Shown: one piece after another, positions 1-64,000 of the stretch
Position numbering within the stretch: position 1 is the stretch's first letter
How the letters are laid out: each line of letters starts with the position of its first letter
Assembly: GCA_005888315.1 (NCBI GenBank)
Contig: VAWH01000018.1
Span: 124,001-188,000, forward strand
Source of the DNA: Actinomycetota bacterium
GTDB taxonomy: Bacteria; Actinomycetota; Thermoleophilia; Gaiellales; Gaiellaceae
Reading direction: 5' to 3'
DNA: 64,000 nt
Made by a program: the position numbers and the translations under genes
Notes under the pieces: generated by a model
Database searches by the model: none
The model's input: the letters and a program-made list of their open reading frames with translations, nothing else
What the model was told of the DNA's origin: nothing

Positions 1-2
1 GG

Positions 3-1499
3 CAGATGGGCTCTGTCTACCCGGAGCTCGAAGAACGCCGCAGCGAGGTCACGGAGTTGATCCGGGCCGAGGAAGACCGCTTCCGAGAGACGCTCGCCCG
101 CGGCGAGAAGCTGTTCGAAGAGATGGTCGCGAAGGGCGAGATCACGCCCGAGGACGCGTTCCGCCTGCACGACACGTTCGGCTTCCCGTGGGAGCTGACG
201 AAGGAGCTCGCGGCCGAGCGTGGGCTCGAGGTCAACGAAGAGGAGTTCACCCGGCTGATGGAGGAGCAGCGCGAGCGGTCGCGGCAGGGCTCGGCGTTCG
301 AGGTGGACGTACGGGTAACCGGCCCCCGCACGGAGTTCGTCGGTTACGAGCGGACTGACGTGCTGACGGCGATCCTCGCCTACGCAGAGCTCGGCGACGG
401 CACGTTCCAGGCGAAGCTCGAGAAGTCGCCGTTCTATCCAGAGGGCGGCGGCCAGGTCTCGGACGCCGGCTACATCGAGAACGAGGAGACCGGCGCCCGC
501 GCCGAGCTGATCAAGGCGACGCGGCTAGACGACGACCAGGTGCTGACCTTCAGCGGCCAGGGGTTCGGCGAAGGCATCCGCGTGCGTGCGGTCGTGCCGT
601 GGTCGGTGCGCTTCCCGACCATGGCCAACCACACGGCGACGCACGTGCTGCACAAGGCGCTCCGCGACCTGCTGGGCGAGCACGTCAAGCAGGCCGGCTC
701 TGCCGTGCGGCCCGACAAGCTGCGCTTCGACTTCACGCATCCGCAGGCGCTGACCCCGGACGAGCGCGCGCGGGTCGAGCATGCCGTCAACGAGATCGTC
801 TTCCAGAACCGGCCGGTCCGCGCGTTCGTGACCCCGATCGAGGAGGCACGCAACCTTGGCGCGATGATGCTCTTCGGCGAGAAGTACGGCGAAGAGGTCC
901 GGGTTGTCGAGATCGACGGCTACTCACGCGAGCTCTGCGGGGGCACGCATGTGCGTTCGACGGCGGAGATCGGCCCGATCGTGATCCTCTCGGAGGGCTC
1001 GGTCGGCTCCGGCGCGCGGCGGATCGAGGCTGTGACCTCCGGCGAGGCGTTCGCGCTCCTCCACGAGCGGAGCCGCGAGTCGGAGCAGCTTCGCGCGGAA
1101 CTCGCGGAGGCGCGCAAGCAGACGCGAAAGCAGGCCCGCGACCGGGGTGCGGATGTGGTCTACCGCGACGAGTCCGGAGACGTCGTCGTGGCCGAGGTAA
1201 AAGCGGTCAAGGGCTCCGCGCTTCGCGATCTGTCGGATCAGATCCGGCAAGCGAAGAAGGCGCTGGCGGTGCTGCTCGGGTCCGTCGACGACGGCCGCGT
1301 CTACCTCGTCGTCAACGTCGACCCGTCGCTCGTCGACGCCGGCGTCGACGCGGTCGCGGTTGCTCGCGAGGCGGCGAAGAAGATCGACGGTGGCGGTGGC
1401 GGACGGCCGAACCTGGCCGAGGCCGGCGGCAAGAATCCGGCCGGGCTCGCCGACGCGTTCGAGGTGGGAAAGAGCGAGATCGCCGCTGCCCGCCGATGA
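3..1499 (+). CDS. alaS: Alanyl-tRNA synthetase, C-terminal part (5' end outside the window)
   Basis: Charges tRNA-Ala in the cytoplasm and hydrolyses misacylated tRNA. The frame is open to the left edge, so the class II catalytic domain lies outside; what is present begins in the tRNA-recognition region. The editing domain is clear: HTATHVLH (HxxxH metal ligands) at about residue 209 and ELCGGTHV (the Cys/His pair) at about 309 of the visible part. An Arg/Glu-rich helical linker follows, then the DHHA1-type C-terminal domain with its run of glycines at about 461. It overlaps ruvX by four bases (ATGA) and heads a tightly packed operon, alaS-ruvX-mltG-aro, so co-transcription is likely. Identification is secure; only the N-terminus is unseen. 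Confidence 0.97.
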   Translation, partial: QMGSVYPELEERRSEVTELIRAEEDRFRETLARGEKLFEEMVAKGEITPEDAFRLHDTFGFPWELTKELAAERGLEVNEEEFTRLMEEQRERSRQGSAFEVDVRVTGPRTEFVGYERTDVLTAILAYAELGDGTFQAKLEKSPFYPEGGGQVSDAGYIENEETGARAELIKATRLDDDQVLTFSGQGFGEGIRVRAVVPWSVRFPTMANHTATHVLHKALRDLLGEHVKQAGSAVRPDKLRFDFTHPQALTPDERARVEHAVNEIVFQNRPVRAFVTPIEEARNLGAMMLFGEKYGEEVRVVEIDGYSRELCGGTHVRSTAEIGPIVILSEGSVGSGARRIEAVTSGEAFALLHERSRESEQLRAELAEARKQTRKQARDRGADVVYRDESGDVVVAEVKAVKGSALRDLSDQIRQAKKALAVLLGSVDDGRVYLVVNVDPSLVDAGVDAVAVAREAAKKIDGGGGGRPNLAEAGGKNPAGLADAFEVGKSEIAAARR

Positions 1500-1897
1500 A
1501 GGTCGTGGCGGTGGATTACGGCTCGGCGAGAACCGGGGTTGCCGCCTCGGACCCGACCGGCACGCTTGCTAGACCAGTGGGCGTGGTCGAACGCGTCCGC
1601 ACCGAGGCCGGTATGGAGCAATTGGTCGAGCTGATCAGCGGCGAGAGTCCCGAGCGCGTCGTCGTCGGCGTGCCGCTGACGCTTCGCGGCGAGCGCGGCG
1701 ACCAGGCGCTCGAGACCGAGCGGTTCGTCGAAGAGCTCAGCCGCGTGCTCGACGTGCCCGTCGAAGGGTTCGACGAACGCTTCACGACCGATCTCGCCGA
1801 GCAGGATCCCGGAAGCCGTAACCTGCCGGCCGATGCCCGGGCCGCTGCCCACCTGTTGACGAGCTACCTCGCGTGGTCGAGCCGAGGCGCGGAGTAA
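1496..1897 (+). CDS. ruvX: YqgF/RuvX family RNase H-like nuclease
   Basis: 133 residues, the usual family size. YqgF/RuvX proteins are RNase H-fold nucleases linked to Holliday-junction resolution and to maturation of pre-16S rRNA. The first strand carries the acidic residue in VDYGSARTGVA (residues 5-15), the second motif is FDERFTT with the conserved Glu, and the C-terminal helix DARAAAHLL supplies the last Asp. The ATG overlaps the alaS stop (ATGA), a typical translational coupling, and alaS-ruvX-mltG is a widely conserved order. A reading frame extends far upstream of this ATG but is only a shadow of alaS; the N-terminus at 1496 matches the family exactly. Confidence 0.95.
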   Translation: MKVVAVDYGSARTGVAASDPTGTLARPVGVVERVRTEAGMEQLVELISGESPERVVVGVPLTLRGERGDQALETERFVEELSRVLDVPVEGFDERFTTDLAEQDPGSRNLPADARAAAHLLTSYLAWSSRGAE

Positions 1898-2775
1898 TCG
1901 CGCCGCAGCCGCGCCGCCCCGAGCGGCCGCGCCCTCCGCGCGCCGTGGTCATGCGGCGACGGCTCGTCGCGCTGGGCATTCTCCTGGCCGCGCTGATCGG
2001 TCTCGGCTTCGCGGTTGCGGGCGTCCGCGACCGCGGCCACAAGCAGCCCAAGCCCGTCGCCGCCCCCAAGCCCTTCCGGATCGTCTTTCCGGAGGGCTTC
2101 ACCCGACTCCAGATGGCAGACCGGGTCAAGAGCGTCGCCGAGATCGCCGCGCACGAGCGCGGGCGCACGCCGCGCCTTTCCGAGCGCGGCTACCGCGCGG
2201 CCACCGCCGGTAGGCGCCTGGTGCCGGGGTTCGGCCGCCACCCGCTCGAGGGCTTCCTCTTTCCCGCCACGTATCAGTTCACCGCGCGGACGACCTCGGC
2301 CCAGCTCGTGCGGGCTCAACTGAAGGCCTTCCGCAGGAGCTGGGCCAGGATCGACCTCGCCTACGCGCGCTCGAAGAACCTGACTCGCTACGACGTGCTC
2401 ACGATCGCGTCGATGGTCGAGAAGGAGGCGGTCGCGCCCGAAGAGCGCCCGAAGATCGCCCGGGTAATCTACAACCGTCTGCACCACCGGATGCCGCTTC
2501 AGATCGACGCGACCACTCGCTACGGCTTTCACGTACCCGGAACGAAGTCGCTGCTCCAGTCCCAGTTGAACTCGGACAATCCCTACAACACGCGCAAGCG
2601 GCCCGGGCTGCCGCCGACGCCGATCGCGAACCCCGGGCTCGCCTCGATCCAGGCCGCCGCGCACCCCATCGACGGCGACTGGCTCTACTTCGTTCGCAAG
2701 CCGGACAAGGTGCATCATTTCTTCACGGCGAGCGAGCAGGCGTTCAACGAGTACAAGAACGCGCACGGCTTTTGA
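1873..2775 (+). CDS. mltG: MltG-like endolytic murein transglycosylase
   Basis: Membrane-anchored lytic transglycosylase that cuts nascent peptidoglycan strands and so terminates glycan polymerisation outside the membrane. One membrane segment lies at about residues 29-50 after an Arg/Pro-rich cytoplasmic start, followed by the YceG domain with the catalytic Glu in SMVEKEA (about residue 184) and the conserved substrate-cleft run NPYNTRKRPGLPPTPIANPG. The GTG at 1873 overlaps ruvX by 25 bases; an ATG at 1951 (MRRRLVAL) would start just before the membrane helix and is a good alternative. Its place between ruvX and aroE is a common order in Gram-positive bacteria. Confidence 0.93.
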   Translation: MVEPRRGVIAPQPRRPERPRPPRAVVMRRRLVALGILLAALIGLGFAVAGVRDRGHKQPKPVAAPKPFRIVFPEGFTRLQMADRVKSVAEIAAHERGRTPRLSERGYRAATAGRRLVPGFGRHPLEGFLFPATYQFTARTTSAQLVRAQLKAFRRSWARIDLAYARSKNLTRYDVLTIASMVEKEAVAPEERPKIARVIYNRLHHRMPLQIDATTRYGFHVPGTKSLLQSQLNSDNPYNTRKRPGLPPTPIANPGLASIQAAAHPIDGDWLYFVRKPDKVHHFFTASEQAFNEYKNAHGF

Positions 2776-3470
2776 TCTCGGGCTCGACGCGTCTCGTCGC
2801 GCTGCTCGGGCAGCCGGTCGCCGAGTCGCTGTCGCCCCGGATGCACAACGCCGCTTTCGCGGCGCGGGGCCTGGACTGGGCCTACGTCGCCTGCGAGGTC
2901 GCTCCGGAGCGGTTCGATTCGGCGATCCGCGGCCTCGACGACCTCGGGTTTGCCGGCGCGAACGTGACGATTCCGCATAAGCGTGCAGCCGCCGGGCTGT
3001 CCGACGAGGCCGAGGGACCGTCCGTGAACACGCTGGTCTTCCGCGACGGGCGCAGCTTCGGTTTCAACACCGACAAGGAGATCGTGGCCGGGATCGAAGC
3101 CGAGCGCGTCTGCTTGATCGGCGACGGCGGAGCGGCGGCTGCGCTGCTGCCTGCGCTGACGGGCGAGGTGCGGACGTTCTCGCGCACGGGCAAGTGGCCG
3201 CCCGACGCGTCGGACGCCGACCTGATCCTCAACGCAACGCCGGTCCGCGACGAGCTGTTCGTCGAGCCCCGGCCAGGGCAAACCGTTGTCGATCTCGCCT
3301 ACCGCGCTGACGGCGGCGCCACAGCCCTGGTCGAGGCGGCGCGCGCCGTGGGTTGCGAGGTCGTCGACGGTCTCGAGGCACTCGTCCGCCAGGGCGCCGC
3401 CTCGTTCGAGCTCTGGACCGGCGTGGCGCCGCCGGTTGACGCGATGCGCGCCGCAGTACGCTCCGCCTGA
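2772..3470 (+). CDS. aroE: Shikimate dehydrogenase
   Basis: Reduces 3-dehydroshikimate to shikimate with NADPH. Substrate-site motifs are all present: SLSPRMHN (about residue 18), NVTIPHK with the catalytic Lys (about 66) and NTD with the catalytic Asp (about 99). The nucleotide-binding loop GDGGAAAA follows, and the C-terminal signature DGLEALVRQGAASFELWTG is intact. At 232 residues it is about 40 shorter than usual, with trimming between the Lys motif and the SVNT strand and in the nucleotide domain. The start is TTG, sharing TTGA with the mltG stop. It is followed without a gap by aroC, aroKB and aroQ, so four shikimate-pathway genes form one unit. Confidence 0.95.
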   Translation: MISGSTRLVALLGQPVAESLSPRMHNAAFAARGLDWAYVACEVAPERFDSAIRGLDDLGFAGANVTIPHKRAAAGLSDEAEGPSVNTLVFRDGRSFGFNTDKEIVAGIEAERVCLIGDGGAAAALLPALTGEVRTFSRTGKWPPDASDADLILNATPVRDELFVEPRPGQTVVDLAYRADGGATALVEAARAVGCEVVDGLEALVRQGAASFELWTGVAPPVDAMRAAVRSA

Positions 3471-4534
3471 TGCTGAAGCTGACGACCGCGGGCGAGTCGC
3501 ACGGGCCGGCGCTCGTCGGGATCGTGACGGGCTTGCCGGCGGGCCTCTCGCTCGACCGCCAGGCGATCGACGCCGACCTGCGGCGGCGCCAGCAGGGCTA
3601 CGGCCGCAGCCCGCGCCAGCAGCTCGAGCAGGACGAGGTCGAGGTGCTCGCCACACTGGGGACGCCGCTCGCGCTGGTCGTCCGGAACCGCGATCACAAG
3701 AACTGGGCCTGGGGAATGAGCCCATGGCCGCCCGAAGGCGAGCCGGAGGGCAAGGGGACGAAGCCCGTAACGCTGCCACGCCCCGGCCACGCGGATCTCG
3801 CCGGAGCCCAGAAGTTCGGTCTCGATGACGTTCGCGACGCCCTCGAGCGTGCCAGCGCGCGGCAGACGGCGGTCGCGGTCGCCGCGGGCGCCGTGGCGAA
3901 GGCGCTGCTGAGGGAGCTCGGGATCGAGGTGCGCGGCCAGGCGAGCGCGGAGGCGGGCGCCGACGCGGCCGCCGTCGACGCGGCGCGCAAGGACCGCGAC
4001 ACGCTCGGCGGCGTCGTCGAGGTGCGCGCGCGCGGTGTGCCCCCGGGGCTCGGTTCGTACGCCACCAAGGACGAGCGCCTCGACGCGCGACTCGCGGCAG
4101 CGCTGATGGGGATCCAGGCGGTGAAGGCCGTCGAGGTCGGCGAGGGATTCGGGCTGTCCCGCCTACGCGGTTCCGAGGCCCACGACGAGATCGTCCGCGA
4201 CGAGCGCGGCCTCCACCGGACGACGAACCGGGCGGGCGGCATCGAGGGGGGCGTCTCGAACGGCGAGCAGCTCGTCGTTCGCGCGGCGATGAAGCCGCTG
4301 CCGACGCTGATGAGGCCGCTCGCGTCCGTTGATCTGCAGACCGGCGAGCCCGGCGAGGCACTCGTGGAACGCAGCGACGTCTCCGCGGTCGAGGCGCTCG
4401 CCGTCGTCGCCGAGGCGGCGGTGGCGTTCGAGCTGGCCCGAGCGGCGCGCGAGAAGTTCGGCGGCGATGCGCTAGGCGACTTCGTCGCCGCGCACAAGGC
4501 CTACGTGGAGCGGATCGACTGGCAACGGCGCTAG
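3470..4534 (+). CDS. aroC: Chorismate synthase
   Basis: Catalyses the last shikimate-pathway step, the FMN-dependent elimination of phosphate from EPSP to give chorismate. 354 residues, normal length. Signatures visible: GESHGPAL near the N-terminus, RRQQGYGRSPRQ (phosphate and flavin contacts), the HADLAGAQKFG segment, RASARQTA, and NRAGGIEGGVSNG near residue 255. The ATG shares its A with the aroE stop (TGATG). A GGGAGG Shine-Dalgarno site for the next gene overlaps the aroC stop. EPSP synthase (aroA), needed to make its substrate, is not in this window. Confidence 0.97.
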   Translation: MLKLTTAGESHGPALVGIVTGLPAGLSLDRQAIDADLRRRQQGYGRSPRQQLEQDEVEVLATLGTPLALVVRNRDHKNWAWGMSPWPPEGEPEGKGTKPVTLPRPGHADLAGAQKFGLDDVRDALERASARQTAVAVAAGAVAKALLRELGIEVRGQASAEAGADAAAVDAARKDRDTLGGVVEVRARGVPPGLGSYATKDERLDARLAAALMGIQAVKAVEVGEGFGLSRLRGSEAHDEIVRDERGLHRTTNRAGGIEGGVSNGEQLVVRAAMKPLPTLMRPLASVDLQTGEPGEALVERSDVSAVEALAVVAEAAVAFELARAAREKFGGDALGDFVAAHKAYVERIDWQRR

Positions 4535-4548
4535 GGAGGCATATCGGG

Positions 4549-5901
4549 TTGGTCGGCTTCATGGGAGCCGGCAAGTCGACGATCGGCCGCGAGGTCGCGA
4601 GTCGGCTGGGCAGGCCGTTCCTCGACGTCGACGATGAGGTCGAGCGGGCCGAGGGGCCGATCTGGGAGATCTTCGCGAAGCAGGGAGAAAGTGCGTTTCG
4701 CGAGCTCGAAGCGCGGTTCGTCCGGGACGCGTGCAGCCGCCGCGAGCCGAGTGTGATCGCCGTCGGCGGCGGCGCGATCGAGACGCGGCACCTCCTGGAC
4801 GAGCTCGACGTCTTCACGATCCACCTGGACGTCGACGTCGACGTCGCCTGGGCGCGCGTGAGCGGCAGCCGCAGGCCCCTGGCGCAGGACGAGGCGGAGT
4901 TTCGCGAGCGGTATGCGCGCCGGCAGCCGCTCTACGAGGAGGTCGCCGACGGCACAGCGCGGGACGCGGACGGGGTCGTCCTGGCCGCGGGTGGCGTGAC
5001 GGTCTCGGCCATGCCCCCGGACCTGGTCCCGGGACCTGGCCAGGCCGAGCTCGTCGCGGACGAACGTGTGCTCGAGCTTCACCAGCCGCCGGTCGACGCG
5101 CGCACGCTGAAGGTGCCCGCCGGAGAGGAGGCGAAGACGGTCGCGACCGCAGAGCGTCTCTGGCGGCAGCTCCGGCTCGATCGCAGCGGGACGCTCGTCG
5201 CCTTCGGCGGCGGCTGCACGACCGACGTTGCCGGTTTCGTCGCCGCGACGTATCTCCGCGGGATCGACTGGGTGGCTGCGCCGACGACGCTCGTCGGCCA
5301 GGTCGATGCGGCGATCGGTGGCAAGACCGCCATCAACCTCACCGAGGGAAAGAACCTGGTCGGCGCCTTCCACTGGCCGGTCCGAACGGTGATCGATCCG
5401 CAGCTGATGAAGACGCTTCCGGACGAGCAGCGGCACGAAGGGATGGCCGAGGTCGTCAAAACGGGGTTACTCGCCGGGGAGCCGCTCTGGGAGCTCCCCG
5501 ACGACGAGCTCGTCCGCCGTTGCGCCGCCTTCAAGACCGCGGTGTGCCTGCGCGATCCGCACGACCGCGGCCCAAGGCAGGTGCTCAACCTCGGACACAC
5601 GTTCGCGCACGCGCTGGAAGCTGCGGCCGAGTACGAGACCGTCAGCCACGGGCGAGCGGTCGCTCTCGGGCTGCTGGCAGCCCTGCGGCTCTCAGGTCAC
5701 CCGACCGATCTCGTCGAGGAGATACTCGCGCCTGAGCCCGTCAGGGTGGACAGGGACCGCGCCTGGCAGGCGCTCGAGCGCGACAAGAAGTCGACCGGCG
5801 GCGAGCTGAGGCTCGTCCTGCTCGGGGACGACGGCGGCTTCACAACGAGCCTGCCCGGGTCCGACGTCCGCCGCGCGCTCGACGAGCTAATCGCCGATTA
5901 G
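4549..5901 (+). CDS. aroKB: Bifunctional shikimate kinase / 3-dehydroquinate synthase (AroK-AroB fusion)
   Basis: One 450-residue chain carries two pathway enzymes. Residues 1-150 are shikimate kinase: Walker A GAGKST (6-11), FLDVDDEVE with the substrate Asp, GESAFRELE with the shikimate-binding Arg, GGGAI, and the lid Arg in SRRPLA. Residues from about 160 on are dehydroquinate synthase: PAGEEAKT, AFGGGCTTDVAGFVA, APTTLVGQVDAAIGGKTAIN, LNLGHTFAHALE and SHGRAVALG (zinc ligands). The AroB N-terminal nucleotide-fold strand is shortened. The join PPDLVPGPGQ is encoded by a palindromic repeat seen elsewhere in intergenic DNA (5020-5041). Start is TTG with GGGAGG nine bases upstream (4534-4539). 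Fusions of this kind are known in some bacteria; separate aroK and aroB genes are absent here. Confidence 0.95.
   Translation: MVGFMGAGKSTIGREVASRLGRPFLDVDDEVERAEGPIWEIFAKQGESAFRELEARFVRDACSRREPSVIAVGGGAIETRHLLDELDVFTIHLDVDVDVAWARVSGSRRPLAQDEAEFRERYARRQPLYEEVADGTARDADGVVLAAGGVTVSAMPPDLVPGPGQAELVADERVLELHQPPVDARTLKVPAGEEAKTVATAERLWRQLRLDRSGTLVAFGGGCTTDVAGFVAATYLRGIDWVAAPTTLVGQVDAAIGGKTAINLTEGKNLVGAFHWPVRTVIDPQLMKTLPDEQRHEGMAEVVKTGLLAGEPLWELPDDELVRRCAAFKTAVCLRDPHDRGPRQVLNLGHTFAHALEAAAEYETVSHGRAVALGLLAALRLSGHPTDLVEEILAPEPVRVDRDRAWQALERDKKSTGGELRLVLLGDDGGFTTSLPGSDVRRALDELIAD
5020..5041. repeat. GACC-GGTC palindromic repeat, half-unit, inside the aroKB coding sequence
   Basis: Twenty-two bases matching the second unit of the intergenic element at 57782-57803 at 20 of 22 positions; the core CGGGACCTGGCC is identical. 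In the reading frame it encodes roughly DLVPGPG, exactly at the linker between the kinase and synthase domains. The related paired element also occurs at 14036-14113. Insertion of an intergenic repeat into coding sequence is my inference; the sequence match is direct. Confidence 0.7.
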
Positions 5902-5904
5902 AGT
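5899..5904 (+). promoter_or_regulatory. Candidate -10 box for leaderless aroQ, built on the aroKB stop codon
   Basis: TAGAGT fits the TANNNT consensus and ends six bases before the aroQ GTG. Its first three bases are the stop codon of aroKB. No clear -35 is seen, as is common for actinobacterial leaderless promoters. Read-through from the operon is also expected. Confidence 0.45.
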
Positions 5905-5910
5905 GAGTCG

Positions 5911-6339
5911 GTGCGCATAGTCGTTCTGAACGGAGTCAACCTCGACGTGGTCGGCCGTCGGGATCCGGAGCTCTACGGTGGGCTCAGCATCCGGCAGCTC
6001 GAATCCCGCATCTTCGAATGGGCGATGCAGCTGGAGCTGAACGTCAAGTGCCGACAGACAAACAGTGAGGGCGAGTACGTCGACTGGTGCCACGAGGCGC
6101 TCGACTGGGCCGAGGGAGTGGTCCTCAACCCGGGCGCCTGGACGCATTACAGCTACGCGATTCGCGACGCCGTCGCACTCTTCGACGTGCCGGTGGTCGA
6201 GGTCCACCTCTCGAACATCGACCAGCGAGAGGAATGGCGGCGCACGTCGGTGATCTCCGACCTCGCGGCGAAGCGCATCATCGGCAAGGGACCGCAGGGC
6301 TACCGCGAGGCGCTCGCATATCTTGCGGGGAGCACATGA
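5911..6339 (+). CDS. aroQ: 3-dehydroquinate dehydratase, type II
   Basis: Dehydrates 3-dehydroquinate to 3-dehydroshikimate. 142 residues, as expected for the dodecameric type II enzyme. Visible active-site features: LNGVNLDVVGRRDPELYG with the catalytic lid Arg/Tyr region, QTNSEGEYVDW, NPGAWTHYSYAIRDA (the His that acts as acid) and the HLSN motif EVHLSNIDQREEWRRTSV. The GTG start lies 9 bases after aroKB and is preceded by a TAGAGT hexamer rather than a Shine-Dalgarno site, suggesting an extra leaderless transcript. Its stop overlaps the peptidase start (ATGA). Confidence 0.95.
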   Translation: MRIVVLNGVNLDVVGRRDPELYGGLSIRQLESRIFEWAMQLELNVKCRQTNSEGEYVDWCHEALDWAEGVVLNPGAWTHYSYAIRDAVALFDVPVVEVHLSNIDQREEWRRTSVISDLAAKRIIGKGPQGYREALAYLAGST

Positions 6340-7373
6340 ACGCCCGCGTCGAGAAACTGCTGCAGAAGCTCGAGGAGCCGCTGATCGTCACCACGCCGGC
6401 GAACGTGCGGTACTTGACCGGTTTCGTCAGCTCGAACGTCTCGCTCGTCGTCGAGCCGGATCGAGTCCGCCTGTTCACCGATTTCCGCTACGCGACGGCG
6501 GCGCGCGCCGTCCCGGAGGTCGAGTTCGTCGAAACCAGGCGCGACACGATCGTCCACATGGCCGAGTTCCTGTCAGGCCGGTTCGGCTTCGAGAGCACCC
6601 ACCTGACCTACCGGCACTACGAGCAGCTGCGCGACGGAGGCCTCGAGCTCGTCCCGCGGTTCGGGGTGGTGGAAAGCCTGCGCGCGGTCAAGGACGAGGA
6701 CGAGCTGGACAAGATCCGCCGCGCGGCCGCGATCACCGACCGGGCGTACGAGCAACTGGCGGACGAGCGGTTCGTCGGCCGGACCGAGCGCGACCTCGCT
6801 TGGCGGATGACCCTGTTCCTGCATGAGTTCGGGGCCGACGAGGAAGCGTTCGAGCCGATCGTCGCCGCCGGCGCGAACAGCGCCTGTCCGCACGCCGACC
6901 CAAGCGACCAGGTGATCGAATCCGGCACGACGATCGTGGTCGACGCGGGCGCGGCGCTCGACGGCTACTGCTCCGATTGCACGCGCACCTTCGCAACCGG
7001 GGAGCTACCGGACGAGCTGCGGCGCGCCTACGACGTCTGCCTCGAAGCGCAGCTCAAGGGCGTCGAGGCAGCTAGGTCGGGCATCGAGGCAAAGGTGGCC
7101 GACGCCGCTGCCCGCGGCGTAATCGAGCAGGCCGGGTTCGGCGAGAACTTCGGCCACGGACTCGGCCACGGCGTCGGCATCGACGTCCACGAGGCCCCGC
7201 GCGTCGCGGCGACGTCGACGGATTCGCTCGTCACCAACAACGTCGTCACGATCGAGCCCGGGATCTATCTGGAAGACACCGGCGGGATCCGGATCGAGGA
7301 CCTCGTGATCGTCACGGACGGCGAGGCCGAAGTGCTGTCCAACTTTCCGAAAGAGCTCCTGATCGTGAGCTGA
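6336..7373 (+). CDS. pepP: Xaa-Pro aminopeptidase / prolidase-like M24 metallopeptidase
   Basis: Cytoplasmic M24 peptidase expected to cleave peptides next to proline. 345 residues: a creatinase-type N-terminal domain (1-115, with NVRYLTGF) and the pita-bread catalytic domain. All five dinuclear metal ligands are present: Asp in VDAGAALDGYCSD, the second Asp in the same strand, His in GHGLGHGVG, Glu in TIEPGIY and Glu in GGIRIEDL. The ATG overlaps the aroQ stop; an upstream extension of the frame is a shadow of aroQ. A peptidase next to efp is a very common bacterial arrangement. Whether it prefers Xaa-Pro dipeptides (PepQ) or longer peptides (PepP) cannot be told. Confidence 0.92.
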   Translation: MNARVEKLLQKLEEPLIVTTPANVRYLTGFVSSNVSLVVEPDRVRLFTDFRYATAARAVPEVEFVETRRDTIVHMAEFLSGRFGFESTHLTYRHYEQLRDGGLELVPRFGVVESLRAVKDEDELDKIRRAAAITDRAYEQLADERFVGRTERDLAWRMTLFLHEFGADEEAFEPIVAAGANSACPHADPSDQVIESGTTIVVDAGAALDGYCSDCTRTFATGELPDELRRAYDVCLEAQLKGVEAARSGIEAKVADAAARGVIEQAGFGENFGHGLGHGVGIDVHEAPRVAATSTDSLVTNNVVTIEPGIYLEDTGGIRIEDLVIVTDGEAEVLSNFPKELLIVS

Positions 7374-7939
7374 TGGCAGAGATCGTCGGCACGAACCAGT
7401 TCCGGAACGGAATGCACATCGAGCTCGACGGCGGCGTCTGGCGGATCGTCGAGTTCCAGCACGTCAAGCCCGGCAAAGGCGGCGCGTTCGTGCGCACGCG
7501 CGTGAAGAACCTCGACAGCGGCGCGGTCGTCGACCGCACCTTCCGGGCGGGCGAGAAGTTTCCGCGCGTCCACACCGAGGTCAAGAACATGCAGTACCTC
7601 TACGAGTCCGGCGACGAGATCGTCTTCATGGACTCCGAGACGTACGAGCAGACCGCCTTGCCGCGAGAGTCGGTCGCCGACGCCATCGAGTTCATGAAGC
7701 CCTCCTCGTCCGTGCAGATGCTGATGGTCGACGGCCGACCGGCGGGCGTGCAGCTCCCGGCCTCGGTCGAGCTGACGGTTTCCGAGACCGAACCCGGCGT
7801 TCGCGGCGACACGGTGTCCAACGTGAACAAGCCCGCGACGCTCGAGACCGGCGCCACGGTGCAGGTGCCGCTCTTCGTGAACACCGGCGACCGGATCAAG
7901 GTCGACCCGCGCGAGCGGCGCTACATCTCGCGGGCCTGA
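7373..7939 (+). CDS. efp: Elongation factor P
   Basis: Relieves ribosome stalling at polyproline stretches. 188 residues with the three beta-barrel domains expected. The tip loop of domain I reads KPGKGGAF, so the residue that is post-translationally modified in other species is a lysine (Lys35), not the arginine of the rhamnosylated type; no epmA, earP or ymfI-like modifier is in the window. The C-terminal domain ends with the family signature GDRIKVDPRERRYISRA. The start shares TGATG with the peptidase. Its last 19 bases overlap the 3' end of the convergent exporter gene, leaving no room for a separate terminator. Confidence 0.97.
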   Translation: MAEIVGTNQFRNGMHIELDGGVWRIVEFQHVKPGKGGAFVRTRVKNLDSGAVVDRTFRAGEKFPRVHTEVKNMQYLYESGDEIVFMDSETYEQTALPRESVADAIEFMKPSSSVQMLMVDGRPAGVQLPASVELTVSETEPGVRGDTVSNVNKPATLETGATVQVPLFVNTGDRIKVDPRERRYISRA

Positions 7940-9198
7940 GCGACCTCGATCTCGATGCCGGTCGTCTCGTCTGCGACGACGCCGGCATGGTCGGCTGAAG
8001 ACCCACCCGTGATCCGCCACATGTCGGGGATCAGGAGCAGAGTCAGGCTAGAGACCATTGTCAGCGCGAAGGCCGCGAGCAGGGTCTCCTTGACGCCGAC
8101 GGCTTCGGCGATCGGCCCGACGATCGCGAGGCCGAGCGGGCGGAGCGCCGTCGAGCCCATCCAGTCGTAGGCGGAGACGCGCGAGAGCGCCTCCGGCGGG
8201 ACGTTCCGCTGCACGGTCGTCTCCCAGAGGGTGCCCGCAACCCCGATCGAAAGCCCTGACGCCAGCTCGGTCAGCGCGATCGTCCAGACAGGCGCGGCGA
8301 AGGCGAGCAGGACCAGGCTCGGACCGCTGAGGAGGATGATTCCCCAGGCGAAGATGAGCGGCCGCCTCGGCCGGAGCCGCATCGACCAGGCATTGCCGAG
8401 GAGCGTCCCCGCGCTGAAGGCGACCAGGATCGTCGCCCAGGCGCCGGCGCCTCCGAGCGATTGCTTCGCGACGAGCGGGCCGAGCACCATGATCGTCGCC
8501 AGGTAGATCATCTGGAAGGCGGCGAAGTCGACGATGCTCGCCCACAGCCACGTCCGCGAGCGAACCTCGCGCCAGCCGCCCGCGAGCTCCTGCCAGAAGG
8601 ACTCGCGCGGCCGCGGCGTGTAGCCGAGCGGCCGGATCCGCGCGAGTAGGACGGCGGCGAGCGCGAACGTGGCGGCGTCGCCGAGCAGCGCCCAGCCGGC
8701 GCCCACCGTCGCGACGAGCGCACCGCCTACCCCGGGCCCGACGATGCCGCCGACACTGAGCGTCAGGTACATGAGCCCGTTGGCGGCCTGGAGCTGCTCC
8801 GACGGGACGAGCTGCGGGGTCAGGCCCGACGCGGCGGGCCGGAAGACGCCGGTCGCCGCACCGTGAAGGAGTTGGAGCGCGATCAGCTCCCAGACCTGCG
8901 CGTGACCGCTGACGAGCAGCAGGCCCAACAGGCCCTGGCTGAAGAACCGCACGACGTGCGAGGCGACCATCACCTGCTGCCGCGGCAGCCGGTCGGCCCA
9001 GACCCCGCCGGCGAGGAAGAGCAGCACCTGGCCCAGAATCCGGGCGAAGAGGACGAACCCGAGGTCGGAGACGGAGCCGGTCAGATCGAGGACCGCGAAT
9101 GCGATCGCGACCGGGACAAAGAAGTCGCCTACCGTCGAGATCAGCTGCGCCCAGAAGACGCGGCGAAAGTCGCGCAGACGCAGGACTTCCGGCACCAT
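7921..9198 (-). CDS. MFS transporter, probable drug/metabolite exporter
   Basis: 425 residues with about twelve hydrophobic segments and a central cytoplasmic loop, resembling the enterobactin-exporter-like MFS_3 group. Motif A is recognisable after the second helix (GGVWADRLPRQQVM), and the motif C-like glycine-rich helix GGIVGPGVGGALVA (about residue 150) is typical of antiporters that export. No substrate can be assigned. It interrupts what would otherwise be adjacency of efp and nusB in many Gram-positive genomes, overlaps efp tail to tail, and is divergent from the BCCP operon. A TAGCTT hexamer nine bases upstream of its ATG (9208-9213 on this strand) is a candidate leaderless -10. Confidence 0.85.
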   Translation of the reverse strand: MVPEVLRLRDFRRVFWAQLISTVGDFFVPVAIAFAVLDLTGSVSDLGFVLFARILGQVLLFLAGGVWADRLPRQQVMVASHVVRFFSQGLLGLLLVSGHAQVWELIALQLLHGAATGVFRPAASGLTPQLVPSEQLQAANGLMYLTLSVGGIVGPGVGGALVATVGAGWALLGDAATFALAAVLLARIRPLGYTPRPRESFWQELAGGWREVRSRTWLWASIVDFAAFQMIYLATIMVLGPLVAKQSLGGAGAWATILVAFSAGTLLGNAWSMRLRPRRPLIFAWGIILLSGPSLVLLAFAAPVWTIALTELASGLSIGVAGTLWETTVQRNVPPEALSRVSAYDWMGSTALRPLGLAIVGPIAEAVGVKETLLAAFALTMVSSLTLLLIPDMWRITGGSSADHAGVVADETTGIEIEVAQAREM

Positions 9199-9266
9199 CG
9201 CCGCGTCAAGCTACACAGCGGGCCTGAGAAACAGCCGGTCGGCCCGCGCTAGGCTCCGGGGTCAAG

Positions 9267-11081
9267 ATGCCCGCGCTCGTCGACACGACGATCCGGTTGC
9301 TGTCCCAGGAGCCGCTCGCGGGCAGGATGCCGACGGCGGACCTGCTTCGGCTGGCCGAGGCCTTGGACGGAGCCGGCTTCGCCTACCTAGAGGTCTCCGG
9401 CGGCGGGGTCTTCGACAGCGCGGTTCGGCGTGGTGTCGAGAGCCCCTGGGAGCGGATCCGCGCACTCAAGGCGCGCACCAAGACGCCGCTCGCGATGGCA
9501 TTGCGAGGGCGATTCCTGGTCGGCTCGAGGCCCGTCGGCGCGGACTTCGCCCGCCGCTTCGTCGCTTCCGCAGCCGAGAGCGGCATCGACGTCTTCCGGC
9601 TGCACGACCCCCTCAACGACGTCTCCAACCTGCGCGAGGCCGGCGAGGCGATCACGAATGCCGAGCGCGAGTTCGATGCCGGCCTCGTCTACGGGTCGGG
9701 TCACACCGGCGAGACCGAAGATCTCGTCGAGCAGGCGAAGAAGCTGCCCGAGCTTGGCGCCGTGCGGATCCTCCTCCACGATCCTTCGAGCTCGCTCGAG
9801 CCGCACCGGGCCCATGAGCTGGTCGGCGCCCTGCGCGAGGCGAGCGGGCTCCCGGTTGGGCTCTACTGCCAGGGTGCCGCCGGCAACGCCCTCGCGTCTG
9901 CGCTCGAGGCCGTCCGTGCGGGGGCGGACCTCGTCTCCTGCGCCCTCTACCCGATCGCCCTGACACTGCACCGCGTCTCGGGCGAGGCGCTCGCGACCTC
10001 CCTCGCCGGCCTCGGGCAGGATGCCGGGGTCGACGCCGACGCCCTCTGGCGGGCGTCGGAGCTCGTCGACGAGCACCTCGGGGACGAACCGGTCACTCCC
10101 GTGGCCCCGCGGATCGCAGTCCGCGCCGCCGAGCACCGCGTGCCGCCCGGACTCGTCGCCGCGCTCGACATCCATCTACGCGCGCAGGCCGCCGGCGACC
10201 GGCTGGACGAGGTCCTCGAGGAGCTGCTGCGCGTGCGGGAGGAGGTGGGCTGGCCGCCACTCGCCGCTCCGATCGGCCAGATCCTCGGCTCGCAGGCGCT
10301 CCTGAACGTGCTCTCGGCGACGCGCTACCAGACGATGATCGACGAGCTCCGCGGGCTGGTCTCGGGCAACTACGGGTCGCCGCCGGGAACGATCGATCCG
10401 GCCGTCCGCCGTGCGGCGGAGCTGCTTTCCGACGGCGTCCCCGAAGCGGAGCCCGTCGACCTGGAGCGGCTGAGCGACGAAGCCCAGGGCCTGGCTGCGA
10501 GCGACGAGGAGCTGCTGCTGCTCGCCCTCTTCGGCGAGGAGGCGCGACCGCTGCTCGAAGCGATTCGCGGGCGTCACGCCGGCGCCGACTCGCTTGCGGC
10601 GAGCGGCGTCGACCAAGCGCGTGCCGAACGGATTCGCGAGGTCGTCCGCATCGTCCAGGAATCCGGTGTGGGAGAGATCACGATCGACGAAGGCGGCATG
10701 CGCGTCTCCGTGCGGCGGACGCCCGACCCGATCGAACCCGTCCTCGCGTCCGCCGCGGGCGAAGGATCGGTCGTGGAAGCCGAAGAGGCCGTGCCTGCAG
10801 AGCAGCCGTCGGGCGACGGCCTCATTCGCATCGAGGCGCCGATGGTCGGCACCTTCTACCGCGCTCCGCAGCCCGGCGCGCCGCCGTTCGTCGAGGAGGG
10901 CGACGCGGTCGGCCCTGGGCAGACGCTCTGCATCCTCGAGGCGATGAAGCTGATGAACGAGGTCAAGGCCGACGCCGAGGCGGTCGTCCGCGCGATCCAT
11001 GTCGGCAACGCGGAGCCCGTCGAATTCGGTCAGCTTCTGTTCGAGCTGGAACCAATCAATGGCCGGCCCTTGGGTCTCTAG
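9267..11081 (+). CDS. Degenerate carboxyltransferase domain fused to AccB-type biotin carboxyl carrier protein
   Basis: 604 residues. The N-terminal 330 residues align by eye with the PycB/OadA carboxyltransferase barrel (DTTIR, GFAYLEVSGGGVFD, SPWERIRALK, GIDVFRLHDPLNDVSNL), but only Asp6 of the metal site remains. The carbamylated Lys of the KDMAG motif is His171, the HxH pair is Tyr200 and Gln202, and the RDAHQS loop is lost. The C-terminal part is a normal AccB: the helix-strand IREVVRIVQESGVGEITI (about 450-470), an Ala/Pro/Glu linker, and the biotinyl domain with EAMKLMNE (Lys561). accC follows two bases later, so it should be the carrier of an acyl-CoA carboxylase, with the barrel as a non-catalytic scaffold (inference). 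ATG at 9267; TAGGCT at 9250-9255 is a possible -10. Confidence 0.85.
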   Translation: MPALVDTTIRLLSQEPLAGRMPTADLLRLAEALDGAGFAYLEVSGGGVFDSAVRRGVESPWERIRALKARTKTPLAMALRGRFLVGSRPVGADFARRFVASAAESGIDVFRLHDPLNDVSNLREAGEAITNAEREFDAGLVYGSGHTGETEDLVEQAKKLPELGAVRILLHDPSSSLEPHRAHELVGALREASGLPVGLYCQGAAGNALASALEAVRAGADLVSCALYPIALTLHRVSGEALATSLAGLGQDAGVDADALWRASELVDEHLGDEPVTPVAPRIAVRAAEHRVPPGLVAALDIHLRAQAAGDRLDEVLEELLRVREEVGWPPLAAPIGQILGSQALLNVLSATRYQTMIDELRGLVSGNYGSPPGTIDPAVRRAAELLSDGVPEAEPVDLERLSDEAQGLAASDEELLLLALFGEEARPLLEAIRGRHAGADSLAASGVDQARAERIREVVRIVQESGVGEITIDEGGMRVSVRRTPDPIEPVLASAAGEGSVVEAEEAVPAEQPSGDGLIRIEAPMVGTFYRAPQPGAPPFVEEGDAVGPGQTLCILEAMKLMNEVKADAEAVVRAIHVGNAEPVEFGQLLFELEPINGRPLGL

Positions 11082-11083
11082 CC

Positions 11084-12406
11084 TTGTTCTCCCGCGTCCT
11101 CGTGGCCAACCGCGGTGAGATCGCAGTGCGCGTGATCCGGGCGCTACATGAGCTCGAGATCGAGGCCGTCGCGATCTACTCGACCGCGGACAGGGAGTCC
11201 ATGCACGTGCGGCTCGCGGACCGCGCCGTCGCCGTCGGACCGGCGCCGGCATCGCAGAGCTACCTGAACATTCCGTCTGTGATCGCCGCTGCCGCGACGA
11301 CGGGTTGCGAGGCGATCCATCCGGGCTACGGGTTCCTCGCCGAGAACCCGGCGTTTGTCGCGGCCTGCGAGGACAACAGCATCGTCTTCGTCGGCCCGAC
11401 CGCCGACGTGATGGCCCGGATGGGCGACAAGGTGCAGGCGAAAGGGGAGATGGCGCAGGCGGGTGTGCCGCTCGTGCCGGGAAGTTCAGGCGCGGTCGAG
11501 CTCGCCGAGGCGCGCTCGCTTGCGGCCGAGTTGGATTACCCGATCCTGCTCAAGGCTGCCGCTGGCGGAGGCGGCAAGGGAATGCGGATCGTCGACGGCG
11601 AGGCCGACCTCGAGGGAGACTTCCAGACCGCCGCCGCGGAGGCAGAGGCCGCTTTCGGTGATCCCAGCCTCTACGTCGAAAAGCTCGTCCGCCCGGCCAG
11701 GCACGTGGAGATCCAGGTGCTCGCCGATGCGCATGGCGACGTTCTTACCCTCGGGGAGCGCGAGTGCTCCATTCAGCGGCGCCACCAGAAGCTGATCGAG
11801 GAATCGCCTTCGCCAGGGGTCACGTCCCAGACGCGGGAGGCGATGGAAACCCGAAACGCAGGCACGTTCGAGTTTCTGCTCGGCCCCGACCAGCGCTTCT
11901 ACTTCATCGAGCTGAACGCGCGCCTGCAGGTGGAACATCCGGTCTCGGAGCTGGTCACCGGCATCGACCTCGTGCGCGAGCAGCTGCGAATCGCGGCCGG
12001 CGAGTCCCTCACCGCGACCGGCCGGGCCCCGCGCCGCGGGCACGCGATCGAAGTCCGGATCAACGCGGAGGATCCCGCCCGCAACTTCGCGCCGGCGCCG
12101 GGCCTGGTCAAGGAGTTCCGGCCTCCTCTCGGCCCGGGGATCAGGCTCGACACGTTCGTCGAGGCCGGCTACACGGTGCCGCCCTTCTACGACTCCCTGC
12201 TCGGCAAGCTCGTCGTCTGGGACGAAGACCGGCCCGCCGCGATCTCGCGCACGCTGCGGGCGCTCGGCGAGCTTTCAGTGACGGGGATCCCGACCACCCG
12301 GGAGCTCGCGATCCAGGTCCTCCGCAGTGAGCAGTTCGCGAGCGGCCGCTACTCGACCTCGTTTCTGGAGGAGAGCGGAACTCGGCTCGCGGTGGCCGCA
12401 GAATGA
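11084..12406 (+). CDS. accC: Biotin carboxylase subunit of acyl-CoA carboxylase
   Basis: ATP-dependent carboxylation of the biotin on the carrier protein encoded immediately upstream. 440 residues, standard. The TTG start gives the invariant N-terminus MFSRVLVANRGEIAVR. ATP-grasp features: the Gly-rich loop AAAGGGGKGMR (about 165), the ECSIQRRHQKLIEESPSP segment, and ARLQVEHPVSELVTGIDLVREQL with metal and catalytic residues. No carboxyltransferase (accD/accA) lies in the window and the neighbouring CT-like domain looks dead, so the partner must be encoded elsewhere. The accC stop overlaps the Asp23 gene (ATGA). Confidence 0.95.
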   Translation: MFSRVLVANRGEIAVRVIRALHELEIEAVAIYSTADRESMHVRLADRAVAVGPAPASQSYLNIPSVIAAAATTGCEAIHPGYGFLAENPAFVAACEDNSIVFVGPTADVMARMGDKVQAKGEMAQAGVPLVPGSSGAVELAEARSLAAELDYPILLKAAAGGGGKGMRIVDGEADLEGDFQTAAAEAEAAFGDPSLYVEKLVRPARHVEIQVLADAHGDVLTLGERECSIQRRHQKLIEESPSPGVTSQTREAMETRNAGTFEFLLGPDQRFYFIELNARLQVEHPVSELVTGIDLVREQLRIAAGESLTATGRAPRRGHAIEVRINAEDPARNFAPAPGLVKEFRPPLGPGIRLDTFVEAGYTVPPFYDSLLGKLVVWDEDRPAAISRTLRALGELSVTGIPTTRELAIQVLRSEQFASGRYSTSFLEESGTRLAVAAE

Positions 12407-12708
12407 GCGACGAGCTCGTCATCAGCGAGCCGCAAGGAACCGTCTGCGTGCCGGCCGCGACGCTGGCGCGCATCGTCGTCCTCGCGGCCGAGCTCGCGGA
12501 CGGCGCGCGTGTCCGGCGGTCGCGCCGAGGGGTCGACGTCGAGGTCGCCGGCGAGAGCGCGACCGTCACGCTCCGGCTGGCGGCGCGCTACGGGACGGTC
12601 CTGCCCCAGGTGGCCGAGGAGGTCCAGCGGCAAGTCGCGGGGGCGCTCCAGCAGATGTGCGGAGTCGAAGTCAGGAGCGTCGAGGTCGCCATCGAGGAGC
12701 TCGTGTGA
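12403..12708 (+). CDS. Asp23/Gls24 family envelope-stress protein
   Basis: 101 residues of the Asp23 (DUF322) family: the pattern VPAATLARIVVLAAELADG, a beta-hairpin with GVDVEVAGESATVTLRLAARYG, and the helix QVAEEVQRQVAGALQQMCGVEVRSVEVAIEEL are diagnostic. In Gram-positive bacteria members associate with the membrane and respond to cell-envelope stress; a copy between accC and nusB is the standard position in many of them, where its function is not settled. Overlaps accC by four bases and nusB by four bases (GTGTGA). Confidence 0.9.
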   Translation: MSDELVISEPQGTVCVPAATLARIVVLAAELADGARVRRSRRGVDVEVAGESATVTLRLAARYGTVLPQVAEEVQRQVAGALQQMCGVEVRSVEVAIEELV

Positions 12709-13088
12709 CGCTCAGCCGCCGCGCCTCTCGCCGTACCGCCTTCTTCCTTCTCTATCAGTGGGACGTGACCGGCCAGCCGCTGGCCTCGCTCTACGAGGGC
12801 GAGGTGGACGAGTTTGCCCGCGAGACGGCCGAAGCCGTCGCGGCGCGCGTCGAGCAGCTCGACCGCCGCATCACCGCGGCTTCGGAGGGCTGGACCGCCG
12901 ACCGGCTCGGCGCCGTCGAACGCAACATCCTCAGGCTCGCGACGTACGAGCTCGACGAGGGCACCGTCCCGCTCGAGGTCGCGATCGACGAAGCTGTCAC
13001 ACTCGCCAAGCGGTACGCGACGGTGGAGGCAGGTCGGCTGGTAAACGGGATTCTCGGACGGATCGCGCGCGAGCAGGAGGTGGCATGA
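12705..13088 (+). CDS. nusB: Transcription antitermination factor NusB
   Basis: 127 residues. Forms the NusB-NusE complex that binds boxA RNA and promotes antitermination of rRNA operons. The helical-bundle signature is complete: SRRASRRTAFFLLYQWDVTG at the N-terminus and the C-terminal block VERNILRLATYELDEGTVPLEVAIDEAVTLAKRYATVEAGRLVNGILG. The GTG start at 12705 overlaps the Asp23 stop and gives exactly the family N-terminus; a longer upstream extension of the frame is a shadow. Confidence 0.96.
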   Translation: MTLSRRASRRTAFFLLYQWDVTGQPLASLYEGEVDEFARETAEAVAARVEQLDRRITAASEGWTADRLGAVERNILRLATYELDEGTVPLEVAIDEAVTLAKRYATVEAGRLVNGILGRIAREQEVA

Positions 13089-13264
13089 GTTCGAAAGATG
13101 CCTTGGAGCGGGCCGAGAGCCTGCTCGAGCGGCTGGAGCGAACGCGCCAGGAGCTCGAGTCGACGCAGGATCCCGACCGCGCGATCGAGATCCTCTCCGA
13201 GCTCGCGGAGATCGCGAAAGAGGTCGAGGCCGAGCTGGCCCGGGCGAAGAAGGAGGCCGGGTGA
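13085..13264 (+). CDS. Small coiled-coil protein, XseB-like (exonuclease VII small subunit position)
   Basis: 59 residues, almost entirely helical heptads of Glu, Leu, Arg and Lys (LLERLERTRQELE, IEILSELAEIAKEVEAEL). Size and position just before ispA match xseB in the common nusB-folD-xseA-xseB-ispA order, but the usual LE-x-GE-x-LEE-SL pattern is only loosely matched and there is no xseA here. It could be a diverged XseB or an unrelated small helical protein retained in the operon. ATG overlaps the nusB stop (ATGA) and its own stop overlaps the ispA GTG (GTGA). Confidence 0.6.
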   Translation: MSSKDALERAESLLERLERTRQELESTQDPDRAIEILSELAEIAKEVEAELARAKKEAG

Positions 13265-14031
13265 CGAGCCCTCGGGACTTGGCCGAGCTGGTCGAGGGCT
13301 ACCTCGACGAGCTGGCGCTGACCCCGGAGCTGGGCGAGCTCGCCGAGCCGATTCGCTACGCGCTCGCCGGCGGCGGCAAGCGGATCAGGCCGGTGCTCTG
13401 CCTCGCGACCGGCCAGGCGCTCGGGCGTGACCCCGAGGAGCTCCTCCCGGCGGGTGCCGCGGTCGAGCTCGTCCACAACTTCTCATTAGTCCACGACGAC
13501 CTTCCCGCCCTCGACAACGACGAGCTCCGCCGCGGACGTGCGAGCACGTGGGCGCAGTTCGACGAGGCGACGGCGGTTCTGGCAGGGGACGCGCTTCTCA
13601 CCGAGGCCCTCCGCCTGGCCCTCTCCTACCCGACCCCCTTCGTCGCCCGCGAGCTTGTGCAAGCGACGCTCGGGATGATCGGTGGCCAGCATGCCGACAC
13701 GAAGGAGCTCGGTTACGACCTCGCGGAGATCCACCGGCTCAAGACCGGCCGTCTCTTCTATGCCTCGATCGCCTGCGCGCTGTGGGTCGCCGGCCTGGCG
13801 GCGCTAGAACAGAAGCCGTGGCGGGAGTTCGCGGACGAGCTGGGGATGCTCTTCCAAGTCGTCGACGACATCCTCGACGGCGACGGCTACGTGCTCACGC
13901 ACGGCGAGGAGGGTGCGCGCACGCTCGCCGACGAGGCCGCCGGGCGCGCGCAGGCGCGGTTGGCGGCGATCGACGCGGACACCTCGGTGCTCGAGGAGAT
14001 CGTGGCGGGGCTGGCGACGCGGAGCGCCTAA
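13261..14031 (+). CDS. ispA: Trans-isoprenyl diphosphate synthase (FPP/GGPP synthase-like)
   Basis: Condenses IPP with an allylic diphosphate. 256 residues, about 40 short of typical IspA. Visible: GGGKRIRPVLC (IPP-binding Lys/Arg), the first Asp-rich motif in LVHDDLPALDNDELRRGRAS, the IHRLKTGRLF segment, and the second Asp-rich motif FQVVDDILDGDG. The helix between GMIGGQ and the Lys-Thr-Gly motif is shortened, and the C-terminus ends early. Chain length cannot be assigned reliably. The gene closes the BCCP-accC-Asp23-nusB operon and converges on the acetyltransferase gene across a palindromic repeat. Confidence 0.9.
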   Translation: MTSPRDLAELVEGYLDELALTPELGELAEPIRYALAGGGKRIRPVLCLATGQALGRDPEELLPAGAAVELVHNFSLVHDDLPALDNDELRRGRASTWAQFDEATAVLAGDALLTEALRLALSYPTPFVARELVQATLGMIGGQHADTKELGYDLAEIHRLKTGRLFYASIACALWVAGLAALEQKPWREFADELGMLFQVVDDILDGDGYVLTHGEEGARTLADEAAGRAQARLAAIDADTSVLEEIVAGLATRSA

Positions 14032-14035
14032 GCCT

Positions 14036-14113
14036 GTCCCGAGACCCGGTCCAGGGACATGACCGGCGACCGGGTCCGGGGACATGTCCCGGGACCGGGT
14101 CCGGGGACCTGTC
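14036..14113. repeat. GACC-GGTC palindromic repeat pair between convergent genes
   Basis: Two 21-base units at 14068-14088 and 14093-14113 start 25 bases apart and are identical except one base. Each has the palindromic core GACCGGGTCCGGGGAC followed by ATGTC or CTGTC. A more diverged unit precedes them from 14036. The element ends directly at the stop codon (TCA on this strand) of the acetyltransferase gene, with ispA ending just before. Fold-back of each GGACCCGGTCC-like core could act as a bidirectional terminator without a T tract. The same architecture recurs at 57757-57803. Confidence 0.75.
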
Positions 14114-14617
14114 TCACAGCTCGTCCGCGAGCAGATCGAGCAGCAGCCCGTCCTGCCAGACGCCGTCGGAATCGCGCCAGTATCGGCGGAGGACCCCGAC
14201 CCGCTTGAATCCGACCGCCTCGTAGGCGCGAATCGCGGGCTCGTTTGCCAGCGCGGGGTCGATCGTCAGCCGATGGTGACCGCGCTGGCCGATCAGCCAG
14301 CGCGCGAGCGTGCGCACGGCGTCGCGGCCGAGACCGCGACCGTGGAGGGGCGACGTGAGGAACAGGTCGATGTTCGCGTGCCTGTACTCGTTCTCGCCCG
14401 GTTCGGAAAACTCCGCCAGGCCGACGACTTCCCCCTCGTGCTCGATCGCGAAGGCGGTTGCGTCGTCGCGGCCTTCGGCCTTGTCGAGCAGGTACTCCCG
14501 GGTGATCTCGCCCCACCAGCGCGCGACCTCGGGCTCGGCGCCGATCTCCGTCAGGCGGTCGACGTCACCCGCTGCGAGAGGCCGCAGGCGCACCCTTTCA
14601 CCCTGCAACTCGGCCAC
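14114..14617 (-). CDS. GNAT acetyltransferase resembling AAC(6') aminoglycoside acetyltransferases
   Basis: 167 residues from GTG 14617 (or 171 from ATG 14629). Typical RimJ/AAC(6') layout: GERVRLRPLAAGDVDRL, VARWWGEI, the acetyl-CoA loop LTSPLHGRGLGRDAVRTLARWLI, and NEPAIRAYEAVGFKRVGVLRRYWRDSDGVWQDGLLLDLLADEL. The last block is close to chromosomal AAC(6')-like proteins, but aminoglycoside resistance is not implied. I prefer GTG 14617 because a perfect TATGAT -10 on this strand (14625-14630) lies seven bases upstream of it, whereas the ATG overlaps that box. Divergent from tlyA with only 18 bases between starts. Confidence 0.85.
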   Translation of the reverse strand: MAELQGERVRLRPLAAGDVDRLTEIGAEPEVARWWGEITREYLLDKAEGRDDATAFAIEHEGEVVGLAEFSEPGENEYRHANIDLFLTSPLHGRGLGRDAVRTLARWLIGQRGHHRLTIDPALANEPAIRAYEAVGFKRVGVLRRYWRDSDGVWQDGLLLDLLADEL

Positions 14618-14623
14618 GGCCGC

Positions 14624-14630
14624 GATCATA
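14624..14630. promoter_or_regulatory. Shared bidirectional -10 element between the acetyltransferase gene and tlyA
   Basis: GATCATA reads TATGAT on the minus strand, seven bases before GTG 14617, and GATCAT on the plus strand, six bases before GTG 14636. The plus-strand box lacks the first T of TANNNT, so this is the weakest of five such sites. Both transcripts would be leaderless or nearly so. Confidence 0.5.
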
Positions 14631-14635
14631 GGAGC

Positions 14636-15397
14636 GTGAAGAAACGGGTCGACGTGCTGCTGGTCGAGCGCGGGCTCGCGGAAAGCCGCACCCAGGCGCA
14701 GGCGCTCGTGCTCGCCGGGCGGGTGCCGGGGCACGCGAAGCCCGGGGAGCAGGTGGAGGATTCCGCGGAGCTCGCGGTCACCGCGGGCGACCCGTACGTC
14801 TCGCGGGGTGGCATCAAGCTCGCGAACGCGCTCGCTGCCTTCGGGATCGATCCCGCCGGGCGGGACTGCCTCGACGTCGGCGCCTCGACGGGCGGCTTCA
14901 GCGACGTCCTGCTCCAGGGCGGCGCCGCCCGCGTGATCGCCCTCGACGTCGGCTACGGCCAGCTCCATCCGCGCATCCGCGACGATCCGCGGGTCGTCGT
15001 CCTGGAGCGGACGAATGCGCGGACCGCCGGCGAGCTACCGTTTCCCCCCGAGCTCGTCGTCTGCGACGTCTCGTTCATCAGCGTCCGCAAGGCGCTGCCG
15101 CCGGTGCTCGAGCTGGCGGCGCCCGGCTGGGAGGCCGTCGTGCTCGTGAAGCCGCAGTTCGAGGCCGGCCCCGCGGCCGCGCGTGGCGGCGTCGTGCGCG
15201 ATCCCGAGACGCGACGCCGCGTGGCCCGGGAGGTGGCGGAAGCCGCCCTCGGCTGGGGGGCGGAGACCGCCGGGGTCGTAGACTCGGGCCTGCCGGGACC
15301 GAAAGGCAACCGTGAGCTCTTCCTCCACCTCGTCCAGCGCGCCAGCCCCCGACTCCCCGCCGAGCTCGACTCTTGGATCGCCGATGCGGTCGGGTAA
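14636..15397 (+). CDS. tlyA: TlyA family rRNA 2'-O-methyltransferase
   Basis: 253 residues: an S4 RNA-binding domain (1-60, KKRVDVLLVERGLAESRTQA), a short linker, and an FtsJ-like methyltransferase domain with SAM loop DVGASTGGFSDVLLQ (about 83), the KDKE-type catalytic residues including Lys in VLVKPQFEAG, and GPKGNRELFLHL at the end. TlyA methylates cytidines in 16S and/or 23S rRNA and confers capreomycin sensitivity in mycobacteria; Actinobacteria usually carry the dual-specificity form. The GTG start gives the family N-terminus. nadK begins inside its last 14 bases. Confidence 0.95.
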   Translation: MKKRVDVLLVERGLAESRTQAQALVLAGRVPGHAKPGEQVEDSAELAVTAGDPYVSRGGIKLANALAAFGIDPAGRDCLDVGASTGGFSDVLLQGGAARVIALDVGYGQLHPRIRDDPRVVVLERTNARTAGELPFPPELVVCDVSFISVRKALPPVLELAAPGWEAVVLVKPQFEAGPAAARGGVVRDPETRRRVAREVAEAALGWGAETAGVVDSGLPGPKGNRELFLHLVQRASPRLPAELDSWIADAVG

Positions 15398-16178
15398 GCC
15401 GGTCGAGCGTGTCGCCGTCGTCACGCACAGCGAAGAGGCCGCTGTCGCCGACGCCGTCTCGCGGCTCGAGCGCCTCGCCGAGTCGAAGGGCGTCGAGCTC
15501 ACCGGCGAGGACGGCGGGCCGGATCTGGCCGTCACTCTGGGCGGCGACGGCTCGATGCTGCGAGCCTTTCACCGCTTCCTGGACGCCGGCGTGCCCGTGA
15601 TCGGGGTCAACTTCGGCCGGGTCGGCTTCCTCACCTCGATCGAAGTCGACGAACTGGAGCAGGGGCTCGAGCGGGCGCTCGGGGGTGATTTCGCGGTCGT
15701 CGAGCTGCCGACCCTCGACGTGCGGATCGACGGCGTGAACCGGCCGGCGGTGAACGACGTCTTCGCCACCAGCTCGACGCTCGGGCGCATGGTCGAGCTC
15801 GGCTACGCCGTCGGCGGCGAGGATCTCGGCGTGCTGCCCTGCGACGGCGTCATCTGCTCGACGCCGTCGGGCTCGACCGCCTACAACCTCTCGAACGGCG
15901 GGCCGGTCCTCGTCTGGGGGCTTGACGCAATGGTGATCACCTTCGTGGCTCCGCACTCGCTGCACGTACGGCCGCTCGTCATTCCCCACAACCTTCCGCT
16001 CGCCGTCACGAACCGCACTCCGGACGGCTCGGTGACGGTGATCGTGGACGGAATGGAGCTCGGCAAGCTCGAGCCCGGGCAGCAGGTCGACGTCCGGCTG
16101 GGCGAGCAGAGATCGCTCCTCGCGACGCTGCCGGAGCGCACCTTCTTCAGTCGGTATCGCAAGACGTTCGCCTCGTGA
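15384..16178 (+). CDS. nadK: NAD kinase
   Basis: Phosphorylates NAD to NADP. 264 residues from ATG 15384, which overlaps the tlyA end. Motifs: the GGDGSMLRAF diacylglycerol-kinase-like loop (about 63), NFGRVGFLTSIE, VNDVFATSS, and the CSTPSGSTAYNLSNGGPV block. Followed by recN after a repeat tract, the same tlyA-nadK-recN order as in Mycobacterium. The last codons (KTFAS and stop) form the first copy of a motif repeated in the tandem array downstream, indicating duplication that reached into the gene. Confidence 0.95.
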   Translation: MRSGKPVERVAVVTHSEEAAVADAVSRLERLAESKGVELTGEDGGPDLAVTLGGDGSMLRAFHRFLDAGVPVIGVNFGRVGFLTSIEVDELEQGLERALGGDFAVVELPTLDVRIDGVNRPAVNDVFATSSTLGRMVELGYAVGGEDLGVLPCDGVICSTPSGSTAYNLSNGGPVLVWGLDAMVITFVAPHSLHVRPLVIPHNLPLAVTNRTPDGSVTVIVDGMELGKLEPGQQVDVRLGEQRSLLATLPERTFFSRYRKTFAS

Positions 16179-16512
16179 CCTTGGTGGATGCCTTCTCCAT
16201 TTGGAGTTAGACGGACGCCCGGGCGAAGCCCGGACGTCCTCCAGCCGGCGTCGCAAGCAACGCCTCGGCGCAAAACGTTTCGCCTCGTGACCTTGGTGGT
16301 GCGTTGTTCACTCGGGGTTAGACGGACGCCCGGGCGAAGCCCGGACGTCCTCCAGCCGGCGTCGCAAGCGACGCCTCGGCGCAAAACGTTCGCCTCGTGA
16401 CCTTGGTGGTGCGTTGTCCACTCGGGGTTAGACGGACGCCCGGGCGAAGCCCGGACGTCCTCCAGCCGGCGTCGCAAGCGACGCCTCGGCGGAAGACCTT
16501 CGCCTCGTAGAT
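16164..16512. repeat. Three tandem copies (about 110-112 bp each) of a two-hairpin repeat downstream of nadK
   Basis: This array fills nearly all of the gap between nadK and recN; I see no gene in it. Each unit runs TTCGCCTCGTGACCTTGGTGG, a short variable stretch, then GGACGCCCGGGC-GAA-GCCCGGACGTCC (hairpin 1) and GGCGTCGC-AA-GCGACGCC (hairpin 2). Hairpin cores lie at 16207-16268, 16318-16378 and 16428-16488. The 3' end of nadK (from 16164) is the first flank copy and TTCGCCTCGTAG at 16500-16511 the last. Copies 2 and 3 differ at very few positions, so the duplication is recent. Related single copies are at 31919, 46626, 47971 and 48309. Confidence 0.9.
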
Positions 16513-16548
16513 CACGGCTCGAACAGCCGGTAGTCGCGCGCCGACGGC

Positions 16549-18198
16549 ATGCGTACCATCGGGCGCGTGCTGCGCCGCCTGCGCATCGAGAACCTGGTCC
16601 TGATCCGCGAGGCGGAGCTCGAGCTTGCGCCGGGGCTGAACGCGATCACCGGCGAGACGGGCGCTGGCAAGACGATCCTTGCCCACGCGATCGGCCTGCT
16701 GCTCGGCTCGCGGGGCGATCCGGCGCTGGTCGGACCGGACGGGGACGAGGCCTACGTGGAGGCGGAGCTCGACCTGCCTGAGGGCCTGCTCGACGAGGAG
16801 GGCTTTGAGCCGCTGGCCGAGCTTCGGCCGGAAGCCGAGGAGGGGCTCGTGCTCGCGCGGCGGGTCTTCTCCGACGGTCGCACGCGTGCATACGCGTGGG
16901 GCCGGGCGGCCGCGCGGGACGACGTCGCCGCGGCGGCCGAGCGGCTGCTCGCGATGTCCGGCCAGTTCGAGCAGCGGCGACTGGCGCGCGCCTCGTACCA
17001 GCTCGACGTGCTCGACGCGTTCTGCGGCGAGGAACAGCTGCGCTGCCGCGCCGAAACGCGGCGCGCCTGGCGCGAGCTCCAGGCCGCCCGCCGCAGGCAC
17101 CAGGAGTTGCGCGGGGGCGCCGAGGCGGCCGAGGCCCGGCTGGCCGAGCTGCGCGCGCTCGTCGAGGACACGCTCGGGATGGAGGCGGAGGACGAGGACT
17201 CGCTCCGGGCCGAGCGTGAGCGCCTTCGGCACGTCACCGAGCTGGCCGCCGGCGCGGGAGCCGCCGGCGAGGCGCTGGCTCCGGACGACGGCGAGGGCGC
17301 CGCCTCGCTCGTCGCAGTCGCCGAGCGCGCGATCTCGCCGCTCGAGTCGCTGGCTCCCGAGCTTCGGCGCGCAGGCGACGAGCTGCGCGACGTCGAGCTG
17401 CGGCTGCGGGAGACGGCGACCGAGCTGCGGAGCTTCCTCGCATCGCTCGACGCGGAGCCGGACCGACTCGAGCAGATCGAGGCCGAGCTCGACCGGATCG
17501 CCGAGGCGAAGCGGCGGTTCCGCTGCTCGTCGTACGACGAGCTGCTGGCGCGCGCCGCGGAGGCGCAGGCGGAGCTCGATGCGCTCGAGGATGGCGCCGA
17601 TCCGGTCGCGGCGGCCGCGCAGGCAGTCGAGGCGGCAGAGCGGCGCGTCGAGGAACCGACCGCCGCCCTGCGCGAGGCACGCCAGACCGCCGCCGAACCG
17701 TTCTCGACTGCGGTCGCGGCCGAGCTCGAGGGCATCGGCCTGGGCGCCGGCGAGTTCAGGGTGGACCTGGCGGAGCGAGAGCTCTCCGCCGCGGGCGCCG
17801 ACACGGTTGCGTTCCTGATCCGCCCAAACGCGGGCATGCCCTTCGCGCCCGTCGCCGAGACCGCCTCGGGGGGAGAGCTCTCGCGCATCGCGCTCGCGAT
17901 CGCCGCGGTGGGCGGCGGCGAGACGATCGTCTTCGATGAGATCGACGCCGGCATCGGCGGCCAGACGGCCCATGCGGTCGGTGAAACGCTGGAGCGCCTC
18001 GCGACGCGGGCCCAGGTGCTGACGATCACCCACCTGCCGCAGATCGCCAGCCGCGCCGACCGCCACTTCCGCGTAGAGAAGCTGCCCGGCGATCCCACTC
18101 ACACGCGGATCGAACCGCTCGTGGAGGCGGAGCGGCGCGAGGAGATCCAACGTATGCTCGGCGGCCGGGAGTTCCTGACCGCCGTGCAGCGTGACTAA
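16549..18198 (+). CDS. recN: DNA repair protein RecN
   Basis: SMC-like ATPase for double-strand-break repair. 549 residues: N-terminal head with Walker A ITGETGAGKTIL (about 35), a long Ala/Glu/Arg coiled coil (about 170-410), and the C-terminal head with the ABC signature ASGGELSRIALAI (about 440), Walker B TIVFDEIDAGIGG and THLPQIAS. The ATG at 16549 gives six residues before a GTG at 16567 (LRRLRIENLVLI), which matches the family start better; both are possible. No LexA-type site is visible directly upstream, where the tandem repeat array ends. steA overlaps its last eight bases. Confidence 0.94.
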   Translation: MRTIGRVLRRLRIENLVLIREAELELAPGLNAITGETGAGKTILAHAIGLLLGSRGDPALVGPDGDEAYVEAELDLPEGLLDEEGFEPLAELRPEAEEGLVLARRVFSDGRTRAYAWGRAAARDDVAAAAERLLAMSGQFEQRRLARASYQLDVLDAFCGEEQLRCRAETRRAWRELQAARRRHQELRGGAEAAEARLAELRALVEDTLGMEAEDEDSLRAERERLRHVTELAAGAGAAGEALAPDDGEGAASLVAVAERAISPLESLAPELRRAGDELRDVELRLRETATELRSFLASLDAEPDRLEQIEAELDRIAEAKRRFRCSSYDELLARAAEAQAELDALEDGADPVAAAAQAVEAAERRVEEPTAALREARQTAAEPFSTAVAAELEGIGLGAGEFRVDLAERELSAAGADTVAFLIRPNAGMPFAPVAETASGGELSRIALAIAAVGGGETIVFDEIDAGIGGQTAHAVGETLERLATRAQVLTITHLPQIASRADRHFRVEKLPGDPTHTRIEPLVEAERREEIQRMLGGREFLTAVQRD

Positions 18199-19333
18199 CG
18201 GACGCTTCGTCGAGTTCACCGGCGCCGCCAAGCTCGACCGGCGCACCAAGAACCTGGTCCGGCGACTCGGACCCGAGGACGTCGCCGTCATCGACCACAC
18301 CGATCTCGACCGCGTCTCGGCCGAGGAGCTGCTCGAGTCCGGGGTCCGAGTCGTCGTCAACGTCGCGAGCTCTCAGAGCGGGCGCTTCCCGAATCCCGGC
18401 CCGCTCCTGCTCGTGCGGGGTGGAGTCCGGCTGATCGACGCGCCGGGCGCGCCGATCTTCGACGAGGTGTCCGAGGGCGACCTCCTCACCGTCCGCGGCG
18501 CCAGCGTCTTTCGGAACGGCGACTGCGTCGCCGTGGGGCGGACGCTGTCGGCCGACGAGCTCGCGGGCGCGATCGCGGAGCAGCGCGGGCGGGTCACCGA
18601 GGCGCTCGAGTCCTTCGCCGACAACACGCTTCGCTACCTGCGCGAGGAGGGCCGGCTGCTCTCCGAGGGAATCGACTTCCCGACCCTGCAGACCCGTTTC
18701 AGGGACCGCCACGCGCTCGTTGTCGCACGCGGGCCGGGTCACAAACGCGATCTACGGATCGTGCGGCCCTACATCCGTGACTTCAACCCCGTCCTCGTCG
18801 GCGTCGACGGCGGTGCGGACGCTTTGCTCGAGGCCGGTTACAAGCCGGACGTGATCGTCGGAGACATGGATTCCGTCTCGGACCGCGCGCTCACGTCCTC
18901 GGCCGAGAAAGTCGTCCACGCCTACACGGACGGCGGCGCTCCCGGGCAGGAGCGGATCGAGTCGCTCGGTGTCGCGCACCACCTGGTCCGCGCGCCGGGC
19001 ATCAGCGAGGACGTCGCGCTGCTGCTTGCCTACGAAAAGGGCGCCGAGTTGATCGTCGCCGTGGGCACCCACTTCAACCTGATCGAGTTCCTGGAGCGGA
19101 ATCGCGCCGGCATGTCGTCGACCTTCGTCACGCGCCTGAAGGTCGGCGAGATCCTGATCGACGCCAAGGGCGTCTCGCGGCTCGTTTCGCGCCGCGTCGG
19201 CTTGATGCCCCTCGTCATGTTTGCCCTGACGGGCCTGGCGGCGGTCGTGGTCGCGATCGCCGCCTCGCCGACGTTGAGGCGGCTGATCGGCCTGCTGGGC
19301 GAGCGCGTCCGCGACCTGCTCGGCCTCGGCTAG
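18191..19333 (+). CDS. steA: SteA-like putative cytokinetic ring protein
   Basis: 380 residues, homologous to corynebacterial SteA and Mycobacterium Rv1697. The central part resembles the catalytic fold of thiamine pyrophosphokinase (GVDGGADALLEAGYKPDVIVGDMDSVS, residues about 198-225), and the C-terminus has one membrane helix (LMPLVMFALTGLAAVVVAIAA, about 340-360), so the soluble part is cytoplasmic. SteA with SteB/MctB affects septum formation in Corynebacterium; nucleotide chemistry is undemonstrated. GTG start overlaps recN. A CCCCACCC/GGGTGGGG hairpin follows about 95 bases after the stop. Confidence 0.9.
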   Translation: MTNGRFVEFTGAAKLDRRTKNLVRRLGPEDVAVIDHTDLDRVSAEELLESGVRVVVNVASSQSGRFPNPGPLLLVRGGVRLIDAPGAPIFDEVSEGDLLTVRGASVFRNGDCVAVGRTLSADELAGAIAEQRGRVTEALESFADNTLRYLREEGRLLSEGIDFPTLQTRFRDRHALVVARGPGHKRDLRIVRPYIRDFNPVLVGVDGGADALLEAGYKPDVIVGDMDSVSDRALTSSAEKVVHAYTDGGAPGQERIESLGVAHHLVRAPGISEDVALLLAYEKGAELIVAVGTHFNLIEFLERNRAGMSSTFVTRLKVGEILIDAKGVSRLVSRRVGLMPLVMFALTGLAAVVVAIAASPTLRRLIGLLGERVRDLLGLG

Positions 19334-19428
19334 ACCACACGACAGCGCCGGCGGAACGAAGAAACGGTGCGGTTGCTCCGGCACCGAAAACCCTCGGCCA
19401 GCTTTCATGGTGGCGCGCGCGCGTTCTT

Positions 19429-19449
19429 CCCCACCCAACAAGGGTGGGG
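19429..19449 (+). terminator. Hairpin downstream of steA (CCCCACCC-AACAA-GGGTGGGG)
   Basis: A perfect eight-base stem with a five-base loop and no T tract. Exactly the same stem occurs after ald at 28232-28253. Placed between steA and the SRPBCC gene, it may terminate or attenuate transcription. The remaining bases from 19334 to 19539 contain another weak hairpin (CGGTGC/GCACCG near 19365-19386) and no gene. Confidence 0.55.
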
Positions 19450-19539
19450 CTCCAATCCACCACCCTCGCTGCGAGCCTAGCCGCCGAAAGCGCGCGCGTG
19501 TGTGACGGCATCGCGCGAAAACAGCAACGATTTCTCCAC

Positions 19540-19968
19540 ATGCCGACTTACGCCGCAGCGCGTCACCTGGACGCGCCACGCGAGGACGTCTGGGCGCTTC
19601 TCGCCGAGCCGACCCGTCTAAGCGACTGGTGGCCGGGCATCCGCGGGATCGACCCCGACCGTCGCGGGCTTGCTCCAGGTGCGCGCTGGCGCGTCCACGC
19701 TTCCGCCCGGCCGGCGTCCGTCATCGGCAGGAGGCCGGATCTCGCGGGCACGCTCGTCTTCCTGGAGGTCAAGCCGCCTGAATTCGCCGCCTGGCAGTTC
19801 GTCGACGGTCGGATCGACGTCGAGCTGCGACTGGCCGAGGCGGGAGCAAAACGCACGCGGGCCGAGCTGACGGTCGGCGCGCCGCTCCTCGGCGGGCTGC
19901 GCAGATCGCTTCCCCACAAGGCGCTGACGCGCCTGCAGGCCCTGTGCCAGACTGGAGATCCGCGCTGA
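19540..19968 (+). CDS. SRPBCC (START-like) family protein
   Basis: 142 residues. The pattern AAARHLDAPREDVWALLAEPTRLSDWWPGI is the N-terminal strand-helix of the SRPBCC/polyketide-cyclase-like fold, and the C-terminal helix follows LGGLRRSLPHKALTRLQAL. Such proteins bind hydrophobic ligands in a cavity; no ligand can be deduced. I take ATG 19540 as the start; the frame extends about 32 codons further upstream but that stretch overlaps an intergenic hairpin region and has no domain. It sits between steA and mctB, which are adjacent in Mycobacterium, and its stop shares TGATG with mctB. Confidence 0.8.
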   Translation: MPTYAAARHLDAPREDVWALLAEPTRLSDWWPGIRGIDPDRRGLAPGARWRVHASARPASVIGRRPDLAGTLVFLEVKPPEFAAWQFVDGRIDVELRLAEAGAKRTRAELTVGAPLLGGLRRSLPHKALTRLQALCQTGDPR

Positions 19969-20844
19969 TGTTCGACCTCCGCTACCACGTCGCCTCGCTC
20001 GCGGCGGTCTTCCTCGCGCTCGTGATCGGGATTCTGGTCGGGGTCGGCATCTCCGACAGCGGCTACGTCGACAAGGGCTACCGAGGCCTGCTCGAGCAGC
20101 GCATCGCCAAGCTGCAGGGCGACCTCGGCGACGCTCGCCGCCAGGCCGACGATCTCTCGGCGCAGCAGCGCGCGACGCAGGCGTTCGTGACCGACACCTA
20201 TCCGGAGCTGATGGCGAACCGTCTACGGGGCAAGAGCGTCGCGCTCGTCTTCCTCGGACCCGCCGACGCGCACGTCCGGGCAAGCCTCGAGCAGATGCTC
20301 GCCGACGCTGGCGCCTCCGGGTGGGTGCGCGTGCGCGCGCTGAAGCTGCCGCTCGACGTCCACCAGATCGACAACACGCTCGCGGGCGACCCCGCGCTGG
20401 CGCGGTACGTCGGCGGGGCGCGCCTGCCCGCGCTCGGCAAGGGCCTTGCGGAAGAGTTCGCAAAAGGCGGCAGGGCCCCACTGTGGACGACGCTCGCCGA
20501 GCAGATCGTCGCCGAGCGAACGGGCAGCGAGAAGCGCGCGGCCGACGGGGTCATCGTCGTCCGGACAGCCGGCAAGCAGTACGACGGGACCGCCAGCTTC
20601 CTCTCCGGCTTCTATACGGGCCTGATCGCGGCGCCTGTGCCGGTCGTCGGGGTCGAGACGACGAACGCGAACGAATCCGCTGTCGCGTCGTTCCAGCGAA
20701 ACGGGATCTCCAGCGTCGACGACGTCGACCAGCAGATCGGCCGGTTCGCCCTCACCCTGCTCCTGGACGGAGCCAAGGCCGGCCACTACGGGGTCAAGGC
20801 GAGCGCCAGGGACGGCGTGCTGCCGCCGCTCGAGACAGCCGCGC

Positions 20845-20852
<8 letters not shown>
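19968..20852 (+). CDS. mctB: MctB/SteB-like membrane protein (copper transporter family, DUF3186)
   Basis: 294 residues, homologous to Mycobacterium Rv1698 (MctB) and corynebacterial SteB. The start MFDLRYHVASLAAVFLALVIGILVGVGI is the family hallmark: a short basic N-terminus then one membrane helix, followed by a coiled coil (LLEQRIAKLQGDLGDARRQADDLSAQQ) and an extracellular alpha/beta domain ending VVGVETTNANESAVASFQRNGISSVDDVDQQIGR. It has been linked both to copper homeostasis and, with SteA, to cell division. Context (steA upstream, a glycosyltransferase-like protein downstream) favours an envelope or division role. A longer frame upstream is a shadow of the SRPBCC gene. Confidence 0.88.
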
Positions 20853-23708
<2,856 letters not shown>

Positions 23709-23718
23709 GATCGCGCCC

Positions 23719-24843
23719 GTGGACAGCGGGCTGCCCGAGGTTGCGGAGCTGTTCGTCGAGCTCGCGCGCGTGCCGAGCCCGCCGGGGCAGGAACGCGCCG
23801 TTGCCGACCAGGTGGTCGAGTACCTGCGCAGCCTCGCGCTGTCCGTCGACGAGGACGACGCCGGCGCCCGGATCGACTCCACGATCGGCAACCTGCTCTG
23901 CCGAATCGAGTCGACCGGCGAGGGGACGCCGCTCTTCTTCTGCGCCCATCTCGACACCGTTCCGCCGGAGGGGCCGATCGAGCCGGTGGTCGACGACGGG
24001 ATCGTCCGGAACTCGGGCGGGACGATTCTCGGCGCCGACAACAAGGCGGCGGTGGCATCGATGCTCGAGGCGACGCGGCGCATAGTCGCCGAGAACCGGT
24101 CGCACGGCGGTATCGAGCTCTTGTTCACGCCCAAGGAGGAGGTGGGCCTGCGCGGCGCGGCCGCGTTCGACCAGGGGCGACTGCGCGCGAAGCTGGGCTA
24201 CGTCTACGACCACGCCGGCCCGATCGGCGAGGTGATCCTCGGCGCGCCTTACCAGTGCAAGCTCGACGCCTCCTTCCACGGCCGGGCGGCGCATTCGGGG
24301 ATGTTCCCGGAGGAAGGGCGTTCCGCCATTGCCGCGGCCGCGCGGGCGATCGCCGATCTGCGGCTCGGGCGCCTGGACGACGAGACGACCGCGAACGTCG
24401 GCGAGCTCCACGGCGGCAGGGCCCGCAACATCGTTCCCGAGCGCTGCTTCTTCACCGCCGAGGCGCGCAGCCACGACGAGGGCAAGCTCGGCGAGCTCGT
24501 GCAGGAGATGCTGGAGACGATCACCTTCGCCGCGCAGCTCGGCGACTGCGACGTCGAGACCCAGGTCGATCCGAGCGCGCGCGGCTACCGCTTCAAGCGC
24601 GACGATCCGCCGGTACGTCTCGCCGCGGCGGCGCTCGAGCGGAGCGGCATTCGGCCGAGCTACGGATTGAGCGGGGGCGGGGCCGACGCGAACGTCTTCA
24701 ACGAGCGAGGCCTGCAGTGCCTCAACCTCGCGAACGGGATGACGGACATCCACACGCCCGACGAGCGGATCGCGGTCGCCGATCTCGAGCGGATGGTGGA
24801 CGTCACGCTCGCGCTCGTGGAGGTGGCTCGCGATGCCTCTTAG
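23719..24843 (+). CDS. M20 family zinc peptidase, PepT-like
   Basis: 374 residues. Metal ligands of the M20 dizinc site are all seen: CAHLDTVP (His, catalytic Asp), GADNKAAVA (bridging Asp), PKEEVGLRG (catalytic Glu and ligand Glu), YDHAG (Asp) and DIHTPDERI (His). The lid/dimerisation domain lies between about residues 175 and 290 and contains SFHGRAAHSGMFPEEGRSAI. This layout resembles tripeptidase T and its Bacillus homologue YqjE. GTG start 10 bases after pyrG with a leaderless-type promoter. The next gene begins inside its last 11 bases. Confidence 0.9.
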   Translation: MDSGLPEVAELFVELARVPSPPGQERAVADQVVEYLRSLALSVDEDDAGARIDSTIGNLLCRIESTGEGTPLFFCAHLDTVPPEGPIEPVVDDGIVRNSGGTILGADNKAAVASMLEATRRIVAENRSHGGIELLFTPKEEVGLRGAAAFDQGRLRAKLGYVYDHAGPIGEVILGAPYQCKLDASFHGRAAHSGMFPEEGRSAIAAAARAIADLRLGRLDDETTANVGELHGGRARNIVPERCFFTAEARSHDEGKLGELVQEMLETITFAAQLGDCDVETQVDPSARGYRFKRDDPPVRLAAAALERSGIRPSYGLSGGGADANVFNERGLQCLNLANGMTDIHTPDERIAVADLERMVDVTLALVEVARDAS

Positions 24844-25816
24844 CCTGCGGCGAGGGGCGGTGACCGCGATCGCGGAGCGCCACCCGGGCCTCGTCCGTTG
24901 CGAAGTCGAGGGCCAGCTCTGCGTCGCCTATCCGGAGCTGACCGGCCCGGTCGCGCTCGGCGACGACGTGGTCGTCAACGTCCAGGCGCGCGAGCTCGCG
25001 CTCGGCTCGGGGGGCTTCGACGTCCTGCACGCGAATCTGACGCGGGGGCTCGGTCTGTCGGCGCCCCCACGGGCGCACGTGATGAAGCTGCCCTACACGC
25101 CGGTGCAGCACGCCGCCCGCCACGTCGAGGAGGACGCGCCGCTTCCGACCGAGCTCGGCGGCATGCCGGTCGTCTGCTGCTCGTTGCACAGCCAGGTCGC
25201 GCCGGCCTGCGCGGCCCTGGCCGGCCTGCGCGTTGCCTACGTCCAGGTCCCCGGTGGTGCGCTTCCGGTCGGTCTCTCGGACACGGTGCGCGCGCTGCGC
25301 GCGCGGGATCTGCTTGCCGCGACGGTGTCGGTCGGCGCCTGCTTCGGCGGCGAAGTCGAGTCCGTGACATCTGCGTCGGCCCTCGCGTGGGCGGCGGCCG
25401 ACGGCTTCGATGTCGTCGTGTGCGCGATTGGGCCCGGCATTGTCGGCACGGCCTCGCGCCTCGGCCACGGCGGCCTCGCGGCGGCCGAGGCGGCCAACGC
25501 CGCAGCGGCGCTGCGCGGTTCGCCCGTGCTGGCCGTGCGGGTCTCCAGCGGCGACGAGCGGGAGCGGCACCGAGGCGTCTCTCATCACACCCGCGCCGTC
25601 GTCGAGCTTTGTCTGGGGGAGGTGGCCGTCGCCTGGCCGGCGGACATAGAGGCGCCCGGGTGGCTCGAGGCACGGACGGACGTCGATACCGAGGGCTGGC
25701 GGGAAGCGTGTGCAGGTCTGCCCCTCGAGCACATGGGGCGCGGCCCGGCCGACGATCCGTGGTTCTTCGAATCTGCCTTCGCAGCGGGGAAGCTCGCCCG
25801 CGAGTTCGTTCGTTAG
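24833..25816 (+). CDS. DUF3866 family protein
   Basis: 327 residues of a family with no known function, found in Gram-positive bacteria near pyrG, NUDIX and peptidase genes. Recognised from LPYTPVQHAARHVEED, VVCCSLHSQVAPACAAL, ATVSVGACFGGEVESVT, VVVCAIGPGIVGTASRLGHGGLAAAEAANAA and SSGDERERHRGVSHHTRAVVELCLG. The alternating glycine-rich strands suggest a Rossmann-like layout. Ser/Cys/His residues in CSLHSQ and RHRGVSHH are candidates for chemistry. Overlaps the peptidase upstream; its stop TAG provides the G of the next gene's GTG. Confidence 0.8.
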   Translation: MPLSLRRGAVTAIAERHPGLVRCEVEGQLCVAYPELTGPVALGDDVVVNVQARELALGSGGFDVLHANLTRGLGLSAPPRAHVMKLPYTPVQHAARHVEEDAPLPTELGGMPVVCCSLHSQVAPACAALAGLRVAYVQVPGGALPVGLSDTVRALRARDLLAATVSVGACFGGEVESVTSASALAWAAADGFDVVVCAIGPGIVGTASRLGHGGLAAAEAANAAAALRGSPVLAVRVSSGDERERHRGVSHHTRAVVELCLGEVAVAWPADIEAPGWLEARTDVDTEGWREACAGLPLEHMGRGPADDPWFFESAFAAGKLAREFVR

Positions 25817-26589
25817 TGGAGGAGCGCCGGCTCGGCCCGGCCGTCGGGCTCGGAACCTGGGGGACGTTCGAGGCCGACGCCGGCTTGGCGAGGGAGGTGA
25901 TCGGAGCGGCTCTCGACGCGGGTTGTCGCCTCGTCGACAGCTCGCCGATGTACGGCGGCGCGGAGTCGGCGATGAGCGAGATCGTTCGCGAGCGGCGCGG
26001 TGAGGTGACCGTGGCGACCAAGATCTGGGCGCGCTCGGTTGAGGAAGGGCGCGAGCAGTACCGGAAGCAGCGCGCGTGGTTCGGCCGCGTCGAGGTCGAG
26101 CAGGTTCACAACCTTGCACTGTGGCGCGAGCATCTACCGTGGCTCGAGCAGGAGCGCGACGCCGGACGGATCGACCGGCTCGGGGTCACGCATTACGGCG
26201 AGGCCGCCTTCGACGAGCTCGCCGAGGCCCTCGAGACGCAACGATTCGACACTGTCCAGCTCCCGCTCAACCCGCGCCAGCGCCAAGCGGAGCGGCGGCT
26301 GCTGCCGCGCGCGGCTGAGCTCGGCGTCGCGGTGATCGTGATGCGGCCGCTCGGCGGCGCGGGCTCGCTGATCCCTCCACCGCCGGAGGAGGAGCTCGCT
26401 CCGCTGCGCGAGTTCGGAATCGAGACCTGGGAGCAGGCGCTGCTGAAGTGGGCGCTCTCCGACGAGCGGATCGACGTCGTCATTCCGGCGACGCGGAGGT
26501 GGGAGCACGCACGGACCAACGCCGCGGCGGGCTCGCCGCCCTGGTTCGGCGTGGAGGAGCGCACGCTCGTGGAACGATTGGCGGCGTGA
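25816..26589 (+). CDS. Aldo/keto reductase
   Basis: 257 residues, somewhat shorter than the usual 280-320. Catalytic tetrad is recognisable: Asp and Tyr in LVDSSPMYGGAESAMSEI, Lys in VTVATKIW and His in VEQVHNLALW. NAD(P)H-binding features follow: PLNPRQRQAERRLLP, VIVMRPLGG and ALSDERIDVVIPATRRWEHARTNA. The substrate is unknown. GTG start overlaps the DUF3866 stop, and its own stop overlaps the NUDIX GTG (GTGA), so the four genes from the peptidase to NUDIX are probably co-translated. An upstream extension of the frame is a shadow of DUF3866. Confidence 0.88.
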   Translation: MEERRLGPAVGLGTWGTFEADAGLAREVIGAALDAGCRLVDSSPMYGGAESAMSEIVRERRGEVTVATKIWARSVEEGREQYRKQRAWFGRVEVEQVHNLALWREHLPWLEQERDAGRIDRLGVTHYGEAAFDELAEALETQRFDTVQLPLNPRQRQAERRLLPRAAELGVAVIVMRPLGGAGSLIPPPPEEELAPLREFGIETWEQALLKWALSDERIDVVIPATRRWEHARTNAAAGSPPWFGVEERTLVERLAA

Positions 26590-27083
26590 AGCCCGACGAA
26601 TCCCGACGCGTCTTCGACGGAAAGCAGATCAGTGTCGACGTCGAGCGCTGGGGCGATAACGAGCGCGAGATCGTGCGGCATCGCGGTGCGGTCGCGATCG
26701 TCGCCGTCGACACGGACGGCTACTTGGCGCTCGTCCGCCAGCCGCGAGAGCCGGCGAGGAAACGCCTGCTCGAACTCCCCGCAGGCACGCGCGAGCCTGA
26801 CGAAGAGGCGTTCGAAACGGCAAAGCGTGAGCTCGAAGAAGAGGCCGGTCTGGTCGGCGGCGACTGGCGCCTGGCCGCGACATTCTTCTCCACACCCGGG
26901 TTCTGCGACGAGCTCGTGCACGTCTACATCGCGGAAGGCGTCGAGAGGACGCAACGCGCTCCTGAGGACGACGAGGAGATCGAGCTCGTCCGCGTTCCGG
27001 TCGCGGAGCTCGAGTCGTGCCTCGTAGGGATCGAGGACGCCAAGACCCTCGCGGGGCTGCTCCTCTACTTGCGCGAGAGGTAG
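26586..27083 (+). CDS. NUDIX hydrolase, ADP-ribose pyrophosphatase-like
   Basis: 165 residues. The Nudix box is complete in GTREPDEEAFETAKRELEEEAGL (residues about 67-89), preceded by LVRQPREPARKRLLELPAG, which is typical of the ADP-ribose pyrophosphatase subgroup. In Mycobacterium the homologous position after pyrG is held by the ADP-ribose hydrolase Rv1700, so the assignment is supported by context. GTG overlaps the aldo/keto reductase stop. Its TAG stop doubles as the beginning of a TAGGGT -10 for ald. Confidence 0.9.
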   Translation: MKPDESRRVFDGKQISVDVERWGDNEREIVRHRGAVAIVAVDTDGYLALVRQPREPARKRLLELPAGTREPDEEAFETAKRELEEEAGLVGGDWRLAATFFSTPGFCDELVHVYIAEGVERTQRAPEDDEEIELVRVPVAELESCLVGIEDAKTLAGLLLYLRER

Positions 27084-27086
27084 GGT
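27081..27086 (+). promoter_or_regulatory. Candidate -10 box for ald, built on the NUDIX stop codon
   Basis: TAGGGT fits TANNNT and ends eight bases before the ald ATG at 27095; its first three bases are the NUDIX stop codon. No Shine-Dalgarno sequence is present in the 11-base gap. Confidence 0.5.
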
Positions 27087-27094
27087 TCGCCGGC

Positions 27095-28219
27095 ATGAAA
27101 ATCGGCGTGGCCAGGGAAATCAAGCCCGACGAGTACCGCGTGGCACTGACGCCTGCCGGCGGACGTGAGCTCGTCCAGCGTGGTCACGACGTGCTCGTCG
27201 AGACCGGCGCGGGGGAGGGGAGCTCGTTCTCCGACGATGTCTATGAGGCCGTGGGAGCCCGCGTCGTCACGGTCGACGAGGTCTGGGAGACGAGCGAGCT
27301 CCTGCTCAAGGTGAAGGAGCCAATCGAGTCGGAGTACCGCCGCCTGCGGGATGGGCTCGTGCTCTTCACGTATCTCCACATCGCCGCCGACGAGCGGCTC
27401 GCGCGGGCGCTCGTGGATAGCGGAATCGCGGCCGTCGCGTACGAGACGGTCGAGACCGACAACGGCGGGCTGCCGCTCCTGGCTCCGATGAGCGAGATCG
27501 CCGGCCGTCTAGCGGCCCAGGCGGGCGCGTACTTCCTCGAGAGACCGCTTGGCGGTCGGGGGCTGCTGCTCGGCGGCATCGCCGGCGTCGCGCCCGGGAA
27601 GGTGGTCGTGATCGGCGGCGGGATGGTCGGATACAACGCCGCCGTGATCGCCCTCGGCCTCGGCGCGAACGTGACCATCCTCGAACGCTCCGTCGATCGA
27701 ATGCGTCACCTCGAGGAGATCCTCTCCGGGCGGGTCAGCCTGTTGATGTCGTCCAGCCTGCAGATCGAAGAATCGGTCGCCGAGGCGGACGTGGTCATCG
27801 GCGCCGTGTTGATCCCCGGCGCCCTGGCGCCGAAGCTGATCACGCGGGAGATGGTCGGCGAGATGAAGGACGGCTCGGTGCTCTGCGACGTCGCCATCGA
27901 CCAGGGCGGCTGCGCCGAGACGTCGCGGCCGACGACGCACAGCGACCCCGTCTACGTCGTCGACGGCGTCACCCACTATTGCGTCGCGAACATGCCGGGG
28001 GCCGTGCCGATCACGTCGACGAAGGCGCTGACGAATGTGACGCTGCCCTACGTCGAGGCGATCGCGGACCACGGGCTACGCGAGGCGGTGGCCCGCGACC
28101 GGGCTCTGGCGCGAGGAGTCAACGTCCTCGAGGGAAAGGTCACCTACGAGGCGGTCGCCGAAGCGCACGGGTTCGAGTACTCGCCGCTCGACGACGTCCT
28201 GCCGCTCGCACCCGTTTGA
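27095..28219 (+). CDS. ald: Alanine dehydrogenase
   Basis: NAD-dependent oxidative deamination of L-alanine to pyruvate and ammonia (reversible). 374 residues, standard. Visible: [22 protein letters not shown] with the pyruvate-binding Arg, the catalytic Lys in LLLKVKEP, His in YLHIAAD, the NAD-binding loop [12 protein letters not shown] (about residue 172) and the signature [27 protein letters not shown] dedicated leaderless promoter is likely. Followed by a strong GC hairpin. Confidence 0.96.
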
Positions 28220-28231
28220 CCGGGACCCCAC

Positions 28232-28253
28232 CCCCACCCTTAGTTGGGTGGGG
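28232..28253 (+). terminator. Hairpin downstream of ald (CCCCACCC-TTAGTT-GGGTGGGG)
   Basis: Perfect eight-base stem identical to that at 19429-19449, starting 12 bases after the ald stop, no T tract. A probable terminator for ald. Confidence 0.6.
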
Positions 28254-28286
28254 TGTCACCCTCCGCCCACGAAAACGACGATATCG

Positions 28287-28333
28287 AGGAAAACCGCACG
28301 GGTGGGTGCCTGCGATGTGCCGTCTTCGTGACT
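28287..28333. repeat. 47-base dispersed repeat, copy A
   Basis: Aligns without gaps to 33183-33229 at 36 of 47 positions; shared blocks are AGGAAA, CGCACG, GTGGGTG, ATGTGCCG and TCGTGACT. Lies in the non-coding gap after the ald hairpin. Function unknown. The region 28220-28365 holds this repeat and the hairpin but no gene. Confidence 0.65.
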
Positions 28334-28365
28334 CTCGGTGAGCGGTCGGGGAAACGACGCGGCGC

Positions 28366-28497
28366 TTACGAGCTGCCCTGCTCGGCGTCCTTCCGCTGCG
28401 GGCTGATCTTGACGACCAGCCACGTCACCCCGGCGGCGAGCGCGATCACACAAACGATGAACAGCACCAGGCCAAGCACTCCGAGGACGGTCGCCAT
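28366..28497 (-). CDS. Small single-pass membrane protein
   Basis: 43 residues: MATVLGVLGLVLFIVCVIAL leads a hydrophobic helix (about residues 4-30) and the tail ISPQRKDAEQGSS is charged and probably cytoplasmic. Supported as a real gene by a TATTCT -10 nine bases upstream that is shared with deoB on the other strand, and by the ideal membrane-helix composition. No function can be assigned; proteins of this size and shape are common in Actinobacteria. Its stop is TAA. Confidence 0.7.
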   Translation of the reverse strand: MATVLGVLGLVLFIVCVIALAAGVTWLVVKISPQRKDAEQGSS

Positions 28498-28505
28498 GAC
28501 CAACC

Positions 28506-28512
28506 TAGAATA
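28506..28512. promoter_or_regulatory. Shared symmetric -10 element (TAGAATA) between the small membrane gene and deoB
   Basis: Plus strand TAGAAT ends six bases before the deoB GTG (28518). Minus strand TATTCT ends nine bases before the ATG at 28497. The whole divergent gap is 20 bases, so both mRNAs must be leaderless or nearly so. One of five such sites in the window. Confidence 0.7.
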
Positions 28513-28517
28513 GCCGC

Positions 28518-29684
28518 GTGTCGCGTGCCTGCGTGATCGTGCTCGACGCCGTCGGCGCAGGAGCCCTGCCCGACGCGAACGACTATGGAGACCAAGGCTC
28601 CGACACGCTCGGAAACGTTGCGAAGGCGGTCGGCGGCCTCGACCTGCCGAATCTCGAGGCGCTTGGCCTCGGCAACGTCGAGCCGCTCGCAGGCTGCTCG
28701 CCCCAACCGGGCGCACCCGCGGTGGCCGGCCGGCTCGTCGAGCGGTCCAAGGGCAAGGACACCACCACCGGCCACTGGGAGCTGATGGGAGTCGTCACGC
28801 CGCAACCGATGCCGACCTATCCGCACGGGTTCCCCGACGACGTCATCGATCCGTTCATGCACCGGACCGGGCGCGGCGTGCTCGGCAACAAGGCGGCGTC
28901 GGGAACGGAGATCATCCAGGAGCTAGGCGAGGAGCATCAGCGCACCGGCAAGTGGATCGTCTACACGTCCGCGGATTCCGTCTTCCAGGTCGCCGCGCAC
29001 GAGGAGACGATTCCGCTGGAGGAGCTGTACGAGGCCTGTCGGACGGCGCGGGAGATCCTCACCGGCAAGCACGCCGTCGGCCGGGTGATCGCGAGGCCGT
29101 TCCTCGGCCAGCCTGGAAACTACGAGCGCACGCCGAACCGCCACGACTTCTCCCTCGAGCCCAAGCGTCCCAACTACCTGACGCTCGTCCGCGAGGCGGG
29201 GAACACGGTGCACGGGGTCGGAAAGATCTCCGACATCTTCGCGGGCCAGGACATCGACGAATCTCGGCCGACGAAGTCGAATGTCGAGGGAATCCAGCAG
29301 ACCGAAGCGCTGCTCCAGGAGCTCGACGCCGGCCTGATCTTCGTCAATCTGGTCGAGACGGACATGCTCTGGGGACACCGCAACGATCCGGTCAACTTCC
29401 ACCGCTGTCTTCAGGATTTCGATCGGCGCCTGCCCGACCTGCTGGAGGCGATGCGGCCGGGCGACCTGCTGATCCTGACCTCCGATCACGGCTGCGATCC
29501 GACGACGCCCTCGACCGATCATTCGCGGGAGCACGCGTTGCTGCTCGCGTACGTCGCAGGCAAGAACGCCGCCGGCCGCATCCACGAGGGGGAGTTCGCT
29601 GACGTCGGCGCGACGGTGAACGGCTGGCTGGGCGGCAAGGCGCCGGGCCGCGGAATTCCGGGCGAGTCGATCCTCGAGCCCTGA
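28518..29684 (+). CDS. deoB: Phosphopentomutase
   Basis: Interconverts (deoxy)ribose 1-phosphate and 5-phosphate in nucleoside salvage. 388 residues. Alkaline-phosphatase-superfamily metal sites are visible: VIVLDAVGAGALPDA (metal Asp), GKDTTTGHWELMG with the phosphorylated Thr, NLVETDMLWGHRNDP and LTSDHGCDPTTPSTDHSREHALLL. GTG start is positioned by the TAGAAT box six bases upstream. Followed after 19 bases by the pyrimidine phosphorylase, whose product is its substrate. Confidence 0.97.
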   Translation: MSRACVIVLDAVGAGALPDANDYGDQGSDTLGNVAKAVGGLDLPNLEALGLGNVEPLAGCSPQPGAPAVAGRLVERSKGKDTTTGHWELMGVVTPQPMPTYPHGFPDDVIDPFMHRTGRGVLGNKAASGTEIIQELGEEHQRTGKWIVYTSADSVFQVAAHEETIPLEELYEACRTAREILTGKHAVGRVIARPFLGQPGNYERTPNRHDFSLEPKRPNYLTLVREAGNTVHGVGKISDIFAGQDIDESRPTKSNVEGIQQTEALLQELDAGLIFVNLVETDMLWGHRNDPVNFHRCLQDFDRRLPDLLEAMRPGDLLILTSDHGCDPTTPSTDHSREHALLLAYVAGKNAAGRIHEGEFADVGATVNGWLGGKAPGRGIPGESILEP

Positions 29685-29703
29685 GCCGCAGGCCGTAGTC
29701 CGC

Positions 29704-31005
29704 GTGATCCGTGTCCCCGACCTGATCGAGCGCAAGCGCGACGGCGGCGAGCTGTCTCCGGACGAGCTCGCCGAGCTGATGCTCGGCTACGCGAAAGGTG
29801 AGATTCCCGACTATCAGCTCTCGGCGTTCTGCATGGCGGTGTACTTCAGGGGCCTGAGCAGCGCCGAGACGTACGCGCTCACTGACGCGCTGATCCGAAC
29901 CGGAGAGACGGTCGATCTCCACGGTGCGCTCGGGCGCAAGGTCGTCGACAAGCACTCGACCGGCGGCGTGGGGGACAAGACATCGATCGCTGTCGGGCCG
30001 ATCGTCGCCGCCTGCGGCGTCCCGTTCGGGAAGATGAGCGGTCGAGGTCTCGGACATACCGGCGGGACGCTCGACAAGCTCGAGTCGATCCCCGGCTTTC
30101 GGGTCGAGCTGTCAACCGACGAGTTCATCGACCAGGTGCGCTCTGTCGGCCTCGCGATCGTCGGGGCGACCGCAAATCTCGTCCCGGCCGACAAGCAGCT
30201 CTACGCGCTCCGCGACGTGACGGCGACCGTCGACAACTACTCGCTGATCGCCGCGAGCATCATGTCCAAGAAGATCGCCGGCGGGGCGGACGCGATCGTT
30301 CTGGACGTCAAGGTCGGCGACGGAGCGTTCATGAAGTCGCGAGCGGACGCGGAACGGCTCGCCGAGGTGATGATCGACCTCGGACGGCGCGCCGGCCGGG
30401 AGGTCGTGGCCGTGATCAGCGCAATGGACGAACCGCTCGGCCACGCGGTCGGCAACGCGCTCGAGATCCGTGAGGCGATCGCGACCCTCCGCGGGGAGGG
30501 GCCGCCGGACTTCGTCCAGCTCGTGCTCGAGGCGTCCACGCAGCTCCTCGCGCTCTCGGACCTCGGCGTCGCGCGCGACGAAGCACGCGCCCGAATAGAA
30601 CAGGCGCTGGCGGATGGATCGGCTCTGGCCGCCTACGAGCGGTGGATCGCAGCGCAGGGCGGCAATCCCGACGAGGCGGCACTGCCGACCGCCCCCGTCA
30701 TCCGCGAAGTGCGGGCCCCGCAGGCAGGCTACGTCCGCTCGCTGGGAGCGGTTCGGGTCGGCAATGCAGCCCTGCGCCTCGGGGCGGGGCGTCGCGACAA
30801 GGCCGACCGGATCGATCACGCAGTCGGCGTCGTCAGCCTCAAGAAGCGTGGCGACGCCGTCGCGCCCGCAGAGGCGCTTGCCGAGGTCCACGCTCGCGAT
30901 GAGCCGAGCGCGGCCGCTGCGGCCGACGAAGTGCTCGCGGCGTACGAGATCTCGGACGAAGAGCCGCAAGAGCGCAACGTCGTCCTCGACGTCTTGAGCG
31001 ACTGA
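29704..31005 (+). CDS. deoA: Pyrimidine-nucleoside (thymidine) phosphorylase
   Basis: Phosphorolysis of thymidine/uridine to base and pentose 1-phosphate, feeding DeoB. 433 residues. Signature block SGRGLGHTGGTLDKLESIPG (about 110-130), phosphate contacts in KHSTGGVGDKTS, IMSKKIAGGADAIVLDVKVGDGAFM, and the C-terminal barrel-like domain ending RIDHAVGVVSLKKRGDAV. Pfam-type pyrimidine nucleoside phosphorylases of Gram-positives (Pdp) and DeoA are hard to separate by eye, so substrate range is open. GTG start; a second in-frame GTG is at 29710. Confidence 0.95.
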   Translation: MIRVPDLIERKRDGGELSPDELAELMLGYAKGEIPDYQLSAFCMAVYFRGLSSAETYALTDALIRTGETVDLHGALGRKVVDKHSTGGVGDKTSIAVGPIVAACGVPFGKMSGRGLGHTGGTLDKLESIPGFRVELSTDEFIDQVRSVGLAIVGATANLVPADKQLYALRDVTATVDNYSLIAASIMSKKIAGGADAIVLDVKVGDGAFMKSRADAERLAEVMIDLGRRAGREVVAVISAMDEPLGHAVGNALEIREAIATLRGEGPPDFVQLVLEASTQLLALSDLGVARDEARARIEQALADGSALAAYERWIAAQGGNPDEAALPTAPVIREVRAPQAGYVRSLGAVRVGNAALRLGAGRRDKADRIDHAVGVVSLKKRGDAVAPAEALAEVHARDEPSAAAAADEVLAAYEISDEEPQERNVVLDVLSD

Positions 31006-31073
31006 GCACCGTGAGCGAGGGCGAACGAGCCACAGGCGGCGCGCCCGATTCGCGGCGCTAGGGTGCGGACGAG

Positions 31074-31895
31074 ATGCCCGAGCTCCCCGAAGTCGAGACC
31101 GTGCGGGCAAGTCTCGAGCCCAAGCTGGTCGGCCGTCGCTTCGAAGAAGTCGAGATCCACGATTCACGGCTGACACGCCCAGTCGATCCTGCAGAGGTGG
31201 CTGCAGAGCTCGAAGGCGAACGCGTGTCCGCGGTCGACCGGCGCGGCAAGTATTTGATTGTTCGGTTCGAGAGCGGTCTGGTTCTCCTGATTCACCTCCG
31301 GATGACGGGAAACCTCGTGCACTCGCGGAACGGAGCCCAGGCCCAGGCCCATCTGCGAGCCGTTGTCAAACTAGACGACGGGTCGGACGTCATCTACCGG
31401 GACGTCCGGCGCTTCGGAACCTGGCTAGTGCTCGCAGCCGACGAGGTCGACACCTATCTTGCTGCCCGCCTCGGCCTGGAGCCTCTCGAGCGCACGTTTT
31501 CGGCACGCAACCTGGGGGAGCGGCTCGTTGGGCGACGAGTTTCGATCAAGGCGGCCCTCCTCGACCAGCGCATTCTGGCGGGCGTAGGGAACATTTACGC
31601 CGACGAGGCGCTGTGGCGGGCACGAATCGATCCCCGACGGCCGGCGGGGGAACTCGACCGCGGCGAGCTCGGCAAACTCCATCGCGGCATCCGTCGCGCG
31701 CTGGAAGCGGGCATCGCACGACAGGGAGCGACGCTGCGCGACTACCGCACGCCTGAGGGTGCGGCGGGCACGATGCAGAACGAGTTCAAGGTCTACGGGC
31801 GCGGCAGCGAGCCATGTCTACGTTGCGGGACGCCGATCGCGAAGACGAGGATCGCAGGCCGCGGCACCTGGTTCTGCCCCGGCTGCCAGCGCTGA
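31074..31895 (+). CDS. mutM: Formamidopyrimidine-DNA glycosylase
   Basis: Removes 8-oxoguanine and FapyG and nicks the AP site. 273 residues. The catalytic N-terminus PELPEVE (Pro as nucleophile, Glu3) is intact, as are Lys in GRRGKYLI-type strand (VDRRGKYLIV), HLRMTGNL, the helix-two-turn-helix ILAGVGNIYADEALW, and the C-terminal zinc finger CLRCG-x15-17-CPGC. A TAGGGT hexamer lies nine bases before the ATG (31059-31064), pointing to its own leaderless promoter rather than an operon with deoA. Confidence 0.96.
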   Translation: MPELPEVETVRASLEPKLVGRRFEEVEIHDSRLTRPVDPAEVAAELEGERVSAVDRRGKYLIVRFESGLVLLIHLRMTGNLVHSRNGAQAQAHLRAVVKLDDGSDVIYRDVRRFGTWLVLAADEVDTYLAARLGLEPLERTFSARNLGERLVGRRVSIKAALLDQRILAGVGNIYADEALWRARIDPRRPAGELDRGELGKLHRGIRRALEAGIARQGATLRDYRTPEGAAGTMQNEFKVYGRGSEPCLRCGTPIAKTRIAGRGTWFCPGCQR

Positions 31896-31918
31896 GCGCG
31901 CTCACGGGTTCTCGGCTC

Positions 31919-31983
31919 AAGGCGCTCGCTCGCGACGCCGACCCAGAGGCCATCCGGCTTTGCCTGGGCGGCTGTCTAATCCA
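31919..31983. repeat. Diverged single copy of the two-hairpin dispersed repeat
   Basis: Reads GGCGCTCGCTCGCGACGCC then CCGGCTTTGCCTGGGCGGCTGTCTAA, matching, in inverse orientation to the nadK array, the two hairpin cores. Lies between the convergent mutM and glutaredoxin genes (31896-32027); nothing else is seen there. Confidence 0.65.
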
Positions 31984-32027
31984 GGGCGGCAAAGCCGATG
32001 CCGGTGCGTCCTTCTGAAACGACGTTC

Positions 32028-32282
32028 TCAGGCGGCCAGGTGCTCGTCGAGCGCGCCGCTCTTGTCGAGCCGCCACAGCTCGGTGTACCCGCCGATCGGC
32101 TCGCCGTCGACGAGGATCTGAGGGACGGTCCAGCCGCCCGTCAGCTCGAGGAGCTTCTGCCGAAAGTGCGGGTCGTCGTCGAGATTGATCTCGTCGTATT
32201 CGATTCCCTTGCCATCGAGCAGCGCTTTCGCGCGGACGCAATAGCCGCACCAGGCCGTCGTATACATCTGAACGCGTGCCAT
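32028..32282 (-). CDS. Glutaredoxin-like thiol-disulfide oxidoreductase
   Basis: 84 residues with the thioredoxin fold reduced to its glutaredoxin core: MYTTAWCGYCVRAKALL carries the CGYC active site (Cys12 and Cys15), TVPQI the cis-Pro, and GGYTEL the glutathione/partner loop. In Actinobacteria, which often use mycothiol, such proteins may act as mycoredoxins (usually CGYC or CSYC). No thiol-synthesis genes are nearby. Divergent from recO. Confidence 0.9.
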   Translation of the reverse strand: MARVQMYTTAWCGYCVRAKALLDGKGIEYDEINLDDDPHFRQKLLELTGGWTVPQILVDGEPIGGYTELWRLDKSGALDEHLAA

Positions 32283-32349
32283 TCAGCCACTAAACGAGCA
32301 AGCCGACTGGGGATTCCCGGCCCACCCTGTCCCTACACTTGACGGCACG

Positions 32350-33099
32350 GTGGCCGGGCGAACCTACACGACAGAGGCCGTCGTCCTGCGATCGTTCCGG
32401 CTCGGCGAAGCGGATCGCGTACTCCACCTCTACACGCTCGCCCGGGGTCGCGTCGGGGCGGTCGCGAAGGGCATCCGTCGGACGAAATCTCGCTTTGGCG
32501 CGCGGCTGGAACCGCTCAGCCATGTCGAGCTGCTCCTCCATCAGGGTTCCGGGGAGTTGCAGACGGTCACGGGCGTCGATCTGATCGAGTCGCATCATGC
32601 CGCGCGCGAGGATCCGTATCGCCTCAACGTCGGGCTCGTCGGGCTCGAAGCGATGCTCCGACTCTTCACCGAGCAAGAGGCGAATCCGCGGGCGTTCCGC
32701 GCACTGACTCGCTTCCTCGAGCTTCTCGACGAGCAGGCTCCGGTGCGCGAGCGAGCGCGGGCGGCGCTCGACCCGCTCGCGCTCTCGTTCCAGCTGAAGC
32801 TCCTCTGGCTCTCCGGCTACCTGCCGCACGTGACGAGCTGCGCGGAGTGCGGCGCCGAGACCGACCTCATTGGGTACTCGCCGCGCGCCGGCGGTGCAGT
32901 CTGCGCGAGTTGCCGGGACGGGACGACGCTTTCGCTCGGAGCCGGCGGGCTCGCGGGAATCGAGGCGTTGCTCCGGCGACCGCTTGCCGAAGCGGGGGAC
33001 GCCGGCCTGAACGCGCGCGCGGCCAGGGACGCGCTTGCCGTGATCACCTCGTCCCACGAGTTCCACGGCGGTTTTCGACTCCGGACACTGTCTGCCTGA
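32350..33099 (+). CDS. recO: DNA repair protein RecO
   Basis: Annealing mediator that loads RecA at gaps with RecR. 249 residues: N-terminal OB fold (TTEAVVLRSFRLGEADRVLHLYT, GRVGAVAKGIRRTKSRFGARLEPL), central helical region and a C-terminal zinc finger CAEC-GAE ... CASC. GTG start; TACACT (32334-32339) ten bases upstream is a candidate -10. Confidence 0.95.
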   Translation: MAGRTYTTEAVVLRSFRLGEADRVLHLYTLARGRVGAVAKGIRRTKSRFGARLEPLSHVELLLHQGSGELQTVTGVDLIESHHAAREDPYRLNVGLVGLEAMLRLFTEQEANPRAFRALTRFLELLDEQAPVRERARAALDPLALSFQLKLLWLSGYLPHVTSCAECGAETDLIGYSPRAGGAVCASCRDGTTLSLGAGGLAGIEALLRRPLAEAGDAGLNARAARDALAVITSSHEFHGGFRLRTLSA

Positions 33100-33182
33100 G
33101 CGCGGCAACGCCCGCCCGGCGAAGAGCGGAGCCCGGCGTTCGAACAGGTACGCCCGGCCTCCTCCCCGCGGCGAGCCTAAAC

Positions 33183-33229
33183 AGGAAATGCGCACGCGTG
33201 GGTGACGCGAATGTGCCGAAATCGTGACT
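33183..33229. repeat. 47-base dispersed repeat, copy B
   Basis: Ungapped partner of 28287-28333 (36 of 47 identical). Lies in the 222-base gap between recO and an acetyltransferase gene; otherwise that gap holds only a GCCCGGCGAAGAGC-rich stretch and no gene. A weaker resemblance (GAAA-GCGCGCGCGTGTGTGACG) is seen at 19485-19510, after the steA hairpin. Confidence 0.6.
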
Positions 33230-33321
33230 TCGTGCACGGACCTCACGCGAACGCAGCCGTCCGCCTCGACAGCGATCGCGCACAGGCGTCGACCGCCGCG
33301 CCGGTGCGACACTCCGCGCGG

Positions 33322-33747
33322 ATGAAGCGCAGCCTGGGTGACGGCTACGAGCTCGACGACGATCGTGACCGGATCGATCTGGCGGCCGTCCACGCATACA
33401 TCTCGCTCCAGTCCTATTGGGCGAAAGGGAGACCCTTGGCGATGCAGGCGGAGATGAATCGGGCCGCAGCGCGCCTCGTCGGCCTCTACCGGGACGGGGA
33501 GCAGGTGGGCTTCACACGCACGGCGCTCGTCGGCGGCATGCGCGTGGCCTACCTGTACGACGTGTACGTGCTCGAGGAGCACCGCGGGCGCGGGCTCGGC
33601 GAGGAGCTCGTACGCGAGACGGTCGACCGTGGACCGTACGCCGACTACCGTTGGCTGCTGGACACGACCGACGCGCACGGGCTCTACACAAAATTCGGTT
33701 TTCGGGCGCCGAACGAGCGATTGATGGAACGCCCGCGGCGCGGCTAG
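33322..33747 (+). CDS. GNAT family N-acetyltransferase
   Basis: 141 residues from ATG 33322. Contains the family pattern [27 protein letters not shown], the central strand [26 protein letters not shown] (acetyl-CoA pyrophosphate loop RGRGLG) and [17 protein letters not shown] at the C-terminus. This subgroup is common in Gram-positive bacteria and uncharacterised. The frame runs 40 codons further upstream to 33202 without domain content, so the later start is preferred. Its stop overlaps that of the convergent OB-fold-like gene by four bases. Confidence 0.85.
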
Positions 33748-34163
33748 CCGGCGTCGTCGCCGTCCCTGATGTCCTCGGCGACGAGCTCCTTGAACGGCTT
33801 CAGCTTCTCGAAGAACCTCTTCGGCGGCACGCTCTGCTTCGGTTTGTCCCCCAGCAGCCACGGCGCCGCGTCGACCGCCGTCCGCCAGGCCACCTCCTCC
33901 GCGTCTCTGTCGGCGGCCTCCGAGCTCTCCTCGTGGTCTTCGAGCGGGTCGACCTTGTCGAGATAGACGTTGGTGAAGCCGTTCCGCTGCTCCTCGTGGC
34001 ATTCGATCCGCGCGCGACCGCCCTCGGCGGCGAGCGCCTGGCGCGCGATACCTTCGCGGAACGTCGTGTATTCCTTGCCTTCGTCGTCGCGGAGCACGAA
34101 GCGCGTGTTGCCGGACTTGGTCTTGAAGGCCTTGACCTCGGCGACGTGAACTTCCTTTTCCAT
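33744..34163 (-). CDS. Uncharacterised protein with OB-fold-like N-terminal domain
   Basis: 139 residues. The first 75 alternate strands in a way that suggests an OB fold: [66 protein letters not shown]. The C-terminal half is acidic then ends with a Lys/Pro/Phe-rich tail ([19 protein letters not shown]). The strand pattern resembles nucleic-acid-binding anti-codon/RPA-like domains, but no family is recognised. It faces glyQ with a 48-base divergent gap. Start ATG 34163; TATCCG nine bases upstream is a weak -10. Function unknown. Confidence 0.75.
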
Positions 34164-34211
34164 CGTGGCCCCCGGATACCCGTCCCGCCAAATGCGACAC
34201 TCCTCGAGCGC

Positions 34212-35075
34212 GTGAACTACCAGGAGATGATCATCGCGCTCGAGCGTTACTGGGCCGACTACGGCTGCGTCCTGATGCAGCCGTACCACACCGAGCTCGC
34301 GGCCGGGACGATGAATCCGAACACGTTCCTTCGCTGTCTCGGTCCAAAGCCGTGGAACGTCGCCTACGTCGAGCCGGTGATCCGTCCACTCGACGGCCGG
34401 TACGGGGAGAACCCGTTCCGCTTCCAGCACTACTTCCAGTACCAGGTCGTGCTGAAGCCGGCGCCGGAGAACGTCCTCGACCTCTACTGGGCCTCGCTGG
34501 AGGCGCTGGGGATCGACCTGCGGAGGCACGACATGCGCCTGGTCGAGGACGACTGGGAGCAGCCGACGCTTGGCGCCTGGGGCCTCGGCTGGGAGGTCTG
34601 GTGCGACGGAATGGAGATCACTCAGTGGACGTACTTCCAGCAGCTCGGCGGCTTCGACGTCGAACTCGTGCCCGCCGAGATGACCTACGGCCTCGAGCGG
34701 CTGGCGATGTTTCTGCAGGGCAAGCGAACAGCGTTCGAGCTCGAATGGGCGCGCGGGGTCACGTGGGGCGACGTCTACCGCGAGGCCGAGCGCGAGTGGT
34801 CGCGGTACAACTTCGAAGAGGCGCCGGTCGAGGTGCTGACACGGCGGTTTGACGAGTACGAAGCCGAGTGCCGGCACTTGCTCGAGCGCGGCTTGTCGCT
34901 CCCGGCCTACGACCAGGTCTTGAAGTGTTCGCACACGTTCAACCTGCTGGACGCGCGCGGCGCGATCTCGGTCACCGAGCGGGCGGCCTACATCGGGCGC
35001 GTCCGCAGGCTCGCCCGTGGCGTTGCCGAGGCGTATCTCGGAGCGGACGAGGAAGATGCCGTCGCTGCTGCTTGA
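34212..35075 (+). CDS. glyQ: Glycyl-tRNA synthetase alpha subunit
   Basis: Catalytic class II subunit of the alpha2beta2 bacterial GlyRS. 287 residues. Motifs: [68 protein letters not shown] (motif 2), and [20 protein letters not shown] 34212 gives the family N-terminus; the ATG at 34226 would delete it. A long frame upstream is a shadow of the OB-fold gene. Many Actinobacteria instead use the single-chain alpha2 type, so the two-subunit form is a useful taxonomic hint. glyS begins 20 bases before its end. Confidence 0.96.
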
Positions 35076-36903
35076 GATTGGCTGTGAGGAGCTTCCGGCC
35101 GCGGCCTGCCGCGAGGCCGAGGCTCAGCTGCCCGAGCTGGCGCGCGCACACGTCGGCGCTGCGGCGTCGCAGCTCTTCGTCGGGCCCCGGCGGATCGGCT
35201 TCCTGGTCGACGACTTGCCGGAGCGAACGGCGGACGAGTGGGTCAAGGGTCCGCCGGAGAACCTGCGCGAGCGAGCTGCCGCCGGCTTCGCAAAGAAGCA
35301 CGGTGTCTCGGTGGAGGAGCTGGAGGTGCGCGACGGCTTTCTCGGCGTCACTGTGCCCGGTCGCGAGCTGCGCGAGGTCCTGCCCGAGCAGATCGACCGG
35401 ATCGTCCGCGGATTCTCCTTCACGAAGTCGATGCGCTGGGACGCAAGCGGCATGCGCTTCGCGCGCCCGGTGCGCTGGGTGCTGGCGATGCTCGACGCCG
35501 AGACGATCCTGGGGGAGACCTCGTTCGGGCACCGCTTCACGCACGGTCCGGTCGAGATCCCGAACGCTGCCGCCTACGCCGATCAGCTGCGCGCTGCGGA
35601 CGTCGAGCCGGTAGCCGACGAGCGGCGCCGCCAGATCGTCGAAGGGCTCGACGTGGTGGGGGGCTGGAGGGATCCCGGCGGCAAGCTCGCCGAGGTCGTC
35701 CACCTCGTCGAGAAGCCGATCGTGCTCGAGAGCCGCTTCGACGAGCGGTTCCTGCAGCTCCCTGAGCGGGTGGTCGTGACGACGATGCAGTCCCACCAGC
35801 GCTACTTTCCGATTGAGGGGAACCGGTTTGCGCTCGTCGCGAACGGCGGGGAAGCCGACGTGGTCGCGGCCGGCCACACGCAGGTGCTCGAAGCCCGGCT
35901 CGAGGACGCGACGTTCACCTTCGAGCGCGACGTCGCGACCGGCATCGATGCGCTGGCGGAGCGGCTCGGGTCGATCACTTTCTTCGCGGCCGCAGGCTCC
36001 TTCGCCGAGAAGGCCGACCGCGTCGCGAAGCTCGCTCGCCGCCTCGGTGGAGGCGAGGCCTCGCTCGAGGCGGCGCGGCTGGCGAAGGCAGACCAGGCCT
36101 CGGAGCTCGTGCGCGAGTTCCCCGAGCTCGAGGGCTACATCGGCGCCGAGTACGCGCGGCTCGCGGGCTATCCCGACGCGGTGACGAAGGCAGTCGAGGA
36201 GCAGTACCTACCGGACTCGGCGGGCGGCCCGCTGCCGCAAACCGAGCCGGGGAAGGTACTTGCGGCAGCGGACAAGCTGGACACGCTGCGCGTTGCGTTC
36301 GAGCTCGGCCACAGGCCGTCCGGCTCGCGTGACCCGTACGGGCTCCGGCGCGCGGCGATCGGCCTCGTCCGGCTCGCGCTCGAGGGCGGACTAACCATCG
36401 ACCGCGAGCTTCTCCCCGAGGACGTGCGGGAGTTCGTGGAGGAACGCCTGGAGTCCTTGCTCAACGTTCCGGTCGAGTACGTCAGGGCCGCGCGCGCGTC
36501 GACCGCCTCCGACCTGGGCGCCGTCGCCCGCCGAGCCGAGGAGCTCTACGGCGAGCGCGAGTCGCCCGAGTTCGAGGGCGTCTACACCGCCTTCGACCGC
36601 GCGCACCGCCTGGCCGGCAAGGCGCAGGAGGCGGCGGCCGCGGAGCTCGACCGCGGTTTGCTCGTCGAGGACGCCGAGAAAGCGCTGGCCGAGGCACTTG
36701 CGAAGGTCGCGATCGACGGCAACGGCGACCTGAAGGCGGCGCTGCAATCGGGCGCCGAGCTTGCGCCGGTGATGGAACGCTTCTTCGACGAGGTGCTCGT
36801 GATGGCCGAGGACGAGGCCGTCCGCGCGAACCGTCTGCGCCTCCTGCTCGACGTCCGGGACACGCTCGGCGCGCTCGGTGATTTTTCGCAGATACCGCGC
36901 TAA
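35056..36903 (+). CDS. glyS: Glycyl-tRNA synthetase beta subunit
   Basis: tRNA-recognition and editing-like subunit of GlyRS. 615 residues from ATG 35056, about 70 shorter than the usual 690. Family blocks: [59 protein letters not shown], the HD-like domain [38 protein letters not shown], and a C-terminal DALR-type helical domain ([14 protein letters not shown] to the end). Overlap with glyQ indicates translational coupling and 1:1 production. Confidence 0.95.
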
Positions 36904-36974
36904 GAATTCGCGCGTTCCTCACGGCGGATCGGCGAGCGCGTGGCAAGTTCGTCGCGCCGGAGGCGGCGTGGATC

Positions 36975-37271
36975 GTGCGGCTCGACACGGCCCTTTCTGG
37001 AGCACACCGTGGCCCAGAGGGCATCGCGGCGCTGCGACGGCAAATAGACGAACTCACCGCCGGAACGTGGCGTCCGTTCCGCGAGGACAGCTTCGACATC
37101 GCGGAGAGCCCATGGCACGCCGTGATCATGGACCGCTTCCTCGCGGAGCGCGGAGAGCGCCGCCTCGACTCTCACGAGGTCGTGATCGTGGCCGTCGAAG
37201 AGGGTCGTATCACGCGGCTCTTCCATTACCTCCACGATCCGGCTGCTTTCGCGGCCTTCTGGTCGCGCTGA
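36975..37271 (+). CDS. SnoaL/NTF2-like protein, short and possibly missing its N-terminus
   Basis: 98 residues from GTG 36975. The C-terminal two-thirds reads like a SnoaL/NTF2 fold: ESPWHAVIMDRFLAER, LDSHEVVIVAVEEGRITRLFHYLHDPAAFAAFWSR. The frame stays open upstream to 36882 and the translation [25 protein letters not shown] looks like the missing first helix and strand, yet offers no ATG, GTG or TTG and runs into glyS. It may be a decayed or truncated gene. Opposite-strand frames here look like shadows. Confidence 0.5.
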   Translation: MRLDTALSGAHRGPEGIAALRRQIDELTAGTWRPFREDSFDIAESPWHAVIMDRFLAERGERRLDSHEVVIVAVEEGRITRLFHYLHDPAAFAAFWSR

Positions 37272-37314
37272 CGGGAACCCATCTGAAATGAGTTCTAAGC
37301 CGCGCGCCAACTAG

Positions 37315-38493
37315 CTAATAGGAGCCGTGCGGGTAGTTGATGCGTCCGCCCTTGCCCGCGGCGGCGACAACCTCCGGGACGAATGCGAGGCGCACGGTCC
37401 GTAGCAGGGACCCGTCGGGGCGTCGGAAGACGAGTTGTTTCTTCGCGACCGGCGCATACGCGAACCACGCCCCGCCCGGGTCGGCGACGACGGGTGTCTT
37501 GAAGTGTCGCGCGAGCGCGACCACGCGACCGCGCACAGGGACGCGAAACAGGGTTGGTATCAAGCCGTCGAGGCCGTTTGTGAGCACCCCGGCGTTGCCG
37601 CTCCAGTCGCGCAGGTGGCCGGACGTGATTCTGGCGACAGTGCCGTCAAGCCGGAAGATCCCCGTTCGAAAGCCGAAGCTCGCGGCGACCAGCCGACCGT
37701 TCGGACTGACAGCGAGCGCGCGGTTGTACTCCGTCGTGGCGCGTGGGGACAGCCGGTTCAGGATCTGACGTCCGAGGCGGCGCCTGCCGACGAAGAGATC
37801 CCGACCGCGCATGTACGCAAGCCGCCCCTCGCGCGACCACGCGAAGGAACGGTCGTGCGCGCTCGGCACCGGCGTCCGCACGTTCGCGACCACGTGCACA
37901 GCGCCGTGGTCGTAGACGGTCAGCGCCCACACCGGCGCGGCCTGCTGAGCGAAATAGGCCAGCCGGTTGCCTGTCGGCGACCATTGCGGGCACTCTGAAG
38001 TTGCGAAGCTGCCGGCCTGGACTGCGCGGAGCCGGTCGAGGTTCGCGGTCTCGGCGACCCAGAGCGTCCCTTGAATGCGGGTATAGAGGAGGTGCCGGCT
38101 CGGCTTCACGTAGCTGCTCGTGCCGGTCACGTAGGCGACCAACGAGCCGTCGGGAGAAAGCGCGGCGCAACCGCCGCCGGCCTCTGCGTGGGGGAGCACG
38201 GTCCGGCTCGCGCTCGCGGCCAGGACGAGATGACGCGAGTGCGGATCGGGCGGGTAGCCGACAGCCGCTCCGGTGGCGGCGACGGAGACTGGCGAGACGT
38301 CCCCCGCGAGCAGGGTCTGGACTTTCCCCCGCGGCGTGACGCGGAAGAGCCCGGTCGGCAGCCCCGGATGCGCCCTCGACGTTGGTGCGCTGCCGACCAA
38401 CACGCTTGGCCCGACGAGTACCGGCCGCGCAGACGAGCCGCCGGCAATTACCAGCGCAGCAAGCGAAATCGCTGGAAACGCGCCGCCCCGCAC
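37315..38493 (-). CDS. Secreted beta-propeller (TolB/WD40-like) protein
   Basis: 392 residues. A signal peptide is likely (MRGGAFPAISLAALVIAGGSSA). Repeated strand blocks of the PD40/WD40-like type follow: CAALSPDGSLVAYVTG, CPQWSPTGNRLAYFAQQ, FAWSREGRLAYMRGRDLFV, LAVSPNGRLVAASFGFRTGIFRLDG, DWSGNAGVLTN, DPGGAWFAYAP. The repeats suggest a six-bladed propeller in the envelope. No partner or enzymatic motif is seen. GTG start with TACATC six bases upstream (38500-38505) fits a leaderless promoter. Divergent from the PPDK regulator. Confidence 0.8.
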   Translation of the reverse strand: MRGGAFPAISLAALVIAGGSSARPVLVGPSVLVGSAPTSRAHPGLPTGLFRVTPRGKVQTLLAGDVSPVSVAATGAAVGYPPDPHSRHLVLAASASRTVLPHAEAGGGCAALSPDGSLVAYVTGTSSYVKPSRHLLYTRIQGTLWVAETANLDRLRAVQAGSFATSECPQWSPTGNRLAYFAQQAAPVWALTVYDHGAVHVVANVRTPVPSAHDRSFAWSREGRLAYMRGRDLFVGRRRLGRQILNRLSPRATTEYNRALAVSPNGRLVAASFGFRTGIFRLDGTVARITSGHLRDWSGNAGVLTNGLDGLIPTLFRVPVRGRVVALARHFKTPVVADPGGAWFAYAPVAKKQLVFRRPDGSLLRTVRLAFVPEVVAAAGKGGRINYPHGSY

Positions 38494-38551
38494 GGTTCAG
38501 ATGTAGCACCGCGCGTCCGAAAACGCGAGAGGCGGAGATACCCTGCTGGCG

Positions 38552-39388
38552 ATGGCCACGCCAACCGTCGAGCTGCACGTCGTCTCCGATTCCACCGGCG
38601 AGACCGCGACCCGGCTCGTGCACGCGCTCGAGGCCCAGTTCCCGGACCAGGAGTTCGAGGAGATCCGCCATCCGCGGGTCGAGACGGTCGACCACCTAAG
38701 GCTGGCCGTCGAGCGGGCGAAGGGGCGCCCCGCCGTCGTCGTCTACACACTTGTCGAACCCGAGCTCCGCGAGCAGATGCGCGTGCTCTGCAGGCGTGCG
38801 CGGCTGCACTACTGCGACCTGCTCGGCCATCCGATCGACGCCGTCGCGCGCGTCTCCGGCCAGGCGGCACAGATGACTCCCGGCGCCCGGCCGCCGCTCG
38901 ACTCGGGCTACTTCAAGCGGATGGCCGCGATCGAGTTCGCGGTCAAGTACGACGACGGCATGGGCAGCGGGCTTCGCGAAGCCGACATCGTCCTAGTCGG
39001 CGTCTCGCGGACGTCGAAGACGCCGCTCTCGATGTACCTCGGCTACCTCGGCTACAAGACAGCAAATGTCCCGATCGTGAAGGGGATCGAGCCGCCGGCC
39101 GAGCTCTATGAGATCGACCCGCTCAAGGTGGTCGGCCTGACGATCGAGGCCGGCCGGCTCGCGGAGATCCGCGAGCAGCGGGCCCGGCGACTCGGGGGCA
39201 ACAACCGCCAGTACGCGAAGCTTGTCGAGATCTACGACGAGCTCGAGGCGGCGGAGGCGGTTCACCGGCGACTCGGCTGTCCGGTGATCGAGATCTCGGA
39301 GCTCTCGATCGAAGAGACCGCCGCGCGGGTGATCCGGCTGATCGAGCAGCGGCGCGCCGAGGCCGGGATCGCTGCCCCGACCGCGTGA
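38552..39388 (+). CDS. ppsR: Pyruvate,phosphate dikinase regulatory protein (DUF299 kinase/phosphorylase)
   Basis: Bifunctional protein that inactivates PPDK (or PEP synthase) by ADP-dependent phosphorylation of a Thr and reactivates it by phosphorolysis. 278 residues. Family markers: HVVSDSTGETATRLVHA at the N-terminus, YVLTD-like VVYTLVEPELRE, CDLLGHPIDAVA, and the P-loop VGVSRTSKTPLSMYLGYLG (about residue 150). The target, ppdK, lies 2 kb downstream and has the matching phospho-acceptor region. A TACCCT hexamer seven bases before the ATG (about 38539-38544) suggests a leaderless mRNA. Confidence 0.95.
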   Translation: MATPTVELHVVSDSTGETATRLVHALEAQFPDQEFEEIRHPRVETVDHLRLAVERAKGRPAVVVYTLVEPELREQMRVLCRRARLHYCDLLGHPIDAVARVSGQAAQMTPGARPPLDSGYFKRMAAIEFAVKYDDGMGSGLREADIVLVGVSRTSKTPLSMYLGYLGYKTANVPIVKGIEPPAELYEIDPLKVVGLTIEAGRLAEIREQRARRLGGNNRQYAKLVEIYDELEAAEAVHRRLGCPVIEISELSIEETAARVIRLIEQRRAEAGIAAPTA

Positions 39389-39567
39389 AGCCCAAACCGC
39401 CTGTGCCACTCTGGAGGTGGCTGATCTGGTGCACGATCCTCGTCGCGGCACTGTTCGTCTTCTACGTCGTCTTCACTCCGTTCTGGATGGCGACGCGCGC
39501 GCTCGCGTGGCTCGCGGATTTCCGCGCCCGCCGCCGGCCGGGCTATCGGCCGCCGGTGAGGACGTAG
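39385..39567 (+). CDS. Small single-pass membrane protein
   Basis: 60 residues from GTG 39385, overlapping the regulator stop by four bases. One membrane helix (LWRWLIWCTILVAALFVFYVVF, about 9-30) follows a Lys/Pro start, and the C-terminal part is Arg-rich (DFRARRRPGYRPPVRT), so the tail is likely cytoplasmic. Translational coupling with ppsR and the ideal helix support a real gene. Function unknown. A strong terminator hairpin begins five bases after its stop. Confidence 0.75.
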   Translation: MKPKPPVPLWRWLIWCTILVAALFVFYVVFTPFWMATRALAWLADFRARRRPGYRPPVRT

Positions 39568-39571
39568 GCGG

Positions 39572-39602
39572 GGGAGGGAGCAGCGAAACGCTGCTCCCTC
39601 CC
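39572..39602. terminator. Strong bidirectional terminator hairpin
   Basis: GGGAGGGAGCAGCG-AAA-CGCTGCTCCCTCCC: a perfect 14-base stem with a 3-base loop, between the plus-strand small membrane gene and the convergent minus-strand secreted protein. The stem is symmetric and so can serve both strands; short T/A-rich bases follow (GGGCTTTCG). Confidence 0.85.
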
Positions 39603-39616
39603 GGGCTTTCGATCGG

Positions 39617-40366
39617 TTAGGGCGTCGGTAATGTCGTGTTCGTCAGCGAGCACAGGAGGCTGCCGAGAATGCCGCCGGCCGGATCGGCCGTGATCTGAAG
39701 ATGAATCTGATTCAGGTCGACGATCAGCCCCAGCAGGTCGAGATGGAGCGGCCCCAGGACGAGGTCGAGGACCTGGCACGGCCCAGGCGCCATGGCCTGG
39801 GCGTGGCTTGTCGGAACCGCGAAGCCGATGCCCTTCGTGGCGAGTCCGCTCGCATGGGCTACGTGCGTCAGCGTGCGGGCGTTCGCCATGGTCGCGAGCT
39901 TGACCCTGCCGCTCGCGAGGGAGCAGAACAGTCGACCGAGGATGCCGCCTTGCGAATTGGCCGTAATCGTCAGCACGACCTTGCTCAAGTCGACATGCAG
40001 CCCAAGCAGGTTCAGGGACAACGTGTCGAGCTGCAGGGTGAGAATCTGGCAGATTCTCTGCTGGCCTCCCGCGGCGAACAGCCGCCGCGCGACTGATGCG
40101 CGTGCCGAGAACGGCTGCTTCACGACCGTGGGCGTCCCGGACACCGGCGTAAAGGTCGCGATCGCGTAGCCCTTCGCGACCAGGCTGCGTCCGCTCTTGA
40201 CGAACTTGTTGATCTGGAACTTGACGCTCACCGTCCCCACCGCGGGACCAGCGCTTTGCTTCGCGCTGCTGTGCCCGACGATGGCTTCCGGTGTCGCGAT
40301 CGCAGTCGCTGCGCCGGCCGCGAGAAGTGCGGTCCCTAGGACTGTCAGTAACACCAGTCGCTTCAT
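39617..40366 (-). CDS. Secreted protein with two LLGL-VDL repeat units
   Basis: 249 residues with a signal peptide (MKRLVLLTVLGTALLAAGA, cleavage near 24). A domain of about 45 residues occurs twice: residues 106-150 and 197-241, both of the form CQ[IV]L-x9-L-[NS/HL]-[ND]LLGL-x-VDL-x5-ITA[ND]-x2-GGILG-x-L-x-CSL. Each unit has two cysteines exactly 42 residues apart, suggesting one disulfide per unit. The N-terminal 100 residues are a different, strand-rich domain. Function unknown; similar repeats occur in secreted proteins of soil Actinobacteria. A GGGGGG Shine-Dalgarno site precedes ATG 40366. Confidence 0.8.
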   Translation of the reverse strand: MKRLVLLTVLGTALLAAGAATAIATPEAIVGHSSAKQSAGPAVGTVSVKFQINKFVKSGRSLVAKGYAIATFTPVSGTPTVVKQPFSARASVARRLFAAGGQQRICQILTLQLDTLSLNLLGLHVDLSKVVLTITANSQGGILGRLFCSLASGRVKLATMANARTLTHVAHASGLATKGIGFAVPTSHAQAMAPGPCQVLDLVLGPLHLDLLGLIVDLNQIHLQITADPAGGILGSLLCSLTNTTLPTP

Positions 40367-40482
40367 CTGACCCCCCTTTTCGTGAGTTAACCGACGTTCT
40401 GCGGCTTTTCCGACCGCAAGAGTAAGAAACCTTTTCAGCGGCAATTCGAAATCGGCTTTACAACGTGGGCGGCTACTCGACG

Positions 40483-41202
40483 CTAGAGCTTCACGGCGCG
40501 TAAGTGCAGGAAGAGCGGGAGCCGCTGCCAGCGCAGCTGCGACTCGCGCTGCGGCGGGTCCTCGTCGTCGGGGATCTCGCGGATCCGCTCGATCAGGAGG
40601 TCCGCCCGCTCGAGCGCCGTTCCGTAGTCCTGCAGCGGACGATGCAGGTCGACGAACGGCATAGTCAGCCCGTCGCGTTCGGCGCGGAGGTCCCTCCGGC
40701 GCTGCTCGAAGTACGACTCCTTGATCACGAAGGCGCTGTCCGGCTCCTTCGCCTCGAAGTCGCCCGCCGAGTTGATCGGATGGGTGATCGCGATGCAGAA
40801 GCGGCCGCCGGCCTCGAGCACACGAGCGGACTCGCGCACGACGCCAGCCAGGTCGTCCAAGTCCATCAGCACCATGAACGAGACGACGAGATCGCTCGCG
40901 CCGTCCTCGACCGGCAGAGCGGCGGCGTCCGCTTGGCGGACGTCAAGCGACGGATCGGCGGTCCGCGCGGCCTCGACGAGCGAGGGCGACGCGTCGAACG
41001 CGCGCACGTGGTGGCCGCACTCCTTCAGGTCGCGGGCGAGCCGACCTTCGCCGCAGCCGACATCGAGGGTCAGCCGGCCGGGCGGCGGCAGCAGTTCGAA
41101 GAAGCGCTCCCGATGAAAGCGCCAGTAGGAGTCGTGGTCCGGCTCGCGCGCCCAGCGCGTCCAGTCGGCGGCGTGGCGTTCCCAGTGCTCGCTCAGCGAC
41201 AC
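40483..41202 (-). CDS. Class I SAM-dependent methyltransferase
   Basis: 239 residues. SAM-binding motif I is LTLDVGCGEGRLARDL (about 44-59), then VRAFDASPSLVEAA (motif II acidic residue), DAAALPVEDGASDLVVSFMVLMDLDDL (motif III/IV) and a methyltransferase_11-like end. The N-terminus SEHWERHAADWTRWAREPDHDSYWRFHRERFFELLP resembles UbiE/MenG-type small-molecule methyltransferases, but the substrate is unknown. GTG start; divergent from ppdK with 44 bases between starts. Confidence 0.85.
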   Translation of the reverse strand: MSLSEHWERHAADWTRWAREPDHDSYWRFHRERFFELLPPPGRLTLDVGCGEGRLARDLKECGHHVRAFDASPSLVEAARTADPSLDVRQADAAALPVEDGASDLVVSFMVLMDLDDLAGVVRESARVLEAGGRFCIAITHPINSAGDFEAKEPDSAFVIKESYFEQRRRDLRAERDGLTMPFVDLHRPLQDYGTALERADLLIERIREIPDDEDPPQRESQLRWQRLPLFLHLRAVKL

Positions 41203-41246
41203 GGTCGAAGCGTAATCCCGCTGCTCATGCGAAGATCCTTCGCACT

Positions 41247-43847
41247 GTGAGCGGGCACTACGTCTTCGACTTCGACGAGCCGGCCGAGGGAGGCAAGGAG
41301 CTCCTGGGCGGCAAGGGCGCCGGTCTCGCGGAGATGACCGGTCTCGAGATCCCCGTACCGGCGGGCTTCACGATCACGACGGACGCCTGCCGCGACTACT
41401 CCCGCGCGCAGGAGCTGCCGGAAGGCCTCGAGGCCGAGATCGACGAGCACATCGCGGCCCTCGAGGAGAGGACCGGCAAGCGTTTCGGCGACCCCCGCGA
41501 CCCGCTGCTCGTCTCCGTGCGCTCGGGTGCAGCTGTCTCGATGCCCGGGATGATGGACACGATCCTCAACCTCGGGCTGAACGACGAGGCGGTCGAGGGG
41601 CTCGCGGCCACGACCGGAAACGAGCGCTTCGCCCAGGACTCCTACAGGCGCCTGATCCAGATGTACGGCGAGGTCGTCGACGGCATCGACGCCGATCGCT
41701 TCGAGGGGACGCTGGCCGAGCTCAAGCAGGAGCGCGGGGCGCAGCAGGACGTCGATCTCACCGCAGACGACTTGAGAGAGCTCGTGGGGACGTTCAAGCA
41801 GCTCTACGAGCAGGAGGCGGGCAGCACATTCCCGCAGGACGCCCGCGAGCAGCTCCGCCGTGCGGTGCGCGCGGTCTTCGACTCCTGGGACAACCCGCGC
41901 GCGCAGGTCTACCGCCGCGCGCATCACATTCCGGACGATCTTGGCACCGCCGTCAACGTCGTCGAGATGGTCTTCGGCAACAACGGCGACCGCTCTGGCA
42001 CGGGCGTCGCGTTCACGCGGGATCCGTCCACCGGCGAGGCGGGCCTCTACGGCGAGTTCCTCGCGAACGCGCAGGGCGAGGACGTCGTCGCCGGGATCAG
42101 GACGCCGCAACCGCTCGAGGAGATGAAGAAGCAGTTACCGGATGCGTTCGAGCAGCTCGTTGAGACGATGCACAGACTGGAAGAGCACTACCGCGACATG
42201 CAGGACATCGAGTTCACTGTCGAGGACGACCGGCTCTACCTGCTGCAGACCCGCTCTGCGAAACGCACCGCGGCCGCTGCCCTGAAGGCGGCCGTCGAGA
42301 TGGTCGACGAGGGCCTGATCTCGAAAGAGGAGGCGGTCGCGAGGATCGATCCGGCGCAACTCGACCAGCTGCTGCACCCGATGCTCGACCCGAGCGCCGA
42401 CTACGAGATCGCGGCGAAGGGCCTGAACGCATCTCCCGGAGCCGCGTCTGGAAAGATCGTCCTGGACGCGGACGCAGCGGCAGAGCGAGGGACGACCGAG
42501 CCCGTGATCCTCGTCGGCTGGGAGACCTCCCCCGACGACATTCACGGGATGATCGCTGCGCAAGGGATCCTGACCGCGCACGGGGGCATGACCTCGCACG
42601 CGGCCGTGGTCGCTCGCGGCATGGGCAAGCCGTGCGTCGCAGGCTGCGAGGAGCTGAGCATCGACGCCGAGAACCGGCGGATTCGACTCGCCGAGCAGGA
42701 CCTCGCCGAAGGCGACGTGATCACGATCGATGGTGGCAGCGGCATCGTGATCGCCGGCGCGGTCGAGCTCGTGCCGCCGCAGATCAACGAGGACTTCGAA
42801 ACCATCCTCGGCTGGGCCGACGAGCACCGCCGGCTGAGCGTGCGCGCCAATGCCGACACGCCCGAGGACGCGGCGAAGGGCCGTGAGTTCGGGGCCCAGG
42901 GGATCGGCCTCTGTCGCACGGAGCACATGTTCATGGCCGACGAACGGCTGCCGATCGTGCGCGAGATGATCATGGCCTCAGGCGAGGACGAGCGGCGCGA
43001 GGCCCTCGACAAGCTGCTGCCGATGCAGCAGTCCGACTTCGAAGGGATCTTCGAAGCCATGGCCGGGCTGCCCGTGACGATCCGGCTGCTCGACCCGCCG
43101 CTGCACGAATTCCTGCCCCCGCTGGAGGACGCGACCGACGAGCCGATGCGCGAGCGGATCAAGGCACTCCAGGAGTCGAATCCGATGCTCGGTACGCGCG
43201 GCTGCCGGCTCGGGTTGCTCTGGCCCGAGATCTACGAGATGCAGGTGCGCGCGATCATCCGCGCGGCGGTTGCCGTGGAGGGGCGGACCGGGGAGGCGCC
43301 GCTCGTCGAGATCATGCATCCACTCGTCGGCTTCGCCGAGGAGCTGCGCCGGCTCCGTGCGATCACTATCGCGACGGCGAACGAGGAGAGCGAGCAGGTC
43401 GAATATCTCGTGGGAACGATGATCGAGCTCCCACGGGCGTGCATCCGCGCCGACGAGATCGCCGCGCACGCCGACTTCTTCTCCTTCGGCACCAACGACC
43501 TGACACAGACGACGCTCGGGTTGTCGCGAGACGATGCCGAGGGCAAGTTCCTGGCCCGCTACCTCGAGGACGGCGTGCTCGAGCGCAACCCGTTCGAGAC
43601 GCTCGACCAGAGCGGCGTTGGGGACCTGATGCGAATCGCGGTCGAGCGCGGCCGATCGACGAAGGAAGAGATCAAGCTCGGCATCTGCGGCGAGCACGGC
43701 GGCGAGCCCGCAAGCGTCGCGTTCTGTCACGGCCTCGGGCTGAACTACGTCAGCTGCTCGCCTTATCGAGTGCCGCTGGCGCGGCTCGCCGCGGCGCAGG
43801 CCGCGCTGGCCGAGCAAGGCGCCGGGTACGTCGCCGCCGGCGGCTGA
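41247..43847 (+). CDS. ppdK: Pyruvate, phosphate dikinase
   Basis: Interconverts pyruvate + ATP + phosphate with PEP + AMP + diphosphate. 866 residues: ATP-grasp domain (GGKGAGLAEMTGLEIPVPAGFTITT; RSGAAVSMPGMMDTILN), phosphohistidine domain with GGMTSHAAVVARGMGKPCV (catalytic His and the neighbouring Thr/Ser that the regulator modifies), and the PEP-binding TIM barrel (LCRTEHMF, SFGTNDLTQTTLG, ending CGEHGGEPASVAFCHGLGLNYVSCSP). GTG start. An inverted repeat TGCGAAG-ATC-CTTCGCA lies just upstream (41228-41244) and could be an operator. Controlled post-translationally by ppsR. Its 3' end is partly duplicated downstream. Confidence 0.97.
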   Translation: MSGHYVFDFDEPAEGGKELLGGKGAGLAEMTGLEIPVPAGFTITTDACRDYSRAQELPEGLEAEIDEHIAALEERTGKRFGDPRDPLLVSVRSGAAVSMPGMMDTILNLGLNDEAVEGLAATTGNERFAQDSYRRLIQMYGEVVDGIDADRFEGTLAELKQERGAQQDVDLTADDLRELVGTFKQLYEQEAGSTFPQDAREQLRRAVRAVFDSWDNPRAQVYRRAHHIPDDLGTAVNVVEMVFGNNGDRSGTGVAFTRDPSTGEAGLYGEFLANAQGEDVVAGIRTPQPLEEMKKQLPDAFEQLVETMHRLEEHYRDMQDIEFTVEDDRLYLLQTRSAKRTAAAALKAAVEMVDEGLISKEEAVARIDPAQLDQLLHPMLDPSADYEIAAKGLNASPGAASGKIVLDADAAAERGTTEPVILVGWETSPDDIHGMIAAQGILTAHGGMTSHAAVVARGMGKPCVAGCEELSIDAENRRIRLAEQDLAEGDVITIDGGSGIVIAGAVELVPPQINEDFETILGWADEHRRLSVRANADTPEDAAKGREFGAQGIGLCRTEHMFMADERLPIVREMIMASGEDERREALDKLLPMQQSDFEGIFEAMAGLPVTIRLLDPPLHEFLPPLEDATDEPMRERIKALQESNPMLGTRGCRLGLLWPEIYEMQVRAIIRAAVAVEGRTGEAPLVEIMHPLVGFAEELRRLRAITIATANEESEQVEYLVGTMIELPRACIRADEIAAHADFFSFGTNDLTQTTLGLSRDDAEGKFLARYLEDGVLERNPFETLDQSGVGDLMRIAVERGRSTKEEIKLGICGEHGGEPASVAFCHGLGLNYVSCSPYRVPLARLAAAQAALAEQGAGYVAAGG

Positions 43848-43885
43848 AAGTCGCATATTCGTCACGTTTTCCGCTTGACAAAAAC

Positions 43886-43919
43886 CGGTGTCGGACACCG
43901 CAGTTAGGGCTTGTCCCTA
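43886..43919. promoter_or_regulatory. Two short palindromes downstream of ppdK with a TTGACA hexamer
   Basis: CGGTGTC-G-GACACCG (43886-43900) is a perfect 7-base inverted repeat and TAGGG-CTTGT-CCCTA (43905-43919) a second one. TTGACA at 43875-43880 looks like a -35, but no -10 lies at 16-19 bases spacing. This may be an operator, a terminator or a repeat; the evidence does not decide. Confidence 0.35.
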
Positions 43920-43927
43920 GCGGCCGA

Positions 43928-43970
43928 GCGCTCGCCGAGCAGGCGCGGCTTATGTCGCCGCGGGCGGCTG
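43928..43970 (+). pseudogene. Duplicated remnant of the ppdK 3' end
   Basis: Forty-three bases align with the ppdK terminal codons at 43803-43846 with one gap and about 36 matches. Shared blocks are GCCGAGCA, GTCGCCGC and GGCGGCTG. Translated across the gap it reads ALAEQ then GAAYVAAGG, against ALAEQGAGYVAAGG in PPDK. A local duplication or an insertion between two copies is the simplest reading. Confidence 0.6.
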
Positions 43971-44003
43971 TTTGCGATCGTCGCACGCGGGTAGCCGGGG
44001 CCC

Positions 44004-44195
44004 GTGCACATCGACAAGAGCTTCGTCATCGAGCATCTTCAGGAGGCAGGACAGAGCGAGAAGGTTCAGGACGCGCTCGACACGCTGCCCGAGAAGATCG
44101 ATCACGAGCAGCACGCGCAACGGCTCGAGAAGCTCGGCATCGACCCGGGCGAACTGGTCGCCAAAGCGGCAAGACGCGGGCTCGCGAGCATCTAA
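44004..44195 (+). CDS. Small acidic helical protein, conserved-looking
   Basis: 63 residues from GTG 44004. Mostly helical: IDKSFVIEHLQEAGQSEKVQDALDTLPEKIDHEQHAQRLEKLGIDPGELVAKAARRG. Codon use is like neighbouring genes and the protein has a sensible amphipathic pattern; the LEKLGIDP-x-EL element looks like a conserved small actinobacterial protein. No function can be named. It sits alone after ppdK with no operon partner; TAGCCG six bases upstream is an imperfect -10. Confidence 0.65.
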   Translation: MHIDKSFVIEHLQEAGQSEKVQDALDTLPEKIDHEQHAQRLEKLGIDPGELVAKAARRGLASI

Positions 44196-44264
44196 AGAGC
44201 GCAGTTCACGTGCTCCGCCGCGACGGCTGAGAATGTCGTCTGATCCCTGTCGTACCTTGAAGGC

Positions 44265-44483
44265 ATGTGTGACGGCGATCGCTACGACGACCGGGTGACG
44301 GAGATCGTCGACGCGGCGCTCGAGCGCGGCTACACGCTCGCCTTCAGGCAGCGGGCCGGAGGGTGGGAGGCGGCGTGGCGTCCGGCAGACGCCGGCAGCG
44401 CCGTGGCGACTCCCCCGGCATTTGCTCCGACCCGAACCGCAGCCGCCGAGCAGGCGCTCGCGGCAATTCGCGCCGCGGCCTAA
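44265..44483 (+). CDS. Small hypothetical protein
   Basis: 72 residues: DDRVTEIVDAALERGYTLAFRQRAGGWEAAWRP followed by an Ala/Pro-rich stretch and a C-terminal helix TRTAAAEQALAAIRAAA. The strand GWEAAW and helix order suggest a small alpha/beta protein resembling HicB-like or DUF-type immunity folds, but I do not recognise it. Supported by TACCTT (44253-44258) exactly six bases upstream of the ATG, as in other leaderless genes here. Confidence 0.55.
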   Translation: MCDGDRYDDRVTEIVDAALERGYTLAFRQRAGGWEAAWRPADAGSAVATPPAFAPTRTAAAEQALAAIRAAA

Positions 44484-44595
44484 GCACAAGTTTCACTACG
44501 CCGAGGGATCCCGCTGGGTGAGATGGCTGCCGATCAAGACCTCGTAGAACTAACTTGGCGGCGCGGCCACGCCGGATGGATCAGGAGGTTTGACC

Positions 44596-44766
44596 GTGGC
44601 TCCGCGCGACGCGAATCGAATCAGGACACTGGCTGCGATGTTCGCCTCGCTGGCGATGTTCGCTGCGAGCAAGGCGCACGCCGGGACGTTCCAGTCGCAC
44701 GGCTGCACGATCACCGCCACGAGCAGGCCCGACGCGACGTCGAGCGCTCTGGCTAGGAGCCGTTGA
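44596..44766 (+). CDS. Very small secreted protein
   Basis: 56 residues from GTG 44596, preceded by a textbook Shine-Dalgarno AGGAGG (44583-44588) seven bases upstream, rare in this window. Residues 8-29 form a signal peptide (NRIRTLAAMFASLAMFAASKAHA), leaving a mature peptide of only about 27 residues with one Cys. It may be a genuine small secreted peptide or the truncated start of a longer secreted protein. Function unknown. Confidence 0.5.
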   Translation: MAPRDANRIRTLAAMFASLAMFAASKAHAGTFQSHGCTITATSRPDATSSALARSR

Positions 44767-44837
44767 CCGCAGTGCAGCCCGCCGCTTAGGGTAGACACGG
44801 AGGGCGCAGGCGCAAGCAGCCCTCAGGTGCGCTTGCT

Positions 44838-45743
44838 CTACGCGTAGCCGCGAACTTTCCAGTAGGCGATCGCGACGCTGAGCGCCGCGACAGCGACGAC
44901 ACCGGCGATTCCGATCCCACCGACCCGTCCGTAGGCGCCGTGTCCGCGCCCGAACCGCGACAGGGCGAGCATGCAGGCCGCACCCCCGAGCAGCCCGCCG
45001 ATATGGCTGCCGATCGAGATGTTCGAGAGCGTGAAGCCGAGAGCCAGATTGATGACGATCAACCCCATCGCGCTGCCGCCGAGCACGTAAGAACGCTGGC
45101 GCTCGAGCACGAGAGCTGCGCCGAGGATCCCGAAGATCGCACCTGAAGCGCCGACAGTGACAGCTCCGGGACTGAGGACGAGCGCGCCGGCCGAGCCGGC
45201 AAGGCCAGACACCAAGTAGACGAGCAGAAAGCGCGCTCGGCCCAGGTATTGCTCCACGGGCGTCCCGATCCAGTAGAGGAAGAACATGTTGAAGCCGAGG
45301 TGGATCGGCCCGTAGTGCAGGAACGCGGCTGTCATCAGCCGCCACCAGTCGCCGTGTGCAACCCCGATCGGCTGGCCGATGTCGAGGCCGGCCGGCAGGA
45401 TGTGGCCGCCGAACTCTCGCGCCGAGGCGACGAGGACGCCGTTGACGTAAATCGATCCCGAGGCGGCGTTCACCCCGGAGCCCTGGAGCAGCTCGGCCAG
45501 GTAGATGAGCACGTTGATCGCAATCAGCACCCTGGTGACGATCCCCGTCTCGCCGCGACCGGTCGCCCGCGTGACGCCGGTCTTCATCCGGGCGATGCCC
45601 TGCGGCTTCCCGGAATGCTCGGGACATCGCTGTCCGACCGGCGCCGGGGTCATGCACTCCGTGCAGATCGGCCGGCCGCATTCCGAGCACGAGATGTAGG
45701 TCTCTCGGTTCGGGTGCCGGTAGCACCTCATCGCGGCGGCCAT
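44838..45743 (-). CDS. Rhomboid intramembrane serine protease with N-terminal zinc-binding motif
   Basis: 301 residues. The N-terminus RCYRHPNRETYISCSECGRPICTECMTPAPVGQRCPEH has a B-box-like Cys/His set (about 7-43). Then about six membrane helices with the rhomboid signature: HGDWWRLMTAAFLHYGPIHLGFNMFFLYWIG (oxyanion Asn), catalytic Ser in TVGASGAIFGILGA and catalytic His in GSHIGGLLGG. Zinc-ribbon rhomboids are common in Actinobacteria; substrates are unknown. ATG 45743 is divergent from comB across 22 bases with a shared -10. Confidence 0.92.
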   Translation of the reverse strand: MAAAMRCYRHPNRETYISCSECGRPICTECMTPAPVGQRCPEHSGKPQGIARMKTGVTRATGRGETGIVTRVLIAINVLIYLAELLQGSGVNAASGSIYVNGVLVASAREFGGHILPAGLDIGQPIGVAHGDWWRLMTAAFLHYGPIHLGFNMFFLYWIGTPVEQYLGRARFLLVYLVSGLAGSAGALVLSPGAVTVGASGAIFGILGAALVLERQRSYVLGGSAMGLIVINLALGFTLSNISIGSHIGGLLGGAACMLALSRFGRGHGAYGRVGGIGIAGVVAVAALSVAIAYWKVRGYA

Positions 45744-45750
45744 GGCTCGT

Positions 45751-45757
45751 TAGCGTA
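45751..45757. promoter_or_regulatory. Shared symmetric -10 element (TAGCGTA) between the rhomboid gene and comB
   Basis: Plus strand TAGCGT ends nine bases before the comB GTG (45766); minus strand TACGCT ends seven to eight bases before the rhomboid ATG (45743). Divergent gap only 22 bases. Confidence 0.65.
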
Positions 45758-45765
45758 GATGCGCC

Positions 45766-46449
45766 GTGCGGATAGACGTCGCCTTCACTCCTGCCGAGGC
45801 CAGACCGGCCCACGTGGCGATTGTCGTCGACGTGATGCGCGCCACTTCGACGGTCGCCCAGGCGCTGGCGTCGGGGTATCGCCGGGTGCTCTGCTGCAGC
45901 GAGATCGAGGACGCGCGCGCTTTGCGTCAGGAGCTCGGCGACGAGGCCGTCGTCGGTGGCGAGCGAAACGCGGTTGTGATCGAGGGCTTCGAGCTCGGCG
46001 CGTCGCCACGCGAGTATCTAGAGCCCCGGGCCGAGACCGCGATCTTGACGACGACGAACGGGACGCGAAGCGTCGTGGCCGCGGCCGCGAGGGCCGAGGT
46101 CGTTCTGCTCGGAAGCCTGCTCAACCTCGACGCCGTCGCGGCGGCGGCCCGCGCGCCTGGCGACGACATCACGGTCGTCTGCGCGGGCTACCAGGGCGCC
46201 TTCGCGATCGACGACGCGTACTGTGCCGGCCGGATCGTCGAGCTGCTCGACGGCGAGCGGGCCGATGCCGCAGTTGCCTCGGCGGCACTCGCGCGTGCGT
46301 ATCCGACTGCCTGGGATGGCGTCAATGCGCGCACCTACGGTCCGCCCGGGCTCGAGGACGACCTGCATTGGTGCACTCAGGAGAACACTCTCGCGGTCGT
46401 GCCGCGATTCACGCGCATGGTGGACGGCGCTGCCGAAATTACAGGCTAA
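45766..46449 (+). CDS. comB: ComB-like 2-phosphosulfolactate phosphatase family protein
   Basis: 227 residues. Family blocks: VDVAFTPAEA, VVDVMRATSTVAQALASGYRRVL, GGERNAVVIEGFELGASPREYLE, LTTTNGTRSVVAAA, GSLLNLDAVAAA, VVCAGYQGAFAIDDAYCAGRIVELL. ComB hydrolyses 2-phosphosulfolactate in coenzyme M synthesis in methanogens and is used for sulfolactate in some bacteria; no other sulfolactate gene is nearby, so the physiological role is open. GTG start set by the shared -10. Confidence 0.88.
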   Translation: MRIDVAFTPAEARPAHVAIVVDVMRATSTVAQALASGYRRVLCCSEIEDARALRQELGDEAVVGGERNAVVIEGFELGASPREYLEPRAETAILTTTNGTRSVVAAAARAEVVLLGSLLNLDAVAAAARAPGDDITVVCAGYQGAFAIDDAYCAGRIVELLDGERADAAVASAALARAYPTAWDGVNARTYGPPGLEDDLHWCTQENTLAVVPRFTRMVDGAAEITG

Positions 46450-46481
46450 AGATTCCCAGGCTGTAACCGATATTTACTCTA

Positions 46482-46595
46482 GTCAGCAGAGGGAAGGGAT
46501 CCTTTCCGCATGGGGGCTCGCCAAGCTAACCCACGCTGACAATGAGGGGAGGCGGTCTCGCCGCAGGGGCCGCCTCCTTGGTTTGTTTGTTTTGG
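46482..46595 (+). ncRNA. Candidate structured RNA with intrinsic terminator
   Basis: Between comB and imuB there is a 339-base gap without a gene. Here GTCAGC (46482-46487) can pair with GCTGAC (46535-46540), enclosing two small hairpins (GGAAGG/CCTTTCC near 46491-46507 and GGG/CCC flanking GGCTCGCCAAGCTAA). A terminator follows: GGAGGCGG (46548-46555) with CCGCCTCC (46570-46577) and a T-rich tail TTGGTTTGTTTGTTTT. TATTTACT just upstream (46471-46478) could be its -10. It could be a small RNA or the 3' end of the comB mRNA; no known RNA family is recognised. Confidence 0.45.
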
Positions 46596-46625
46596 AGCGG
46601 TCCCTTCCTGGCAACTGGAACCGGG

Positions 46626-46692
46626 TTTAGCGGCCGCGCCGCCAGGTCGGCGTGGCCTCTTCGCTCCGGCGTCGCGAGCGACGCCTCGGATT
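46626..46692. repeat. Diverged single copy of the two-hairpin dispersed repeat
   Basis: TTTAGCGGCC... followed by CCGGCGTCGCGAGCGACGCCTCGG, the second hairpin core being nearly identical to the nadK array (GGCGTCGC-GA-GCGACGCC) and in the same orientation; the first hairpin is eroded. It lies just upstream of the imuB promoter. Confidence 0.6.
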
Positions 46693-46746
46693 CCCGGTTT
46701 CAGGGCTCTTTTGGACCGTACTGGGGAGAACAAGCAAAATTTTCTC

Positions 46747-46785
46747 TTGACAAGCGAACAGGTGTTCGTGTAGAACATACGTTCG
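46747..46785 (+). promoter_or_regulatory. SOS promoter of imuB: -35, -10 and two LexA boxes
   Basis: TTGACA (46747-46752) and TAGAAC (46771-46776) are spaced by 18 bases. Two LexA-type palindromes overlap them: CGAACAGGTGTTCG (46755-46768) in the spacer and GAACATACGTTC (46773-46784) on the -10. Both fit the actinobacterial/Bacillus GAAC-N4-GTTC consensus. The ATG at 46789 follows the second box by four bases, so the mRNA is leaderless or nearly so. Confidence 0.88.
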
Positions 46786-46788
46786 TAA

Positions 46789-47970
46789 ATGATCGCGTGT
46801 CTTCTCATTCCAGGGTTCGAGTTGCGTGCAGCGCTGAGGGAGCGGCCTGCGCTCGCGCTGCGGCCTGCCGCGCTCGGGCCGGCGGCAGGAGAAGAGCCTC
46901 TGCTCGGGCCTGTGACGGCGGCCGCCGAGGCCGCCGGGGTGCAGCCGGGAATGCGGCTGGGGGAGGCGCTCTCGCTTTGCCCGGATCTGGCGCTCGTCGA
47001 GCAGGACCCCGCCACTGCGGAGCACGAGTGGGAGGAGCTCCTGAAGCGGCTCGAGGACTCCGGCTTCGCGGTCGAAGCCGCCGCCGTCGGCTGCGTCTAC
47101 TTCGAGACCCGCGGAATCGAGCGTCTCTACGGCGGCCTGGAGCCGGCGCTGAAGCGGGCGCTCGCCGCGGTCGGGCCGGCGTGGGAAGCGCGCATCGGCG
47201 CCGCCGAGCGCAGGTTCGCGGCGCTCGCGGCCGCGCACGTTGCGCGTTCCGGCCAGGCCCTGATCGTCTCCGACCGCCCGCGCGATTTCATAGCGCCGTT
47301 GCCGCTGACCCTGCTCCCGATTGATCCTCAGCGCCGGGAGGAGCTGGAGGAGCTTGGGGTGCGAAGGCTTGGACAGCTTGCTGGGCTACCGGGCGCCGCC
47401 GTTGCCGAACGTTTGGGGCCGGACGGTCGGCGGGCCTGGAGCCTGGCGAGAGGCGAAAAACGCGGCAAGGTCCGCGCGCGGAAGGTTGCGAACGACCTCG
47501 CGGAGACGCTCGAATTTCCCGAGGCGGTCGCGAACGAGCTGACGCTCCGGCGGGCGCTGGGGTCCCTGCTCGATCGGCTCCTCGCCCAGCCGGAGCGCCG
47601 CGACAGAGCGGTGCGCAAGCTCGCACTGTCTGCAAAGCTGGTGGGCGGGGGATCGTGGCGGCGCACGGTGACGTTGCGTGACGCGACGGCCGACCGCGAC
47701 CGGCTCCGCGTCGCGGTCGGTGTGAAGCTCGCAGAGCTTCCCGCGCCGGTGACACGCCTCGGCCTCGAGCTCGTCGAGCTCGCGCAGACGGTCGGGAGGC
47801 AGCTCGAGCTGGTCCAGCCGGAAGGCCTCGAGCTGCGCGCTCATCTCAGCGAAGGCCTGAAGCAGGTTCGCGCCGGCGCCGGCTCCGGTGCGGTGTGTTC
47901 GGTCCTGGAGGTCGCTCCGTGGTCGCGAATCCCCGAACAGCGAGCACTGCTGGTTCCGCGCGACGACTGA
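46789..47970 (+). CDS. imuB: ImuB, catalytically inactive Y-family polymerase homologue
   Basis: 393 residues. Partner of DnaE2 in SOS mutagenesis, linking it to the beta clamp. The Y-family layout is kept, but metal ligands are missing: the second acidic motif (SxDE in active enzymes) reads VYFETRG and the first block MIACLLIPGFELRAAL lacks DxDxFFA, which defines ImuB rather than DinB. The palm/fingers region includes PGMRLGEALSLCPDLALVEQDP, thumb GVRRLGQLAGLPGAAVAERLGP, and a little-finger-like end; no long C-terminal ImuB extension is present. Regulated by two LexA boxes. imuA (RecA-like) is not seen upstream. Confidence 0.92.
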   Translation: MIACLLIPGFELRAALRERPALALRPAALGPAAGEEPLLGPVTAAAEAAGVQPGMRLGEALSLCPDLALVEQDPATAEHEWEELLKRLEDSGFAVEAAAVGCVYFETRGIERLYGGLEPALKRALAAVGPAWEARIGAAERRFAALAAAHVARSGQALIVSDRPRDFIAPLPLTLLPIDPQRREELEELGVRRLGQLAGLPGAAVAERLGPDGRRAWSLARGEKRGKVRARKVANDLAETLEFPEAVANELTLRRALGSLLDRLLAQPERRDRAVRKLALSAKLVGGGSWRRTVTLRDATADRDRLRVAVGVKLAELPAPVTRLGLELVELAQTVGRQLELVQPEGLELRAHLSEGLKQVRAGAGSGAVCSVLEVAPWSRIPEQRALLVPRDD

Positions 47971-48049
47971 CTGAGGCGGTCGCTTGCGACGCCGGCATGG
48001 AGGTCGTCCGGGCTGTGCCCGGGCGACCGTCTAAACCCGGGTGGCAAGG
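47971..48049. repeat. Two-hairpin dispersed repeat, copy before DUF6504
   Basis: GGCGGTCGCTTGCGACGCCGG then GGTCGTCCGGGC-TGT-GCCCGGGCGACC and GTCTAAACCCGGGTGGCAAGG, inverse to the nadK array. It occupies the gap between imuB and DUF6504. A second copy in the same direction follows the DUF6504 gene (48309-48386), so that gene is bracketed by direct repeats. Confidence 0.8.
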
Positions 48050-48067
48050 CTGGTGAGCGCCTCGGCA

Positions 48068-48307
48068 ATGACTCGCCGTCTCAATGCGCCGAATCCGGCG
48101 CTCGTCGAGACACATGTCGACGGGTCGCCGCGGAGCGTGAACCGGCAGCAAGTCGCGCTCGTGCGCGAGGAGTGGCGCGTCGTCGACCGCTGGTGGACCG
48201 AGGAGCCGGTCGACCGGCGCTACTTCGACGTCGTGCTTGCGAGTGGCGAGAACGCAGTCGTCTTTCTCGACCGAGAGGCGCAGAGTTGGTTCAGTCAGCG
48301 GGCATAA
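48068..48307 (+). CDS. DUF6504 family protein (ImuB-associated)
   Basis: 79 residues from ATG 48068. Pattern RRLNAPNPALVETHVDGSPRSV, QVALVREEWRVVDRWWTEEPVDRRYFDVVLASGENAVVFLDREAQSWFSQRA matches the small DUF6504 proteins that lie between imuB and dnaE2 in many Actinobacteria, where the WRV-x-RWW core is conserved. Presumably part of the mutasome, with role unknown. An in-frame ATG at 48041 lies inside the upstream repeat and is less likely. Separated from imuB by a palindromic repeat, so co-transcription may be affected. Confidence 0.85.
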   Translation: MTRRLNAPNPALVETHVDGSPRSVNRQQVALVREEWRVVDRWWTEEPVDRRYFDVVLASGENAVVFLDREAQSWFSQRA

Positions 48308-48308
48308 C

Positions 48309-48386
48309 CGAAGGCGTTCGCTTGCGACGCCGACTGGAGGACGTCCGGTTCGCCCGGGCGTCCGCCTACACCCGGATGGCAAGGCC
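48309..48386. repeat. Two-hairpin dispersed repeat, copy after DUF6504
   Basis: GGCGTTCGCTTGCGACGCCG then GGACGTCCGG-TTC-GCCCGGGCGTCC and CACCCGGATGGCAAGGCC. Same orientation as 47971-48049, about 338 bases away. Fills the gap to the convergent membrane-protein gene; nothing else is seen there. Confidence 0.8.
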
Positions 48387-48402
48387 GTAAATATTGGATC
48401 AA

Positions 48403-48723
48403 TCAGCGCGCGTAGGTCAGAAGCCAGGCGTGCTCGACCGCGAGTGCGGCCACGAGCGCTGTGGCTGTGACGGCTGCGCTGAAGCGCTTCCTGTTCCGGT
48501 AGAGAACGAGCGCGGTGAGCGTCGCCGCGAGCGTCTCGACGGCGAAGAAAGTGCCGACGAGGAAGGAGACGGTGGCGTTCAGCGAGCACGCTTCGGTGGA
48601 AGTCGAGGACAAGCAGGGAGTCCTGCGATCGGCGGCCCAGCGGGTCACCAGCATCCCTTCGAGCTGTGCTGCGAAAGCGGCGGCGAACGCGACGCTGAGC
48701 GGAAACGTGAGCTTGGCGCGCAT
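48403..48723 (-). CDS. Small polytopic membrane protein
   Basis: 106 residues with about three hydrophobic helices: KLTFPLSVAFAAAFAAQLEGML (1), ATVSFLVGTFFAVETLAATLTALVL (2), and FSAAVTATALVAALAVEHAWLLTY (3). The loop after helix 1 holds two cysteines (TPCLSSTSTEACS) that may form an extracytoplasmic disulfide. No family recognised. One of three minus-strand genes that separate DUF6504 from dnaE2. Confidence 0.65.
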   Translation of the reverse strand: MRAKLTFPLSVAFAAAFAAQLEGMLVTRWAADRRTPCLSSTSTEACSLNATVSFLVGTFFAVETLAATLTALVLYRNRKRFSAAVTATALVAALAVEHAWLLTYAR

Positions 48724-48765
48724 TCCCTCCGCTATCGGCGCGAGCGGCGCTCGCCTGGAGAGTGG

Positions 48766-49071
48766 CTAGAGCGTGAGCGCGTCCTCGGCGAGCCGAGGCC
48801 ACTCGTCCGAGTGACTCGCGGGCACGACGACCCACTCACGCATCGGCCGGCCGCCCATTGGATCGAAGCGCTCGGCCCCGTCGAGGGCGAGCGCCTGCTC
48901 CCGGTTCCCCTCGTCGGTCAACTTGAAGACCATCGATCCCTTCCAGAAGCCGGAAGTCGCCTTGCCGTTGCGCTTGATCGTCGGCATGCCGAACATCTTC
49001 CCCAACTCGACATCGGAGTTTTGCGCGGAGAGGTCGTCGGCGAACTCGTTGAAGCGGACCTCGGGGTCCAC
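48766..49071 (-). CDS. TfoX N-terminal domain-like protein
   Basis: 101 residues. The segment KMFGMPTIKRNGKATSGFWKGSMVFKLTDEGNREQALALDGAERFDPMGGRPMREWVVVP matches the TfoX/YjbR-like fold in which MFG-x5-NGK and FDPMGGRPM are typical. The competence-regulator role of Sxy/TfoX in gamma-proteobacteria should not be transferred: actinobacterial single-domain members have unknown function. GTG start. Stop and the bicupin stop-side gap are short, and the gene is in line with the bicupin gene upstream. Confidence 0.8.
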   Translation of the reverse strand: MDPEVRFNEFADDLSAQNSDVELGKMFGMPTIKRNGKATSGFWKGSMVFKLTDEGNREQALALDGAERFDPMGGRPMREWVVVPASHSDEWPRLAEDALTL

Positions 49072-49077
49072 TTCGAT

Positions 49078-49836
49078 CTAGCTCCGCAGCCTGCCTACGA
49101 ACCTGACGTCGGGCGCATGGAAGTTGAGGACACGCAAGTCCGCCGGTCCAGGGTTGGAGAAGCCGTGGCGAGCCCCGGGCGGCGCGGCCAAGAACGAGCC
49201 CGGACCGGCTCGCCGCACCTCGGCCCCGACCACGAAGTCGACCTCACCGGCGAGGACGTAGAACGCGTCGACGTGATCGGCGTGCGTATGCGGGTCGACG
49301 CCCTCGAAATCGGGGCGGAAGGTCATCTCGATCACAGAGAGCTCGGGCAGCTCGGCCTGGATGCGGTGGAAAGTGTTCTCGTGCTCGATCGGTTCGCCTG
49401 CGCCCGCGGGCTGAACGATCGCCTCTTCGAACGGTCTGCCTCCGCCCTCCGGCGGATCGAACTGATCGAAATGCTCGTGGTCACCGCCGCGGAGGACGTC
49501 GCCGAAGCCCATGCTCGGCGCGTGGATGTTGAGGAAGATCGCGGTCGCGTCGCTCGAGTTCTTGAAGGTATGCACGACGTTCGGCGGCGCGCCCGCGAAT
49601 GTCTCCGGCCCGCCTGTGATCCGCGTGATCTCGGGACCGAGCCCGAAGTCGACCTCGCCCTCGAGGACATAGAAGGCGTCGGTGTGCTGCCGGTGGATGT
49701 GCGGATCCGGGCCTTTCTCACCGGGCTCGTAACGAAACCAAGTCACGATCAGCTGCTCGAGCTCGCAGAGGATCCGCAGCGTCCGCTCGGGGCGGTCGGT
49801 GGTCGTTTCGCCCTCGCCTGGGGCTAGGAGCAGCGG

Positions 49837-49863
<27 letters not shown>
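49078..49863 (-). CDS. Bicupin domain protein
   Basis: 261 residues with two cupin domains. Domain 1 has PDPHIHRQHTDAFYVLEGEVDFGLGPE and APPNVVHTFKN (metal ligands His, His, Glu, His); domain 2 repeats this as VDPHTHADHVDAFYVLAGEVDFVVGAE and APPGARHGFSN. The two halves are clearly an internal duplication. Such proteins include isomerases, dioxygenases and sugar-binding enzymes, and no substrate can be chosen. The first ATG (49863) and second (49857) both overlap the dnaE2 start on the other strand, so the real start of one of these genes may lie further in. Confidence 0.85.
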
Positions 49864-53055
<3,192 letters not shown>

Positions 53056-53062
53056 TGACGGG

Positions 53063-54853
53063 ATGGAGCGGGTCGACGGGTACGCGCCGATTCGCGACTA
53101 CGCCCTGATCGGAGACGGACGGACGGCCGCGCTCGTCGCCCGCGACGGCTCGATCGACTGGCTGCCTCTCCCGCGCCTCGACTCCGAGACGGTCTTCGCG
53201 CGCCTTCTCGACGCGGAGCGCGGCGGCGCCTTCGAGCTCGCGCCGGAGATTGACTTCCGCGTGGAGCGCGAGTACGTCGAGGACACGAACGTGCTGCAGA
53301 CCACCTTCGTAACGGCCCGCGGCACCGTCCGCGTGACCGACGCGATCACGCTCGACCACGGCGGTCTCCTGCCCTGGTTCGAGCTCGTCCGCGGAATCGA
53401 GGGCGTTAGCGGCGAGGTGCCGATGCGCTGGCGGATCGCGCCGCGGTTCGGCGCCGGCGAGTCGGCGGAGGAGCTGTCGATCGACCGGATCGGCGCTGCG
53501 GTCCGCGCGACGTCGCGTGGCTCGAGCCTCGTTGTCTACCCGTTCGACGCCGGCGATCCGCACCACACCGACGACGAGATCGGGGGCTTGTTCGAGACCG
53601 ACAAGGGCTCGAAGGCCTCGCTCGTCCTGCGCGCGACTCACGATGAGCCGATCCCCTTTGCCCGCCGCGAATGGGCGGAGAGGCGGCTCGACGACACGGT
53701 CGGCGATTGGAAGCGCTGGCTCGCCGGCGCAGGCGTCGAGGGCGATTGGGACGCCGTCGTCCGGCGCAGCGCGCTCGCCCTCCGCCTGCTCACGTATGTC
53801 CCGACGGGCGCGATCCTCGCGGCGCCGACGACCTCCCTCCCCGAGCGGATCGGCGGCGATCGCAACTACGACTACCGATACTGCTGGGTTCGCGACACCG
53901 CGTTCACGCTCGACGCGTTGATCAACCTCGATCTGCTCGTCCAGGTGCATGCGTCCTTCGCGTGGCTGCTCGACGCGGTCGCGACGACGGAGCCCGACCT
54001 CCACGTCTTCTACGACCTCGACGGCGAGAGGGTCTCCGCGCGCGAAGAGCTCGCGCTCGACGGCTATCGCGGCTCGCGCCCGGTCAGGCGCGGGAACGCA
54101 GCGGCCGGCCAACTCCAGCTCGGCTGCTACGGCGATCTGCTCGAGACGGCGGAGCTCTACGTTCGCGAGGGCAACGCTCTGGACGACGCGACCGCCGACA
54201 GGCTGGCCGACATCCTCGACCACCTGACGACGATCTGGAAGAAGAAGGACGCCGGAATCTGGGAGCTGCCGGACGCCGAGCACTACACGGTCTCGAAGCT
54301 GAGCGTCTGGACTGCGTTCGATCGTGCCCTGCGCCTCGTCGAGGAGGGGCAGCTTCCGCGTGACCGGGCGGAAGCGTGGCGCGAGTGCGCGAAGGACGTC
54401 CGCGAATTCGTGGAGGGCGAATGCTGGTCGGAGTCCCGCGGTTGCTTCGTGATGTTCCCGGGCAGCGCCAAGCTCGACGCGAGCGTCCTCCGCGTCTCAC
54501 GGATGCACTTCCTCGACCTGGCCGGAGAGCGCTTCTCGTCGCTCGTCGACGCGATCCGGGACGAGCTGGGCGCGGGCGAAGGGCTGCTCTACCGCTACAG
54601 CGGTCAGCAGCAGGTCGAGGGCGCGTTCGTCGCCTGCTCCTTCTGGCTCGTCGAGGCGCTCGCACGGGCGGGGCGCCTGCAGGAGGCGCGGAAAACGATG
54701 ACGCAGGCGGTCGGGCACGCCAACGACGTCGGCCTCTTCGCCGAGGAGATCGACCCAAAGACGGGCGCTTTCCTGGGAAATTTCCCGCAAGGACTCAGCC
54801 ACTTGGCGCTGATCAACGCGGCGGCGGCGATTCGAGCCGCGGAAGAGGCCTAG
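53063..54853 (+). CDS. Glycoside hydrolase family 15 protein (glucoamylase/trehalase-like)
   Basis: 596 residues. N-terminal beta-sandwich (DGYAPIRDYALIGDGRTAALVARDGSIDWLPLPRLDS) and an alpha/alpha6 barrel with GGDRNYDYRYCWVRDTAFTLDALI, KKKDAGIWELPD (catalytic Glu) and GLFAEEIDPKTGAFLGNFPQGLSHLALI (second Glu). Members act on alpha-glucans, isomaltose or trehalose; actinobacterial representatives include trehalases. No signal peptide, so cytoplasmic. Begins seven bases after dnaE2 and may be read through from it, but the functions are unrelated. Confidence 0.92.
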   Translation: MERVDGYAPIRDYALIGDGRTAALVARDGSIDWLPLPRLDSETVFARLLDAERGGAFELAPEIDFRVEREYVEDTNVLQTTFVTARGTVRVTDAITLDHGGLLPWFELVRGIEGVSGEVPMRWRIAPRFGAGESAEELSIDRIGAAVRATSRGSSLVVYPFDAGDPHHTDDEIGGLFETDKGSKASLVLRATHDEPIPFARREWAERRLDDTVGDWKRWLAGAGVEGDWDAVVRRSALALRLLTYVPTGAILAAPTTSLPERIGGDRNYDYRYCWVRDTAFTLDALINLDLLVQVHASFAWLLDAVATTEPDLHVFYDLDGERVSAREELALDGYRGSRPVRRGNAAAGQLQLGCYGDLLETAELYVREGNALDDATADRLADILDHLTTIWKKKDAGIWELPDAEHYTVSKLSVWTAFDRALRLVEEGQLPRDRAEAWRECAKDVREFVEGECWSESRGCFVMFPGSAKLDASVLRVSRMHFLDLAGERFSSLVDAIRDELGAGEGLLYRYSGQQQVEGAFVACSFWLVEALARAGRLQEARKTMTQAVGHANDVGLFAEEIDPKTGAFLGNFPQGLSHLALINAAAAIRAAEEA

Positions 54854-54862
54854 TAGGCCAGC

Positions 54863-55402
54863 TCAGCTCTTTACGCGCAGCGCGTCGACGAGCTGCTGTT
54901 TCGACATCTCAGAGCGTCCGGGAATATCCGCCGCTTGAGCACGTTCGTAGAGCTCCTCTCGGGTCAGGTCCTCGAGCGGGTTGGTTGGGCGTAGGCGGCT
55001 TGCGATGTCCGTCAACTCCTCTCGCCCTTTCGGCACTTTTGCGATCAAGGTGGTGACGCGTTCTCTTAGTTGTGGAACTGCGGCGACCGATGCGAGGCCC
55101 GCGAGCGCCGTGAACCTGAGCAGCCTGCGATTGCGCCTCTTCGTCTCCAGCCGTCGGTAAGCCCCCCGAAGATCCTTGCGGGCACTCCGCAGCTCCCTCT
55201 GGAGAGACCGATCGCTTGTGAGTTGTGCGATCGCGCCGGTGACGCCGAGTCCGCGACCGGTACGAGTGCTTGCCTCGGAGCTGTGCTTGAGCCCTGAAAG
55301 CAGGCGCTTGCGGAATTTCCTGTCCTGCGCGAGTTGCAGCACGAGCTCGTAAGCGCTGACTGCACTCTTCTTGATCGCTTGTTTCCTGCTTCGTCGGAAC
55401 AT
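54863..55402 (-). CDS. Uncharacterised membrane-associated protein with C-terminal Rho-N/SAP-like domain
   Basis: 179 residues. The N-terminal 95 are basic and helical (RRSRKQAIKKSAVSAYELVLQLAQDRKFRKRLLSGLKHS; SLQRELRSARKDLRGAYRRLETKRRNRRLLR). A short hydrophobic stretch (FTALAGLASVAAVPQL, about 97-112) may insert in the membrane. The end, PLEDLTREELYERAQAADIPGRSEMSKQQLVDALR, matches the Rho N-terminal/SAP-like helix-extended-helix motif that binds nucleic acid. A membrane-nucleic-acid linker is imaginable but unproven. A good ribosome site (AGGAG) precedes the ATG. The gap 55403-55523 holds no other gene. Confidence 0.75.
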   Translation of the reverse strand: MFRRSRKQAIKKSAVSAYELVLQLAQDRKFRKRLLSGLKHSSEASTRTGRGLGVTGAIAQLTSDRSLQRELRSARKDLRGAYRRLETKRRNRRLLRFTALAGLASVAAVPQLRERVTTLIAKVPKGREELTDIASRLRPTNPLEDLTREELYERAQAADIPGRSEMSKQQLVDALRVKS

Positions 55403-55523
55403 GGCGATGCTCCTCTCGTCATGGTCTGGCTAGTTGGCGTGCCAGCTCGGCTTTGCCGTGTGGGCGTTATTTACACAGGCTGATCGCGCGCGGGCAAATC
55501 CGCTGCCTCAATAGGGCCGTCTG

Positions 55524-55835
55524 CTAGCGGTTCTCGATCTCGAGCGCGAAGCGCGGCAGATGCTTCAGGACGGCGCGATTGAACTCGTCCTCGTAGGCTT
55601 CCGCGGTGTCCTCGTCGAGGGTCCACTTGAAGTGGTCGCGGATGTCGGCCAGGAGCTCGGTGCCGGTCTCGACCACGTCGACGTAGTCGCCGTAGCGCTC
55701 CTCCGCCTCGTCGCGCGGCGCTGTGTTGTAGGCCCGCTCGGCTTCCTCACACTCGTGGAGCAGATCGGCGTGCTCGCGGACGAAAAGATCGAGCTGCCTC
55801 GAGATGACGTCGGCGAACCGGTGGCGGCGGAACAC
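55524..55835 (-). CDS. Conserved-looking acidic helical protein
   Basis: 103 residues, acidic and helical: RHRFADVISRQLDLFVREHADLLHECEEAERAYNTAPRDEAEERYGDYVDVVETGTELLADIRDHFKWTLDEDTAEAYEDEFNRAVLKHLPRF. The many charged heptads and the buried aromatic residues are those of a soluble helical bundle. I do not recognise a family. GTG 55835 is placed by a TAGTGT -10 six bases upstream, shared with the divergent phosphatase gene. Confidence 0.7.
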   Translation of the reverse strand: MFRRHRFADVISRQLDLFVREHADLLHECEEAERAYNTAPRDEAEERYGDYVDVVETGTELLADIRDHFKWTLDEDTAEAYEDEFNRAVLKHLPRFALEIENR

Positions 55836-55840
55836 GCGCC

Positions 55841-55847
55841 TACACTA
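55841..55847. promoter_or_regulatory. Shared symmetric -10 element (TACACTA) between two divergent genes
   Basis: Minus strand TAGTGT ends six bases before GTG 55835; plus strand TACACT ends nine bases before the in-frame CTG 55856 of the EEP phosphatase gene. The divergent gap is 20 bases. Confidence 0.65.
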
Positions 55848-55855
55848 GCCGCGCT

Positions 55856-56674
55856 CTGGCGCTGCTCATCCGCACCTGGAACGTGTTTCACGGCAACGCG
55901 GACCCGCCGGAGCGCGAGGCTTATCTCGAGCAGATCGTGCGTCTGGGGACCGGCGATCGCCCGGATGTCGTCTGCCTCCAGGAGGTGCCGGCCTGGGCGC
56001 TCTCCCACCTTGCCGGCTGGAGCGGGATGCAGGCTTTCGGCGACATAGCGCAGCGGCCACGGCTCGGTCCACTGCCGATTCCCGCCGAGCTCGGCCGCGT
56101 GGTCACCTCGGTTCACCACGGTCTACTTCGCTCGGCGGTCGCCGGCCAGGCGAACGCGATCCTATTCAGCCCTGAAGCGGAGATTCTCGGCCGGGACAGA
56201 CTCGTCCTGAACAACCGCGACTTCAGGAAGGCCCAGTCGCGGTGGCTCGGGCTCCCGCTCGTGGCGCGACTGGCGTGGGCCAAGGAGAGGCGGATCGTCC
56301 AGGCGGTCCGCGCTCGGCGCCCCGGCGAGGGGACAGTCCTCGTCGCGAACCTCCACGCAACGAGCTACCCGGCCGACCAGCGGCTCGCCGATGCCGAGCT
56401 GCTTCGCGCCGCCGTCTTCGCCGACGGGCTCGCGCAACCAGAGGACATCGTCGTCCTCGCCGGCGATTTCAACGTCCCGGCCGCCCGCTCGGCGACCCAG
56501 ACCGAGTTGACCGGCGAGGAATGGGGTTTTTCACCGCCGCTGGGGGACGGAATCGACCAGATCCTCGTCCGCGGCGTCGCCTTGGAGGCCCTGGAGCGCT
56601 GGCCGCGAGAGCGGCGGCGCCTCGCCGGCCGTGTTCTCTCGGACCACACACCGGTGGAGGCGCGGCTCCTTTGA
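55856..56674 (+). CDS. Endonuclease/exonuclease/phosphatase (EEP) family protein
   Basis: About 272 residues. EEP active-site set: Asn in LIRTWNVFHGN, Glu in VVCLQEV, His in VANLHATS, GDFNVP and SDHTPVEARLL. Substrate (DNA, phospholipid head group or phosphoinositide) unknown. The first canonical start is GTG 55883, which would remove the first strand and the conserved Asn of TWN. In-frame CTG codons at 55856 and 55862 lie just after a TACACT -10, so a CTG start is proposed. Its TGA overlaps the aminotransferase TTG. Confidence 0.82.
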   Translation: MALLIRTWNVFHGNADPPEREAYLEQIVRLGTGDRPDVVCLQEVPAWALSHLAGWSGMQAFGDIAQRPRLGPLPIPAELGRVVTSVHHGLLRSAVAGQANAILFSPEAEILGRDRLVLNNRDFRKAQSRWLGLPLVARLAWAKERRIVQAVRARRPGEGTVLVANLHATSYPADQRLADAELLRAAVFADGLAQPEDIVVLAGDFNVPAARSATQTELTGEEWGFSPPLGDGIDQILVRGVALEALERWPRERRRLAGRVLSDHTPVEARLL

Positions 56675-57750
56675 CCTTCGAGGAGGCACGCGCGCAGTTC
56701 CCCGTCTTCGAGCGGTTCGCGTACCTGAATGCCGGCACGAATGGCCCGCTTGCGCGAGCAACGGTAGAGGCGATCGTGGAGTGGAACCGGCGCGATCTCG
56801 AGCAGGGCCGGGGCGGCAAGCCGTACTTCGAGAACGTGCTCGCGTTGCGCGAGCGCGCCCGCGAGGCGTTGGCGGGCGTGCTCGAGGTCCCGCCGCAGAA
56901 CGTCGCTCTCGTCAGCTCGACCACGAACGCGTGCAACGTCGTCCTCGCGGGTCTCGACCTGACGAGCGAGGACGAGGTGGTCACCACCGACATCGAGCAC
57001 TTCGGCCTGCTCGGGCCGTTGCTCGCGTCGCCCGCGAAGGTGCGCGTCGCGCAGGTGCGCGATGCGTCGCCGCGTGAGGCCCCGTGCCTCGTCTGCGGGC
57101 AGGTGACGAGCAGGACGAAGCTGATCGCGATCTCGCACGTCTCGTGGGTGACGGGCAACTCGCTCGGCCCTGACGAGCTCAGGCGGCAGACGGAGCTGCC
57201 AATCCTCCTGGACGGCGCCCAGTCGGCGGGTGCCTGCCGAACGGAAGCCGCGGCCTTCGACTTCTACACCGTCTCCGGCCAGAAATGGCTCTGCGGCCCG
57301 GACTCGACGGGCGCCCTGTACGTGCGCGACCCCGAGCGCCTGCGGGTGGCGCTGCCGACCTACATGTCCCAGTCGGCCTACGACACGGAGAACTCGTTCA
57401 CGCCGAAGCCCGGAGCGCCGCGCTTCGACTCCGTCTGGTACGCCCCCGGGACGCTGGCCGGGCTCCTCGCCGCGCTCGAGGCGGCGCCTGAATGGCGGCA
57501 CGAGCGGACGCGAGAGGTGGCGTCGTACTGCCGCAGACGGTTGGACGAGGCCGGCTACGAGATCGTCACCGCGCCCGACCAAGCCGGCCTGATCACTTTC
57601 AGTTCGGGAGGCGAGGCGGCCGAGGCGGCGGCGCGCCTGTTCGAGGCCGGCGTCATCGTCCGCGATGTCCCAGGCACAAAGTGGCTACGCGCCTCCTGCG
57701 GCTGGTGGACGAGTGAGGACGACATCGAACGGTTACTCGGCGGGCTTTAA
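56671..57750 (+). CDS. Class V aminotransferase (cysteine desulfurase-like fold)
   Basis: 359 residues from TTG 56671 (TTGA overlap). PLP-binding Lys in FYTVSGQKWLCGPDSTGALYV, Asp/Gln in LLDGAQSAG, His in TTDIEHFG, and N-terminal FAYLNAGTNGPL. The closest types are isopenicillin N epimerase-like and cysteine-lyase-like proteins rather than housekeeping IscS, because the mobile Cys loop is not evident. Substrate unknown. Forms a two-gene unit with the EEP gene and converges on the HD gene across a palindromic repeat. Confidence 0.88.
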   Translation: MTFEEARAQFPVFERFAYLNAGTNGPLARATVEAIVEWNRRDLEQGRGGKPYFENVLALRERAREALAGVLEVPPQNVALVSSTTNACNVVLAGLDLTSEDEVVTTDIEHFGLLGPLLASPAKVRVAQVRDASPREAPCLVCGQVTSRTKLIAISHVSWVTGNSLGPDELRRQTELPILLDGAQSAGACRTEAAAFDFYTVSGQKWLCGPDSTGALYVRDPERLRVALPTYMSQSAYDTENSFTPKPGAPRFDSVWYAPGTLAGLLAALEAAPEWRHERTREVASYCRRRLDEAGYEIVTAPDQAGLITFSSGGEAAEAAARLFEAGVIVRDVPGTKWLRASCGWWTSEDDIERLLGGL

Positions 57751-57756
57751 CCCAGT

Positions 57757-57803
57757 GACCCGGTCCCGGGCCATGTCCCGGGACCCGGTCGCGGGACCTG
57801 GCC
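57757..57803. repeat. GACC-GGTC palindromic repeat pair between convergent genes
   Basis: Units at 57757-57777 and 57782-57803, 25 bases apart, with cores GACCCGGTCCCGGG and GACCCGGTCGCGGG. The second unit ends exactly at the HD-gene stop codon (57804-57806), as the element at 14036-14113 ends at the acetyltransferase stop. The second unit matches the aroKB linker copy at 20 of 22 bases. Confidence 0.75.
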
Positions 57804-58379
57804 TCAGGTGACAGCTTCACCGGTCCGCAGGCCGAGCTCGCGCGCGATCGGCCGCAGCGCTTCGGTCACGAAGGCGATGTGCTCGTCCAGGTCGACACCG
57901 AGGAGCTCCGCGCCCTTGTAGACGTCGTCGCGGTTGACGCCGGACGCAAACGAGGGCTGCTTGAGCTTCTTGCGCACCGACCTCGGCTCGAGCGTCTCGA
58001 TCCCGTCCGGGCGGACGAGCCCGCACGCGTGGATGAATCCGGAGAGCTCGTCGCAGGCGAAGAGCGTCTTCTTCAGCAACGTATCGCGCGGCAGGCCGAG
58101 ATGCTCCGCATGCGAGAGGACGCCCTCGACCACCTCCTCGGGATAACCCTCGTCGCGCAGGATCGGGGCGCCGTCCTGCGGGTGTTCGTCGAGCGTGGGG
58201 TGAATCTCGTAGTCGAAGTCGTGGAGGAGCGCGGTCACGCGCCAGAGCGCCTCGTCCTCGCCGAACTTACGCGCGTAGGCCGCGACGGCGGCCTCGACGG
58301 CGAGCGCATGCCGGCGCAGAGCCTCGCTTTGGGTGTACTTCGTCAGCGTCTCCCAGGCCTGCTCGCGTGTCGGCCGCAC
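57804..58379 (-). CDS. HD domain hydrolase
   Basis: 191 residues. Metal ligands of the HD fold: His in [15 protein letters not shown] in [14 protein letters not shown], His in LSHAEHLG, and Asp in [14 protein letters not shown]. The family (HDIG-like single-domain proteins, often annotated as hydrolases) has no settled substrate; nucleotide or (p)ppGpp-like phosphoesters are typical for the fold. GTG 58379 is divergent from murA with a shared -10. Confidence 0.88.
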
Positions 58380-58386
58380 GGGTCAG

Positions 58387-58393
58387 TACGATA
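58387..58393. promoter_or_regulatory. Shared symmetric -10 element (TACGATA) between the HD gene and murA
   Basis: Minus strand TATCGT ends eight bases before GTG 58379; plus strand TACGAT ends ten bases before ATG 58403. Gap 23 bases with these starts. Confidence 0.65.
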
Positions 58394-58402
58394 GCCATGC
58401 TG

Positions 58403-59713
58403 ATGCCGTCGACTGCTGTCGCCGACGCGCTCATGGAGACGTTCGTCATCGAGGGCTCCCAACCCTTGCACGGCCGCATCACCGCGGCCGGGAACAAGAA
58501 CGGGGCGCTGCCGATCCTCGCCGCGTGCCTGCTCACCGACGAGCCGGTGACGCTCGCCAACGTGCCGCGAATCCGTGACGTCGAAACGATGGTCGAGCTG
58601 CTCGTGCAGCTCGGCGCCGATGCCGACTGGACGGGCGCGAACGAGATCCGCATCGACGCCTCGGATCTCGTCACCACGGAGGTCGACAGCGAGCTCGCGA
58701 GCCGCATCCGCGCGTCCTTCTTGCTCGCCGGGCCGCTGCTCGCGCGCGTCGGCCGCGCCTCGGTGCCGCCCCCGGGCGGCGATGTGATCGGCCGGCGCCG
58801 GCTCGATCCACACATCCACGCGCTCGCCGAGCTCGGGGCGCGGATCGAAGTCAACGGCGGCTACCAGATGCACACGGACGGTCTCCGGGGTAAGCGGATC
58901 TTCCTCGACGAGGCGAGCGTGATGGCGACCGAGAACGCAGTGATGGCCGCGTCGCTTGCCCAGGGCGAGACGGTGATCGGCAACGCCGCCTGCGAGCCAC
59001 ACGTCCAGGACCTCTGCCGTTTTCTCCGCTCACTGGGCGCCGAGATCGACGGGATCGGCTCGAATGTCCTCACCGTCCGCGGCGTCCAGCGTCTGCGCGG
59101 CGGCGAGTGGCGGATCGCCTGCGAGCACATCGAGGTCGCGAGCTTCATCGGCCTGGCGGCCGTGACCGGCGGCGACGTCGTCGTCGAGGACGTCGTGCCC
59201 GAAGACCTCGCGCCGATCCTGCCGTCGTTCGAGCGGCTCGGCGTCCACGTGGAGCTCGACGGGTCGACGTTACGCGTGCCTCCCGGCCAAGAGCTCGTCG
59301 TCCAGGACGACCTCGGTGGTCAGATTCCCAAGATCGAGGATGGACCGTGGCCTGCCTTTCCGGCCGACCTGACATCGATCGCGCTCGCGGTCGCGACGCA
59401 GGCAAGGGGAACGGTGCTGATCTTCGAGAAGATGTTCGAGAACCGGCTGTTCTTCGTCGACAAGCTCGTCTCGATGGGCGCGCGGATCATCCTCTGCGAC
59501 CCGCACCGGGCGGTCGTTACCGGCCCCGCAAGGCTGTTCGGCCAGCGGATGGCGAGCCCCGACATCCGGGCCGGGATGGCGATGCTGATCGCCGGGCTCT
59601 GCGCGGAAGGCACCTCCACGATCGGCAACGTCGGCGAGATCGACCGCGGCTACGAGCGCATCGACGAGCGCCTGCGTTCCTTGGGTGCACGTATAGAGCG
59701 CGTCGAGGGCTAG
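58403..59713 (+). CDS. murA: UDP-N-acetylglucosamine 1-carboxyvinyltransferase with Cys-to-Asp substitution
   Basis: First committed step of peptidoglycan synthesis: transfer of enolpyruvyl from PEP to UDP-GlcNAc. 436 residues from ATG 58403 (ATG 58397 or 58433 also possible; 58403 is the first after the predicted transcription start). Signatures: [13 protein letters not shown] (substrate Lys/Asn), [15 protein letters not shown], and the active loop [20 protein letters not shown]. The residue after PGG is Asp (codon 58781-58783), whereas most bacteria have Cys; this is the fosfomycin-insensitive type known from mycobacteria and chlamydiae. Ends with the [22 protein letters not shown] block. 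Confidence 0.96.
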
Positions 59714-59781
59714 CGGGCGCGGATCGAGACGCGGTCGCTCGTCGCGGCGCCGACGTCGAGCGCGCTACGCTCCTTCAAGGG

Positions 59782-60333
59782 ATGGCGGCCATCGGCTATG
59801 CGGGGGAGGAAGGCCGGCTGCAGGCACGTGTCGACGTCGACGGCGCCGGCAGGGCGACTGTCGACACCGGCGTTCCCGTACTCGACCATCTTCTGACGCT
59901 TCTGGCCGAGCACGCGTCGTTCGACATCGCGCTCGAGGTGGCCCCTGAGGAGCCCGATGCCGAGGTCGCGGCCGCCGGCCGCGCGCTCGGCCAAGCGCTC
60001 TCGGGAGCCCTGCGCGCCGGGCGCGCGCGCGGGCACGGCTCCGCCGTGGTCCCGGCCGACGAGGCGCTCGCCCATGTGGCCCTCGAGGCATCGGGGCGGG
60101 CGCTGCTCGTCTCGAACGTTGATCTGTCCGACATGGGCGTCGGCGGCCTCGCGACCGACCTCGTCGCCCGGTTCCTGACTCAGCTCGCGGAGGGCGCAGG
60201 CCTGACGCTCCACGTCCGCCTGATCGAGGGGCGGGACACGCAGCACGTGTTGGAGGCGATCTTCAAGAGCCTCGGCGTGGCACTGGCGCAGAGCTCACGC
60301 CCCCGCGGGAGAAAGGAGAAGGATGGCGGTTGA
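59782..60333 (+). CDS. HisB-like protein (imidazoleglycerol-phosphate dehydratase fold) lacking metal ligands
   Basis: 183 residues. The fold is clear: VDTGVPVLDHLLTLLAEHASFDIALEV (compare TGVGFFDHMLDQIATHGGF), ADEALAHVALEASGRALLV (MDECLA...SGRP), GGLATDLVARFLTQLAEGAGLTLHVRL and DTQHVLEAIFKSLGVAL (DHHRVESLFKAFGRTL). But the HHTVED metal motif is replaced by EVAAAGRALG, the N-terminal TKET block is missing, and the last HH is QH. Catalysis of histidine biosynthesis is therefore unlikely; a binding or regulatory role is inferred. No his genes are near. ATG 59782; TACGCT ten bases upstream. Confidence 0.8.
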   Translation: MAAIGYAGEEGRLQARVDVDGAGRATVDTGVPVLDHLLTLLAEHASFDIALEVAPEEPDAEVAAAGRALGQALSGALRAGRARGHGSAVVPADEALAHVALEASGRALLVSNVDLSDMGVGGLATDLVARFLTQLAEGAGLTLHVRLIEGRDTQHVLEAIFKSLGVALAQSSRPRGRKEKDGG

Positions 60334-60715
60334 GGCCAAGTCCGTCGTGCGCACGGAGAGCGCACCGGCGCCGTTCCAGGGCGCTCCGTACTCGCAGGCG
60401 ATTCGGGCCGGCGAGTTCGTGTTCGTCTCGGGCCAACTCGGCCTGAAGCCGGACGACAGCGAGATCACCGGCTCGATCGAGGAGCAGACGGAGCAGATCT
60501 TTCAGAACTTACGGGCGATCCTGGAGGCGGCCGGGACCGGCTTCGACCGGCTGGTGAAGACGACGGTCTTCCTCACCGACCTGGGCGACTTCGCGCGCAT
60601 GAACGAGGTCTACGCCCAGCACGTCGGCGCGGCCCCGCCGGCGCGCTCGACCGTCGAGGTGGCGGCGCTGCCCTCGGGAGCAAAGGTCGAGATCGACGCG
60701 ATCGCCACTCTCTGA
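60323..60715 (+). CDS. ridA: RidA family enamine/imine deaminase
   Basis: 130 residues. Hydrolyses reactive 2-aminoacrylate-type enamines from PLP enzymes, protecting cells from inactivation of those enzymes. Features: APFQGAPYSQAIRAGEFVFVSGQLGL, VKTTVFLTDLGDFARMNEVYAQHV, and the key Arg in PARSTVEVAALPSGAKVEIDAIA. ATG with AAGGAGAAGG before it (Shine-Dalgarno) overlaps the HisB-like gene end by 11 bases, so the two are coupled. Confidence 0.94.
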   Translation: MAVEAKSVVRTESAPAPFQGAPYSQAIRAGEFVFVSGQLGLKPDDSEITGSIEEQTEQIFQNLRAILEAAGTGFDRLVKTTVFLTDLGDFARMNEVYAQHVGAAPPARSTVEVAALPSGAKVEIDAIATL

Positions 60716-60730
60716 CCGCACAATGTGCGC

Positions 60731-63289
60731 ATGCGAGCCGAGACTCTTGTCGCTACGCACACCAACACCGATTTCGACGCCTTCGCGGCGATGCTGGCGG
60801 CGCGACGTCTCTACCCCGGCGCGATCGTCTGCCTGGCCGGCTCGCTGAACCGAAACGTCCGCGAGTTCTACCGGCTGCACGCGGACGAGCTCGACTTCGT
60901 CGTCGACGCGTCGCGGCTCGAGCTGGACGCCGTCCGGCGCCTGATCGTCGTCGAGACTGTGCACGCGTCCAGGCTCGGAGAGCTCGAGCCGGTGGCGCTC
61001 GATTCCGCGGTCGACAAGGTGGTCTTCGACCACCACGCCGCCGACCGCCCCGAATGGGCGCCGCCCGAGAACGTGATCGTCTCGGAAGACGGCGCGCTGA
61101 CGACCACGCTCGTCGGCGTGCTCGCCGAGCGCGAAGTGGCGGTCAGCCCACTGGAGGCGACGGTTTTCGCGCTCGGCATCCACGAGGACACAGGGTCGCT
61201 CACCCACGCGACGACGACGCAACGCGACGCCGAGGCGCTCGGCTGGTGCCTCCGCCACGGCGCCGAGCAGGAGCTCCTCTCACGGTTCCTGCACACCCCG
61301 CTCGGCGAGGCCGAACGCGAGCTGCTGTCGGCGCTGCTCGACTCGCTCGAGGCGCATGAGGCGGCCGGCGTCGAGGTGCTCGTGGCGACCGCGGCCGCGC
61401 GGGAGTACGTCGAGGGGGTCGCGAACCTGGCGCACAAGCTCGTCGACGTGACCGATTGTGCCGGGCTCGTAGTCCTCGTCGAGATGGACGGCCGGGTCTT
61501 CGCAGTGACGCGCAGCCGCGTGCCCGAGCTCGACGCCGCGGCACTGGCGGCCGTGCTCGGCGGCGGTGGCCACGCACAAGCGGCTTCCGCGATCTATCGG
61601 GGCGCACTCGACGAGGCCCACCGTCTGGTCGTCGACCGTCTGGAAGAGGCCGTCCGGCAACCGGCGCGGGCCCGCGACGTGATGTCGCGGCCGGCGCGCA
61701 CGATCTCGCCGGACGAGACCGTCTCCCGGGCGATGGTCGCTTGCCAGCGCTTCGGCCAGAGCGGCATCCTCGTCGCCGCCGGGGACGAGCTCGCGGGAGC
61801 GGTCAGCCGCGAGGATCTCGACAAGGCGATCTCGCACGGGCTCTCGCACGCGCCTGTCAGGGGAATCATGAGCTCGCGCGTGGCGACCTGCGCCGAGGAG
61901 ACCCCGCTCTCGGAGCTGCAACGCCTGCTGGCGAGCGGCGACGACCGCGTCGCCGTTCTGCGGGACGACAGGCTCGTCGGGGTCGTCACGCGCGGCGACG
62001 TGCTGGAAGCGCTCGGGGAGTCCGCGGCGGCGGTCAAGCGACCCAGTGCCTCCCTTGCCGCCGAGCTGGCGAAGCTCGAGCGGCTCGCTCCGGTCTTCGA
62101 GGCCGTCGCCGCGCTCACCGAGGCGTACGAGGGTGTCTACCTGGTGGGCGGAACCGTGCGGGACATCCTGCTCGGCGAGCGGAACTTCGACGTCGACATC
62201 GCCGTTGAAGGCGACGCGATCGCGCTCGCGCAGGCGCTCGCAGACGCGCTCGGCGGGCGGGTGCGCGCACACGAGAAGTTCGGCACCGCTGTGGTCGTCT
62301 ACGGCGACGGCGAGCGCGTCGACGTCGTCACGGCCCGGACGGAGTTCTACGACGCGCCGGCGGCGTTGCCGGCGGTCGAGCACGCCTCGATCCGGGAGGA
62401 CCTCTTCCGGCGCGACTTCACGATCAACGCGATGGCGCTTTCGCTGAAGGGCGACGACTACGGCAGGCTCGTCGATCCGTTCAGTGGGCGCGCCGATCTC
62501 GAGCAGAAGCGAATCCGCGTCCTGCACAACCTCTCGTTCATCGACGATCCGACGAGGATCTTCCGCGCGATCCGCTACGAGAACCGCTACGGCTTCCGGA
62601 TGGACGAGCATACGGTGCGACTGGCGCGCGGCACGATCGAGATCGGGCTCGTCGGCGACCTCTCCTCGGCCCGCCTCCGCGATGAGCTCGTCGCGCTGCT
62701 CGAAGAGGGAGAGGTCGAGCACTCGATCCTCCGGCTCGCCGAGCTCGGCGCCGACAAGGCGATCCACCCTCACCTCGCCGCCGACGACGAGGCCGTGAAG
62801 CTGCTGGCGCGTCTACGCGCCCTCGCCCAGCAGTACGAGCTCGACGTCCCCGCCTGGCGGCTCGCTCTGATCGCTCTGGCACGGAAGCTGCCGCCGGACG
62901 AGGTGTATGACTGGCTGCAGCGCTTGAAGATGCGGCGGCGCGATGCGGAGCAGATCGCCGCCGCGGTCACGGTCGGGCCGCGGATAGTCGAACGGCTCCG
63001 CAACCGCGACGTCGAGCCTGCAGAGACAGTCGCGCTCGCCGACCGCTACGCGCCCGACGCGCCGCTCTTCGCACTCGCGCTCACGGAGCTCGAGCCCTTG
63101 CACGACTACTTCCGCGGCCTGCGCGACATCCGGCTCGAGGTGACCGGCAGCGACCTGGCCGCGCTCGGGCTGAGCGAGTCGCCGCGGGTGGGGGAGGTAC
63201 TCGCCGAGCTGCGCCGTCGAAAGCTGAACGGCGAGCTCGACGGGCGGGAGTCGGAGCTCGAGGCGGCGCGGGAGCTCATCAGCGGATGA
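60731..63289 (+). CDS. DHH-DHHA1-CBS-tRNA nucleotidyltransferase fusion protein
   Basis: 852 residues. Order: DHH phosphoesterase (THTNTDFDAFAAM, FDHHAAD, GIHEDTGSL), DHHA1 (GGGGHAQAASA, about 280), a CBS pair (about 315-430, ARDVMSRPARTISPDETV and VRGIMSSRVAT), then a class II nucleotidyltransferase (VYLVGGTVRDILLGERNFDVDIAVEGDA, with DxD) and its RNA-binding arm (FRRDFTINAMAL, DDPTRIFRAIRYENRYGF). Such fusions are known as A-adding tRNA nucleotidyltransferases in Aquifex and Deinococcus-like bacteria. The ATG 60731 is preferred to GTG 60725 because CACAAT lies six bases upstream. pgeF overlaps its end. Confidence 0.92.
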   Translation: MRAETLVATHTNTDFDAFAAMLAARRLYPGAIVCLAGSLNRNVREFYRLHADELDFVVDASRLELDAVRRLIVVETVHASRLGELEPVALDSAVDKVVFDHHAADRPEWAPPENVIVSEDGALTTTLVGVLAEREVAVSPLEATVFALGIHEDTGSLTHATTTQRDAEALGWCLRHGAEQELLSRFLHTPLGEAERELLSALLDSLEAHEAAGVEVLVATAAAREYVEGVANLAHKLVDVTDCAGLVVLVEMDGRVFAVTRSRVPELDAAALAAVLGGGGHAQAASAIYRGALDEAHRLVVDRLEEAVRQPARARDVMSRPARTISPDETVSRAMVACQRFGQSGILVAAGDELAGAVSREDLDKAISHGLSHAPVRGIMSSRVATCAEETPLSELQRLLASGDDRVAVLRDDRLVGVVTRGDVLEALGESAAAVKRPSASLAAELAKLERLAPVFEAVAALTEAYEGVYLVGGTVRDILLGERNFDVDIAVEGDAIALAQALADALGGRVRAHEKFGTAVVVYGDGERVDVVTARTEFYDAPAALPAVEHASIREDLFRRDFTINAMALSLKGDDYGRLVDPFSGRADLEQKRIRVLHNLSFIDDPTRIFRAIRYENRYGFRMDEHTVRLARGTIEIGLVGDLSSARLRDELVALLEEGEVEHSILRLAELGADKAIHPHLAADDEAVKLLARLRALAQQYELDVPAWRLALIALARKLPPDEVYDWLQRLKMRRRDAEQIAAAVTVGPRIVERLRNRDVEPAETVALADRYAPDAPLFALALTELEPLHDYFRGLRDIRLEVTGSDLAALGLSESPRVGEVLAELRRRKLNGELDGRESELEAARELISG

Positions 63290-63987
63290 TCCGCTGGGAC
63301 GCGCCCGGGCCGTACGAGGTGGTCTTCACGACCCGCGCCGGCGGAGTCAGCGACGGGCCGTACGCGTCGCTCAACCTCGGCCGCAAGACGGGGGACGATG
63401 TCGACCGCGTCGACGAGAACCGCCGCCGTGCATGCGCCGAAATCGACGCCGACCCAGCGCGGCTCGCGCTCAACTACCAGGTTCACTCGACCGTCGTCCA
63501 TCGCGCGCAGTCGGGCCGGCGCGGCGATCGCCGCGGCGACGGGTTGTGGACCGAGGAGTCCGGGTTGCCCGTACTCGCGCTCGCCGCCGACTGCCTGCCG
63601 ATCGCACTTGCCCGAGCAAACGGCGCTGCGCCGGGGGTCTGCGTCCTACATGCCGGCCGGATCGGGATTCTCGACGGCGTCATCGAGGCCGGCATCAGAG
63701 CGCTTGGCGGGACCGTTGCGGCTGCGATCGGACCGTCGATCGGCCCGTGCTGCTACGAGGTCGGCGAGGAAGTCGCGGCCCCGTATCGAGCGCGCTTTGG
63801 CGCCGGGATCATGGGCGGGCGCAAGCTCGATCTCCGGCAGGCGGCGGAACGACTGCTGCGGGAGGCCGGCGTTGCCCGGATCGAGCGGCTCGACCTCTGC
63901 ACGGCCTGCAATCCGGAGCTCTTCTTCTCACACCGGCGCGACGGCAAGCCGCGAGGCGTGCAAGGGGTGCTCGCGCTTGTTGCCTGA
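63286..63987 (+). CDS. pgeF: Peptidoglycan editing factor PgeF (multicopper-oxidase-like YfiH)
   Basis: 233 residues of the YfiH/laccase-domain family; PgeF removes L-Ser from mis-synthesised UDP-MurNAc-L-Ser and other members act as purine nucleoside phosphorylases/deaminases. The active triad is visible: His in LNYQVHST, Cys in LAADCLPIAL and His in CVLHAGRIGILDGVIEAG. The usual HAGWRG reads HAGRIG, a small change beside the catalytic His. FTTRAGGVSDGPYASLNLG and IGPSIGPCCYEVG also fit. ATG overlaps the fusion protein (ATGA). The gene is complete 13 bases before the window end. Confidence 0.93.
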   Translation: MIRWDAPGPYEVVFTTRAGGVSDGPYASLNLGRKTGDDVDRVDENRRRACAEIDADPARLALNYQVHSTVVHRAQSGRRGDRRGDGLWTEESGLPVLALAADCLPIALARANGAAPGVCVLHAGRIGILDGVIEAGIRALGGTVAAAIGPSIGPCCYEVGEEVAAPYRARFGAGIMGGRKLDLRQAAERLLREAGVARIERLDLCTACNPELFFSHRRDGKPRGVQGVLALVA

Positions 63988-64000
63988 CGAGGTTCGTGCC

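Follow-up and report, generated by a model that had tools for sequence, protein, structure and literature searches.

An AccB-type biotin carrier protein of Gaiellales fused to a pyruvate carboxylase-like barrel that has lost its catalytic residues

The window, the whole 64,000-nucleotide stretch of DNA that we analyzed, from Gaiellaceae (Gaiella-group soil bacteria of the class Thermoleophilia), carries a gene whose product joins a carboxyltransferase-type barrel to the biotin carrier protein AccB and which is followed by accC. The features of this locus are:

7373..7939, plus strand: efp, upstream neighbour conserved in the class (locus comparison)
9267..11081, plus strand: pseudo-PycB-AccB fusion gene, an ORF with an ATG start encoding 604 amino acids
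9273..10067, plus strand: HMGL-like TIM barrel, the former carboxyltransferase, residues 3-267 (Pfam PF00682, 46 bits; superposition of the AlphaFold model on 2nx9)
10131..10568, plus strand: PYC_OADA conserved carboxylase domain, residues 289-434 (Pfam PF02436, 74.6 bits)
10629..11051, plus strand: full-length AccB with N-terminal region, thumb and biotinyl domain, residues 455-595 (TIGR00531)
10947..10949, plus strand: K561, the predicted biotinylated Lys within EAMKLMNE (sequence)
11084..12406, plus strand: accC, biotin carboxylase (NCBIfam PRK08591, 606.5 bits against a cut-off of 597)
12705..13088, plus strand: nusB, downstream neighbour conserved in the class (locus comparison)

The arrangement described in the first-pass annotation, a barrel fused to AccB and adjoining accC, was recovered by Pfam and NCBIfam searches, and accC starts 2 bases after the fusion stop codon. 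The biotin domain, described there as intact, is indeed so: Pfam places Biotin_lipoyl at residues 522-594, the motif EAMKLMNE is complete, and A559, M560 and K561 are invariant across 53 sequences. TIGR00531 (AccB) scores 121 bits, above its cut-off of 115.2, and since the match spans profile positions 5-155 of 156, the fusion carries a complete AccB and more than a biotin domain; E. coli BCCP (4hr7) aligns to residues 453-592. PRK09282 (pyruvate carboxylase subunit B) scores 400.2 bits, marginally below its cut-off of 402, and none of the 53 members of set A2 reached this model at E 4e-120 (about 402 bits). Production of AccB alone from an internal start was rejected, because a reading of the barrel-AccB junction by eye showed no ATG, GTG or TTG in frame. 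Consensus searches found no promoters or terminators within window positions 9000-13300.

Some other features of the window were observed as well. Its accC is missing 11 residues (AAERAAKAIGY in near relatives) that all 20 other compared AccC sequences have; the gap, in-frame and 33 bases long, falls in the ATP-grasp domain at about 11850 and is either real or an assembly error, and this accC copy could be impaired or misassembled. A tandem array of a 110-bp unit (16158-16508, 3.2 copies, 93% matches) lies between nadK and recN, and an array of a 25-bp GC-rich unit (14035-14113, 3.2 copies) lies between the ispA and tlyA-nadK genes; a 13-bp motif similar to the latter unit recurs at 57757-57798.

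We aligned the barrel residue by residue with three solved carboxyltransferases, 5ks8 (PycB), 2nx9 (OadA) and 1rqb (transcarboxylase 5S), identifying the aligned positions by what we take to be the metal ligands of 5S, D23, K184, H215 and H217. At these positions and at that of the catalytic Thr the window protein has the following residues:

9297..9299, plus strand: L11, replacing the metal-binding Asp (alignment to 5ks8, 2nx9, 1rqb)
9777..9779, plus strand: H171, replacing the carbamylated Lys (alignment to 5ks8, 2nx9, 1rqb)
9864..9866, plus strand: Y200, replacing the first His of HxH (alignment to 5ks8, 2nx9, 1rqb)
9870..9872, plus strand: Q202, replacing the second His of HxH, Gln in 114 of 114 Gaiellales loci (alignment, locus survey)
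10266..10268, plus strand: A334, replacing the catalytic Thr (alignment, locus survey)

The window barrel has none of the four metal ligands and no catalytic Thr. The Lys, the HxH pair and the RDAHQS loop had already been listed as lost; the alignments bear this out, with the loop reading RLLSQE, and add L11 and A334. No ligands kept at shifted positions appear in these alignments, and the full set is found in none of the 114 Gaiellales loci. A334 stands opposite the Thr of VTPTSQ, where the solved proteins read TPTSQ or TPSSQ, and this Thr is presumably Thr882 of Rhizobium etli pyruvate carboxylase. Arg80, a presumed substrate-binding Arg, is retained in all Gaiellales loci read. According to an excerpt of PMC5895798, Thr882 is catalytically essential in the R. 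etli enzyme and T882A alone abolishes its CT activity. With four ligands and the catalytic Thr gone, the sequence supports the earlier view that the barrel should be unable to act as a standard PycB/OadA enzyme, and we infer that it is without carboxyltransferase activity.

The fold markers, by comparison, are retained, as had been noted. An AlphaFold monomer model made from 53 sequences has a mean pLDDT of 85.9, with values above 90 across most of the barrel. A fold search combining Foldseek on the PDB with VIA-align returned 5ks8 as the top Foldseek match, and the model superposes on the carboxyltransferase of Vibrio cholerae OadA (2nx9) with Z 43.6 and 2.3 Å over 426 residues, and on transcarboxylase 5S with Z 41.8. 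Pfam, alignment, model and superposition all assign the window barrel the PC carboxyltransferase fold.

The best sequence match among solved proteins is likewise 5ks8 (1.3e-74), the PycB of Methylobacillus flagellatus, which shares the barrel, the PYC_OADA domain, a C-terminal biotin domain and a separately encoded biotin carboxylase. Unlike 5ks8, the window protein is without the metal site and catalytic Thr, and behind its barrel stands a complete AccB including an N-terminal region, to which 5ks8 aligns over roughly the last 56 residues only. The fusion resembles E. coli-type AccB/BCCP (4hr7, 1bdo) in its TIGR00531 match above cut-off, its biotin motif, the adjacent accC and the presence of AccD and AccA in the genome, but it has about 440 additional N-terminal residues, which form the altered barrel. 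OadA and transcarboxylase 5S share the barrel fold, whereas their active sites are intact and their partners different; identity with either was rejected, as the equivalog cut-offs are far from reached (335.8 against 756.5 bits for TIGR01108, oadA). Intact PycB-AccB fusions of Actinomycetota (P0002 and 61 loci) have the same domain order, the AccB part and, in several families, the same locus, but they keep Asp, Lys, His, His (D-K-H-H) and the Thr, both of which the window protein has lost.

The site was then compared across relatives, with GTDB families denoted by codes (f1 being Gaiellaceae). The 114 Gaiellales loci comprise the window, 28 loci of f1, three of f2, two of f3 and 80 named loci; the 80 and the 28 partly overlap (some are the same assemblies), so that 114 counts loci and not species. 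The survey leaves aside the G027 fusion (L005, broken across frames in the assembly), L001-L003 and barrel-less loci, and the loci read in f5, f6, f7, f9, f16 and f34 are those fetched, a subset of the class and phylum. An intact site was found in none of the 114 Gaiellales loci. The prevailing pattern is L-H-Y-Q; position 171 varies between H, N, L and D, and the catalytic Thr position holds A, S, P or Q. Because the altered site is common to the 80 named and 28 further Gaiellaceae loci, some from the same assemblies, it is neither chance nor artefact. A recent pseudogene or an assembly error was rejected on the grounds that the alteration is order-wide and the barrel is under purifying selection (see below).

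Outside the order, 62 loci at 57 distinct places had D-K-H-H and Thr intact; they belong to f6, f9, f7act and further Actinomycetota. Five of the 62 (L140, L144, L146, L157, L158) are a place fetched twice, and in one the Asp position falls past the sequence end. The locus order aroC-aroKB-aroQ-pepP-efp-fusion-accC-nusB, then tlyA, nadK and recN, is shared with f9 and f7act, whose fusions at that syntenic place are intact at D-K-H-H and Thr. The f6 fusion at the syntenic locus is also intact, but accC is absent from the locus. An intact f9 member (P0002) reaches 833.7 bits against the PycB model PRK09282, above its cut-off, and 140.3 bits against AccB. As orthologues with an intact site occur at the syntenic place in sister families, and further ones elsewhere in Actinomycetota, we conclude that the ancestor of the window form was an active PycB-AccB fusion. 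The question of whether all relatives carry the same losses therefore has a divided answer: all Gaiellales loci share them, but relatives with an intact site do exist outside the order, and these account for the origin of the window barrel without making it active. The suggestion of a dedicated scaffold does not hold as regards origin, since the barrel derives from an active fusion and was not purpose-built.

Two local differences in gene order were seen. In f6 (L042, L043, L157-L169), nusB directly follows the intact fusion. In the window and in L004, an MFS transporter gene (window 7921-9198, minus strand) lies between efp and the fusion; at most other loci efp is immediately upstream of the fusion, with no intervening MFS gene.

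With accC adjacent to the fusion, the remaining acetyl-CoA carboxylase (ACC) subunits of the window genome are encoded elsewhere, AccD and AccA being adjacent on contig C66. In a sample of 80 genomes searched for partner enzymes, AccA was present at E < 1e-90 in all 48 class genomes carrying the fusion, and all six genomes from f8, f10, f11 and f12 have neither fusion nor AccA, which strongly supports the proposed link to an acetyl-CoA carboxylase. The fusion is the sole AccB-type match above 80 bits in 47 of the 48, G106 being the exception. AccA occurs without the fusion in three genomes (G010, G028, G040), so it does not depend on the fusion everywhere. From this gene content, use of the window fusion by AccDA is probable. 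In E. coli, the AccB N-terminal region contacts biotin carboxylase; since the fused AccB has its own N-terminal region, the barrel is unnecessary to explain AccC docking. As separate observations, the second AccB-type match of G106, a Gaiellaceae genome, adjoins AccA (G106:C185:28536-29836) and is perhaps contamination, and the six f8, f10, f11 and f12 genomes, which have no AccA-type ACC or AccB, presumably use acyl-CoA carboxylases instead.

We consider it likely that the fusion is the BCCP subunit of a housekeeping AccABCD-type ACC, with a barrel that is now a conserved non-catalytic platform derived from an active PycB-AccB ancestor. AccC, encoded by the next gene, would load the biotin of the fused arm, and AccD and AccA would be supplied from contig C66. 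In the ancestor, one AccC-fed biotin arm would have swung either to the built-in barrel, turning pyruvate into oxaloacetate, or to AccDA, yielding malonyl-CoA; once the metal site and the catalytic Thr had gone from the Gaiellales barrel, the ACC job alone would have remained. The retained barrel would be a folded, constrained platform, most simply a dimerisation or assembly module holding AccB and AccC. PC carboxyltransferase domains dimerise, and the excerpt of PMC5895798 describes dimers of PC without its BC domain, so that by analogy the barrel may be a dimer platform that spaces AccB and AccC.

Selection on the barrel was followed by NG86 estimates of dN/dS against the same-genus loci L060, L061, L062 and L004 (dS about 0.6-0.9; L004 and L061 give identical values and are possibly one assembly). 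The barrel gave 0.034-0.053 compared to 0.082-0.125 for accC; the AccB value for L060, 0.238, comes from a short stretch that aligned poorly. In comparisons with less closely related Gaiellaceae, where dS is near saturation, values were similar for barrel (0.19-0.33), AccB (0.19-0.43) and accC (0.22-0.30). The Gaiellales barrel is not decaying. Its kept fold, lost catalytic residues and purifying selection are, on sequence grounds, those of a putative pseudoenzyme.

Barrel divergence relative to accC, calculated after dropping pairs with an accC distance <0.05, was 0.74 in f9, 0.71 for 16 phylum-wide loci, 0.66 in f26 and kin, 0.91 in f31/f51/f45 and 0.51 in one f7act pair, all with intact sites. 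Where the site is lost, the ratio was 1.15 in Gaiellales, 1.82 in f5, 1.60 in f16 and 1.87 in one f7ps pair. The AccB/accC ratio was 1.28-1.69 in intact and lost-site groups alike. This pattern indicates that site loss accompanies a partial release from constraint of the barrel only, and least so in Gaiellales.

Position by position, 58 barrel residues are identical in the intact and the Gaiellales forms, with conservation of at least 95% in each, and 23 positions are fixed differently between the two, many of them lying near the old site as judged from their location in the barrel (S44, R82, F83, H113, P115, P173, Y200 and Q202 are included). Such changes are as compatible with a newly acquired binding role as with a simple scaffold. 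The Gaiellales barrel could thus have been re-purposed to bind a small molecule or protein, for example an ACC regulator, at the reshaped entrance to the old site, a reading to which the invariant Q202, the very low within-genus dN/dS of the barrel and the conserved Arg80 also lend weight. We nevertheless think it unlikely, since position 171 is too variable for any single new catalytic residue to have replaced the Lys, the same positions are mostly unfixed in f5 and f16, and the Gaiellales-wide ratio of 1.15 exceeds that of the intact form. It is quite improbable that the barrel persists as a passive remnant, retained because AccB would fold poorly without it or lacks a separate start codon: the junction, read by eye, and the more rapid evolution of the barrel in f5, f16 and f7ps (ratios 1.6-1.9) agree with this, but the barrel dN/dS in the window genus lies below that of accC, 58 positions are conserved across both forms, and a complete fold is predicted with high confidence. 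Continued carboxyltransferase activity of the barrel, by a metal-free mechanism or on a different substrate, is hardly credible in spite of the kept fold and Arg80, as all four ligands and the catalytic Thr have changed to variable replacements and the Thr882 substitution alone is enough to abolish activity in the R. etli enzyme (PMC5895798, excerpt).

Site loss is not confined to Gaiellales. In f5 (18 of 18 loci read), the Asp is retained, the Lys is replaced by Ser, Ala or Val, and HxH is gone; both f7ps loci have Ser, Lys, Asp and Asp at the four ligand positions. All 12 f16 loci retain Asp or Glu and the Lys but not HxH (one locus is without the Asp region) and have Gly in place of Arg80, and in f34 the Lys is replaced by Met in three of three loci. 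We built trees of the barrel, accC, five neighbour genes and AccB, and carried out AU tests on the barrel and accC, with groups named after the first trees had been seen. One common loss for all groups was rejected on accC (AU p 1.65e-63) and weakly on the barrel (p 0.041), and f16 with f34 stands clearly apart from the class in the trees.

For f7ps, the trees disagree. The barrel tree unites it with Gaiellales and f5 (100/100), and a grouping with f7act is rejected on the barrel (AU p 0.00025), which would suit the less likely history of a single loss within the class plus gene exchange. However, f7ps falls with or near f7act in the accC tree, in that of the five neighbour genes and, loosely, in that of the AccB part of the same ORF; a single clade of Gaiellales, f5 and f7ps is only marginally rejected on accC (AU p 0.046). 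The reading that we favour is that the placement in the barrel tree probably reflects long-branch attraction, of which the tree program warned, and that the f7ps loss was probably independent. A single loss may underlie both Gaiellales and f5. The residue changes differ, and the number of lineages with a loss is at least two, probably three and up to five. Collectively, the domain seems to have been converted from an enzyme to a structural part more than once.

The dual role of the ancestral arm can be considered in genomes with an intact fusion. In 11 of these (G002, G044, G056, G006, G018, G048, G072, G369, G267, G281, G423) the fusion is the sole biotin carrier found (AccB profile, E up to 0.001), and all 11 have AccA; its arm should therefore serve both AccDA and its own barrel, which suggests that the intact fusion probably served pyruvate carboxylase and acetyl-CoA carboxylase together. 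A second, separate AccB is present in f31 and f45, so the fusion there may be a pyruvate carboxylase only.

Within the window's order, a PYC_OADA match was found in 70 of 78 genomes, eight having none, and only four of the 70 (G126, G165, G209, G243) have a second strong one; in the window genome the single PYC_OADA protein is the fusion itself. An alternative oxaloacetate source there is PEP carboxylase (E 4.3e-264). As PEP carboxylase matches of real strength occur in only six of 18 sampled Gaiellales (G000, G009, G039, G085, G189, G181), with a fragment alone in G129, the substitute for pyruvate carboxylase differs among Gaiellales. Seven f5 genomes (G007, G031, G043, G055, G073, G109, G122) have a separate full-length pyruvate carboxylase.

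A different situation was noticed in five f7 genomes that are 93-97% complete (G010, G028, G040, G064, G070), in which no AccC-type biotin carboxylase was found, searches giving either nothing or matches of 1e-4 to 1e-7 in large CarB-like ORFs. In G010, G040 and G028 (L226, L227, L228), AccD lies beside AccA and no AccB over cut-off was found, and an intact cluster of the 12S-5S-1.3S type is present at L050 and L051. Such f7 genomes may make malonyl-CoA by transcarboxylation, without ATP or biotin carboxylase.

Biotin carboxylases are a classic case of domain shuffling, and here the PCT domain sits in an apparent ACC carrier subunit. In the excerpted text of Lombard and Moreira (PMC3199775), this domain is not found in other biotin-dependent carboxylases and has oxaloacetate decarboxylase alpha as its homologue. 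Searches of the open-licence PubMed Central literature gave no account of a PCT-AccB fusion with an inactive barrel, in keeping with the first-pass view of a form not previously described. More tentatively, we put forward a broader scheme that we rate as plausible though a little short of probable. In many Actinomycetota, ACC and pyruvate carboxylase would be one machine, with one biotin carboxylase, one PycB-AccB arm, a built-in pyruvate site and a separate AccDA. The pyruvate site would have been switched off independently several times (in Gaiellales with f5, in f7ps, and in f16 with f34), through different residues each time, and the barrel would have become an obligatory ACC platform, newly specialised in Gaiellales and hardly ever deleted.

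If the intact form serves both enzymes, anaplerosis would be linked directly to fatty acid synthesis via one biotin arm, and, if this is true, the repeated loss of one activity would provide natural knock-outs for testing the dual role. For annotation, calling the window protein a pyruvate carboxylase would credit Gaiellales with an enzyme that is apparently missing from most of them.

Follow-up and report, generated by a model that had tools for sequence, protein, structure and literature searches.

Symmetric bidirectional promoters reportedly go back to a founding study by Warman et al. (2021, Nat Microbiol 6:746). They have a common -10 element with reciprocal -11A/-7T, are enriched between divergent genes and are said to occur in all prokaryotes; a distance of 18 bp between start sites is preferred, and 23 bp is likewise common, with 10 bp as a further class (PMC10268837, PMC12825309). 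At five such promoters of E. coli, transcription in the basal state was initiated too rarely for the two directions to compete (PMC12825309). In Actinobacteria and Deinococcus-Thermus, the start codon of leaderless genes is preceded at about 10 bp by the hexamer TANNNT (PMC3160421, PMC3898074, PMC12340547). Leaderless genes are not mentioned in PMC10268837, and a divergent or bidirectional arrangement had no match in the text of PMC12340547 or PMC3160421; PMC3898074 goes no further than remarking that divergent promoters in close juxtaposition are frequent in M. tuberculosis. Within the limited collection of literature that we searched, we found no bacterial description of a promoter both leaderless and bidirectional. 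Here we describe a 20-base gap between deoB and a divergent gene in a Gaiellaceae genome, in which the whole gap would, very probably, be a symmetric -10 bidirectional promoter of two leaderless genes.

The gap upstream of deoB and similar sites in the window

The window, by which we mean the whole 64,000-nucleotide stretch of DNA that was analysed, holds the following features at this locus.

28498..28517, no strand: whole divergent intergenic gap between deoB and the gene for a 43-aa membrane protein, 20 bases
28506..28512, no strand: symmetric -10 heptamer TAGAATA, read as TAGAAT for deoB (plus) and as TATTCT for the membrane protein gene (minus)
28518..29684, plus strand: deoB (phosphopentomutase, metalloenzyme superfamily), GTG start; Pfam PF01676, E 2.5e-28
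28366..28497, minus strand: 43-aa predicted membrane protein (from the translation), ATG start at 28497, predicted leader of 0-3 bases

The first-pass annotation had read TAGAATA as a box used in both directions, and its position within the 20-base gap was confirmed: 6 bases lie between the last T of TAGAAT (28511) and the GTG at 28518, placing this T at -7, and 9 bases lie between the last T of TATTCT (28507) and the ATG at 28497. The accompanying claim, that both genes would be leaderless or nearly leaderless when read from a shared symmetric -10, is supported by the sequence. A Pfam search with the 43-aa membrane protein (28366-28497, minus strand) gave no match.

We retrieved 80 orthologous deoB loci, the closest named relatives being metagenome genomes of Gaiellaceae and of other Thermoleophilia, Actinomycetota. 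By eye we counted about 71 of 79 relatives with the heptamer directly in front of deoB; a homologue of the 43-aa membrane protein adjoins deoB divergently in 69, and the partner start codon lies at the identical 20-base distance from the deoB start in 42. Among the 38 different gaps that are precisely 20 bases long, conservation is 84-95% in the columns of the box and 39-76% in the 8 bases that separate the box from the partner start. The GC that directly follows the heptamer on the deoB side (28513-28514) is almost invariant (92-100%) in the window and its relatives, and no -10 rule demands GC there.

Five sites of this design had been proposed in the window. Those at 28506, 45751, 58387 and 55841 (the latter with a putative CTG start) stood, but the one at 14624 proved to be one-way.

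45751..45757, no strand: symmetric -10 heptamer TAGCGTA, between a rhomboid gene (minus, ATG 45743) and a comB-like gene (plus, GTG 45766), gap of 22
58387..58393, no strand: symmetric -10 heptamer TACGATA, between an HD-domain gene (minus, GTG 58379) and a murA-like gene (plus, ATG 58403), gap of 23
55841..55847, no strand: symmetric -10 heptamer TACACTA, between a 103-aa ORF (minus, GTG 55835) and an Exo_endo_phos gene (plus)
14624..14630, minus strand: predicted one-way leaderless -10 (TATGATC, from GATCATA) of the GNAT gene only

Pfam domains were assigned to the rhomboid and comB-like 2-phosphosulfolactate phosphatase pair (PF01694, PF04029), to the HD-domain and murA-like pair (PF01966, PF00275) and to the Exo_endo_phos gene to the right of 55841 (PF03372). 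At the leaderless position of the latter gene ATG, GTG and TTG are absent; the gene would have to start at CTG 55856, possibly without a leader. The same gene seems to need CTG 55856 to take in its TWN motif (55841-55883). We rejected GATCATA at 14624-14630 as a box shared by the GNAT gene and tlyA: it is asymmetric, base 7 is C, and the plus-strand hexamer lacks the initial TA.

A density of five sites in 64 kb, as first suggested, was an overstatement for the genome, where 2.71 Mb contain 15 copies of the strict pattern (as compared to 2 for its backward control), a lower density than in the window. The window contains 7 TANNNTA where 6.35 are expected from dinucleotide shuffles, and 4 of the 7 sit in short divergent gaps; their number is therefore ordinary, and their placement is the unusual part.

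Leaderless starts and the placement of TANNNTA

The genome comprises 2.71 Mb in 117 contigs, of which 1.92 Mb (about 1.88 Mb of fetched stretches plus the window) were used for gene calling. Our home-made caller relied on codon bias only, using neither promoter nor ribosome-site information, and returned 1806 genes; the choice of start codons accordingly reflects codon bias, with uncertainty at many of the GTG starts. Across 1729 starts, the last T of TANNNT was found at -7, -8, -9 and -10 in 96, 67, 40 and 47 genes, respectively, as compared to about 4 at each other position. This register, with the last T some 7-10 bases before the start codon, was found genome-wide and suggests that leaderless starts with a TANNNT -10 are widespread in this genome, as already known for Actinobacteria (PMC3160421, PMC3898074).

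Among the 208 divergent pairs in the 1.92 Mb, 14 carry TANNNTA in leaderless register with both starts. None of the 208 carries the same-composition patterns ATNNNAT, TTNNNAA or AANNNTT in register with both starts, nor the other spacings TANNTA, TANNNNTA and TANNNNNTA; TANTA occurs so in one pair. Moreover, 12 of the 77 TANNNTA in the 1.92 Mb fall within divergent gaps shorter than 60 bp; such gaps account for 0.10% of the sequence. The placement of TANNNTA between divergent starts is not due to chance.

We extended the count to 73 genomes of the family, where the pattern was found 917 times, against 480 for the backward pattern and 83 for the same heptamer at a spacing of 13-16; the counting ignores gene calls and the genomes are related to one another, making p-values optimistic and indicative only. 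Since ATNNNAT is commoner than TANNNTA, the backward pattern serves poorly as a control at the level of the phylum, and we added a second one with the core unchanged but its spacing shifted; 72 of the 73 genomes exceed this second control. Lineage-wide use had been proposed at the outset, to be abandoned if related genomes lacked the heptamer enrichment, and the enrichment is there. Many other high-GC families of the phylum display a weaker excess (574 against 168 in 114 low-background genomes). In high-background families the excess is absent, or masked by chance matches, and in AT-rich actinobacteria chance matches swamp the pattern and render it uninformative. Judged from these comparisons, the symmetric box is a real, family-wide feature.

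Within coding sequence the same motifs are avoided. TANNNT reaches 0.28-0.31 of the synonymous-shuffle expectation, as compared to 0.59-0.60 for its same-phase control TANNNNNNT, and TANNNTA occurs 13 times as against 142 in synonymous shuffles (0.09), its own same-phase control giving 70 against 146 (0.48). The heptamer is therefore about five-fold rarer than its control and more depleted than TANNNT, on both strands. Rarity of TANNNT in all frames of mycobacterial (M. tuberculosis) coding sequence has been read as selection against spurious initiation (PMC10653884). The Gaiellaceae genome shares this depletion of the hexamer, and its symmetric heptamer is depleted further.

The seventh base and a second class of shared box

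In TANNNTA, T1, A2 and T6 are required by the forward promoter, whilst A7 is required by the reverse promoter only. Of 144 tandem leaderless promoters, 5 have A at base 7, where A is the rarest base and C the commonest; among 113 leaderless promoters of wide divergent gaps, 5 likewise have A. Where the gap has partner geometry in the same genome, A7 is present in 21 of 34 promoter readings; counted by distinct gap, this is 11 of 24 (Fisher p 1e-7). The remaining 13 of these 24 gaps have another base, so that box sharing would be common, not obligatory.

At three orthologous pairs, A7 was found in 111 of 119 promoters with the partner adjacent but in 3 of 12 without it (p 2e-7), partner presence being assigned by homology and the Fisher test treating relatives as independent. 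At comB, 21 of 26 relatives in which the rhomboid gene is adjacent keep A7, as do 23 of 24 loci of the HD/murA pair in which murA is the neighbour. Five comB loci (L273-276 and L279) have C at base 7, and there the pair apparently sits on two separate boxes. A base required solely by the reverse promoter thus appears to be maintained, and this test, together with conservation at orthologous pairs, would indicate selection for two-way use.

A second class of shared box had gone unnoticed in the first-pass annotation. The offset between opposite leaderless hexamers peaks at -1 (TANNNTA, 10 pairs) and at +4 (5 pairs), with other offsets in at most 2; with each start placed 12 bases after the first T, these peaks correspond to 18 and 23 bp between start sites, which are also the distances known from E. 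coli bidirectional promoters (PMC12825309). The +4 class is ANNNTANNNT, in which opposite -10 hexamers have one TA dinucleotide in common. It is present at five loci of the same genome (L004, L044, L087, L109, L114) and, with 1277 occurrences against 378 for its backward control in the 73 family genomes, is about as frequent as TANNNTA. Both classes may be favoured because they need only four fixed bases. At two deoB loci (L166 and L171), both types of box are present in TAGGATAGCTT: the partner has retained TAGGATA, and deoB, its start shifted by 5 bases, uses TAGCTT, an apparent switch from one class of box to the other.

Proposed mechanism, alternatives and relation to known promoters

Our data establish the sequence of the box, where it is placed, that it is enriched and that the base serving only the reverse promoter is conserved; two-way transcription, the exact starts, the sigma factor and any regulatory coupling are what we infer from them. 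RNA polymerase, presumably with the housekeeping sigma factor, would melt TANNNTA in either orientation because each of the key bases, -11A and -7T, pairs with the other's counterpart in the complementary strand. Translation of both genes would begin no more than about 3 bases from the transcription start, and leaderless starts on both sides would thereby shrink the start-to-start gap to the promoter itself, about 17-23 bases. The box would hold one polymerase at a time. Mutual exclusivity is inherent in polymerase binding, because the two complexes overlap, but its original extension to the two genes themselves is not supported, and the five E. coli promoters, with basal initiation too low for competition, speak against it at low activity (PMC12825309). 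Initiation in each direction would probably be infrequent enough for both genes to be expressed, and the two partners may well be expressed together.

One alternative would have the box serve one gene, A7 being present by chance or because the -10 consensus of the lineage is really TANNNTA. The 3 of 12 partner-less orthologous promoters that retain A7 would fit, yet we hold this to be very improbable: A is the rarest and C the commonest base at this position in tandem leaderless promoters, A7 tracks the presence of the partner, and C is found at base 7 where comB and the rhomboid gene apparently use two separate boxes. Nor do we give much credit to the idea that the short gaps are gene-calling artefacts, with true starts elsewhere behind ordinary leaders. 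Starts were indeed picked by codon bias, many GTG among them are uncertain and the 55841 site needs a CTG, but the TANNNT register emerges from calls that were blind to the promoter, and start, box and spacing are retained together in relatives; we consider such an artefact highly improbable.

A symmetric, conserved box between divergent genes is also what one would expect of a transcription factor site co-regulating both, and we judge this explanation extremely unlikely. Only T1, A2, T6 and A7 are constant between pairs, the middle being free (GAA, GCG, CGA, CAC); the half-site TANNNT occurs at hundreds of gene starts at a fixed distance from the start codon; and ANNNTANNNT places the same hexamer at another offset, which is unexpected for the site of a dimeric regulator. 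A further proposal accepts the bidirectional promoter and makes it a switch as well, in which activation one way shuts off the other and couples the genes in opposite senses. Steric exclusion is inherent in the overlap, and activated E. coli bidirectional promoters do repress the other direction, but basal activity was too low for competition at all five of those tested (PMC12825309). In addition, deoB with the 43-aa membrane protein gene, HD with murA and rhomboid with comB suggest no common logic of opposition, and a 20-base gap has no room for an activator site outside coding sequence. We regard a switch as unlikely.

Taken together, we think it probable that TANNNTA is a gene-packing device under selection in Gaiellaceae and, to a lesser degree, elsewhere among the high-GC Actinomycetota. 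It would make up the entire intergenic region of two leaderless genes, exist in two interconvertible forms (TANNNTA and ANNNTANNNT), be kept at the same pairs across genera and be purged elsewhere. Divergent pairs of leaderless genes offer a clean comparative test of whether selection maintains bacterial bidirectional promoters or a near-symmetric -10 consensus simply gives rise to them, as the base needed only in reverse is kept while the partner is present and mostly lost when it is absent. They also provide a simple route, from sequence alone, to true start codons and bidirectional promoters in uncultured high-GC bacteria. A gap of about 20 bases may come near the lower size limit for the region between two divergent genes.

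The most parsimonious reading is that the feature combines the symmetric bidirectional promoter described by Warman and Grainger with leaderless starts. As an element, the symmetric -10 is not new; its packing between leaderless genes in these soil bacteria, kept at the same pairs across the family, seems to be. As in known leaderless genes, the hexamer and its spacing occur in a high-GC lineage rich in leaderless genes. As in known symmetric bidirectional promoters, the Gaiellaceae boxes have reciprocal T/A pairs on both strands (TANNNTA), and their offset peaks match the 18 and 23 bp geometry. The two sets differ in that the known one was defined by mapped starts and the Gaiellaceae one by sequence, and in that both Gaiellaceae genes appear to be leaderless, with the promoter filling the whole gap between them.
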